From Candidatus Aegiribacteria sp. (GTDB taxonomy: Bacteria; Fermentibacterota; Fermentibacteria; Fermentibacterales; JCC-6), in assembly GCA_023138735.1 (NCBI GenBank), contig JAGLOY010000100.1, forward strand, positions 1-42,015: a stretch of 42,015 nt of DNA, given 5' to 3'. Below are positions 1 through 42,015 of the stretch, in pieces. The notes below the pieces were generated by a model that saw only the letters and a list, made by a program, of their open reading frames with translations, was not told where the DNA came from and ran no database searches. The translations under genes and the position numbers were made by a program. Position 1 is the first letter of the stretch. Each line of letters begins with the position of its first letter.

Positions 1-57
1 AATGTTTAGATGTTAGGCCCGGCCCCGATCTTTCGATCTTTTCATCTTTCCATGTGT

Positions 58-85
58 TTGCATATTTTGTCAAAATGACTATATT
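58..85 (+). promoter_or_regulatory. Possible promoter for glnA
   Basis: TTGCAT at 58-63 and TATATT at 80-85 are separated by 16 bases, upstream of the glutamine synthetase start at 169. This is a visual match to the sigma70-type consensus only. The rest of 1-168 shows no gene I can support; short ORFs there look fortuitous. Confidence 0.3.
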
Positions 86-168
86 CTATGAGCGATATGT
101 AATTATCAGGCTTAAATACACGGATACTACTGAATATTCATGCAGAATGATAAGGAATAAGGGTGCAT

Positions 169-1500
169 ATGTCAGTTCTAGCGAAATCAATCCTTGCCAG
201 ATGCGAAGAGCACAATGTTCATTTTCTCCGTCTTCAGTTCACAGATATCGACGGTATAATCAAGAACGTTGAAGTACCTGAAAGTCAGTTCGAGAAAGCA
301 CTTGATGGACGGGTAATGTTCGACGGTTCTTCAATAGAGGGTTTCACGAGAATTGAAGAGTCGGACATGGTCCTGATCCCCGATCTCGAAACATTTGCAG
401 TGTTTCCATGGGTTACCGAGCATGGAAGGGTCGGCCGATTGGTGTGTGACGTTGTGAACCCTGACGGCAGCCCTTTTCCCGGTTGCCCGCGGACACTGCT
501 TAAAAGGCAGGTTGAACGGGCAAGGAAAATGGGTTACAACGTAATGGCCGGTCCTGAAGCGGAATTTTTCCTTTTTCAGGTAGATGCCTCAGGTAATCCT
601 GTTACTGAAACGCACGACAAGGGAAGTTATTTTGATCTCTCACCCGTGGACAGGGGAGAGGAAGCAAGGCGGGACGTTGCCCTGGTGCTGGAATCGATGG
701 GATACGAAGTTGAGGCAGCGCACCACGAGGTTGCTCCAGGGCAGCATGAAATCGATTTCAAGTATGCGGACGCTGTAAAGACAGCCGACAATATCGTTAC
801 TTTCAGATTCGTGGTTAAGAAAGTAGCCCTTTCCCACGGGCTTCATGCAACATTCATGCCCAAACCGCTTTCCGACGTTAACGGATCAGGAATGCACATG
901 AATATGTCTCTTTTTACACTCTCGGGAGAAAATGCATTTGATGACCCGGAAGGAGCGGACGGATTGTCATCGTGTGCAAGAGGTTTCATTGCAGGTCTTC
1001 TTAAGCATGCAAGGGCGTTTGTTGCTGTTACCAATCCTCTTGTTAATTCGTACAAAAGGCTTGTGCCTGGTCACGAGGCTCCGATAAACGTTGCCTGGTC
1101 CGAGAAGAATCGCTCTCCGCTGATACGAGTACCGGCGAGAAAGGGAATCGAAGCCAGGTGTGAAGTAAGAGTACCGGATCCATCATGTAACCCATACCTG
1201 GCACTTACGGCCCTTCTGGCTGCGGGTCTGGACGGGATAGAAAAAGGAGTGGACTGCGGCAGGCCCGTAAATGAGAACATTTTCAATATGAGCAAACGGG
1301 AGAAGAGCAGGCGAAAGATCGTCCATCTGCCGTCCAGCCTCTTTGATGCACTGAATTACCTTGAAAAGGATGATGTAATCATAAATGCCCTTGGTGAACA
1401 TATTTACGAGCATTTCATGTTTAACAAGAGAAGGGAATGGGAAGAGTATATCAAGGTTATCCATCACTGGGAGATCGAAAGGTATCTGGAGAGGTACTAG
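169..1500 (+). CDS. glnA: Type I glutamine synthetase (GSI-alpha-like)
   Basis: Cytoplasmic glutamine synthetase, ATP-dependent amidation of glutamate with ammonia. Family motifs appear in order: DGSSIEGF latch, PEAEFFLF metal-binding segment, HHEVAPGQHEI, NGSGMHMN, YKRLVPGHEAP, and the arginine-containing EVRVPDPSCNPYLA. At 443 aa it has the short GSI-alpha length. The region that carries the adenylylated Tyr in GSI-beta reads ENIFNMS, with Phe instead of Tyr, so GlnE-type adenylylation is not expected. I chose the ATG at 169 because AAGGAA at 152-157 is well placed for it; a GTG two codons upstream (163) is also in frame. The gene converges on the phosphatase gene so tightly that the two stop codons share the bases CTAG. 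Confidence 0.96.
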   Translation: MSVLAKSILARCEEHNVHFLRLQFTDIDGIIKNVEVPESQFEKALDGRVMFDGSSIEGFTRIEESDMVLIPDLETFAVFPWVTEHGRVGRLVCDVVNPDGSPFPGCPRTLLKRQVERARKMGYNVMAGPEAEFFLFQVDASGNPVTETHDKGSYFDLSPVDRGEEARRDVALVLESMGYEVEAAHHEVAPGQHEIDFKYADAVKTADNIVTFRFVVKKVALSHGLHATFMPKPLSDVNGSGMHMNMSLFTLSGENAFDDPEGADGLSSCARGFIAGLLKHARAFVAVTNPLVNSYKRLVPGHEAPINVAWSEKNRSPLIRVPARKGIEARCEVRVPDPSCNPYLALTALLAAGLDGIEKGVDCGRPVNENIFNMSKREKSRRKIVHLPSSLFDALNYLEKDDVIINALGEHIYEHFMFNKRREWEEYIKVIHHWEIERYLERY

Positions 1501-2570
1501 ACCTGTTGGAGCGGTGATTCCAGAAGTCTGATTTCCTCTCCTGCCCTGAGTTCAGATGTGCTTTCGTAAGCTGTTTTCAGATCAAGGGCAAGATATGATT
1601 TCTCTGCGGGTTCTGAACCGTAGCTGGTTGCCAGAATGATCTGTTGCCCTCCGTAGTCTCCAACATTGTCACGAATTAACTCTTCAGGCAGATATCGAAG
1701 CGGTGTATGACCGGATACGACCAGGCTCGAACCGTTCATCCGATGCAGAAAGGTTGAAAGGTCCCCGGTATCGTATCCATCCTTCCTTACTTCCACCGGT
1801 CTGCTCCAAAGGATCTCTTGAACGACGGTGTCGTTCAGAGCGATAATATCCTTCGGGTAACTCAATGATTCCGAGGGTCCCGCATGAATGCCGACTATGC
1901 CGTTTTCCGTTATTACAGCCACGGGTAATTCTTTTAGATACCTGTACCTGTCATCGTTCATTCTGTTTACAAAATTGAATTGCTGATAGTAAGATCCGCG
2001 CTCACCGCTGAACAGGTTCTTCACAACCTGCTGCTGATTTGACGGTGTCATCGATTCATCTGCAATCAGTTTCTCGTAGATGCTGACGCATCTGTTCTCA
2101 TGATTACCCTGTATGTAAAGGAAGCGATCGCCCTGTTCATCCAGGTTATTCTGGATTTCACGAATTCGTTCAATAATCCTTGTATCACCGTCATCTTCTG
2201 CGGAGGTGTCTCCCGGTTTCCTGTCCACTACGTCTCCCATGATGAGACCGTAGACATCATCCCCGTTTCTCAGGCTTTCGACAATACGGGTTCGCTCAAG
2301 CCACATCTCAAAATCCGCATACCTTGTATGGAAATCCGATGCTACGAAAAGTTTACCGTTACCAGGCAGAAACACAAGTCCCCCATTTCGAAGGATCCTT
2401 CCCGAACTGACCTGTTCGGGGAGATTGGTTCCAAGAGATGATGCGAATCCCCGGCCCCACAGGTTCAGTAGAAGAAGACCTCCTATTGAAGCACTTGCTC
2501 TGATGAATTCCCTTCTTGTCACCTGTTTATCCAGAAGGGAAACACGATCTTTTTGATTAATGTTCCTCAT
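1497..2570 (-). CDS. Tat-exported PPP-like calcineurin-fold phosphoesterase
   Basis: 357-aa metallophosphoesterase. The N-terminus has a twin-arginine signal (TRREFIRAS, Arg19-Arg20) followed by a hydrophobic stretch, so export of the folded enzyme by Tat is predicted. Signature metal ligands of the PPP/calcineurin fold are present in order: SDFH, GDVVDRK, GNHENR, then IHAGP and SGHTP. This resembles bacterial Shewanella-like or diadenosine-tetraphosphatase-type PPP enzymes. The substrate cannot be read from sequence. The gene begins 4 bp after the stop of the large cyclase gene and has a poor ribosome site, which suggests translational coupling in a two-gene operon. Its stop overlaps the glnA stop. 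Confidence 0.85.
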   Translation of the reverse strand: MRNINQKDRVSLLDKQVTRREFIRASASIGGLLLLNLWGRGFASSLGTNLPEQVSSGRILRNGGLVFLPGNGKLFVASDFHTRYADFEMWLERTRIVESLRNGDDVYGLIMGDVVDRKPGDTSAEDDGDTRIIERIREIQNNLDEQGDRFLYIQGNHENRCVSIYEKLIADESMTPSNQQQVVKNLFSGERGSYYQQFNFVNRMNDDRYRYLKELPVAVITENGIVGIHAGPSESLSYPKDIIALNDTVVQEILWSRPVEVRKDGYDTGDLSTFLHRMNGSSLVVSGHTPLRYLPEELIRDNVGDYGGQQIILATSYGSEPAEKSYLALDLKTAYESTSELRAGEEIRLLESPLQQV

Positions 2571-2574
2571 GAAG

Positions 2575-5500
2575 TTAGATAATCAGAAGAAGCGCGCTGC
2601 GTTTATTGACGTGAATACCCATTTCCTTTTCCAGTTCGAGTGCCTTCGCCATTCTGTTCTTTTGCCTGTCTGATTCTTCCCCGGAGATGTTCTTCTTCAG
2701 GTCCAGCATACCGCAATATGAGATTAACGTATCAGCCAGAGCCGGTTTCATGCCGTAGTGTTCGAAGATCCCTATCGCCCTGTCGAATTCGATACTCCCC
2801 TTTTCGAACTCTTCAAGGGAGAAATACAGTTTTCCCTGAAGCTGATAAATTTTAGCTCTACCGGCAGTCATACCCATTTCCTCGACAAGATCATTCGCTT
2901 CTGCAATCATCTCGCTGATTCCGCCTGATCTGCCATTTTTCAAGTGAAGGTCTGACAGTGTGACAAGCACATCGAGCAACAGGCTTTTTGCGTGGATCTT
3001 TCTTGCCAGGATTTCCGCTTCTCTGAGCCTGTGCTCAGCAGTTACTTCATCCTCTTCCTCTATGGCAATCAGGCCGAGAAGTGCAAGTGAATATGCTTCC
3101 TCGCGTTCGTATGATTTCCCAGAAAGCTCCAGAGCTGTCTCTCCAAGCTCTCTCGCTTCATCTAATCTGCCCTTTGCCAGATGAAGCGCGCCAAGCTGAT
3201 GGCACGCTAAAATGATATCATGAACGGCGGGAAGCTCCTCAGCCTGAACTCTGTATTTCTCCGCAACTTCAAGTGCTTTGTCAAACAGTCCTGTCGAGCT
3301 GTAAACTTTGGACAGTTCTCCATAAGAAGTCATGACTATCAGTTTGTCACCAATCTCTTTTGAGGCGGTCAGCTGTTTGTTCAGGGAGTCAATCGCATCG
3401 GCGTACTCACCCAGTTTACTGGAAATCAGGCCTATATTGCCATAGGTTACGGCAATCTCCCTTTTCATATTGTGTTTCATAGCTATCTCAAGAGCCTTTA
3501 GATAGAACTTCCTGGCCTCGGCATAATCACCGTTGGCCCAGTGTACAGTAGCGATAGTGTTGTATGAGAAGCCGCGCTGATGGGCACACACAATCTCATC
3601 GCAGCCGCACAGATTCTCAGCAAGGTCCACCGCCTTAAGGGCTTTTTTCATGGCGAGTTCGTTATCACCCATGACGCAGTAAACCCATGCTCTGAAACAT
3701 TCTATCCGAACGAAAAGGATTTCATGTTTTCCAGGATTCTGAATGAGCATATCTTCGATATTGTCAAGTAATTCTATTGATCTGTCAACTTCTCCACGCG
3801 TGTAGTTTATATCAGCAATGGCCAATGAGACATCACCTGTCAGTTCTATTTCAGTGGTTGTCTCCAGGGCTTTCCTGTAATACTTCAAAGCTTCGTCATA
3901 GTTTCCCATTCTATCGTGGATCTTCCCGATATACCTGCAGCATTCTGCAAGCTGATCCGAAGTGCTGCTCAGGTGGCTCTCACTGATATCGGCAGCATCC
4001 TGAAAATGCTGTATGGCATTCAGATTCCTGTACTCAGCCCATGCCTTGCAACCCGCCATGTAACTGTATTTCAACGCTCTTTCCCATTCCTCCGATATTC
4101 TGAAATGACTGGCGAGTGAAGAACAGAGGGCTTCCAGGCTGTCCGGATACATTTCCTCCAGTACTGAGCCTATATCTCCATGGATTTTCTTCCTCCGTTT
4201 CCTCAGAATGGAATCGTAGGATACATCCTTGATCAGCGTATGGGAGAAAACGAACTCCATATGTTTCAGCTTTGACCTGTAGGTAAGACCCGCTTCGGTA
4301 CAATCCATGAGGTTATCATGAACATTTCTCATCAGGACCCTTCTGACGATTTCCTCTTCAAATCTGAAACCTGCAACGCTTCCAATTCTCAGGCATTCTT
4401 TCGCCTGCTTCTCCAGCCTGTCTATCCTCGCCATGATCATTGTGAAGACATTTCCGGGCAGTTTTTCATCGTTGTATTGAGCTGTCCTTTCCCAGAGATC
4501 ATCTTTGCGGCTGATAAGCTTTTCCTCAACAAGGTAAAGCAGGAACTGTGTCAGATAGAAGGGATTTCCATCGGCTCTTTCTCTGATAAGGGTATCTATA
4601 CATTTCTCAAGAGGTGTTCCATTAAGTATTTCAAGCATGAGCTCATCGGACGCTGAATTATCAAGGCCTTCCAGTAGCATTCTGCGAATGGGGACATCAT
4701 CCTGGTTGAAGAGTGTCCTTTCATCAGGTCTTTTTGAAATAACAAAGGAGATGTTCACATCTGAATATGCAAGCAGATGCCTGGCAATATATTCCACTGC
4801 CAGGATATCCACATCTGTGGAATGGTGGATATCTTCAAGAATTACGCACAATGGTTTGCTGCATGATCTGATCATCTCGCAGATACCGTCAAGAAGATTC
4901 TCCCTTCTCAATATAGGAGGCAGAGCATCGTAATCCGAACCGGGATAGCTCAGAGAAAAAAGCATTCTGCCCAGGAAAACTTCCCGCTTTGAAAGACTGC
5001 CTCCGGGATCACCCAGCTCGCTGATCAGATTTCGCAGTTTATTCTTTCTGGTTTCTCGCGGGTCACTTTCCAGCATTCCGGATATGTTTCCAATCAGTGA
5101 TGCAAAAAGGTCGTTTGTTTCGCTGTTTTCCGGTGAGGATCCATAGAGTACGTTGTAACTTTTCTCTATCAAGAGCTCCGAAAGCTTTTTCAGTAAACTC
5201 GTTTTACCTATGCCAGCACCACCTTGCACAACGATAACTGAGTTTTCGCCTGTAATTGTCGAGAGTATCCCGGAAAGCTCTTCTTCTCTGCCGACGAAGT
5301 GGTAACTGTCTCCCGGGTCGATTCTCCTTTCGATCGGCAGATAACGCTTGACAGGGCTTTCCTTACCCTTCAGATTGATACTTTTCATATTCTGGTATTT
5401 GTAGTTATTCCGGGATATTCTGAATACGTTGTCAGAAACGGCGATGGAACCTGATTCTGCAGAGTCTGCAAGCCTGGCAGCCGTATTCACGACATCTCCT

Positions 5501-6435
5501 ATGACGGTGTACTTTCTGCTCTCGACATCTCCTATTGCACCTGCGAAGGCAAAACCTTCATCTATCCCCGTCCTGATACTGAAAACACTCTGGCTTGAGA
5601 TGTACTGTCGAATTTCCAGGCTTGCCTGCACAGCGTGAAGGAGATCGTAACCGTACGAACGGGGGGCACCAAAGAGAAGAAAGAATCTGCTGCCTCCCAC
5701 AAGGTTATTATCAACCATCTGAACGATACCGCTGTTCCTTTGTGCGATGTCAGAAATACCAAGGTAGAGTTCCTGTATCTGTCTGTGGGGAGGCTCCTTT
5801 GCATCGTATCCTGTGAAATTGACGAATACTGCAGTAATTGAACGATGCTCTCCCTGAAGATTCTCAGTGCCCGGGATAATGAAAGAGCTGTCAGGTAAGT
5901 CCGGTAAGGTGTATTCATCGAGGACAACGGCCTCTTCTGATCTTACTGACACTGTTTCTCCGCTTACTGCAGCATCCTCCGCAGCGGCCATTTTCTCAAT
6001 GATATCACCGGCAAGGAATATATGAGCGCCTTTTTCATCCCCAATGATAAACTCTGTCCATGTACCGTATCCCAGGATGATCTTTATGCCAAGCCTGCAG
6101 ATACCGGCATCCGTTTTCAGGTTTTCAAAATGTACTATTTCAGTCATCATTTTTTCAGCACAGGCCGAGGAATCAGAGTTTTCTGAAAAGCGTACAAGCA
6201 TTGAATCTCCGGCGGAGGATATATTGATACCCCCATGTTCACGAACTATTCCGTACATTACCCTGAAGTACCGGTTGAGTATCTCCGTTAGGTCTTCAGT
6301 ACCTTTCTTACCATGAAGAGCGAGCTTCTCGGTCAGTTCAGTAAAACCGGATATGTCGGCAAACAGCAGGGACCCGCTGTACAGGTATTTCCCCTGCCTT
6401 ATGAGATCTATATCACCTGGAATGAATGGATTCAA
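2575..6435 (-). CDS. Tandem class III cyclase / AAA-type ATPase / TPR signalling protein (paralog A)
   Basis: 1286-aa cytoplasmic regulator. Two class III nucleotidyl cyclase domains (about 15-185 and 195-365) are followed by an NTPase domain starting FVGREEE (380), with Walker A GGAGIGKTS (405-413) and a later Walker B VILEDIH, and then a long TPR region. C1 keeps both metal aspartates (Asp27 in FADISGFT, Asp77 in SAGDS) but has Glu147/Ala151 where Asn/Arg belong. C2 lost the metal residues (Asn206, Ser249) but keeps Asn317 and Arg321 in GDVVNTAAR. The two domains therefore complement each other into one active site, as in mammalian soluble adenylyl cyclase. The usual adenine-selecting Lys is absent (Ser73), so cAMP as product is not assured. 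The start is TTG at 6435 with GAGGA upstream. It forms an operon with the downstream phosphatase. Confidence 0.9.
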   Translation of the reverse strand: MNPFIPGDIDLIRQGKYLYSGSLLFADISGFTELTEKLALHGKKGTEDLTEILNRYFRVMYGIVREHGGINISSAGDSMLVRFSENSDSSACAEKMMTEIVHFENLKTDAGICRLGIKIILGYGTWTEFIIGDEKGAHIFLAGDIIEKMAAAEDAAVSGETVSVRSEEAVVLDEYTLPDLPDSSFIIPGTENLQGEHRSITAVFVNFTGYDAKEPPHRQIQELYLGISDIAQRNSGIVQMVDNNLVGGSRFFLLFGAPRSYGYDLLHAVQASLEIRQYISSQSVFSIRTGIDEGFAFAGAIGDVESRKYTVIGDVVNTAARLADSAESGSIAVSDNVFRISRNNYKYQNMKSINLKGKESPVKRYLPIERRIDPGDSYHFVGREEELSGILSTITGENSVIVVQGGAGIGKTSLLKKLSELLIEKSYNVLYGSSPENSETNDLFASLIGNISGMLESDPRETRKNKLRNLISELGDPGGSLSKREVFLGRMLFSLSYPGSDYDALPPILRRENLLDGICEMIRSCSKPLCVILEDIHHSTDVDILAVEYIARHLLAYSDVNISFVISKRPDERTLFNQDDVPIRRMLLEGLDNSASDELMLEILNGTPLEKCIDTLIRERADGNPFYLTQFLLYLVEEKLISRKDDLWERTAQYNDEKLPGNVFTMIMARIDRLEKQAKECLRIGSVAGFRFEEEIVRRVLMRNVHDNLMDCTEAGLTYRSKLKHMEFVFSHTLIKDVSYDSILRKRRKKIHGDIGSVLEEMYPDSLEALCSSLASHFRISEEWERALKYSYMAGCKAWAEYRNLNAIQHFQDAADISESHLSSTSDQLAECCRYIGKIHDRMGNYDEALKYYRKALETTTEIELTGDVSLAIADINYTRGEVDRSIELLDNIEDMLIQNPGKHEILFVRIECFRAWVYCVMGDNELAMKKALKAVDLAENLCGCDEIVCAHQRGFSYNTIATVHWANGDYAEARKFYLKALEIAMKHNMKREIAVTYGNIGLISSKLGEYADAIDSLNKQLTASKEIGDKLIVMTSYGELSKVYSSTGLFDKALEVAEKYRVQAEELPAVHDIILACHQLGALHLAKGRLDEARELGETALELSGKSYEREEAYSLALLGLIAIEEEDEVTAEHRLREAEILARKIHAKSLLLDVLVTLSDLHLKNGRSGGISEMIAEANDLVEEMGMTAGRAKIYQLQGKLYFSLEEFEKGSIEFDRAIGIFEHYGMKPALADTLISYCGMLDLKKNISGEESDRQKNRMAKALELEKEMGIHVNKRSALLLII

Positions 6436-6608
6436 TTTGCTGATCCTCTGGTTAGCATCAAGTGACTTGCATTAAGTACTGGAAAAGTGTTCCCTGCCGG
6501 TATCAATGTTAGATTGAATATAACCTTTGAGGGACTGCGGTAGGAAAGTGAGATTGCTTACCACTTTGCTACAGAGGTTAACCGGTATATCTTTACACAG
6601 GAGGGTAA

Positions 6609-7133
6609 ATGAAGGGAAAATTTCAACTCTACACTGGAAACGGTAAGGGTAAGACCACCGCAGCCCTTGGCCTGGCAGTACGAGCCGCATGCGCGGGCAT
6701 GAAAGTTTACATCGGGCAGTTCATGAAGGGACAGGATTACTCTGAGCTCTGCCTGCCTGATCATTTCCCTGGAGTAATCACCATGGAACAGTACGGTACC
6801 ACCAGGCTTATATGCAAGGGAGAGGAGCCCTCGGAGGACGATATGCGATCCGCCGCAGCCGGTCTTGATAAAATTAAAACCATGATGGTTTCGGGGGATT
6901 ATGATCTTGTTATTGCGGACGAACTTAACGTTACTGTTCACATGGGGATTCTTAGTGAGAACGATGTTATGGATTTCATTTGTCAGCGGCCGGGTAATGT
7001 AGAGCTTGTGCTTACAGGGCGTTACGCCCCGGAGAGTTTTATTGGGGCAGCTGACCTTGTTACGGAAATGAGGGAAGTTAAGCATTACTTCGCTACAGAG
7101 AACCTGCTGGCCCGCAAAGGCATCGAATCGTAG
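6609..7133 (+). CDS. cobO: Cob(I)yrinic acid a,c-diamide / corrinoid adenosyltransferase (CobA/BtuR type)
   Basis: 174-aa corrinoid adenosyltransferase that transfers adenosyl from ATP to reduced corrinoid to make coenzyme B12. The N-terminal P-loop GNGKGKTTAALG (about residues 10-21) is the modified Walker A of the family. IGQFMKG, the acidic LVIADELN segment, VELVLTGR and the terminal DLVTEMREVKHYF also match. AGGAGGG sits just before the ATG. The gene is divergent from the cyclase operon, with no cobalamin-biosynthesis neighbours, so a salvage role is plausible. I saw no cobalamin riboswitch in the 170-bp upstream region. Confidence 0.95.
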   Translation: MKGKFQLYTGNGKGKTTAALGLAVRAACAGMKVYIGQFMKGQDYSELCLPDHFPGVITMEQYGTTRLICKGEEPSEDDMRSAAAGLDKIKTMMVSGDYDLVIADELNVTVHMGILSENDVMDFICQRPGNVELVLTGRYAPESFIGAADLVTEMREVKHYFATENLLARKGIES

Positions 7134-7213
7134 GGCCGAACCGCAGTGTCGAGTTTTTCATTTAGCGTTTAGAATACTTTATTTAACTCTATCAATTCAG
7201 TAAGGAGAATATT

Positions 7214-7777
7214 ATGAGAATCGCTATCATGTTCCTTGTTCTGCTGACAGCGCTGGCTGTGTCATCGGAAAGAAGTGATCTTGAAGTTTCAATCGGCGGG
7301 GGAGTCTGGATGCCATCCCTTTTCGATTCAGATGCCGGGTTATCGCCCGGACCTGCAGTAGTTGTATCGCTGCAGATTCCTCCTTCACTTGGAAACTGTT
7401 TCATTATTGAGGCTTCCTACCTGAGCGCGGGTACTGACAGCGATAACTGGGGTGCGGTAACCGGCATACCTTTGACAGTGGGCTACAGGATGTACCCCTT
7501 CTATCGAAGATATGCAGGTCCCCGCGGAATTGAACCGCTGCTTGGGATATACGGTGGTGGAATGCTTCTCTGGGACAGCCCGGAGGGTAGCCAGGACAAA
7601 ACCAGTACCGGAGCCGGCATTATCGGAGCTGAACTTGGCGCAAGGATAAATGTTGGGGAGTCGGCTTCAATCGATATCGTCGTTACCCCCGAATGGGTAA
7701 GTGCTGGTTCCGCTCTGGGCGGGGAAACGGGAAAGGATCTGTCAGGTCTTCAGATAACTGCATCAATAGCATTCTGA
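7214..7777 (+). CDS. Small predicted outer-membrane beta-barrel protein
   Basis: 187-aa exported protein. The first ~18 residues form a signal peptide (MRIAIMFLVLLTALAVSS). The mature part is rich in alternating hydrophobic/polar beta strands and glycines (for example GIEPLLGIYGGGMLLW, GAGIIGAELGARINVG) and ends in a C-terminal Phe (ITASIAF), the terminal aromatic typical of outer-membrane barrels. The length suits an 8-strand barrel of the OmpW/OprF-N type. A good ribosome site (AAGGAG) precedes the ATG. It is flanked by cobO and convergent rlmN. No specific function is recognised. Confidence 0.75.
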   Translation: MRIAIMFLVLLTALAVSSERSDLEVSIGGGVWMPSLFDSDAGLSPGPAVVVSLQIPPSLGNCFIIEASYLSAGTDSDNWGAVTGIPLTVGYRMYPFYRRYAGPRGIEPLLGIYGGGMLLWDSPEGSQDKTSTGAGIIGAELGARINVGESASIDIVVTPEWVSAGSALGGETGKDLSGLQITASIAF

Positions 7778-7796
7778 CCCGGGAAAGAACGTCCGG

Positions 7797-8855
7797 TTAA
7801 TCGTTTCGCGCAGCAGGTCCAAGCTGACCGCAGGCAGCTGCAATGTCACTTCCTCTGGACCGCCTCAGCATAACTGCCTGACATCTGGGATAAAGGTAGC
7901 GCATGAATCTGTTTACCGATTCAGCTTCGGGTCTTCTGTACTGAGCCCCTTCTACAGGATTGTAAACCAGCAGGTTTATCTTGCACTCAATATCACCGGT
8001 GAATTCCGCAAGGGCGGAGGCCTCTTCACGTGTGTCATTAATGCCTGCGATTAAACAGTACTCAATGGTTATCCTTCTGCCTTTGCGGCTTATGTAGTCC
8101 TTCATTGCCTTTTTTAGCTCCCGAAGCGGCAGAGTCTTTGATACCGGCACCAGCTTCAACCGTGTGCTTTCAACAGCACTATGAAGCGAGACAGCCAATC
8201 CGTACTGATCATCCAGCTGCGTAAGTTTTTCTATACCGCCGGGAATGCCAACGGTCGAAATGGTTATTTTCCTTGCACCGATGCATATCCCTCTGTCATC
8301 ACTTATTATGGAAAGGGCATCGCGCAGAGCAGGGAAATTATCCATAGGCTCGCCCATGCCCATGAAGACCACGTTGCTTATCCGATCATCGGTACCGTTC
8401 TGAAGACCGTAGAGCTGAGCCACGATTTCATCGGTTCGAAGGTTACGCCTGAAACCTCCCCTTCCCGTCTGGCAGAAAGTGCAGCCGCATCTGCACCCCG
8501 CCTGTGTTGATATACATGCTGTCAGTCTCGGGGGATCCGGGATAAGTACAGATTCGATTACTTCCCCGTCATCCAGCGTAAAGGAATACTTCACAGTTCC
8601 ATCATCTGCAGTTATGGTATTGCAGGTTTCAAGTGCAGTTATCTCACAGATCTCTTCAAACCGGTTTCTTGCGGATAATGAAATATCGGTCATCTGATGA
8701 AATGAGTTCACCCTCCTCAGGTGTATCCAGGAGAAAAGCTGCTGTGCTCTGTAAGGCTTCATTCCCAGATCAAAAGTAACCCATTTTTTCAACTCAGGGT
8801 AGGTTAATCCGGATATCTTCACCATGTGCTCTTTTAAGCTGCCGTTCGTCTGCAT
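7797..8855 (-). CDS. rlmN: 23S rRNA (adenine(2503)-C2)-methyltransferase RlmN
   Basis: 352-aa radical SAM methyltransferase acting on A2503 of 23S rRNA (and in some bacteria A37 of certain tRNAs). The cluster-binding CxxxCxxC is in AGCRCGCTFCQTGRGG. Further family signatures are NVVFMGMGEPMDN, TISTVGI, AVSLHSA, EYCLIAGIND, and the C-terminal catalytic Cys in AAACGQLG. The reading frame is open upstream to 8951, but I prefer the ATG at 8855. A GAAGGGAAA ribosome site precedes it, and the longer form would overlap the divergent mtnP gene and add residues not found in the family. Confidence 0.95.
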   Translation of the reverse strand: MQTNGSLKEHMVKISGLTYPELKKWVTFDLGMKPYRAQQLFSWIHLRRVNSFHQMTDISLSARNRFEEICEITALETCNTITADDGTVKYSFTLDDGEVIESVLIPDPPRLTACISTQAGCRCGCTFCQTGRGGFRRNLRTDEIVAQLYGLQNGTDDRISNVVFMGMGEPMDNFPALRDALSIISDDRGICIGARKITISTVGIPGGIEKLTQLDDQYGLAVSLHSAVESTRLKLVPVSKTLPLRELKKAMKDYISRKGRRITIEYCLIAGINDTREEASALAEFTGDIECKINLLVYNPVEGAQYRRPEAESVNRFMRYLYPRCQAVMLRRSRGSDIAAACGQLGPAARND

Positions 8856-8894
8856 GCAGGATTTCCCTTCGACCGTTGATGAGTGAGTATATAT

Positions 8895-8924
8895 ATAATA
8901 CATGTACTTTGGCAGTTTACTCAA
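8895..8924 (-). promoter_or_regulatory. Likely rlmN promoter in the rlmN/mtnP divergent gap
   Basis: Read on the minus strand, TTGAGT (8924-8919) and TATTAT (8900-8895) are spaced 18 bases, about 40 bp before the rlmN ATG. The same AT-rich block (TATATATATAATA) may serve mtnP on the other strand, but no well-spaced -35 is evident there. Confidence 0.45.
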
Positions 8925-8937
8925 TGAGGAGATAACA

Positions 8938-9804
8938 ATGAATAATCGCATCGGAATAATAGGAGGGTCTGGAGTATATTCCTTCGAAGGTGTTAGAATA
9001 GAGCAGGAGTTGAATACCGAGACTCCATTCGGAAAACCTTCGGCTCCTCTTATCCTTGCGGATTACAATGATATGCCTCTGGTGTTTTTGCCGCGCCATG
9101 GAGTGGGGCATACGCTGCAGCCTTCCGAGATCCCGTATGCGGCTAATATTTATGCCCTGAAAAATGCAGGAGTTCGCCAGCTGATTTCCGTTTCTGCAGT
9201 CGGCAGCCTTCAGGAAAAGTATCATCCTCGGCATTTCGTCATCGCTGATCAGATTTACGATCGCACCAAAGGGATCCGAAGATCAACGTATTTCGGAGGA
9301 GGAATAGTCGGGCATATCGGATTCGGTGATCCATTCTGCGGAGTGCTTTCAGAGATACTGCGAAGAGCGGCAGAAGAAGCGGATGCTACGGTCCATTATG
9401 GCGGTACACTTGTATGTATGGAGGGCCCCGCATTCTCGACCAGAGCCGAAAGCAGAGTTTACCGCAGCCAGGGTCATTCTGTGATCGGTATGACTGCCAT
9501 TCCTGAAGCAAAACTTGCCAGGGAAGCAGGCATATGCTACGCCACTTTATGCATGATAACCGATTACGATGTATGGCATGAAACGGAGGAGGACGTTTCC
9601 GTTGAGGGAGTATTGGCAAACCTCAGGATGAATACCGTCCGGGCCAGGAGAACACTTGAAAACGCACTTCAATTGATTGACATTAACAAGACTGATTGCT
9701 CCTGCCACGGTGGAAAGAGTGCAATCGAGGGAGCTATCATGACAGCTCCGGAACATCGAGGCTACCTTGCGAAGGAGCATCTGAAGGTTATCCTGGAAAG
9801 ATAG
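8938..9804 (+). CDS. mtnP: S-methyl-5'-thioadenosine phosphorylase (MTAP family)
   Basis: 288-aa phosphorylase that splits methylthioadenosine with phosphate into adenine and methylthioribose-1-phosphate. Family motifs: GIIGGSGVY at the N-terminus (phosphate-binding), LPRHGVGH, SVSAVGSL, CMEGPAFSTRAES, VIGMTAIPEAKLARE and TDYDVWHE. The ATG at 8938 follows GAGGAG; an ORF start at 8902 has no ribosome site. It begins a compact run with thiL, 6 bp downstream. A related purine nucleoside phosphorylase or methylthioinosine phosphorylase activity cannot be excluded from sequence alone. Confidence 0.92.
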   Translation: MNNRIGIIGGSGVYSFEGVRIEQELNTETPFGKPSAPLILADYNDMPLVFLPRHGVGHTLQPSEIPYAANIYALKNAGVRQLISVSAVGSLQEKYHPRHFVIADQIYDRTKGIRRSTYFGGGIVGHIGFGDPFCGVLSEILRRAAEEADATVHYGGTLVCMEGPAFSTRAESRVYRSQGHSVIGMTAIPEAKLAREAGICYATLCMITDYDVWHETEEDVSVEGVLANLRMNTVRARRTLENALQLIDINKTDCSCHGGKSAIEGAIMTAPEHRGYLAKEHLKVILER

Positions 9805-9810
9805 AGTTCA

Positions 9811-10773
9811 GTGAACAAAAGAATATCCGATATCGGGGAGAGGGGGCTGATTCGCAGGCTTCGTGATAAGTTCCCTTCTCTTCACTCTATAGGGGATGAT
9901 TGCGCTATACTGCCGCGAATTCAGTGCCCAGTTGTCACCACTGACAGTTATTTCGAAGGTACGCATTTTCATAGATGGTGGGCTCCTCCGAGAATTATTG
10001 GAAGACGTCTGCTGGAAGCCGCGCTCTCTGATATTGCGGCTATGGGTGCTACGGCTCAATGGGTATTTGCGGCACTATCCATCGACCCTGGCATAGGAGT
10101 GCACTGGATAGAGGGCTTCTATCAGGGACTGACCGAACGGGAGGATGTAGTCCTTGCGGGTGGTGAAACGGTAAAGGGAGATCGTCTGGGGATAACTCTC
10201 ACCATTATAGGCGATGGCCAGGAGCGGGATACGATCCTCAGAAGATCATCCCTTCATCCAGGTGATCAGCTCTGGATAAGCGGTCTTCTTGGTCGAGCCC
10301 TGAATGCTCCTTCCAAACTTGAGAAGGTGGGCGGGTTGTTCGGGAAGGATCTTCATTCGCGTTCCGGGCAGCTCTCCGGTGAAGAGCTTGAGCAGTTGAG
10401 AGCCTTTCTACAGCCAAGAGCGGAGCTGGAGCTGGGAATTAAACTCAGAAAAATGGGTGTTCGCTGTGCGATAGATATATCAGATGGACTATTTTCTGAA
10501 GCAGCACACCTTTCAACTGAGAGCTCTGTGGATACGGTACTTGAGATTGATGAAACCCTGTTCTTCGACTCAGTGAAGGACACACCACTGGCCGCATCTG
10601 CTGCGGGAGAGGATTATGTCCTGCTGTTCGGGGCGCCCGGAAGCCTCGATTTTTCATCAGTTGGATGTTCGAAAATCGGCCGTGCAGAGACAGGAAATGG
10701 AGAAATGACTATATTTCTGAACGGAGAGAGAGTAAGCATTGACGCAGAAGGATATGATCATCTGGGGGTTTGA
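9811..10773 (+). CDS. thiL: Thiamine-monophosphate kinase
   Basis: 320-aa kinase of the PurM/ThiL superfamily that phosphorylates thiamine monophosphate to the diphosphate cofactor. Recognisable blocks are SIGDDCAIL, TTDSYFEGTHF, the LLEAALSDIAAMGA nucleotide segment, LAGGETVKG, AIDISDGLFSE and AAGEDYVLLFG. The start is GTG at 9811, only 6 bp after mtnP, and the stop overlaps the region just before the DUF4342 start, so the three genes are probably one transcript. The length is normal and all main motifs are intact. Confidence 0.95.
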   Translation: MNKRISDIGERGLIRRLRDKFPSLHSIGDDCAILPRIQCPVVTTDSYFEGTHFHRWWAPPRIIGRRLLEAALSDIAAMGATAQWVFAALSIDPGIGVHWIEGFYQGLTEREDVVLAGGETVKGDRLGITLTIIGDGQERDTILRRSSLHPGDQLWISGLLGRALNAPSKLEKVGGLFGKDLHSRSGQLSGEELEQLRAFLQPRAELELGIKLRKMGVRCAIDISDGLFSEAAHLSTESSVDTVLEIDETLFFDSVKDTPLAASAAGEDYVLLFGAPGSLDFSSVGCSKIGRAETGNGEMTIFLNGERVSIDAEGYDHLGV

Positions 10774-10775
10774 CA

Positions 10776-11039
10776 ATGACTGATTCGGGCGAATCGAAAG
10801 AAAATGAATTCAAGGTTTCCGGAAGCGACCTTCTTGATAAGCTAAAGGAGCTTTTTCATCAGGGAAACATAAGGCATATAATTATCAGGAATGAATCCGG
10901 AAAGACGCTGATCGAGCTTCCTTTAACCATGGGGATTCTGGGTGTTGCCCTTATACCCGCATATGCTGCAGTTGCTGCAATTGCAGCACTGGCTGTAAAA
11001 TGCAGTTTTGAAGTAAAAACCACACAGGACCCTGACTGA
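10776..11039 (+). CDS. DUF4342-like small membrane-associated protein
   Basis: 87-aa protein. The N-terminal third is charged (SDLLDKLKELFHQGNIRHIIIR). It is followed by ESGKTLIELPLTMGILGV and an Ala-rich hydrophobic helix (ALIPAYAAVAAIAALAVK). This is the arrangement of the DUF4342 family, whose function is unknown to me. The ATG at 10776 is two bases past the thiL stop, with GGGGG upstream, so it is likely translationally coupled. A TTG two codons earlier is in frame but overlaps thiL. Confidence 0.7.
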   Translation: MTDSGESKENEFKVSGSDLLDKLKELFHQGNIRHIIIRNESGKTLIELPLTMGILGVALIPAYAAVAAIAALAVKCSFEVKTTQDPD

Positions 11040-11046
11040 AAGTCAG
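11032..11046. terminator. Hairpin spanning two convergent stop codons
   Basis: CTGACT, GAA, AGTCAG form a 6-bp stem with a 3-base loop exactly where the DUF4342 gene (stop 11037-11039) meets the convergent secreted-protein gene (stop 11045-11043). There is no U-tract on either side, so termination activity is only a guess. Confidence 0.3.
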
Positions 11047-11963
11047 TACGACAGAATTCCCAGATAGAACCTGGAATACTCCACGGAGTGATATTCGTTC
11101 GTTCGCAGATCGATAGTTGTCATCCCTTCAATGGTACTTCCAGGAAAGGGAAACACCAGAAGCGTGTCACCGCTCCAGGAACCATCGAATATCCAGCCCT
11201 CCCATGTATCCCACATCGAAACCAACTCTGCTGATTTCATAGTGCCCCCGGCCCAGTCACAGAGTATTTCCGGATAAATGTTCTGCGGGCCGTTAGGAGT
11301 TATTATCCCCTGCAGCGGGTCATCTCCCATGATCCGATCCAGGACTACCGTTTCTCCTTCCTTTACAAACCACATTGCAGTGCCACTGTAAGCAGGATCT
11401 AGAACGGCGCCGTTATCCCGAAGCAGGACAGGATAAAAATCATCCTCGGAGGATGGCTGCAGCGCACACTCGTAGTAAACGAATTTCTCCTGCGATCCAT
11501 CGCTGAATTCAAGGACGTAAGAAGGGGGTTCTCTCCAGGTTTCCAGCATGTCCGATGAGACACAATAATATTCTTCGACTAGATACTCCTGATTCTGTGT
11601 TGTATCCCATATCTCCCAGACCGCATTGTAGGACTGCGGAGGAGGCATCGGGCTTGTGTTCGTGAGACTTTCGGGAAACGGCAGTGTTTCTATAAAATTC
11701 CCTGAATGAACACTTACAGTGAATGTACCGCTGAACTGTGCCCCGTAGAAATAAACAATGGGGGCTCTTGCAACAGGTTCCTCCCACTGGGAAGGATAAG
11801 GAGGGATGAAATCGGAATTCGGATCAGTCAGGGGGTTAGCTCCGAATATTACATTCTCTTCTGTAAATGTTACCGCTCCCCATTCATGGACATAGACCGT
11901 TCCAAAGTCCATCGGAGCGATAACCGTATCCATGAGTGCTGCCGCAAAAATAAGTTCAAGCAT
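11043..11963 (-). CDS. Secreted protein of unknown function (VHEWG motif)
   Basis: 306-aa exported protein. I place the start at the ATG at 11963, preceded by GGGGAG, rather than at an upstream TTG. It begins with a hydrophobic signal (MLELIFAAALMDTVIA), then TVYVHEWGAVTFTEEN. A VHEWG-type opening is shared, as I recall, by uncharacterised secreted proteins in several environmental phyla, so this is a family hint, not a function. The rest is rich in Trp, Tyr, Pro and acidic residues, with beta-type sequence throughout and no catalytic motif that I recognise. It is divergent from the MscS channel gene, with a ~178-bp gap. Confidence 0.7.
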   Translation of the reverse strand: MLELIFAAALMDTVIAPMDFGTVYVHEWGAVTFTEENVIFGANPLTDPNSDFIPPYPSQWEEPVARAPIVYFYGAQFSGTFTVSVHSGNFIETLPFPESLTNTSPMPPPQSYNAVWEIWDTTQNQEYLVEEYYCVSSDMLETWREPPSYVLEFSDGSQEKFVYYECALQPSSEDDFYPVLLRDNGAVLDPAYSGTAMWFVKEGETVVLDRIMGDDPLQGIITPNGPQNIYPEILCDWAGGTMKSAELVSMWDTWEGWIFDGSWSGDTLLVFPFPGSTIEGMTTIDLRTNEYHSVEYSRFYLGILSY

Positions 11964-12140
11964 AGTACTCCCCAATCTCAAATTGTGTTTCTAACGAACA
12001 CCTCTGGTACAATCCCTGCCGAACAATATTCCAAACTCCCGATGATGTACAATAGCTGTAGAAGAAACCCTCCGCTATTTCATTCCCTTTATGTATCGGT
12101 TATTGTACTGATATCATTACAGAAATCAGGGAGGTACTTC

Positions 12141-13646
12141 TTGAGCGGTGAGATGATCGTACATGGTATACAAGCCATACTTCTCGGTCTTTCGGTCGGT
12201 CTTATTCTGCTGGTAATCCGGAAACATGCTCCCGGCAGCCGGCTCCGAATGTGGGTGCTTTTCGCAGGGATAGCGGGAGCTACATATCTTGTCATGAAAA
12301 TGTTCGGGGTCCCCGGGGAATCAACGTTCTCGAAGATAGCCCTTGCGGCCACCATCATGCTTTCCTCGAACATACTTCTGCGGATTCTGAATCTGCTCTT
12401 CTGGGACTACCTTCTTAAAAAGCAGGTAGATGTACATATGCCGCGTCTCGTCATCGATATTATCAATTTCATATTGCTCACGATTGTGGCAGTTGCCATC
12501 CTTAATGGAGTATTCGGTGTAAAACTTACAGGATTTCTTGTAACATCCACGGTACTTTCTGCAGTCATAGGTCTTTCTCTTCAGGATATACTCGGAAATC
12601 TGTTTGCCGGTCTTGCTCTTCAGATGGAAAGACCATTCAAGCTTGGAGAATGGGTGAGTATGGAGGATGAAGAGGGCGTCGTTGTCCAGATGAACTGGAG
12701 AACACTCACAGTAAGGACAAGAGCTGGAGATTATGTTACAATACCCAATGCAACGATATCCAAGAATATAGTTACGAACTATTCACGACCGAACAGGAAT
12801 CACATGTGCCGGATCAATGTCGGCATGGCCTACAATCACCAGCCAGGTATGATAAAGAAGGTTGTCACATCCACTCTTGAAAAAATGGATGGAATTCTTG
12901 AAACCCCGCCACCAAGAGTTTTCCTTGACAAATTTGACGAATATACCGTCAATTATGATGTCAGGTTCTGGATAAGTGAATATCACAGGAAGCCTGAGAT
13001 AGAGAACGCCGTAAGAACAAGGATCTGGTACATCCTCAGGAGAAGAGGACTGACCATCCCATTCCCGATCAGGGATGTCACAGTCAGAGAAGTATCGGCT
13101 GAACATGACGATCTATTAAGAGATACCATTAAGCAGGAAGTAATCGCCGGGCTCAGAAATGTTGAACTTTTCCGCCCTCTCTCCTTCGATCAGATAGAGG
13201 AGCTGGCTTCAAGCTCTTCCAAACTCCTGTTCTCCAAGGGAGAAATCCTGGTTCAACAGGGAGATTCAGGCGATTCCCTCTTCATTATTATTAACGGGAA
13301 GGTGGATGTGTCTGTTTCCAATGGAGCCGGACGCAAAACCCACCTTGCTGACCTTCAGACAGGAGACTACTTCGGTGAAATGAGCCTGCTTACCGGCGAG
13401 CCCCGTTCTGCTTCTGTCATCGCTCTTGCGGAAACGGAAGTAATAGTCGTTGAAAAGAGAGGGATGGCTGAACTTCTGGAACAGGAATCATCTATTATAG
13501 AACCGCTTTCAGCCATGCTGGACAAGAGACTGGAAGATCTTTCCGGAAGGGTTACGGACCAGACAGCTAAGGAAGATAAGTCGGATCAGACCGAGAGGAA
13601 GGATCATCTGCTCGGCCGCATAAGGGATTTCTTCGGCATCAGATAA
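12141..13646 (+). CDS. MscS-family channel with C-terminal cyclic-nucleotide-binding domain
   Basis: 501-aa inner-membrane protein. The N-terminal ~170 residues hold four hydrophobic segments. The last contains the MscS pore-helix signature (STVLSAVIGLSLQDILGNLFAG), followed by the beta domain (ERPFKLGEWVSME, VTIPNATISKNIVTNYSR). After the alpha/beta domain comes a cNMP-binding domain: GEILVQQGDSGDSLFIIINGKVDV, then a phosphate-binding cassette FGEMSLLTGEPRSAS that keeps the Glu and Arg contacting cyclic nucleotide. This is the bCNG subgroup of MscS channels. I chose the TTG at 12141 because AGGGAGG lies 6 bases upstream; an ATG four codons later is the alternative. It is a plausible receptor for the cyclases encoded nearby. 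Confidence 0.92.
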   Translation: MSGEMIVHGIQAILLGLSVGLILLVIRKHAPGSRLRMWVLFAGIAGATYLVMKMFGVPGESTFSKIALAATIMLSSNILLRILNLLFWDYLLKKQVDVHMPRLVIDIINFILLTIVAVAILNGVFGVKLTGFLVTSTVLSAVIGLSLQDILGNLFAGLALQMERPFKLGEWVSMEDEEGVVVQMNWRTLTVRTRAGDYVTIPNATISKNIVTNYSRPNRNHMCRINVGMAYNHQPGMIKKVVTSTLEKMDGILETPPPRVFLDKFDEYTVNYDVRFWISEYHRKPEIENAVRTRIWYILRRRGLTIPFPIRDVTVREVSAEHDDLLRDTIKQEVIAGLRNVELFRPLSFDQIEELASSSSKLLFSKGEILVQQGDSGDSLFIIINGKVDVSVSNGAGRKTHLADLQTGDYFGEMSLLTGEPRSASVIALAETEVIVVEKRGMAELLEQESSIIEPLSAMLDKRLEDLSGRVTDQTAKEDKSDQTERKDHLLGRIRDFFGIR

Positions 13647-13753
13647 ATAGGGACGGAGGCTTTTTATTCCAATTGGGCAAATAATGTTACACTATATCGA
13701 GTGCTGGATTTCAATTATTTGTGTTTTCAGAATAAAAAGCCTCCGTCCCTATT
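13646..13753. repeat. 24-bp perfect inverted repeat, bidirectional terminator or MITE-like element
   Basis: The arms at 13646-13669 and 13730-13753 (beginning AATAGGGACGGAGGC) are exact reverse complements, separated by 60 bases. Within the spacer, CAAATAAT (13678-13685) and ATTATTTG (13714-13721) also pair, extending the structure. It fills the gap between two convergent genes, and each arm touches a stop codon. It could end transcription from both sides. The long arms and 108-bp length also fit a small non-autonomous mobile element. No clear target-site duplication is visible. Confidence 0.85.
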
Positions 13754-14237
13754 AGAATATGATCTGACTCAGGGCATAGTAAATCGCCATCAGGGACGAA
13801 AACACAGCGCTTGCAAAGAATCTCCATTTCAGGGAAACTCTATTCTGAATCACATAATTGGCTGCAAACGCAACCGGCACGTTTGCTATAAACGCGTAAA
13901 GCCCCAGCCGGAGAAGGTTCCAGTTTATACTGCTCCAACTTCCCTCCAGAATCTGAATGAATAGAAGATGCCGTGCTATCCATAGTGGATTGAAATAGAG
14001 AATGGCCAGCCCTGCTCTTGAAAGTGAACCCCCAGGGCCGATTGTCCCTGCAGTTTTTGCATCTATCCATCTGAACCAGTTCGGGATTTCAAAGGCGTAG
14101 ACTGTCCCGCCGATGAACATCATGCCCATCATCCGCACGAGCGAGAAATCCGACAGGATTATAGATGCGATCGTATCCCCGATTGCGTATATGAGAACTC
14201 CACGCAGAACATCGGAGGTTCTATACCTGAATTTCAA
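13752..14237 (-). CDS. Small integral membrane protein, possibly Mpv17/PMP22-like
   Basis: 161-aa protein with about four hydrophobic helices. The order of features is reminiscent of eukaryotic-type Mpv17/PMP22 proteins: an early GDTIAS, an Arg-rich turn into a Gly-rich helix followed by WFRWID, NPLW before the third helix, and a final part with PVAFAANY, a basic KWRFF turn and a last helix ending near YYALS. This is a by-eye topological resemblance, not a motif match, and the function is open. It lies 11 bp downstream of xdhB in the same orientation and may share its transcript. Its stop sits in the inverted repeat. Confidence 0.7.
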   Translation of the reverse strand: MKFRYRTSDVLRGVLIYAIGDTIASIILSDFSLVRMMGMMFIGGTVYAFEIPNWFRWIDAKTAGTIGPGGSLSRAGLAILYFNPLWIARHLLFIQILEGSWSSINWNLLRLGLYAFIANVPVAFAANYVIQNRVSLKWRFFASAVFSSLMAIYYALSQIIF

Positions 14238-14248
14238 TATCTGCTGCT

Positions 14249-16510
14249 CTAGCGCTTCTTCTGCAGAAGTAGAAGGATCTTTTCATTTGTAAAAGGAGCG
14301 GAATAGATCGGAGGAATCTCCGGGTCGCATGCCCGGATAGCTTCAAGAATCGCGAAATAGGTTCCAATCCCGTACATGAACGGTGGTTCACCCACGGCTT
14401 TGGAATTGTAAATCCCGACGTTTTCTGAATGGCATTCCAGGAATTCTATATCCACTTCTCCCGGAGTGAAGTGAATATCGGGGATCTTGTACGTTGCAAG
14501 GGAATCCGACAGAAGAGCGTCTGTCTCCGGATGGTATTTCAGCTCTTCCAGTGTGACCCATCCTATCCCCTGAAGAAGCCCTCCTTCAACCTGCCCTCTG
14601 TCAACAAGGGGATTGATGCTCTCTCCGCAATCGTGAACGATCTTGACGGAATCCACCGAGAAAATGCCCCTCAGTCTGTCAAGAGTTATTTCGGTAACAG
14701 CTGTTCCCGCTACATGGTATGAAAATGGTCTGCCTTTCTCGGAAGATTTGTTGAAATGCAGTCCCGGTGTTGCATAATGGGCCTGGGACGATAGGTTCAC
14801 TCTTGCAAGATATGCCAGGCCGACAAGCTTATTCCACTCAAGGTGGGTCTTCTTTCCGTTGATCGTGATTTTTTCGTGTATCAGATCAATCCGGCTGTCC
14901 GGATTTGCCCCGAGGTGTTTTCCGGCATAAATCAGAAGACGCTTCAGAATATTGCTGCAGGCTATTCTTACAGCGTTTCCATTCATGTCCGCAGCTGAGC
15001 TCGCTGCAGTTGGAGAAGTATTGGCTGACCTTGTTGTGTTTGTCGATTCCACTTTGATCCTGAAGAGATCGATCCCGAAGGTTCTAGCCGCTACCTGGGC
15101 GATCTTCGAATTGACTCCCTGTCCCATTTCAACAGCTCCGGTGCTTATTCCGACGCTGCCATCGGTATACACATGAACGAGAGCATTGGCCTGATTCATG
15201 GATATATGAGTGAAGGAAATACCGAAACAGACCGGCATGAATGAAATGCCCTTCCTGAACATGACATTACTACTGTTGAAGTCTTTGATCCTTCCATCAT
15301 CATTTTCAGACCGGTACATTTCCAGCGCTTTCCTCCAGGATCTTCTTATCTCGTTTCCCTCGTACTGCATACCGAAGGGGAACATGTCACCTTTTTTCAG
15401 AAGATTTTTTTCCTGTATCTCAAGAGGACTGATCCCCAGTTCAAGCGAGGCGCTGTAAATTGCTGACTCTAAAACGTACATGGCCTGCGGCGCCCCGAAG
15501 CCCCTGAAAGCCGTGTTGGGCGGAAGATTAGTTCTGCAGGAAACACCTGTAGCTTGTACATTGGGGATGAAATAAGCGTTTGTTGAATGAAACAGTGTCC
15601 GTTCAAGGATAGCCGTTGAAAGGTCGGATGCCGCCCCTCCGTTCTGGTAGTAAGTAACCTCCCATGCAATCATCGTACCGTCATTTGTAAGGCCCAGCTT
15701 GAAATCGGAACTGTAAGGATGCCTTTTGCCGGTCCATGTCATATCTTCATTCCTGTTAAGCACGAGTTTCACAGGTTTGCCTGTTAGCTGTACTCCCAGT
15801 GCCGCCATTACAGCCCAGGGTGTTGCCTGGTCCTCCTTGCCTCCGAAAGCACCTCCCAGCCTTCCCACATTGACCTCTATCTTGCTCATCGGCAGCTTGA
15901 GAACTCTTGCGGCAACCCTCTGTACGAAAGTGGGTCCCTGGGTTCCGGAGGATATCCTGATACAGTCGTTTTCCATCGGAACTGCGAAAGCAGCCTGGGT
16001 TTCAAGGTACAGGTGTTCCTGCCCTCCCGAATCAGCGCGACCGGAAACTATGCAGTCGCATCTATTCCATGACTCGGATGTGTTCCCCATGGAAAAAGTT
16101 CTCGGTGGCGCTAGAAGCATTCCCTTCTCGAATGCTTGTCTCGGATCCACGACCGATGGCAATTCTCTGGTTTCCAGCTTTATCATCTTAACTGCTGCTC
16201 TAGCCTTCTCCGGCGTATCCGCCAGCACTACCGCCACGGGCTGTCCGATGAAAAGCAGCTCCTTATCTGCCAGAAGCAGCTCGTCCTTGTTGATACTTCC
16301 TATCTGGTTCTTTCCAGGGATGTCTTCCGCTGTAAAGACCGTTTCAACACCCGGCATCTCTAATGCTTCAGCGGTCTCCAGCTTCTCTATCACACCATGT
16401 GAGACTGGAGAAACCAGTACTGCAGCATGGAGGAGGTCTGCTGGAAGCTTGAAGTCGTCTACGAACAGGGAGGTGCCCCTTACATGCAGCAGCGCGTCCA
16501 GATGCTTCAC
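14249..16510 (-). CDS. xdhB: Xanthine dehydrogenase, molybdopterin-binding subunit
   Basis: 753-aa molybdenum hydroxylase large subunit. Key elements are GRLGGAFGGKED (with the Glu that binds purine in xanthine oxidoreductases), PPNTAFRGFGAPQ (with the substrate Arg), GAVEMGQGVNSK and the catalytic Glu in KAVGEPPFMYG. Presence of both the GGKE Glu and the AFRGFG Arg favours xanthine/hypoxanthine over aldehyde or CO as substrate. The length is close to bacterial XdhB (~750-780). It overlaps xdhA by 4 bp (ATGA), so the two are co-translated. The chaperone XdhC and Mo-cofactor genes are not in the window. Confidence 0.93.
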   Translation of the reverse strand: MKHLDALLHVRGTSLFVDDFKLPADLLHAAVLVSPVSHGVIEKLETAEALEMPGVETVFTAEDIPGKNQIGSINKDELLLADKELLFIGQPVAVVLADTPEKARAAVKMIKLETRELPSVVDPRQAFEKGMLLAPPRTFSMGNTSESWNRCDCIVSGRADSGGQEHLYLETQAAFAVPMENDCIRISSGTQGPTFVQRVAARVLKLPMSKIEVNVGRLGGAFGGKEDQATPWAVMAALGVQLTGKPVKLVLNRNEDMTWTGKRHPYSSDFKLGLTNDGTMIAWEVTYYQNGGAASDLSTAILERTLFHSTNAYFIPNVQATGVSCRTNLPPNTAFRGFGAPQAMYVLESAIYSASLELGISPLEIQEKNLLKKGDMFPFGMQYEGNEIRRSWRKALEMYRSENDDGRIKDFNSSNVMFRKGISFMPVCFGISFTHISMNQANALVHVYTDGSVGISTGAVEMGQGVNSKIAQVAARTFGIDLFRIKVESTNTTRSANTSPTAASSAADMNGNAVRIACSNILKRLLIYAGKHLGANPDSRIDLIHEKITINGKKTHLEWNKLVGLAYLARVNLSSQAHYATPGLHFNKSSEKGRPFSYHVAGTAVTEITLDRLRGIFSVDSVKIVHDCGESINPLVDRGQVEGGLLQGIGWVTLEELKYHPETDALLSDSLATYKIPDIHFTPGEVDIEFLECHSENVGIYNSKAVGEPPFMYGIGTYFAILEAIRACDPEIPPIYSAPFTNEKILLLLQKKR

Positions 16511-17937
16511 AGCAGTAGCCCCGCATCGATCTGTCGGGGGAATAGCTCAACAAAATGGGCGGCTATAAGTTTCCCGAGAAGGAGCTTCTTGTACTCAGCA
16601 GACCCGCGTACATCATCGATCGGACTTACTTCACTGCGGGCAGTACGGACTGCGAGTTGAGCGGTATCCGTGGAGATACTCATGCCGCTCAGGAGTGCAG
16701 AAGTTCTTCCCAGGTAAAGGGGAACGGGTGCAACGCCTCCCGCGGAGATATCAGCTTTTTCGATCCTGCCGCCGTTCACCCTGAACGCGGCAGCTGTATT
16801 AACGGAAGCAATATCGAGATGCTGCCTCATCGCGACCTTCTCAAAATTAATAAAGGTATCGGAATCGGGTGCAATGTACTCGAGGCTTTCCAGTAATTCA
16901 CCGGGAGAGAGGTCAAGTACTTTGTAACCTCTGAAGAAATCTTTCAGCTGTACTTCTCTGTAATCGGAACCGTTTGATATTCTCAGTTTCGCGTCCAGTG
17001 CAAGGAAGATAATGGTGAGGTCGCCTATGGGAGAGGCGTTTACGATATTACCTCCCACAGTTGCTCTATTGCGAACCTGGGCGGAGGCGACAAGATGAAG
17101 GGATCGTGCAAGATTACCTGAGTCACTGAATACTCCTGAATCGATGATATCACGCACGGTTGCCCCTGCTCCGATAAGAATCCTGTTCTCCAGGACAGTT
17201 ATTTCCTTCATTCCCTTTTTTCGGGAAAGAAATCTCAGTTCACTATTCCTGAGGTCCTCAGCTCTTACGGCGAAAAGGTCGGTTCCACCTGCTACCGTTA
17301 CAGTATTTCTCGAAACGCTCTTTTCGGATGTATCTGGTTCGCCCGTACCCATAGTCTTCAGAGTTTCTTCAATTCCGAGGAAGTAGGGGGGCAGTATCTC
17401 TTTTTCAACAAGCCATTCAAGATGTTCTCGTGAAGTGCAGCGTTCGGCGGGTGAATGTCCAATCAATCCGGATATTGTTTTCGCGGATTTATTAATGGAA
17501 ACGTAACCAGTGCATCTGCAGATGTTCCCTGCGAGGGAATCTGCTGCCCCCGTAACGTCAGGATCGACTCTTCCAAGAAGGTAGCCTGTAAGGGATATGA
17601 TGATGCCGGGCGTACAGAAACCGCACTGAGAAGCGCCTTCGTCCACAAATACCTGTTGAAGAGAGGAGAGTCCTTCTTCCGGATTAACTCCTTCGATAGT
17701 TACAAGATGCCTGCCGTGGAGTTCACCAACCGGAAGAATACAGGAATTCACAGCCATGTACTTAATCCCATGCGGAAGCAGTGTTCCCAGCAGCACAGTA
17801 CAGGCGCCGCAGTCACCTTCTTTGCAGCCTTCCCTTGTTCCGCTCAGCCCTGCTTCCGCGCGAAGCAGATCAAGGGTAACCGCTCCTGGTGGAAGCCCGG
17901 TAATGTATTTCTTATCGTTTAGAATGAAAGATATCAT
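16507..17937 (-). CDS. xdhA: Xanthine dehydrogenase, fused [2Fe-2S]/FAD subunit
   Basis: 476-aa subunit that passes electrons from the Mo site to NAD+. The plant-type cluster ligands are Cys38, Cys43 and Cys46 (GCKEGDCGACTV) plus the NSC Cys. The second cluster is QCGFCTPG and ICRCTGY. The FAD domain follows, with VAGGTDLF and the AQVRNRATVGGNIVNASPIGD block. Fusion of FeS and FAD domains, with a separate Mo subunit, is the Rhodobacter XdhAB arrangement. It is the first gene of the pair, with GGGGAAAG before the ATG. Confidence 0.93.
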   Translation of the reverse strand: MISFILNDKKYITGLPPGAVTLDLLRAEAGLSGTREGCKEGDCGACTVLLGTLLPHGIKYMAVNSCILPVGELHGRHLVTIEGVNPEEGLSSLQQVFVDEGASQCGFCTPGIIISLTGYLLGRVDPDVTGAADSLAGNICRCTGYVSINKSAKTISGLIGHSPAERCTSREHLEWLVEKEILPPYFLGIEETLKTMGTGEPDTSEKSVSRNTVTVAGGTDLFAVRAEDLRNSELRFLSRKKGMKEITVLENRILIGAGATVRDIIDSGVFSDSGNLARSLHLVASAQVRNRATVGGNIVNASPIGDLTIIFLALDAKLRISNGSDYREVQLKDFFRGYKVLDLSPGELLESLEYIAPDSDTFINFEKVAMRQHLDIASVNTAAAFRVNGGRIEKADISAGGVAPVPLYLGRTSALLSGMSISTDTAQLAVRTARSEVSPIDDVRGSAEYKKLLLGKLIAAHFVELFPRQIDAGLLL

Positions 17938-17976
17938 CTTTCCCCGCCTCTCTGAACTTCAGTGAGTATAATATTG

Positions 17977-18879
17977 TTAAGGAGGTAGGGGTATTTCCCG
18001 AAGATACTCTTTCAGTTTCTCTTCAAGTTGTCTGCAGGAAGCATCAGTACTTGAATAGATCTCCTCAGCCCTGTGAAACTCAAGCATGCCGATATTCCTG
18101 ATAGCAGGCTTAATGTAAATATCAGGCTGACAGATCTTCATCTTTGTTCTTACTATCGATCTCTGCATTATATCGAACATCTCAAGAACCGCTTTAACCG
18201 CTCCTGGAAGTTTTCCGGATTCGGATTCTGCATATCCCAGAACATCAACAGCAACTATCAGGTCGCAATCGTTCAGAACATCAAAGGGCACCGGGTTCAC
18301 ACCTGCACCGTCGATAAGAATGCGCTCCCCGTATTTTACCGGTGTGAACAATCCTGGCAGCCCCATGCTTGCCTTGACCGCCTTCAGAAGATTCCCAGAA
18401 GAGAGTAGTACCTGTTGGGACGCCCAGAAATCGGTCGCAACGATCTTCATTGGTATCTCAAGGTCCTCAAAGTTATCTATTTGAATGGCATCGTAGAAAT
18501 ACTTCATGATCGAATCACCTTTGAAGATCCCCGGTCCCAGGAAGTCAATATCCATGAATTGCACAAGTTTCCTTATTTCTTTAAACCGTTCACCGGGTGA
18601 AGCACTCTTCCTGATAATCGTATCCTGCACTAGACTGCGAATTTCGGTTCCTTTTACTCCGGACGCATACATGGCCCCCAACACGGCGCCTATGCTGGTT
18701 CCCGCGATACAGCAGGGTCTGATCCGCATTTTATCAAGAAGCTCAAGAATCGGAATATGGGCAAGTCCTCTTGCTCCGCCCCCGCCCAGAGCAAGACCCA
18801 GCCGTATATCACCGTCTTTAATGTCCGGTTTTCTCCTCCTGAGAAGCTCCCGGATTTTACGTGCGAGATGACTTTTCAT
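17977..18879 (-). CDS. Patatin-like phospholipase (RssA type)
   Basis: 300-aa cytoplasmic serine lipase with a Ser-Asp dyad. The oxyanion loop is LGGGGARGLAH, the nucleophile elbow is GTSIGA, and the catalytic Asp is in DGAGVNPVP. No signal peptide, membrane helix or POTRA/barrel extension is present, so it matches the short soluble RssA-like branch rather than secreted PlpD types. The N-terminus is basic (KSHLARKIRELLRRRKP) and might bind phospholipid surfaces. GGAG precedes the ATG. It lies 39 bp upstream of xdhA in the same direction, so co-transcription is possible but functionally unexplained. Confidence 0.92.
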   Translation of the reverse strand: MKSHLARKIRELLRRRKPDIKDGDIRLGLALGGGGARGLAHIPILELLDKMRIRPCCIAGTSIGAVLGAMYASGVKGTEIRSLVQDTIIRKSASPGERFKEIRKLVQFMDIDFLGPGIFKGDSIMKYFYDAIQIDNFEDLEIPMKIVATDFWASQQVLLSSGNLLKAVKASMGLPGLFTPVKYGERILIDGAGVNPVPFDVLNDCDLIVAVDVLGYAESESGKLPGAVKAVLEMFDIMQRSIVRTKMKICQPDIYIKPAIRNIGMLEFHRAEEIYSSTDASCRQLEEKLKEYLREIPLPP

Positions 18880-18915
18880 TCATATCTCCAGCAGGTCTTG
18901 ATGTATTCTGTTCAA

Positions 18916-19662
18916 TCACATTTGATCAAATAGGAATGATCTGGCTGCACGCATGTCCTCTAATGGGATCGTGAAGATAACATCATAAGGTGCCATATCA
19001 ACTTCTACAGTTGCCGTCAGCAGGTAATAATTTTCAAATTCTCCATCAGAATGCACAGTGATTGCCAGGGAATCCTTGTCGCGGAATGATAAACGAGCCA
19101 GCTCATTCAAAGAGTGAATCTCCACTATCACAGGAGTATCTGCAGTTATATACCACTCGGCAGAATCAGTGTTCAATACGGCCAGGTTTACAGGGTCAAA
19201 ACACCTCGCGCTGATAAACGCGTATTCTTCATCATTGCGGCGGGCTAAGAGAACTGAATCTCTGATGAAATACTCCGGCTTTGATTCGCTTATGGTGAAG
19301 TAGGAATCACCATTATTGTTTATAGACCACAGAACCCCCCAGTCTTCCAGAACCCCTGCTATTGATGGCGCTCCATCAACTCTGCTGAAACTGATTCCGC
19401 CGAATTCCTCCTCAGCTTCCATCATACTTCCCTGTGATTCCCATTGAAAACTGAAATCTGTTAAATCCATACAAAGAAGAAACCACCTGGTCTCCCATAG
19501 GTAATGGGACCCGTGGTTAAAGACAGTTCTGACAAGAAACACCGCTTTTTCTGGAGATCCAGCAATCATATCAATATCCGTTGTCATTGCGTCCGGTGGC
19601 GTTGCCCATGAACTCTGGATTAATATAGAGCCCACCAATATTCGAATGATTTTCGTACACAT
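18916..19662 (-). CDS. Exported protein of unknown function
   Basis: 248-aa protein with a signal-like N-terminus (MCTKIIRILVGSILIQSSWA). I use the second in-frame ATG (19662) because GAGGAG sits just ahead of it; the ATG at 19674 overlaps the upstream gene's stop. The mature part is acidic, with many aromatic beta-type stretches (for example WETRWFLLCMDLTDFSF, SAEWYITADTPVIVEIHS) and no motif I know. It follows the 120-aa unknown gene without a gap, so the two are probably co-expressed. Confidence 0.6.
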   Translation of the reverse strand: MCTKIIRILVGSILIQSSWATPPDAMTTDIDMIAGSPEKAVFLVRTVFNHGSHYLWETRWFLLCMDLTDFSFQWESQGSMMEAEEEFGGISFSRVDGAPSIAGVLEDWGVLWSINNNGDSYFTISESKPEYFIRDSVLLARRNDEEYAFISARCFDPVNLAVLNTDSAEWYITADTPVIVEIHSLNELARLSFRDKDSLAITVHSDGEFENYYLLTATVEVDMAPYDVIFTIPLEDMRAARSFLFDQM

Positions 19663-19670
19663 AAGACTCC

Positions 19671-20033
19671 TCATACGTGCGGATAAGCATGGTAATCTTC
19701 AGGCTTACCGCCATCATGCCATGCCATGTAATTCGCATTCCAGTTTAGAGTGCTTTCAAGTTCCTGCACTGTGATGTTCAGTGTATCAGCGCAAAATGTA
19801 ATTAACTTCTCTCTCGGTAGAATTTTTCCAAACTTCTTTTTCGCATGGTTTACAGTAGCACAGCATAACCATGAACCAGGAGATTTGGAATGGTGCCAGT
19901 AATTTGCTGGATTGTTCAGATATTCGAAATCCTCTTCGGAGAAACCGTATTTCTGATCGTGATATTCAGTTGATGCTTCCCTGTTGTAGTAGGACAAGAA
20001 TATCTTCCATTGTTCTTTGTCCCCCAAAGCCAT
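19671..20033 (-). CDS. Small cytoplasmic protein of unknown function
   Basis: 120-aa protein without a signal peptide or hydrophobic segment. It is rich in aromatic residues, His, Lys and Glu (YLNNPANYWHHSKSPGSW, LCCATVNHAKKKFGK), with a vicinal Cys pair. I recognise no family. AGAGAGG lies about 10 bases before the ATG. Its stop overlaps the possible first ATG of the next gene (ATGA), which suggests a small operon with it. Confidence 0.55.
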   Translation of the reverse strand: MALGDKEQWKIFLSYYNREASTEYHDQKYGFSEEDFEYLNNPANYWHHSKSPGSWLCCATVNHAKKKFGKILPREKLITFCADTLNITVQELESTLNWNANYMAWHDGGKPEDYHAYPHV

Positions 20034-20071
20034 TCTAATAATACCTCTCTTTGGTCACCTGAAGCATCAGG

Positions 20072-21817
20072 TTAATAGCCTTCAGTTGCCCCGTAGCCCA
20101 CCGGACCATCTGAATAGCCGACCTCGTCCAGCCACCACTGCGGGTAGCCCACTTCCACCGCCATTTCGTCGGGGGAGTTCACGTAACCGTCATCGTACCT
20201 GACGATGAGCATATCCGCCAGTGACCACCAGCGATCCACCACTGTATCGGCGTTTGCTATAGACCAGTTCGTGAGGTAGGCTCTCGCGCCGCATTCGTCC
20301 TCCTCCATTATCTCCATGGCGGCTGCGTCGACGAGTGCGACGTCGGCAAGCTCAGCGTTCTCCACACTGTCCTGCACCGCCTGGATGTCCTTTATCATGT
20401 AGGAGTACTTCAGCTCGGCCCAGTTGGAAACGAAGTTGAAAGCCCACCAGGCACTCTCCCTGCTGAATATCCGGGTATCTCCGCTCTGGTAGCTCCAGGG
20501 CAGATCGTTCATACCGCAATAGAACGGGACGAAGCAGGTCTCAGCCGGCTTGTCGGGGCCCATCCAGCAGATGCCTCCAACAGGATCGGGGAGCCAGTCC
20601 CTCCCCTGACAGACGTAGACGAACCCGACATACCCGGCGGAGATCGGTCTTTCCCATGCACCGGGCTGGTCCGTGCTGGTTTCCCCCCCGATGAACCCGT
20701 GGTCATCGTACTCACCGTAGTGCCTGTTGGGATAGCCGAACGGTCCCGCTGCGGGACCGACCGTCATATCGAACTCGGTTCCCTCGAAGTGATCCCTGTG
20801 AAGCCTCATTACACCGCGCGTGGAAAGCAATGTATCCGGCGTTACCGAGAAAGGGTAGTAATGTGTGTTGCCATCCTCAACCCATGGAGAAAGTTCCAGT
20901 GAGGGCGCTACAAGAGACTGAATCCTCCATACCCTGCGCAGGGCATCGTATGGGTGTCTGCATTCACCCTCAGCTACAGTTGTCAGCCAGTCCAGCGGAC
21001 CGTCTGCCGGATCCCACCAGCCCAGAGCCTCAGTCTGCTCGAAGAGATCCGAACAGTACAGCAGGTCCGGGTCATCCGGATCTATCTCTCTTATCCGGAA
21101 CTCGTTGGCAGCAACAAATACTGTGCCGTCGGGCACCCTTCTGGCTACCCATAAACCGCCGGAGCTGTCAGCAGTGCCGCAGCAGACCTCGAAGATCCAG
21201 CCCTCCTGGGGATCCCCTACTGGCAGGGTCTCACCGGTGCCGTAATAACCGTATTCCTCTACCAGCCAGCCCATCAGTTCGACAGCTTCCCTGGCGGTAG
21301 TGCAGCGCTCTAGCGCCACCCGCGAAAGCTCACTGGAATAGAAGAGTCTCTTCTCTGGATCGGCCGGAAGCTGCCACCTGGCGCTGTTCGTACATTCCCC
21401 TATCATCACCTGATGTTCGTTCATGATTCCATAAGAGCCGTCGAAGTAGGAGTAGGTGTGTTCCACCTGCGGTATGCTCCCCAGGGGTATGTATAGCTCT
21501 GCTCCCATTGCCTGCATGTACCCCGGACCCCTCTCCTCGCAGAAAAGCCTGGGCTCCAGGACGGCGTTGTATTCGGGCATCGGTCCCAGTGCCGTTGCAG
21601 AGCAGTAGACGGGACGCTCCGAGCCGGGATCGTGATCCATTGCCGGTACGAAGATAACCCTTTCGTCCATCAGCTCATTATCGTCGGAGTGGGTCACGTA
21701 CAGTGACCCGTCCACGGTAGCCCCGGCGGTCACCAGGGTGGTCGTGCATGCGCCTGCATACCTCGGGAGAAAGATGAATGATAAGGTCGTAAGCAGAATC
21801 GCCGCGGTTCGTCCCAT
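20072..21817 (-). CDS. Secreted C69-family dipeptidase (Ntn hydrolase)
   Basis: 581-aa exported peptidase of family C69 (PepD/acid-ceramidase-like Ntn hydrolases). A signal peptide ends in YAGA, followed by Cys24 in ACTTTLV, the predicted N-terminal nucleophile; signal cleavage itself could expose it. Downstream features of the family include the VDGSLYVTHSDDNE segment, MNEHQVMIGECTNSAR, YGYYGTGETLPVGD and EGWIFEV. The ATG at 21817 has GGAGG five bases upstream; another ATG lies four codons earlier. Base composition is visibly more GC-rich than its neighbours. The substrate is probably short peptides outside the cytoplasm. Confidence 0.9.
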   Translation of the reverse strand: MGRTAAILLTTLSFIFLPRYAGACTTTLVTAGATVDGSLYVTHSDDNELMDERVIFVPAMDHDPGSERPVYCSATALGPMPEYNAVLEPRLFCEERGPGYMQAMGAELYIPLGSIPQVEHTYSYFDGSYGIMNEHQVMIGECTNSARWQLPADPEKRLFYSSELSRVALERCTTAREAVELMGWLVEEYGYYGTGETLPVGDPQEGWIFEVCCGTADSSGGLWVARRVPDGTVFVAANEFRIREIDPDDPDLLYCSDLFEQTEALGWWDPADGPLDWLTTVAEGECRHPYDALRRVWRIQSLVAPSLELSPWVEDGNTHYYPFSVTPDTLLSTRGVMRLHRDHFEGTEFDMTVGPAAGPFGYPNRHYGEYDDHGFIGGETSTDQPGAWERPISAGYVGFVYVCQGRDWLPDPVGGICWMGPDKPAETCFVPFYCGMNDLPWSYQSGDTRIFSRESAWWAFNFVSNWAELKYSYMIKDIQAVQDSVENAELADVALVDAAAMEIMEEDECGARAYLTNWSIANADTVVDRWWSLADMLIVRYDDGYVNSPDEMAVEVGYPQWWLDEVGYSDGPVGYGATEGY

Positions 21818-21891
21818 GAGAACCTCCATGCGGTTACGAGCCGATAGAAAACTGGATACTTTGCATCTTCCCGATCATATAGTTTGGCCAC

Positions 21892-22974
21892 TCAGTTAAC
21901 AATGATCAGCTTATCAGAATCCTGATGCTCGGTTCCCTGCGGTTCCGTGGCCAGGTAGAGTCGTATCTGCCCATAAAAATCACCTGAGATAATATCCATG
22001 CGGCCGTCATCGTTCCAGTCGTACAGGCAGATGTTGTGATGCCAGTGGTAAATAGGCTCACCGTCGCTCTCGAGCTGTATGCCCCCTTCGAAAACTGGAT
22101 TCTGGTTTGTGCCCACATTCCTGTAGAAGTAAACCCAGCCACAGTTTGGTCCGTTGTCATACCCCTCACTGGAGGCGGGAAAGTGAACTTCGTTTTGCTG
22201 CGGTGCATTGGAAAAGGGTCCCGTATCACAGGCGGCCAACACCAGATCATCAATCCCGTCACCGTCCATGTCGCCAACTTGAGGGCCCGAGCGCCATTTC
22301 TGGATGTAAGTCCCGCTGCTGGTCAGACCTTGATAACTGTTGAACTGAGGGTTCCCGGCAGTTCCCTGGTTCTGATACAACCGAACACTGCCGCCGTCCA
22401 TGAACTCCCTGCCGACAAGCAGGTCCTGCAAACCGTCACCATTCCAGTCATGCACTGCCGGACACGATATGAAGCCGACATCTATCTGTGTGCCGTTGCA
22501 TTGTATATGCGGCATCTCCATAAGGCTGCCATCGCTAAGTCTTTCGTAATAGAATACATACCCGCAGCCGCTTCCAAAGATCAGATCATTGCGGCCGTCA
22601 TTATTCCAATCCACAACCTGCGGATTCGGTGTAGCTGCATGTCCTCAAGTACTGTAAATCTCAATGGGTTCATTATTCGCTTCAAGGTAACTGTAATCCT
22701 CAAAAATGGGATTACCTGTCTCGCCCTGGTTCAGGTAGAGTCTGAAGTGTCCGTAACACGGATCACCCATCCCGTAGGGATCCGGGTTCTGATTAACGTC
22801 AAAGCCCTCCGAAATAATAAGATCCGCCAACCCATCCCCGTTCCAATCAGCCATGCATGGAGAAGCAAGGTTCTCTACTACAATGCCCCCGCCAATATCT
22901 ACCGGTGGTTCAAATACGGGTTGGGCCGACAAAGTTGTAGCCAGCACAAGTAATGACACAGGAAGATATTTCAA
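21892..22974 (-). CDS. Putative selenoprotein: secreted FG-GAP/VCBS repeat protein 1 (in-frame TGA at 22647-22645)
   Basis: The frame runs from a TTG start at 22974 (AAGGAGAG upstream) through one in-frame TGA to a TGA stop at 21892, giving 360 residues if the internal TGA is selenocysteine (position 110). A signal peptide (KYLPVSLLVLATTLSA) is followed by about five FG-GAP-type repeats with Ca-binding DWNGDG loops, typical of beta-propellers. The TGA falls in an extra loop before a repeat (IYST-U-GHAATPNPQVVDW). The paralog at 23321 has TGA at the same aligned position. A hairpin with a GGT loop lies 19-37 nt downstream. Two other repeats carry Cys at comparable sites (SPCMADW, SCPAVHDW). 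Unlike the paralog, it lacks the C-terminal sorting-type domain. The alternative is a nonsense-broken gene. Confidence 0.72.
22608..22626 (-). promoter_or_regulatory. Candidate bacterial SECIS hairpin for FG-GAP protein 1
   Basis: Minus-strand reading: AATCCGCA, GGT, TGTGGATT. This is an 8-bp stem with one G-U pair closing a GGT loop. The loop begins 27 nt after the TGA at 22647-22645. Bacterial SECIS elements put a stem-loop with a G in the first loop positions about 16-37 nt after the UGA, and the E. coli fdhF loop also presents CAGGU. Confidence 0.65.
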
Positions 22975-23132
22975 AATGTTCTCTCCTTCTACCCTTTTGT
23001 TTTGTTAACGATTACTATTCGTATTATCCGCCCGGTGTGGTTGCTTCTCTTCTATTAAGTTTATTCATCTGCATTTGTTCCCGAGAAAGTAGGAGTGTTT
23101 CTTATACGGTCGTATCTCCTGCATGAAATTTC

Positions 23133-23160
23133 AATATAGCTGGTAATTCTGATCTGTCAA
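23133..23160 (-). promoter_or_regulatory. Promoter for FG-GAP protein 1; rest of the 22975-23320 gap
   Basis: On the minus strand, TTGACA (23160-23155) and TATATT (23138-23133) are 16 bases apart, giving a leader of roughly 150 nt to the TTG start at 22974. The divergent gap of about 346 bases holds no gene I can support. A plus-strand promoter for 23321 is less clear. The strong ribosome site AGGGAGG is just before 23321. Confidence 0.5.
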
Positions 23161-23320
23161 AGTTTTGCAGGATTCCTGAGAGTAAGAAGGCTGCCTCCGG
23201 AAACCCAATAATCCAGTGTTTCTGGAAACCACTCCGGAAACCTTGTCGCTTGAATGATTTTCCATTATTGTACCGTTATCATCGGTATTACATGATTGTT
23301 CCGTTCTCCAGGGAGGTATT

Positions 23321-24541
23321 ATGAGAGTATACTTATTTTTAGTGCTGTCTATCTGCCTTGCGGCTGCAGCGGCCACACCGGATTACCAGCCACCCTTCAA
23401 CGTAATGGCAAACGGTGCGCAGATTGAATTGTCCGTAGGACACGCGAATCCTCTTATTACCGATTGGAATGGAGATGGTCTGAAGGATCTTATCCTGGGC
23501 CAGTATTCTTCAGGAAAGCTTCGTTACTACGAGAACAACGATACGAACGATTCTCCCATGTTCGGGAATTATACATTCATGCAGGCTGACGGAGTTGATA
23601 TTTCACTCTCATCCGGTTGATGCACGGGAGCGACAAATCCACAGGCTGTGGATTTCAATGGTGATGGACTGGATGATCTGATAGTCGGTGAAAGAGAAGG
23701 ATACGTCAACTACTTCAGACGGCTCGGTGATGGAACACTTACCAGTGAAGGCAGAATTCAGGCGGGAAGCATTGATATTGATGTTGGTACTAACTCCGCC
23801 CCCTTTGTTTTCGACTGGAATAACGATGGACTGCTTGATCTGATCGTTGGCCGCGAATCCACATCAGGCGGAAGTCTCTATCTTTATCTCAATGAGGGAA
23901 CCTCTGGAAATCCGGTGTTCAACAGTTACGCACCTGTTATGAAGGGCTCCTCACCGGTTGCCTGGCCAAGAAGCATTCCACATATGGAGGATATGAACGG
24001 AGACGGGTTGCTGGATCTTCTTGTAGGGGAGGACAACGGGCACACCTATTACCTGGAGAATGTTGGAGCGACAGGAGCGCCTGTATTTGCGACCAGCGCA
24101 GCGATTACAGTAAATGGAACCCCATTTGCCTGGCCAACTGGGGAGACGGATGCCACAGTTTTCGTGAATGACTGGAACGAAGATGGAATTCTGGATATCG
24201 TTCAGGGGAATTATACGGAGTACCTGTTCGTATTCCTGGGAAACGATCCTACAGGCATTGGCAGCCATTCGGAAATACCAGAAGGCGGAGCCTCGCTTAC
24301 CCTTCTATCCAATCCGGTATTTGGTTCGTTAAGATTTACATTTTCATCAGATCAGCCTGTACCTGTTACTGTCAGCCTCTTCAGCATGGACGGAAGAATG
24401 GTGAACAGGTGGGACCTGGGTACGATCAACGGTGTTACGGATCACACTCACGCCGTTTCTGAACTGCCCACCGGCGTTTATACCATGGTTTCCTCTGTGG
24501 ATGGATATATCTCATGTTACCCGATAGTCATTATTCGATAG
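23321..24541 (+). CDS. Putative selenoprotein: secreted FG-GAP/VCBS repeat protein 2 (in-frame TGA at 23618-23620)
   Basis: Read through the TGA, the gene encodes 406 residues with selenocysteine at position 100. Order of parts: signal peptide (ends LAAAAA), FG-GAP/VCBS repeats with DWNGDGLKDLILG-type loops, and a C-terminal ~80-residue T9SS/FlgD-like domain (NPVFGSLRFTF, VSLFSMDGRMV, LPTGVYTM) used for secretion or surface attachment in FCB bacteria. The TGA sits in an insertion between LSSG and NPQAVDF and is directly followed by Cys (U-C pair), a redox-type arrangement. Downstream sequence after the TGA lacks its own start or ribosome site, while repeats on both sides are intact. A 9-bp SECIS-like hairpin follows. 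The ATG has AGGGAGG upstream. It is probably in one operon with the gene at 24561. Confidence 0.78.
23635..23655 (+). promoter_or_regulatory. Candidate bacterial SECIS hairpin for FG-GAP protein 2
   Basis: AAATCCACA, GGC, TGTGGATTT is a perfect 9-bp stem closing a GGC loop. The stem starts 15 nt and the loop 24 nt after the in-frame TGA at 23618-23620. Loop and spacing fit the bacterial SECIS consensus. Confidence 0.7.
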
Positions 24542-24560
24542 AAACAGAGAAGGGGGTTTT

Positions 24561-25343
24561 ATGAAAATTGCTGTTACAATTATGTCTCTGTTCCTGTTCG
24601 CAGGCATCTGCATGGCAGATTATCAGATAGTCGCCACGCTCGATGCTCCGGACACGAACATATCAGGGCTTGGCTTCGGAAATGGGTCATTGTGGGCCGT
24701 GGATGGGGTCACGGAGTACGCCTACCAGGTCGATCCTGTTACCGGCGCTGTTCAGAACTCCTGGTACTGCGAAAACACTACAAAAGTTCCTTCAGGTCTT
24801 ACTTTCGCCAACAACACTGTTTATATCGCCATGGGTACACCTCCTAACCTCACGCTGTCATACTGCTACAGGTACAATACCTCGGGGGTATATCTGGGAC
24901 AGTTCTCTCTGGACTGTTGAGGAAGCGATTTAGACCAGCAGGTTACTGGTCTCGCTACAGGTAACAGTAAGATTTTCGGAGCTGGTGTTGATACTCAGAC
25001 AATGAAGGAAGTTCTCGAGATATACAATTATTCCGGGACCATTCAGACAGGTCCGGAGTTCATGCTTGAGCTCGGAATCGAGTTCTACGACATTGCCTAC
25101 TACAATGGTAACTACTGGTTCGCATGCAACGATGCTGCATTCCCGATTCGAGTTTACAATGGCAGTGGGGGTCTTGTGGAATCCGTGAGCTCGTCGGTTC
25201 TTCCGGCAGCCCACGGTATGACATTCGATGATGATGGTTATCTCTGGGTGAGTAACATGAACACCGATGAGATATACAAGATCGATTTGAACGTAACATC
25301 CCTCGAATCTTCAACCTGGGCATCCATTAAAGCCACTTTCTAG
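24561..25343 (+). CDS. Putative selenoprotein: secreted beta-propeller protein (in-frame TGA at 24918-24920)
   Basis: 260 residues if the in-frame TGA is read as selenocysteine (position 120). A signal peptide (AVTIMSLFLFAGICMA) precedes about five propeller-type repeats: SGLGFGNGSLWAVDG, PSGLTFANNTVYIA, TGLATGNSKIFGAG, YDIAYYNGNYWFACN and HGMTFDDDGYLWVSN. The TGA falls between the second and third repeats, directly after a Cys codon (SLDC-U-GSDLDQQ), giving a vicinal Cys-Sec pair. Both halves are needed for a full propeller, and the next ATG (25002) has lost part of a repeat. A SECIS-like hairpin with a CAGGTT loop follows the TGA. It starts 20 bp after FG-GAP protein 2, with AGGGGG before the ATG, so the two are likely co-transcribed. 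Confidence 0.75.
24932..24952 (+). promoter_or_regulatory. Candidate bacterial SECIS hairpin for the propeller selenoprotein
   Basis: AGACCAG, CAGGTTA, CTGGTCT is a 7-bp perfect stem with a 7-nt loop. An inner A-T pair can reduce the loop to GGT. The loop begins 19 nt and GGT 21 nt after the TGA at 24918-24920. The protein sequence here differs from the FG-GAP pair, so this hairpin is independent evidence. Confidence 0.65.
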
Positions 25344-25369
25344 CACTTCTTCTTACTCGGTCATTCAGG

Positions 25370-25391
25370 AGGCCCCGGGCAACCGGGGTCT
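25370..25391 (+). terminator. Stem-loop terminator after the selenoprotein operon
   Basis: AGGCCCCGG, GCAA, CCGGGGTCT is a 9-bp GC-rich stem (one G-U) with a GNRA-type tetraloop, 27 bp after the stop at 25343. Only a short pyrimidine run follows, so efficiency is uncertain. Confidence 0.6.
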
Positions 25392-25458
25392 CTTCCAATC
25401 CTTGAGAGCTGACGGGTCTTTTACTATTGTTCTTCTATCATTATTGAAAGGAGATAGA

Positions 25459-26325
25459 ATGATCTGCTCCATTCGTCTCAGTGCTTCAGGATTCTTAGTA
25501 GTAATTGTTTCTCTATGCTTTTCCCTGCCTGCCTGTTCCGATGATTTCAGCGCGTATATCGATGAATGGGAAGCAAGAAGTAATGGACTGGGATATTTCA
25601 GTATACTCGGCATTCCATCCGAAATGCTTCCAGATGGAATAGACAACCTGGATTTACTGATTCTGGGCGATGATCTTATCGATGGTTCGGATCTAGCGAT
25701 TATCGGTTACGGCCTTGATACTCTTTGCTTTGGTTCTGTAGCATTTGATATGTTTCTAAATCCAGCCAAGACATTTGCTTCTTTCAGAAGTGAAGACAGT
25801 CTGATAATCCTTTCTTCCGAATATCCAAGCAGAACTACAACGTGCAATATGTCCTATGCCTGGGATAAAGATGCACAGATCCTCATTCCGGTTGAATCCT
25901 GGATAAGCGACTGGTCCGCTGACCTTCTGGCGTCTGCGGATTCACTTCTTGAAATCGGTGAGATCCGGCAGGCTGCGGACAGTATAAGCAACATGTTCTA
26001 CGGCTGGACGTATTACGACACCAGTGAACTCAGCTGCCGGTTCCTCAGGGCAGCCCACGCAGCTTCAAAGGATGCCCCCAAGGAGGAGGCTCTGGACTAT
26101 TACGATGCGGCTGTTTACGCCTTCGATATTATCCAGTACGATAATACCTGGTTCCTTTCATTTTCTTCTCTTGAGGAATTTCTCGGGAGTGATTATGCCG
26201 AATACATTGAGGCGGATGAACTTGCCGGGATACTCCGTGATTACGCCGGGATATTCAGAGATAACGGCTTTGTTGTGGAAACTGTCTTCGATGACATCGC
26301 TGATATACTTGAAGGGAACGAGTAA
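25459..26325 (+). CDS. Exported protein of unknown function
   Basis: 288-aa protein. The ATG at 25459 has AAGGAG just upstream, so the 19 extra in-frame residues before it are not used. A signal peptide (SASGFLVVIVSLCFSLPACSDD) ends in LPAC, which could be a weak lipobox; Pro at -2 is unusual, so it may instead be cleaved as a soluble protein. The mature chain is strongly acidic. Its C-terminal half has helical, TPR-like spacing (LLASADSLLEIGEIRQAADSIS), but no repeat family is certain. It converges on the DUF4230 gene. Confidence 0.65.
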   Translation: MICSIRLSASGFLVVIVSLCFSLPACSDDFSAYIDEWEARSNGLGYFSILGIPSEMLPDGIDNLDLLILGDDLIDGSDLAIIGYGLDTLCFGSVAFDMFLNPAKTFASFRSEDSLIILSSEYPSRTTTCNMSYAWDKDAQILIPVESWISDWSADLLASADSLLEIGEIRQAADSISNMFYGWTYYDTSELSCRFLRAAHAASKDAPKEEALDYYDAAVYAFDIIQYDNTWFLSFSSLEEFLGSDYAEYIEADELAGILRDYAGIFRDNGFVVETVFDDIADILEGNE

Positions 26326-26351
26326 GAGCTGGCCCCGATCTTCAGAACTGA

Positions 26352-26948
26352 CTATTCAAAAAGGATATCCTTTCGGGCATATTCCGATAGTACAGGTGCT
26401 AAACCGTTAAGGCGAGCTACAATTTCACTCCTTTCGGGCAGAAGATCCTCTGAATAGGCAAATTCGGTGGCTACAGAATCAAACTGGCTCAGCAGATCTT
26501 CCTGCATATCGTATCCAGCTATCTGATCGTAGAGCCACACCAGCCCGGATGTCTTTGTGTAGATATCGACGGTACTGAGATCTGGTGACATGTACAGCAT
26601 CTCCACATCGGGAAGATGAATGATAATGCTGTTTGAGATCTGTTCCAGGGAATCCTCGGTCAGTTTATCCAGATCCAATCCGTATATGTAGGTAACCTTC
26701 ATTATTAACAGACCTTCTCTGTTCCCGAGAAGAAGGCTGTTCTCATCGATATCTGTATATATGTATGTTGTTATCCTGTCAGTTGCCAGGAAGAAAAGAC
26801 TTTCGGACTTGAGAACCTGCAGGACGGAAGTGGTCGATCTGGAGAAGCCAAAGATATTACTCAGATCCAGGATATTCAAGGTTGCCAGGAATATCACTAG
26901 AAGTATAAGCAGGAGTAGAACAACAATTGATCTCCGAAGTGTTTTCAC
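26352..26948 (-). CDS. DUF4230-type membrane-anchored protein
   Basis: 198-aa protein. The N-terminus is a single membrane anchor (RSIVVLLLLILLVIFLATLNI). The body resembles DUF4230: a strand pair ending REGLLIMKVTYIYGLDLDKL, then ISNSIIIHLPDVEMLYMSPD, matching the domain's characteristic aGiDLskl and LPxaeI pieces. Function unknown. The annotated start is GTG at 26948 with no clear ribosome site. A 23-codon ORF ending in TGA lies directly upstream in the same frame (26958-27029) and owns both the ribosome site and the promoter, so the real translation start is uncertain. Confidence 0.7.
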   Translation of the reverse strand: MKTLRRSIVVLLLLILLVIFLATLNILDLSNIFGFSRSTTSVLQVLKSESLFFLATDRITTYIYTDIDENSLLLGNREGLLIMKVTYIYGLDLDKLTEDSLEQISNSIIIHLPDVEMLYMSPDLSTVDIYTKTSGLVWLYDQIAGYDMQEDLLSQFDSVATEFAYSEDLLPERSEIVARLNGLAPVLSEYARKDILFE

Positions 26949-26957
26949 AACTAGGTC

Positions 26958-27029
26958 TCAGCACTGAGCAAAACGAAGTATCAAAACTACCGAAGCAATA
27001 GCTATGATCGCGAATACTATCTTTTTCAT
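26958..27029 (-). CDS. 23-aa hydrophobic leader ORF in frame with the DUF4230 gene
   Basis: Encodes MKKIVFAIIAIASVVLILRF followed by AQC and a TGA. AAGGAAAGG precedes the ATG. The next codons (GAC CTA GTT GTG) continue in frame into the DUF4230 protein. It may be a small membrane peptide, a translationally coupled leader, or the true N-terminus with a TGA in the way. No SECIS-like hairpin with a G-containing loop follows, so I do not call selenocysteine here. Confidence 0.45.
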   Translation of the reverse strand: MKKIVFAIIAIASVVLILRFAQC

Positions 27030-27062
27030 AAGACCTTTCCTTGGTATGGTGCTCAGTGTTTG

Positions 27063-27091
27063 AGTATCGAATCATAATGATATTATGTCAA
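27063..27091 (-). promoter_or_regulatory. Promoter for the DUF4230 transcript
   Basis: Minus strand: TTGACA (27091-27086), 17 bases, GATACT (27068-27063). This places transcription start near 27055, about 25 nt before the 23-codon ORF. Confidence 0.5.
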
Positions 27092-27358
27092 GATCAATCT
27101 TTACGACCTTTCCCAGTACTTTCAACTTACAGGTGTGAGTAGTTGACATCATTCTGGGTGAAAAGGTGCTTTATATGTGCTTTTCGCCTTGACTATTCTG
27201 ATTCCATCGGTTAAGTATTGAACGGATGCTATCTTGCTGTACTTGATGCCTGTGGTTTCTATAGCGAGAGATGCTAAGGTTGAATTAGGATTGTAATAAG
27301 ATAGGGGTTGCACCCATGATATATACTCCCATACTCAAACAGACCGCGGGAGAGCGAA
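27092..27358. other. Intergenic region before cyclase paralog B
   Basis: No gene that I can support lies here. A short ATG ORF at 27316 stops after 16 codons in a different frame from the downstream cyclase. Two TTGAC-type hexamers on the plus strand (near 27132 and 27190) have no convincing -10 partner. The plus-strand promoter of paralog B is unresolved. Confidence 0.4.
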
Positions 27359-30300
27359 CTGCTTAACGTAATCCCCCGGTATATTCAGAAGCTCTTTCTA
27401 GAGGGCAGGACAGGCGACTGTACAACCAACTGCATTCTTCTGCTTGACATCACCGGCTTTACATCAATGACCGAGGAGCTCATGACCCACGGAAAAGCGG
27501 GTGCTGAGGTTCTTTCGAGCATCCTCGGGAGGATATTTTCCAGAGCTGTAAAGGAGATCTACGGCAGGGGAGGTATGATAGCTCAGTTCGAGGGGGATGC
27601 GGTATTAGCGGTATTTCCCCCCGATCGACCTCAGGACGCGCTGGATGCAGCCCAATCGCTGGATCTCTATTTCAAGAAGAACCTTCATCGCAGAACCAGG
27701 TTTGGTGATTGGGAGGTTTCGGCAAGGCTGGCTCTTGCCGCAGGACCCATTGAGTGGGGGATCGTCGGGAAGAAAAAGTTGATCCATTACGTAAAGGGTG
27801 ACCCGATTACAAGAGCCTTTTCACTTATATCAGAAGCCAGCCCGGTCAGCCTGCAATTCGATGAGAGTTTTCAGGTAATCCAAGAGGGTCCCATCGAAGC
27901 TGCCATTACCGGATCAGAAGGTACATGCAGCGGAATCTACGATAACACTTCCAGGATAAGGAAGACTGTTGCGAAACGTTTCGTGCCTGATCTCATTCTG
28001 TCCTGCAGTCTCACCGGTGAATTCCGCGAAATAACCACTGTTTTCGTAGCATTGCGCCGATCCTCATTAAAAAAGACGCACAGCTCCATCCAGAGTATTC
28101 TTGAAAAGGCAGCCTACTATGGTGGATATGTAAGCGGGCTTTACTTCACATCCTCAAAACCGCTAATTACCATCCTGTTCGGTGCACCTGTTTCATGGGA
28201 GAATAACGAGTCCAGGAGTTGCCGATTCGCCTGTGATCTGAAAGAATCAATCGGTGAAGGCATGAGATGCGGCATAGTCTCAGGTACGGTTTACGCAGGG
28301 ATGACAGGTAATTCCAGGAGATGCACCTACACTGTTTTCGGTGACACGATCAATACGTCTGCAAGACTGGTATTCAAGGCCGGCTGGGGCGATGTGCTTG
28401 TATCGGAAGAAACATCCGCCAGAACAGAGAAGGATTTCGCCTGGGGCGGCAGAACAAGCTGTTCGTTGAGGGGCAAAAGGGAAGACACCATGATCCTCCA
28501 CCTTCTTAACTGTCAGGATTCTAGTATCAGACGGATTTATCAGGGAGAAATGCTGGGACGCTCCTCCGAACTGCGTTCTATTAGAAGGCGACTGTATACT
28601 CTGAAGCATGGAGCTTTCGCTGGCGTAACTACCGTATACGGTGAGGCGGGTATCGGCAAATCCAGGCTTATTCATGAAGCGGCTCTCGAGCATGACGGAT
28701 TGTCCCAGACCTTCGTTCTGCGATGTGATGATGTATTGAAAACCAGCCTTAATCCTTTCGAGTACTTCTTCAGGGATTATTTCAGGCAATCAAGTTCGAA
28801 GTCTGCCCAGGAGAATAGACGAGCGTTCGAAGAGGGAATGGAGTTTCTGGCAGTACGGCTAGAATCCTGTGCAGCTGAAAATGCGCCTTCCCTGGCGGAA
28901 AATCTCCGCATGTATCAGTCAATGGTTGGTTCTGTACTGGGGCACTTCCGGAAAGGCTCAGTTTTTGAACAGCTTGATCCGGGAAAGAGGTTCGAGAACA
29001 TAGCAGTTGCCACCGGAATTCTGATCGGAGCGCTGGCAACGATCCGGCCATTTATCCTCATCGTAGAGGATCTTCAGTGGATGGATGATGATTCGAAGAG
29101 ACTGCTGGGCTTCATCTCGGGAGAGCTTACAAAGTACCCTGTGGCGCTGCTCATCTCCAGCAGATACACGGACGATGGCTCAAAACCGGAGACAGGAATA
29201 GAACACAGGGTGGATTACGCATCAATAGATCTTGAACCTGTCGATGCAGAAACTTCCAGATCCATTGTATCCGCCCATTTTTCCCAGGATCCAGGAGATG
29301 ATCTCACCGCCTTTATTCATGAAAGGACAATGGGAAACCCCTTCTACATAGATCAGTTCTGCGTATACCTTAAGAATTCAGGATTTGTGGAGCGCAGGAA
29401 AAAGGGCTGGAGGCTTGTATCGCGTAACAAGGAAGTTCCATCCGGTATCCTGTCAATACTGGTTGCCAGAATGGACAGGCTGCACAGCAGGCTTAAGAAG
29501 CTTGTGCAGACGGCATCGGTTCTGGGTCAGGAATTCGACCTTAATGTCCTCTCTGAAATCTCTGAAGAAAAGAACACGGACTATCTGCTGTGGCAGGGCG
29601 TCAGTGAACAGCTCTGGACCAGAACGAAGGAAACCACATACGCCTTCAATCATGCTCTGTACAGAGACACGGCGTACAGCATGCTGCTGGAGCGGGAACT
29701 GAAGAAACTGCACATGAAGGCAGCCGATGTGATACTGAGCAGGAATAAGAATGATCCCGACAAAGTTGCCGGTAAGATAGCATTTCACATGGAGAATTCC
29801 GGAAAACAATCCGAAGCTTCCGAATGGGGATGGAAAGCACTTCTCCAGGCGGATAAGAACAGCAGGCTTCACGAGTGTCTGCGCTGGACCGAAAAGCTTC
29901 AGTCCATGCTTTTGAAGAACAGTACAGATGGCAGTAGACCGAAATTGCTGTGTAATGTTCTGTTCAGAAGGAACGGTGTCCTGTCCCAACTGGGCAGACA
30001 TGTGGAGCAGGGGAAAAACCTCGAACTGCTGGTGAAACTGTGTGAGTGTGAAAGCTGGGAAGACAGAACCACCGACCTCCTTAACATACGGGCACACTAC
30101 TGCAACAGTATTGGGAGGGTAGACGAAGCTTTTTCCCTTTACGAGAAGGGACTGGAAGTTGCCGAACTGGAGAAGAATCTTGAAAGCCAGGCGATGATAC
30201 TGGGAAACATCGGGATCCTTCACAGGGGTGCGGAGCATATTGACAAGGCAAGAGATTGCTACGAAAGGGCGCTTGGAACGTACAGAAAACTTGGTGACAG

Positions 30301-31030
30301 GAAAGGTGAAGGCAATATTCTTGGCAATCTGGCTCTTCTACTGAGGCATCAGGGTTGCACTGCAGATGCTGAGAAACATTACATGCAGGCTCTCAGGATA
30401 CATAGGGAAGTGGGTAACAGAAGGGCGGAAGGTTACATCCTCAACGGCCTGGGGAACCTCTCGGAAGATAAAGATGCTGCTCTGGAATGGTTCCGAATGT
30501 CTCTGACTATTAACAGGGAGGTAGGGGACAGGAAAGCCGTTGGTATCGCCCTTGGTAACATCGGTCAGATCGAATCCGAATGGGGGCATTTCGAGATTGC
30601 AGCTCAGAATCTGTACAGAGCACTTGATATTTTCAGAGATATTGACAATCTCCCCCTTCAGGCCGGGACACTCCACATTATAGGAGAGATGGACATTTCC
30701 CGGGGAGATCTGGATGCCGCATACTCAAACATCCAGGAATCCATTGATATATCCAGAAGGAGCAAACGAAGACGTACAGAGGTCTTTGCTACAATTCTTC
30801 TGGGAAGGATAGGTGTACTGAAGGGTGACACTGAAAGTGCCCTTGAACTGTACACACGGAGTTACGATCAGATAATAAAATACGGATTCTCATTCGAGAT
30901 CGACGAGAAATTTACCCAGCTCCGTAAGCTCCTTATTGAAAACGGAACCGACCCTTCCGTTCTTCCATGGCCATCGGGCTGGGATCAGACGGACCGAAAC
31001 ACTACCCCTTTACAACTCCCAGTGGGTTGA
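27359..31030 (+). CDS. Tandem class III cyclase / AAA-type ATPase / TPR signalling protein (paralog B)
   Basis: About 1223 aa: two cyclase domains, an ATPase with Walker A GEAGIGKSR (near 428-436) and Walker B ILIVEDLQWMD, then TPRs with repeated GNIG/GDRKGEG units and a C-terminal WPSGWD motif shared with paralog C. C1 has both metal Asp (Asp30 in LLLDITGFT, Asp80 in FEGDAV) but Thr151/Ser155 at the Asn/Arg sites. C2 has Ala231 and Pro268 at the metal sites but keeps Asn332 and Arg336 (GDTINTSAR). Start problem: no ATG/GTG/TTG lies between the TGA at 27317 and the ATG at 27467, and that ATG would delete Asp30. CTG at 27359 follows GGGAGAG and aligns with the TTG start of paralog A, so I use it tentatively. 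A frameshift joining an upstream ATG (27316) is the alternative. Confidence 0.85.
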   Translation: MLNVIPRYIQKLFLEGRTGDCTTNCILLLDITGFTSMTEELMTHGKAGAEVLSSILGRIFSRAVKEIYGRGGMIAQFEGDAVLAVFPPDRPQDALDAAQSLDLYFKKNLHRRTRFGDWEVSARLALAAGPIEWGIVGKKKLIHYVKGDPITRAFSLISEASPVSLQFDESFQVIQEGPIEAAITGSEGTCSGIYDNTSRIRKTVAKRFVPDLILSCSLTGEFREITTVFVALRRSSLKKTHSSIQSILEKAAYYGGYVSGLYFTSSKPLITILFGAPVSWENNESRSCRFACDLKESIGEGMRCGIVSGTVYAGMTGNSRRCTYTVFGDTINTSARLVFKAGWGDVLVSEETSARTEKDFAWGGRTSCSLRGKREDTMILHLLNCQDSSIRRIYQGEMLGRSSELRSIRRRLYTLKHGAFAGVTTVYGEAGIGKSRLIHEAALEHDGLSQTFVLRCDDVLKTSLNPFEYFFRDYFRQSSSKSAQENRRAFEEGMEFLAVRLESCAAENAPSLAENLRMYQSMVGSVLGHFRKGSVFEQLDPGKRFENIAVATGILIGALATIRPFILIVEDLQWMDDDSKRLLGFISGELTKYPVALLISSRYTDDGSKPETGIEHRVDYASIDLEPVDAETSRSIVSAHFSQDPGDDLTAFIHERTMGNPFYIDQFCVYLKNSGFVERRKKGWRLVSRNKEVPSGILSILVARMDRLHSRLKKLVQTASVLGQEFDLNVLSEISEEKNTDYLLWQGVSEQLWTRTKETTYAFNHALYRDTAYSMLLERELKKLHMKAADVILSRNKNDPDKVAGKIAFHMENSGKQSEASEWGWKALLQADKNSRLHECLRWTEKLQSMLLKNSTDGSRPKLLCNVLFRRNGVLSQLGRHVEQGKNLELLVKLCECESWEDRTTDLLNIRAHYCNSIGRVDEAFSLYEKGLEVAELEKNLESQAMILGNIGILHRGAEHIDKARDCYERALGTYRKLGDRKGEGNILGNLALLLRHQGCTADAEKHYMQALRIHREVGNRRAEGYILNGLGNLSEDKDAALEWFRMSLTINREVGDRKAVGIALGNIGQIESEWGHFEIAAQNLYRALDIFRDIDNLPLQAGTLHIIGEMDISRGDLDAAYSNIQESIDISRRSKRRRTEVFATILLGRIGVLKGDTESALELYTRSYDQIIKYGFSFEIDEKFTQLRKLLIENGTDPSVLPWPSGWDQTDRNTTPLQLPVG

Positions 31031-32195
31031 GCCTGACAAGCGGTTTTACAAGGTCCTTTTGCGCTTCCATCACTTCTTCTATGCTCTTATAGGCATCCGG
31101 AGCTTCGCTGAGATCCAGCAGAGGAGCGCCTTTCTTTCTTTTTCCGAAACCGCTGTACTTCTTCCAGCCGCTCCAGACCACATCTTTCATTGAGGCGTTA
31201 CAATTGCCTAATGTAAGTTTCCGAGAAGCTTCACGCCTTCCCATTACTCTACCCGCACCGTGGGAACAGCTGCAGAATGAATCAGGATTGCCAAGTCCCT
31301 GGACAATGTAGGAATGTGTTCCCATGCTGCCGGGGATGATGCCTTCCTGGCCCTTCCTCGCGGAAGTGGCACCCTTGCGGTGCACCCATACATCCCTGCC
31401 GAAGTGGTTTTCAAGAGCAGCGTAGTTATGATGGATGTTAACCTGATCGCAGAACCGGGCATCATTTATTATCCCGGCATAGATCTCCTTGAAGGATTCC
31501 ATAAGTCTTTTCCTGTTTTCCATGGCGTATTCCAGGGCGAATTCCATATCCTTGATGTAATCCCTCCCATCGTTCGATTCGACAGGGAGGAATGAGAGGT
31601 CTTTCGCAGGGAGCACTTCTCCATGGTTCCTGCAGTGCTTCAGTGCAATACTGTGATGATGGTTGGCGATGCGGTAACCGATATTCCTTGATCCGGAATG
31701 GATCATGAGCCAGATGTAACCATCGTCACCTTCCTGCACTTCCAGAAAATGATTTCCGCCTCCGAGTGTTCCAAGACTTCTTACTGCAAGCTCTCTGCCC
31801 CTTTTATCAATCCAACCCGGGAGTCTGTTGAATTGCTCCCATTTCTGCGGAGATCGATGCGAGTGACCTTCTCCGGTTGGAATGAACCTTCCCGCTTCAT
31901 CCACAATTCCTCTAAGGTCAGCTTTGGTTATGCTTGCAGCTGATGTATCGGTGCGGACAGCCACTATACCGCAACCTATGTCAACTCCAACCGCATAGGG
32001 AATGACGGCATTCACGCAGGCGATCACGCCTCCGATCGGCATTCCGTACCCAGGGTGACAGTCGGCCATAATTGCAACATGGCTCCACACCTGACTGTGC
32101 CGGGAGAGGTTCACAGCCTGATCCATTGCTGTTTTCTCAACATTATTGCACCATGACAGAATTGGTATTCTGCCGGAATCGGAATCGGTCCACTC
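31002..32195 (-). CDS. rtcB: RtcB-family RNA ligase
   Basis: 397-aa GTP-dependent RNA ligase joining 2',3'-cyclic phosphate (3'-phosphate) and 5'-OH RNA ends. Motifs in order: ADCHPGYG, GVDIGCGI, LGTLGGGNHFLE, IHSGSRNIG, VNIHHNYA, HRKGATSARKG, IIPGSMGTHSYIV, and the guanylylated His in CSHGAGRVMGR, ending PLGVVKG. All metal and GMP residues appear intact. I chose the GTG at 32195 because GGAGG lies five bases upstream; a GTG at 32213 lacks a ribosome site. The 3' end overlaps cyclase paralog B by 29 bp, tail to tail. No archease gene is adjacent. Confidence 0.95.
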   Translation of the reverse strand, partial: EWTDSDSGRIPILSWCNNVEKTAMDQAVNLSRHSQVWSHVAIMADCHPGYGMPIGGVIACVNAVIPYAVGVDIGCGIVAVRTDTSAASITKADLRGIVDEAGRFIPTGEGHSHRSPQKWEQFNRLPGWIDKRGRELAVRSLGTLGGGNHFLEVQEGDDGYIWLMIHSGSRNIGYRIANHHHSIALKHCRNHGEVLPAKDLSFLPVESNDGRDYIKDMEFALEYAMENRKRLMESFKEIYAGIINDARFCDQVNIHHNYAALENHFGRDVWVHRKGATSARKGQEGIIPGSMGTHSYIVQGLGNPDSFCSCSHGAGRVMGRREASRKLTLGNCNASMKDVVWSGWKKYSGFGKRKKGAPLLDLSEAPDAYKSIEEVMEAQKDLVKPLVRLNPLGVVKG

Positions 32196-32353
32196 CACAG
32201 CTGCCTCCAGCACTGCTGATGCTTATTGAATAGCCCTTTACTCCTTTGCGGAGATAATTGAATTCCACCAGAAAGGAAAGGGCTGTTGACTCCATCCGTT
32301 CTTTTCCACATGAGTATTCAGACTGATAAATATTCCTTTTTTAGGTTGGACAG

Positions 32354-35140
32354 ATGATTACAGGAGCTATTTGTGCGGTTGTTATAGGTGCTGGTTTCCC
32401 CGGTCTCGAAAGCAGGGCAGACTACATGATGGATGTGCGGCTTGAGCCTGATTCGGGCATGCTCTTCGGACATTCTGAGATCATGTTTACGAATGGCGTT
32501 GATTCTCCTGTTGATACTCTCTGGCTCCATCTCTATCCGAATGCTTACAGGGATATTTCAACTGCCTTCGGACAGGATCTTGAAGCTGTTGGCCGTTATT
32601 ACTTCAGAGCGTCTCCCGAATCCGAGAAGGGCTGGATAGATCTTTCAGGCTGGAGCCTTAACGGGGATCCGGTTGATGTTTCCCTAGACGGCTGTCTTGG
32701 TTTCGTAAACCTCGATTCTCCCCTTAATCCCGGAGAAACTGTTTTACTTCAGGGTGACTTCATTGTGAAAGTACCTGCATTCTGGAGCAGAATGGGGCAC
32801 CTGGGAGATACATACCAGATCACACAATGGTATCCAAAGATGTGCGTTCTTGATGAGAACGGATGGCACCGGGGAAGGTATCACTGGAGGGGAGAATTCT
32901 ACAGCGACTTCGGTGATTACTCGATAACTCTGGATATCCCTGAAAACTTCATTACAGCTGCCACCGGATCAGTTGAGAGCATTTCATTTTCGGAAGACTC
33001 TCTGAGGAGAACCGAAACATGGAAAGCGTACAATGTTCATGATTTCGCATGGTCTGCAAGCCCGGATTATACGGTAAGGGAGTACACCTATGTCTATCCT
33101 GAACGTCTGGGTGCCGATTCGATAGATGTACACCTTGTTCTTCTGGATGATGACTCCAAACACTGGTCGGATGTACCTGCTGTTATCGATTCCACGCTGC
33201 TTTATTACGGGGAGTGGTACGTACCTTATCCCTACGCTGACCTCTGGGTTGTTGAACCGGTACTACTGATGGCCGGGGGTATGGAGTACCCCCAGTTCAT
33301 ATTTTCAGCGGTCGATATACCGATGACAAGAGCCCTGGAGATGGTAACATCACATGAAATAGGGCATCAGTGGTTCTACGGCATGCTTGGGAATGATGAA
33401 GTTAATGAAGCATGGCTCGACGAAGGGATGAATACCTTCAGCGAGCTTCGTTACATGCAGAGGAGACACGGTTTTTCCGGGAATATGTCCACAACTCCCG
33501 ACTGGATAATGGAGATAAGCGACCAGGATATCAGCCTTATGACGTACGTAACAGGTACTGCTGTAGAAAAAGTCCCTGTGCTCAGCGACGCTACATCGGC
33601 CGGTGACGGCAGCCACCCTAGCGGGTTCACATACTATTCCAAGCCGGCTTTTTTCCTAAGGATGCTTCAGCGTCAGGTTGGAGAAGAGGATTTTGACAGG
33701 ATAATGTCTATATACTTCGACCGCTTCATGTACCATCACCCACATACGGATGATTTCCAGGCTGTTGTGGAGGAAGTTACCGGTCGATCATGGAAGGTGG
33801 AATTCGATTTCTGGCTAAGGGGGACTGGGAATGCCGATGTGTGGGTTGAGCGCATAGAAGAATCGGGTAACTCAACGACGGTTGCAGTAACAGGTGATGT
33901 ACCGCATGAAGTGAAGTTAGACCTGCTTTTTCTTTCAGGAAACGACTCCCTTCTGACCGAATTCACACTGGGACCTGGAATCACTGATACGGTAACCGTG
34001 CCCGGCAGCTGGCACTCGGTTGTTGCCGACCCGTTCCTCAGCATGCCCGACAGGGCTCCATGGAACAATGCTCTGCCACCATTGAGTCAGATTAAACCGA
34101 TGCTGCTTCCGTTCCCAAGACCCACCCATTACAGTCTGTGGGTTCTGCCTTTCCCATCCTATGCGGCAGGTTCATGGAGAGCGGAGATTATATTAATGTC
34201 CGCTGCTATTCCTTCCTATATGGGCGGTCCATTCACATGGTCGGCCCATGCATCCGTACCCTTCGAGAGTGATAACTATTCTTCCTGGGGAGCGACTTTC
34301 CATACTCCACTTTTCAGGGAATACCGCAGGAGTCTCTACCTCTCCACCGGGGTATCAAGGGGATATGGAACAGGCAGTGCCAACCTTGGCGCAGGCTATT
34401 TCATGGGAGGAACATTGGCAACTGATACCCACCTTAAGATCTCCTTTGACCTGGAGCTTTTCAGCGTTGAGGATACCACGGTTTACGGAGGCTGCAATGT
34501 TGAATCGGGCAGCGGATTTGAATTCTCAGCAGGATTCTCAGCCATCGACCAAAACTACGGTATATCATGGAAAGGTGATCTTAACGCTATGGCTTCCCCC
34601 GGATGGAATGATGGCCCATATGCGCGGATGGATGGTGAGTTCGATATCACGCAAAGGATTGCCGGCAGTTACCTTGCGAGAACAAGGATTTACGCAGGCA
34701 GAATTTCCGGAGATGCTCCCGTTCATGTCTTCCTCAGACCGGGAGGAGGACTTTTCGCAGGCGGTATCACAGGGGCGTTTCTACCGCCTGATGGGTCACT
34801 GTCACCTCAGGAACACTACTATGTAAGATCCGGCCCGGCACTGCCCGGTTACCAGAATAGTCCTGTCCGGGGGAGAGCGGCTGTTTCAATAGAGCAGAGG
34901 CTGCCAGTTCCGTTTCTTTTTCTTCCCGTTGAAATATTCGGAGGAGCAGGCTGGCTTGCCGATGGTTTCAGTGATTTTTCGGGGGACACATTCCTCGCGA
35001 ACGGAGGATTCGCCCTCAGAATCGCTTTCCTTGAAGCACTGTTTCCGATCTGGGTATCGGATCCTGTTAATGGCGAGAACAACTGGGAGTTCCGCTGGCG
35101 GATAGGGTTATCACCGGAAGGTTTCCCGGATTTTTACTGA
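32354..35140 (+). CDS. M1-type metallopeptidase with C-terminal beta-barrel-like domain
   Basis: 928 aa. A short hydrophobic N-terminus is followed by an M1 aminopeptidase-like N-terminal beta domain. The catalytic domain contains GGMEYPQF (substrate motif) and HEIGH at 334-338 with Glu357 in NEAWLDEG, exact HExxH-x18-E spacing for gluzincins. From about residue 590 the chain changes to alternating beta strands with Gly and aromatics (SLYLSTGVSRGYGTGSANLGAGYF, RAAVSIEQRLPVPFLFLPVEIF), ending in an Omp85-like tail (GGFALRIAFLEALFP, FRWRIGLSPEGFPDFY). This suggests a peptidase tethered to the outer membrane by its own barrel. The start ATG has AGGTTGGA upstream. Confidence 0.85.
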   Translation: MITGAICAVVIGAGFPGLESRADYMMDVRLEPDSGMLFGHSEIMFTNGVDSPVDTLWLHLYPNAYRDISTAFGQDLEAVGRYYFRASPESEKGWIDLSGWSLNGDPVDVSLDGCLGFVNLDSPLNPGETVLLQGDFIVKVPAFWSRMGHLGDTYQITQWYPKMCVLDENGWHRGRYHWRGEFYSDFGDYSITLDIPENFITAATGSVESISFSEDSLRRTETWKAYNVHDFAWSASPDYTVREYTYVYPERLGADSIDVHLVLLDDDSKHWSDVPAVIDSTLLYYGEWYVPYPYADLWVVEPVLLMAGGMEYPQFIFSAVDIPMTRALEMVTSHEIGHQWFYGMLGNDEVNEAWLDEGMNTFSELRYMQRRHGFSGNMSTTPDWIMEISDQDISLMTYVTGTAVEKVPVLSDATSAGDGSHPSGFTYYSKPAFFLRMLQRQVGEEDFDRIMSIYFDRFMYHHPHTDDFQAVVEEVTGRSWKVEFDFWLRGTGNADVWVERIEESGNSTTVAVTGDVPHEVKLDLLFLSGNDSLLTEFTLGPGITDTVTVPGSWHSVVADPFLSMPDRAPWNNALPPLSQIKPMLLPFPRPTHYSLWVLPFPSYAAGSWRAEIILMSAAIPSYMGGPFTWSAHASVPFESDNYSSWGATFHTPLFREYRRSLYLSTGVSRGYGTGSANLGAGYFMGGTLATDTHLKISFDLELFSVEDTTVYGGCNVESGSGFEFSAGFSAIDQNYGISWKGDLNAMASPGWNDGPYARMDGEFDITQRIAGSYLARTRIYAGRISGDAPVHVFLRPGGGLFAGGITGAFLPPDGSLSPQEHYYVRSGPALPGYQNSPVRGRAAVSIEQRLPVPFLFLPVEIFGGAGWLADGFSDFSGDTFLANGGFALRIAFLEALFPIWVSDPVNGENNWEFRWRIGLSPEGFPDFY

Positions 35141-35155
35141 TTCAGCTGTCAAATG

Positions 35156-35186
35156 AAAAAAGGAGGCAGGTCCGGAAGGACCCGCC
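35156..35186 (-). terminator. Rho-independent terminator of the OmpA-family gene
   Basis: GGCAGGTCC, GGAA, GGACCCGCC (35165-35186) forms a 9-position stem with one mismatch. On the minus strand it is followed by a run of six T (35161-35156). It lies between the convergent peptidase and OmpA genes and may act in both directions. Confidence 0.75.
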
Positions 35187-35220
35187 CCTATCTATTTGAA
35201 GATCGCGCTTATCAGTTGTT

Positions 35221-37140
35221 CTAACGTACTATGAACTCCACGCGACGGTTGAGAGCCTTGTTGGTTTCGGTTGTATTGGGAGCTGCAGGCATATTCTCTC
35301 CATAGCCAATGGTGGAAAGACTTGATGCGCTCACACCGAGGTTAACAAGGTAGTCGAAGACGGCTTCGGCCCTGTTTTCGCTGAGGGTCTGGTTGTACTC
35401 TTCGGTGTAGTCATCATCTGCGTATCCACTTATCTGCATATTGAGATTATTGGCGATGATATTCTCAGAAATTGCATCCAGGATAGATGTGTACTCTGAC
35501 TGGATCGCGTATTCGTTAACGACGAAATAGATCGGATCGAAGATAACGGACTGAAGCTGGAAATCGATCGTAACGATATCACCGCTGAGAACCTCCAGGT
35601 TCTCCTCTGCACCGAGGTAACCTGTAGCCGTAGCAGAGACGATCAAGGTACCTTCGTTGACGTTAAATTCGTAAAGACCATCGGTGCCTGTCCGGTCACT
35701 GGCAGCAGGGTCATCAGTTGCTGAAACGGTTGCGCCTGAAATGGCAAGACCCGTCTCGATATCGGTAACGCTGCCTACTACAATGCCGGGCTCGGGCTGA
35801 AGAGCGTAATTATTGTTGAAATCGACTCCACCTTCAACCGCAACGGTCTCGCTTACGCCGATGTAGCCGGGTGAGTTGACGGCGACGGAGACGTTACCCT
35901 CTGGAAGTTCGGCGGAGTAGAAGCCGGTCTCGGCATCGGAACCAGCTGGCTCGATGGCATCACCGGGGAATGCTACCGTGGCCTCAAGGGCTTCACCTGT
36001 GAGGGCGTCGGTAACTGTTCCTGACATGATCGCTGAACCTGGAGCAGCTGCGATACTGCCGGAGTACATAAGGTTCACGCCAACGCCCCAGGATGGGTAG
36101 TAACCCTCGGGGAATGGTGCGAAGTCCGCCCTGGTTTCGTCAGTAGGAGTTCCACCTGCCTGGTAGAAGCGATGTCCGAGATCACTCCACTCCGGATCAA
36201 ATGTATCTAATCCAAATGCTCCCACTACATCGCACGAGAATCTCCCTGCAATGGGGAATCTAAGTCCAGGCTGAAAGATGATCATGTCATCGTATCTCTC
36301 ACCGTTACCATCTTCAAAGTCACGATCAAGGAAATGACGCCACTCAGCTTCTGCAAAGAGTGTCAATCCATCCATGGGGTACTCGACGCCCATGGCGACA
36401 TGAAGCACTGGATCCACAACATCCATGTCCACTGCAACGGTATCGGTTGTTCCGAACCTGTGATCGGTGAACTGAAAGTTCTGCTTGAAGTAATGGTATC
36501 CAACGTTAGCATGCAGTACTACTGGATGCAGATTCATGGATGCCAGGAGATCAGCTCCAGCTGAGAAATTAGTACCTATCATCGAGCGGCGCATCTCGAA
36601 CATTGGCTGTTCGGGATTCCAGACACCATCGAACTGGTTGTAGTTTGTTACGTATGGACTGTCGCCACCTTCGTACATAGCGAAGCCGACCCATGGCATT
36701 ATACCAATAACAAAGTCACTTTCAGGATTGAAGGAGTACTTCAGGAAAAAGTTGGCTTCGCTGAAACCATCGTCGTTCTCGTTCTGGCCTCCAACAAGAT
36801 CCTGCCTGCCCTCGACTTCGTCGCGGGAGAGGCAGTTCCAGACGTAGGACACTCTTCCGGCGATCTCGATCTTTTCGCTGAGTCCTACTCCTGCTGTGAT
36901 GTACCATGTACCGTTATACTCGGTATCTGTGACATCCTGGGCTCCGCCTGAAAGCTGAGCTGTCCTTGTATCGTCACTCACTCCAAGGAAGGAGAAGAGT
37001 GCGATTGAGAATTCACCTGCCCCTATGGGTTTGGCATCAACGGTACGGTTGAGCCCTCGAAGACCCGAATAGGATGGCAGAGCAATGACGCTGCCTGATA
37101 TAAGAAGAAGTGCAGCAAGTAATAGTAATCCCTTTTTCAC
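35221..37140 (-). CDS. OmpA-family outer-membrane protein with carboxypeptidase-regulatory-like repeats
   Basis: 639 aa with a GTG start and AGGAAGG ribosome site. Signal peptide (GLLLLAALLLISGSVIALPS), then a ~340-residue beta-barrel region (GEFSIALFSFLG, EWRHFLDRDF, SWGVGVNLMYSG). Two Ig-like carboxypeptidase-regulatory repeats follow (GTVTDALTGEALEATV and GSVTDIETGLAISGATV). The C-terminal OmpA domain binds peptidoglycan: ISGYADDD, SENRAEAVFDYLVNLGV, TIGYGENMP and LNRRVEFIVR, with the conserved Asp and Arg ligands. It probably anchors the outer membrane to the cell wall. It is the only gene of its transcript, with a promoter at 37175-37204 and a terminator after it. Confidence 0.92.
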   Translation of the reverse strand: MKKGLLLLAALLLISGSVIALPSYSGLRGLNRTVDAKPIGAGEFSIALFSFLGVSDDTRTAQLSGGAQDVTDTEYNGTWYITAGVGLSEKIEIAGRVSYVWNCLSRDEVEGRQDLVGGQNENDDGFSEANFFLKYSFNPESDFVIGIMPWVGFAMYEGGDSPYVTNYNQFDGVWNPEQPMFEMRRSMIGTNFSAGADLLASMNLHPVVLHANVGYHYFKQNFQFTDHRFGTTDTVAVDMDVVDPVLHVAMGVEYPMDGLTLFAEAEWRHFLDRDFEDGNGERYDDMIIFQPGLRFPIAGRFSCDVVGAFGLDTFDPEWSDLGHRFYQAGGTPTDETRADFAPFPEGYYPSWGVGVNLMYSGSIAAAPGSAIMSGTVTDALTGEALEATVAFPGDAIEPAGSDAETGFYSAELPEGNVSVAVNSPGYIGVSETVAVEGGVDFNNNYALQPEPGIVVGSVTDIETGLAISGATVSATDDPAASDRTGTDGLYEFNVNEGTLIVSATATGYLGAEENLEVLSGDIVTIDFQLQSVIFDPIYFVVNEYAIQSEYTSILDAISENIIANNLNMQISGYADDDYTEEYNQTLSENRAEAVFDYLVNLGVSASSLSTIGYGENMPAAPNTTETNKALNRRVEFIVR

Positions 37141-37174
37141 GTTAACCTTCCTTTCAATAAAGGTTTTGGAACGG

Positions 37175-37204
37175 GTAATATGAGTAATTCCTGTCTATTG
37201 TCAA
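37175..37204 (-). promoter_or_regulatory. Promoter of the OmpA-family gene
   Basis: Minus strand: perfect TTGACA (37204-37199), then ATATTA/TATTAC at 17-18 bases (near 37181-37175), about 35 bp before the GTG start. Just upstream is an AT-rich block containing the perfect palindrome TATACTAGTATA, a possible operator or UP-like element shared with the divergent cyclase gene. Confidence 0.6.
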
Positions 37205-37432
37205 TAGTTAAAAGGCAATATTATTATACTAGTATATAGTAATAATAGGCTATAACTCTAAATATTTCCTAGTGATTTCCTAGGTATTATCTTCACTGAT
37301 TTCCTGGCGGCACGTTGTCTGTTTCTGATTTTGCCGGTTTGGTTGATTCGCAACCTGATTTCTGTATATTGACCCCTGGCAGTTCACTGTTCTGAGGTTT
37401 CATTGGAATTCTCTTTCTTTGGGGAGAACTGA

Positions 37433-40400
37433 ATGCCGCATGATTATGGATCCAGCCTGAGAGACAGACTAATCCGCTATAGAGGGGTATCGGATCCTGC
37501 CGCTGATGAAAGAGGAGAGCTTAAGCCTGGTGAGCGGAGAGATATAGCCGTTCTATTTCTTGACCTTGAAGGTTTCACTTCCCTTTCAGAGAAACTGGAC
37601 CATGAAGCAGTTCATGACATCGCCAGTGGAATCATGGATGCCCTGGTTGATGTATCCCAGCGGTTTGGTGGATACGTTGACAAGATCGAAGGTGACAGGA
37701 TAATGGTTCTCTTCGGTGCCAGGCAGGCAGGAGAGAACGACAGTACAAGGGCGGTTTCATCCGGGTTCATGATGCTCGATACAATAATGGCGGCAAATGA
37801 CATCCTTTCCGGTACCGGTATCCCTATCACTGCCAGGATTGGGATAAACAGCGGTCCGGTGACTGTAGCTCCCGATGCCATTGGGCATCTGACCGCTATG
37901 GGAAGAACGGTTAACCTTGCTTCCCGCATGGAGGAGGCTGCACAGGCTAATACCATTCTGGTTCCGGATACATTTCAAAAAAAGTGCAGTGATCAATTCA
38001 CTTGGGAAGATATTGGGATTATCAAACTGAAAGGTATCAGCGATCCTGTTCGCGCGTGGCGCCCAACGGGTTCCATATCCGCAAGCAGACCGCGATGGGA
38101 GCGGATATCCACAGTATGTCGTTCGGGATTCGTCGGAAGGGCAGCTGAACTTATCAGACTGAGGAAGAAGCTGCTTGATCAGAAATCCGGCACCACAGGA
38201 AAAACCCGACTCGGTGGAGTTAAACATATTGTTCTGGGTATCAAAGGTGAAGCAGGTATTGGAAAATCCCGCCTTGTTCATGAATTCATTCAGCAGCATT
38301 GCGGTAATGATGAGAATATTACGGTCTTAAAAGGTCAGTCACTTTCTTTCGCTCAACCCGCTTACTCCCTCTGGTCAGGTCTTCTTCGTAATCTGCTTGA
38401 TATTGAACAGGATTGTAGACTGGATTACAATGAATTCAGAAAGAAGATTCTCACTCTCAGTGATGAACGTGAATTGAGTGATTCAGTACCATTCCTGGCT
38501 GAACTTCTTTCGATCAGATCCGGTGATAGAAGACTGGCTGAACTGGACAGCAAGGCTATTGCCCTTGAAACCAGAATAGCCTTCAGAAATCTCCTCAAGG
38601 CAATGGCCGGCAAAGAGCACCTGATAGTGGTCCTGGACGACCTGCATTGGATCAATCCTACATGCCGCAATGTTCTGGAATTCATTATCGGTAACTGTGT
38701 AACAGAAAGACCGATTGTTTTTATTTTAATTTACAGGCCTGAGAGGGACGATGGCAAGGCTGTGGACTTCGATATTATGCTCACCTACGCTGCTTTGGAA
38801 GAAGTAGCCCTCTCCAGTATTGATGAACAGGCCAGCCGTGACATAATCATGAGAATGCTGTCGTGCATAAGTACCGAAGGAACTGGAAAAACCTCTCCGA
38901 AGGTAGAAGAGTTCTTTATGAAGCACTCCCGGGGCAATCCATTCTTCCTTGAGGAACTCATCCTTGATCTCTCCGAATCGGAGTTACTGAAAGAAGACAA
39001 AGGACAATGGGTGTTCAGCAGCCCGGTCAGTGAAATTTATATACCCTCATCGCTTACAGGGCTTCTTCAGTCGAGAGTTGACCGCCTGTCTGGTGAACTG
39101 AAAGGTGTCCTTCAGAAATCCTCAGTGCTGGGAGTCGAGTTCCAGCTCAAACTCTACAACAGGCTTGCAACAGAGCTTTCGCTGGATGAAAACAGCAGAT
39201 CAGTTTTCAATAACCTTGAGCGCAGGCAGTTCCTTATTGGCGGGGGAACAGCATTCGAGCAGAAGTATGCGTTCCGGCACATTCTGATACGCGATACCGC
39301 ATACAACAGCATACTTCAAAGCAATAAAAAGCTTCTTCACAGAATCACAGCCAGCCTGATCGAAGAGATGTATCCCGATGACGAGCAGGAAGTCGCTGAC
39401 ATTCTTGCGCATCACTGGGAAAGAGCCGATAAACGGGATAAGGCAATTCAATGGGGTATTATCAGCTTGAATTACGCCAAGGAGACTTACCAGCACGAAA
39501 AGGTTCTGGAATCATCGCAAAAGCTTGAGTCCTGGATACTGGAGCAGCCGCAGAACGTGGAAAACACTGAGAAACTGCTTGATGTGATGATGTGCAGAAA
39601 CGAGACTCTTAATCTACTTGGCAGGAGCAGCGAGCAGAAACAGCTGCTTCTCAGAATGAAGGGAATCGCTGACACTTGTGAGACTTCAGTCTGGCAGGGT
39701 AAAATACAGTTTGCTCTTGGAATCGTTTTCAGGATCACGGGTCGTATGAGCGAAGCTGAAGAATGCTACCGAACTGCCCTTGAAATTCATCGAAGATGCC
39801 AGGATCGTAAACAGGAGAGCATGGTTCTCTGCAATCTGGGTATACTCAGCAGAATTCAGGGCAGGACGGATGAAGCACAGGAGTATTTCAAGGTAGCCCT
39901 TGAAATGAACCTCGAAGAGGGTGACCGTAAATTAGAGGGAACACTGCTTGGAAATTTCGGTAACTTCTACTTCGATCAGGGGCGGATGGATAAGGCTATT
40001 GAATACTACGAGAAAGCCCTGGAGATCAACAGAGAAACCGGGGACAGACGGAACGAAGGGATTGCCCTTGGAAATCTTGGAAATCCCTATCTATCCATGA
40101 ATGAAATCGAACAGGCCCTTAATTATTACCAGCAGGCGCTTGAGCTGCACAGGGAGATAGGTAACCGGAAAAGCGAAGGAGTTACACTGGGAAACCTGGG
40201 TACTCTGTATTACGACCATGATCGGTTTGAAGAATCCCTGGAATGCTATCAAATGGCTCTTGAGATACATCTTGAAGTAGGCAATCTCAGACTTGAAGCG
40301 ATTACTCTCGCAGCACTTGCACTACTCCGAATGAAGCAGGATGATTATAAAGGGGCACTGGAATACTATCAGGATACTCTGTTAATCATTGAAGAACTGC

Positions 40401-40519
40401 AAATACCGAATAGGGGATTTGATCGTTTTACAGAGCTTCGCGGCAGCCTGCTTTCCTGCGGCTTTGCAGTAGCTGAAGTTACCTGGCCACGACATTGGGA
40501 CAGACCACAGACGGAATAA
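37433..40519 (+). CDS. Class III adenylate cyclase / AAA-type ATPase / TPR signalling protein (paralog C)
   Basis: 1028 aa with a single cyclase domain, complete in itself: metal Asp44 (LFLDLEGFTS) and Asp88 (KIEGDR), adenine-selecting Lys84, Thr154, and transition-state Asn161/Arg165 (GRTVNLASR). It should form a homodimeric adenylate cyclase. The ATPase domain begins FVGRAAE (233), with Walker A GEAGIGKSR (272-280) and Walker B VVLDDLHWI. The C-terminal half has TPRs of ~40 residues with repeated ALEI-REIGNR-SEG-LGNLG units. The final FTELR...WPRHWD tail matches paralog B and is absent from A. GGGGAGA precedes the ATG. Three lipoprotein genes follow in the same direction. Confidence 0.92.
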   Translation: MPHDYGSSLRDRLIRYRGVSDPAADERGELKPGERRDIAVLFLDLEGFTSLSEKLDHEAVHDIASGIMDALVDVSQRFGGYVDKIEGDRIMVLFGARQAGENDSTRAVSSGFMMLDTIMAANDILSGTGIPITARIGINSGPVTVAPDAIGHLTAMGRTVNLASRMEEAAQANTILVPDTFQKKCSDQFTWEDIGIIKLKGISDPVRAWRPTGSISASRPRWERISTVCRSGFVGRAAELIRLRKKLLDQKSGTTGKTRLGGVKHIVLGIKGEAGIGKSRLVHEFIQQHCGNDENITVLKGQSLSFAQPAYSLWSGLLRNLLDIEQDCRLDYNEFRKKILTLSDERELSDSVPFLAELLSIRSGDRRLAELDSKAIALETRIAFRNLLKAMAGKEHLIVVLDDLHWINPTCRNVLEFIIGNCVTERPIVFILIYRPERDDGKAVDFDIMLTYAALEEVALSSIDEQASRDIIMRMLSCISTEGTGKTSPKVEEFFMKHSRGNPFFLEELILDLSESELLKEDKGQWVFSSPVSEIYIPSSLTGLLQSRVDRLSGELKGVLQKSSVLGVEFQLKLYNRLATELSLDENSRSVFNNLERRQFLIGGGTAFEQKYAFRHILIRDTAYNSILQSNKKLLHRITASLIEEMYPDDEQEVADILAHHWERADKRDKAIQWGIISLNYAKETYQHEKVLESSQKLESWILEQPQNVENTEKLLDVMMCRNETLNLLGRSSEQKQLLLRMKGIADTCETSVWQGKIQFALGIVFRITGRMSEAEECYRTALEIHRRCQDRKQESMVLCNLGILSRIQGRTDEAQEYFKVALEMNLEEGDRKLEGTLLGNFGNFYFDQGRMDKAIEYYEKALEINRETGDRRNEGIALGNLGNPYLSMNEIEQALNYYQQALELHREIGNRKSEGVTLGNLGTLYYDHDRFEESLECYQMALEIHLEVGNLRLEAITLAALALLRMKQDDYKGALEYYQDTLLIIEELQIPNRGFDRFTELRGSLLSCGFAVAEVTWPRHWDRPQTE

Positions 40520-40558
40520 AGAACCCGTTTCCCAAGTGTCTATAAGAAAGGAAATATC

Positions 40559-40999
40559 ATGACAAGACTTACACTATGCGGTTTAGTATCAATACTGCTG
40601 CTTGCCCTGGCTGCATCATGCGGTGATTCATCACCTGCGGATCCAGTTGTTTCAGATGGAAACTGGGCTGGAACACTTTCATTATTCGGGGAATCTGTAA
40701 CATTCACTGTAGATGGTAATCAGGTCAGGAATCTCCAGGTTACCTTCGTTTACTGGGGCTCTTCTCTTCCCCCTGATACCCTTGTATGGACCCCTGACGA
40801 TGTTTCGATTTCAGGCAACGAGTTTCATATGACTGACACATTGAGTGCTGGATACTACAGTTATTCAATGAGTATTGGAGGGACATTTGATCCTCCGTCC
40901 AGTGTTTCCGGCATGTTCGGAACGACTGGAGCATATGACAGTCTTGGTACTCATAATACAACCAGTGATTCCTGCTCATGGTCCGGTAACCATGAATAA
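40559..40999 (+). CDS. Lipoprotein of unknown function
   Basis: 146-aa exported lipoprotein. The signal ends in the lipobox LAASC (Cys at 21), followed by a Ser/Pro/Asp linker and a small beta-rich domain (GNWAGTLSLFGESVTFTVDG ... SMSIGGTFDPPSSVSGMFG). The GxWxGTxS opening recalls small beta-barrel domains of other lipoproteins, but no family is certain. The ribosome site is AAAGGAAA. It starts 39 bp after cyclase C and overlaps the next lipoprotein by 8 bp. Confidence 0.75.
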   Translation: MTRLTLCGLVSILLLALAASCGDSSPADPVVSDGNWAGTLSLFGESVTFTVDGNQVRNLQVTFVYWGSSLPPDTLVWTPDDVSISGNEFHMTDTLSAGYYSYSMSIGGTFDPPSSVSGMFGTTGAYDSLGTHNTTSDSCSWSGNHE

Positions 41000-41402
41000 A
41001 ACATTCTTACACGCTGCGGTACTGACAGTCATTATACTGGCAGGTTGTGGCAGCGGGGAGGGTGACGGAGAAGCCACCGCCATTTTGATAGAGAAGGCTG
41101 GAGCGATAGAGTACGGTGATACTCGTGATCCGAATCATGGCGATCTTGCATATGACGCATACGAATTCGAGGCCCAAACGTTTGATCTGGTGCGCCTTGA
41201 CGTTGCGGCGGAAGGATTTTCACCTCTTCTGAAGCTTATAGAAGTCTCGACAGGAGCCGTGATCGCGGAATGGGATCCGCAGTATGGGACAGGCGATGCC
41301 CTGACGTACACAATCGCTGGATCAGGAGCCTACGAGGCACGTGTCTACGCTATTGAGGATGGTTCCGGAGATTACACACTGGTGATCACGGTGACACCCT
41401 AG
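40992..41402 (+). CDS. Lipoprotein with PPC-like beta-sandwich domain
   Basis: 136-aa lipoprotein. The start at 40992 overlaps the previous gene's stop (ATGAATAA). Signal and lipobox: LTVIILAGC. The mature domain resembles bacterial pre-peptidase C-terminal (PPC) domains: YDAYEFEAQTFDLVRLDV, SPLLKLIEVSTGAVIAE, TYTIAGSGAYEARVYAI, GDYTLVITV. These are non-catalytic modules often attached to secreted enzymes; here it is the whole protein. It is co-translated with its neighbour. Confidence 0.75.
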   Translation: MNKTFLHAAVLTVIILAGCGSGEGDGEATAILIEKAGAIEYGDTRDPNHGDLAYDAYEFEAQTFDLVRLDVAAEGFSPLLKLIEVSTGAVIAEWDPQYGTGDALTYTIAGSGAYEARVYAIEDGSGDYTLVITVTP

Positions 41403-41500
41403 GCCATTGAGTTCTGCGAAAAAACATAGGTTGGACATCATCATCCATATTCTGCAGAATTAACCCTGAAAGAGTTATTCTTAATGACAAGGAGTATTTC

Positions 41501-42015
41501 ATGAAAAAACTGATTATTCCAGCTGCATTCATCCTTCTGCTACTATCCTGCGGTACCAGTAACCCCATAGGACCATCACCCTCCAGCGATGCAGAATTCT
41601 ATCCACTGAGCGTTGGTAACCAGTGGGTTTACGGACGCATTGGTATAATAATGGATGGCGGAGCGCTTACCGGTACAATAACTGGCAGCTGTACTCTTGA
41701 GATCACCGGGACGGCGACCCATTCGGAAGGTTTCGATGTGTTCGTGCAGGAGAACGAAGTTACAGATACACTGGTAATGGGCTCGCAGGTTATGATAATA
41801 GACACAACCTACACGGATTATCTCCGTATTACGGACAGCGGATTGTTTGGTTACCCTCATCTTACCGACACCGATTCTTCCTACACAGTACCTTTCCCCA
41901 TAGTAAACGGTGCCGTATGGGATTTCTCGGAAGAGCCGCCCATGACGGGCATGATCCTCTCAACCAATGTGGATGTCACCGTAAGCGCCGGAACGTTCGA
42001 AGACTGCATTGAAAT
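41501..42015 (+). CDS. Lipoprotein, 3' end cut by window
   Basis: The frame is open from the ATG at 41501 (AAGGAG upstream) to the window edge, 171 codons seen. The signal ends in the lipobox LLLLSC (Cys at 17). The mature part begins with FYPLSVGNQWVYG, an opening common in uncharacterised outer-membrane-associated lipoproteins of environmental bacteria, followed by beta-rich sequence. No function is recognised. It is the third lipoprotein in a row downstream of cyclase C. Confidence 0.8.
   Translation, partial: MKKLIIPAAFILLLLSCGTSNPIGPSPSSDAEFYPLSVGNQWVYGRIGIIMDGGALTGTITGSCTLEITGTATHSEGFDVFVQENEVTDTLVMGSQVMIIDTTYTDYLRITDSGLFGYPHLTDTDSSYTVPFPIVNGAVWDFSEEPPMTGMILSTNVDVTVSAGTFEDCIE

Follow-up and report, generated by a model that had tools for sequence, protein, structure and literature searches.

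Three neighboring genes in a 42,015-nucleotide contig of Candidatus Aegiribacteria sp. (hereafter the window, meaning the whole stretch of DNA that was analyzed) each contain a single in-frame TGA at which, judging from comparisons of homologous sequences, selenocysteine (Sec) is almost certainly inserted. The genes represent two undescribed selenoprotein families, an FG-GAP/VCBS propeller family (family 1) and an NHL-like propeller family (family 2), with a fold previously not associated with Sec. The initial annotation had described a cluster of three propeller selenoproteins; the selenoprotein reading was supported, but the families number two rather than three, and both reach far beyond the window.

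Propeller Genes with In-Frame TGA Codons

Genes 1 and 2 belong to the FG-GAP/VCBS family, with PF13517 matches of 77.9 and 90.6 bits, respectively (curated cut-off 26.9), and are paralogs sharing 35% identity (BLASTP E 2e-63). Gene 1 (21892..22974, minus strand; 360 aa, TTG start) has its TGA at 22645..22647 on the minus strand, where Sec would be residue 110, followed by Gly (Sec-Gly). Gene 2 (23321..24541, plus strand; 406 aa) has its TGA at 23618..23620 on the plus strand, in a conserved TGA column; here Sec would be residue 100, followed by Cys (Sec-Cys). The TGAs of the two paralogs share a single alignment column, which is common to the other FG-GAP copies. The N-terminus of gene 2 also looks like a signal peptide, and the C-terminal domain is reminiscent of T9SS sorting tails (Por_Secre_tail, 21.1 bits, slightly under the 23-bit cut-off).

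Gene 3, the NHL-like member (24561..25343, plus strand; 260 aa), has its TGA at 24918..24920 on the plus strand, likewise in a conserved TGA column, where Sec would be residue 120 and is preceded by Cys (Cys-Sec); its sole Pfam match, DUF6923, is slightly under the cut-off. Each TGA proved to be the only stop inside an otherwise open frame of the length given, and the three TGA positions, together with the Cys neighbors in genes 2 and 3, agree with what had first been reported. The two families also adjoin on a second contig of the same genome (C168). No tRNA was found in the window, nor any Rfam family at threshold.

Conservation of the TGA Column

Gene callers using translation table 11 are expected to cut all three genes at the TGA, as had been anticipated, and this outcome would suit the reading that the TGAs are real stops in pseudogenes or split genes. 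Conservation of the column leaves that reading with next to no probability. In the same genome, 8 of 8 family 1 copies and 7 of 7 family 2 copies contain exactly one TGA, in the same column within each family. Across the phylum (Candidatus Fermentibacterota), among family 1 matches spanning at least 300 model positions (n = 95), 93 contain one TGA and two contain none, and neither TAA nor TAG was found in any of the 95. In family 2, TGA is present in every column-spanning match above 160 bits, in 42 of 42 genomes, and TAA and TAG do not occur at the column. In addition, the half of each gene downstream of the TGA stays conserved and coding, and TGA occupies the column in other phyla as well. 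A pseudogene or sequencing error was thus rejected, the TGA column being conserved across genomes.

A search of GTDB genomes recovered family 1 from Candidatus Fermentibacterota (Sabulitectum, Aegiribacteria, and Fermentibacteria) and, outside the phylum and with TGA in the same column, from WOR-3 (Caldifarciminota), Stahlbacteria, one Chitinivibrionales genome (Fibrobacterota), many Planctomycetota, and some Verrucomicrobiota. The context in these other phyla is mostly U-C-x-G...P-Q, and one unclassified bacterium encodes six tandem copies, all six with TGA. The exchange of TGA for TGC or TGT that the initial annotation had proposed to look for was found in family 1, alongside retention of the TGA column in paralogs and orthologs: two genomes, of a Phycisphaerae and a Rikenellaceae member, have Cys-Cys at the column. 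Limisphaerales-type Verrucomicrobiota have Gly-Cys, another Phycisphaerae genome has Ser-Cys, and in one Aegiribacteria genome (L051) a tandem copy has E-T in place of U-C. A maximum-likelihood tree of 70 family 1 proteins does not strictly follow the phyla, and no transfer is claimed.

A Cys form of family 2 was not found in the phylum, where distant TGA-less relatives show Ser, Leu, His, or a gap; the case for this family is therefore made by TGA conservation and by the SECIS hairpins described below. Six other genomes yielded only tail or partial matches to family 2, all without TGA, and to the extent covered here the family seems restricted to the phylum.

SECIS-Type Hairpins

The hairpins initially noted after each TGA are real. 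In gene 1, an 8-bp stem closes a GGT loop (AATCCGCA-GGT-TGTGGATT; 22608..22626, minus strand), with the loop 26 nt after the TGA; in gene 2, a 9-bp stem closes a GGC loop (AAATCCACA-GGC-TGTGGATTT; 23635..23655, plus strand), with the loop 23 nt after the TGA; and in gene 3, a 7-bp stem (AGACCAG-CAGGTTA-CTGGTCT; 24932..24952, plus strand) places a loop larger than the textbook form about 17-18 nt after the TGA. Published rules for bacterial SECIS elements specify an apical loop of 3-9 nt with G in the first two positions, 16-37 nt from the UGA (PMC13188914).

These rules were applied to 133 sites in three sets, and the best rule-conforming hairpins had mean energies of -8.2 kcal/mol for family 1 in the phylum, -7.4 for family 1 in other phyla, and -9.6 for family 2. 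Shuffling synonymous codons gave corresponding means of -1.5, -1.3, and -0.8 kcal/mol, a conservative null in that codon frequencies were drawn from the same region. A hairpin of -7.5 kcal/mol or better was present at 101 of the 133 sites, compared with only 13 of the 102 long ORFs that end at an ordinary TGA, where some of the hairpins are probably terminators.

The family 1 hairpin is written into the codons for N-P-Q-(A/V)-V-D, with the form AATCCACA-GG(C/T)-TGTGGATT, and in distant planctomycetes it is kept with changed pairs, the middle AU becoming GC or CG, with nine both-sided changes. In family 2, the stem variants GACCAG/CTGGTC, GACCGG/CCGGTC, and GACCTG/CAGGTC were observed. Both the covariation score and the number of paired cells exceeded all 500 shuffles in each of the three alignments, a test that is inflated by relatedness, such that more weight is placed on the both-sided changes and the synonymous null; slid controls paired in 21-46% of cells versus 77-97% for the hairpins. 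The folding and covariation check suggested at the outset thus gave hairpins that conform to the published bacterial rules and that covary.

The folding energy of single genes is only modest evidence. Over 50 nt the three sites had z-scores of -0.66 to -1.85, which are modest, and the z-scores of the hairpins themselves were better, at -4.2, -2.75, and -1.6 for genes 1-3, respectively. The strength of the evidence lies in conservation over more than 130 homologous sites.

Use of TGA as a Stop Codon and Selenocysteine Machinery

A rival reading is that UGA is decoded as Trp, Gly, or Cys without selenium, either genome-wide or in a leaky manner; UGA reassignments do occur in other bacteria. The initial annotation had judged genome-wide recoding unlikely, and the stop codons of 261 non-family ORFs (minimum length 250 aa) from loci of the phylum bear this out: 102 end in TGA, 79 in TAA, and 80 in TAG, and a code change was rejected given that TGA is an ordinary stop elsewhere. 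Gene 1 contains both uses of the codon, since its internal TGA is followed by the hairpin, whereas its terminator (21894-21892) is also TGA and lacks a SECIS-like hairpin after it. More generally, the rule-obeying hairpin is conserved at the internal TGAs and not at ordinary ones. A coding-score scan that sampled about 390 kb of the genome looked for stops flanked by coding sequence. It returned eight TGAs whose hairpins reached -5.7 or better, every one of them in family 1 or 2, and the other TGA, TAA, and TAG stops that it listed have the appearance of gene boundaries; its threshold fails to pick up some true cases (gene 1 and selD).

The genome (a 3.22-Mb draft of 192 contigs, 91% complete) encodes intact SelA, SelB, and SelD, with matches of 514, 328, and 318 bits, respectively, all over curated cut-offs. 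The selA and selB genes adjoin on one contig and selD lies elsewhere. The selD gene is itself interrupted in frame by a TGA at the active-site position, in GPCAGUAGK, where the U matches the position at which Sec-type SelD is known to carry Sec. Sec-containing SelD is among the families of the published inventory (PMC13188914).

The machinery search proposed with the initial annotation thus succeeded for selA, selB, and selD, but tRNA-Sec (selC) was not found in the incomplete assembly of this organism, an absence that speaks for decoding without selenium. The only match over the model cut-off there was a tRNA-Ser (CGA), and the weaker matches were to tRNA-Ser, Leu, Lys, Trp, and Gln, none with the anticodon TCA. 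Elsewhere in the phylum, tRNA-Sec was found in 36 of 41 other genomes (68-76 bits), and selA in all 24 good-quality genomes. Because neither the machinery nor the recoded genes, more than a dozen in number, would be of any use to a genome lacking tRNA-Sec, we read its absence as an assembly gap. Outside the phylum, among complete or large records, selA was over the cut-off in two of three with TGA versus none of three without it; one WOR-3 genome with a family 1 TGA had a partial selA match only. Taken with the stop usage and the hairpins, these observations make decoding without selenium very improbable.

Predicted Structure and Putative Function

The AlphaFold models were confident, with pLDDT values of 93 for gene 2 and 87 for gene 3. 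The gene 2 model shows a propeller, in which the calcium loops are integrin-like, and a beta domain at the C-terminus; among solved structures, a secreted esterase, integrin alpha chains, and lectins came closest to this protein in profile comparison. The gene 3 model resembles NHL domains and glutaminyl cyclotransferases, with a TM score of about 0.67 to 2faw. According to DSSP strings, Sec follows strand 81-86 and precedes strand 105-110 in gene 2 (residue 100), and in gene 3 (residue 120) it is flanked by strands 111-116 and 126-134. The strand after Sec carries the motif PQ-VVD-WN-DG in gene 2 and VTGLA in gene 3 and was taken to be the innermost, and Sec is for this reason predicted to occupy, in both propeller types, the connector that joins the outer strand of a blade with the inner strand of the following one. 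As judged from the usual topology of propellers rather than from measured distance, this connector should be on the face of the channel mouth, which is a common ligand-binding place in propeller proteins.

In the mechanism that we propose, SelB and tRNA-Sec would insert Sec at the single in-frame UGA under the direction of the hairpin that closely follows it, with SelA and SelD supplying the selenocysteine. The proteins would be exported via their putative N-terminal signal peptides, the longer copies bearing a C-terminal domain of the sorting-tail-like kind, and would fold as FG-GAP (calcium-motif) or NHL-like beta-propellers, with Sec, usually beside Cys, predicted by topology at the mouth of the central channel.

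The role of the Sec-Cys pair was considered in light of two observations: the Cys beside Sec is conserved, being present in more than 90% of family 1 rows and as Cys-Sec in most family 2 rows, and adjacent Cys-Sec motifs have precedents in CopZ-like, SaoL, SaoC, HgcA, MbdU, and KCU-star proteins, several of which are metal or organometal proteins (PMC13188914). For these reasons, the pair may quite possibly carry out extracellular redox chemistry via a reversible selenenylsulfide, and binding of a soft metal, metalloid, or organometal is a more tentative assignment. A related and similarly tentative possibility is that Sec is inserted but the proteins act mainly as secreted selenium or metal carriers and not as redox enzymes; genomes with many paralogs, the lack of any neighboring redox partner seen in the window, and the recurrence of Cys-Sec in the CopZ-like, SaoL, HgcA, and MbdU families point in this direction, whereas one Sec per protein would be poor for storage.

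A structural or adhesion role for the Sec-Cys pair on a surface propeller would suit the known occurrence of FG-GAP propellers in integrins and lectins, and also the top sequence and fold matches, among which are integrin alpha chains and fungal PVL-type lectins. Such a role seems unlikely in that Sec is costly and normally catalytic, and in the L051 tandem copy Sec was lost along with Cys (UC to ET), as though the pair had served a single, dispensable task. We slightly favor the view that the phylum and parts of several others display multiple extracytoplasmic propellers with the Sec-Cys pair at the channel mouth as the active site; if true, these proteins would constitute an extracellular selenoenzyme class with a fold new to selenocysteine, at which two propeller families would have arrived independently.

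Novelty and Comparison with Known Systems

The first impression that no selenoprotein family of this type had been described held when the 2026 inventory of 119 prokaryotic selenoprotein families, the table of which includes the families of Haft and Tolstoy (2025), was consulted (PMC13188914): it has no FG-GAP, VCBS, or propeller entry, and NCBIfam has no matching selenoprotein model. Neither family is present in the deep-Sep paper, and nothing relevant was found in the literature on FG-GAP, VCBS, propellers, or Fermentibacterota with selenium. A planctomycete member may already have been noticed among the candidates of table S9 in PMC4807772.

A single genome holds at least 15 propeller copies in addition to SelD, which makes this little-known phylum rich in selenoproteins; in the genomes searched, related genes numbering well over a hundred would be broken up under standard annotation. 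Predicted secretion combined with the Sec-Cys pair provides a testable case of extracellular selenium chemistry in uncultured bacteria, and family 1 occurs in Planctomycetota with selA and therefore may be testable outside the uncultured phylum.

With other bacterial selenoproteins, the two families share the in-frame UGA, SelA/SelB/SelD, the published bSECIS type, and a Sec beside Cys as in several CU-motif families (PMC13188914); however, most characterized selenoproteins are thioredoxin-like, whereas these are large, putatively secreted propellers with many paralogs. The Sec-containing SelD of the same genome also has TGA at its active-site column and belongs to a recognized selenoprotein family, but it is a cytoplasmic enzyme of Sec synthesis with an unrelated fold. 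Family 1 resembles FG-GAP/VCBS proteins (PF13517, PF01839; integrin alpha propeller, PVL-type lectins) in its Pfam matches of 78-91 bits, DxDGDGxxD calcium-type loops, and predicted propeller, and differs in carrying Sec, usually as Sec-Cys, in one blade connector and a SECIS within the coding region over NPQ-(V/A)-V-D. Gene 3 shares its predicted fold with NHL/SMP-30-like propellers (TRIM NHL, papaya glutaminyl cyclotransferase, virginiamycin B lyase), as in the match to 2faw, but identity is about 16%, and gene 3 has Cys-Sec in the connector before the VTGLA strand.

Family-1 copy number and the Sec-Cys pair

Six family-1 FG-GAP/VCBS propeller genes stand in tandem in the unclassified bacterium PL23a_bin.125 (locus L061, 31-8038); every one of them contains a single TGA and has a SECIS-type hairpin. 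A tandem pair in an Aegiribacteria genome (L051, 6001-8606) carries U-C in the first copy and E-T at the same site in the second, and Sec and Cys were thus lost jointly from the latter. In the divergent family-1 copies L170, L176, L177, and L178, the predicted Sec is displaced by one residue, or the order is C-U or U-G-x-C, which suggests that Sec-Cys spacing is not rigid.

Genes with a known or possible link to selenium

Molybdenum-hydroxylase-type genes occupy 14249-17937 of the window on the reverse strand, with FAD_binding_5, Fer2_2, and CO_deh_flav_C domains at 16507-17937; enzymes of this type carry a labile selenium cofactor in some selenium-using bacteria. A forward-strand ORF at 9811-10773 matches the selD model weakly (28.9 bits) and more likely encodes a different AIR-synthase-fold kinase, e.g., ThiL. 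The WOR-3 genome G042 (CP070834.1, locus L056) has the family-1 TGA and only a partial selA match; its selA is possibly frameshifted in the assembly. In the selD of the window's own genome (L017, contig C162), the active-site codon (U in GPCAGUAGK) is an in-frame TGA; such a Sec form of SelD is recognised, and the gene served as an internal control.
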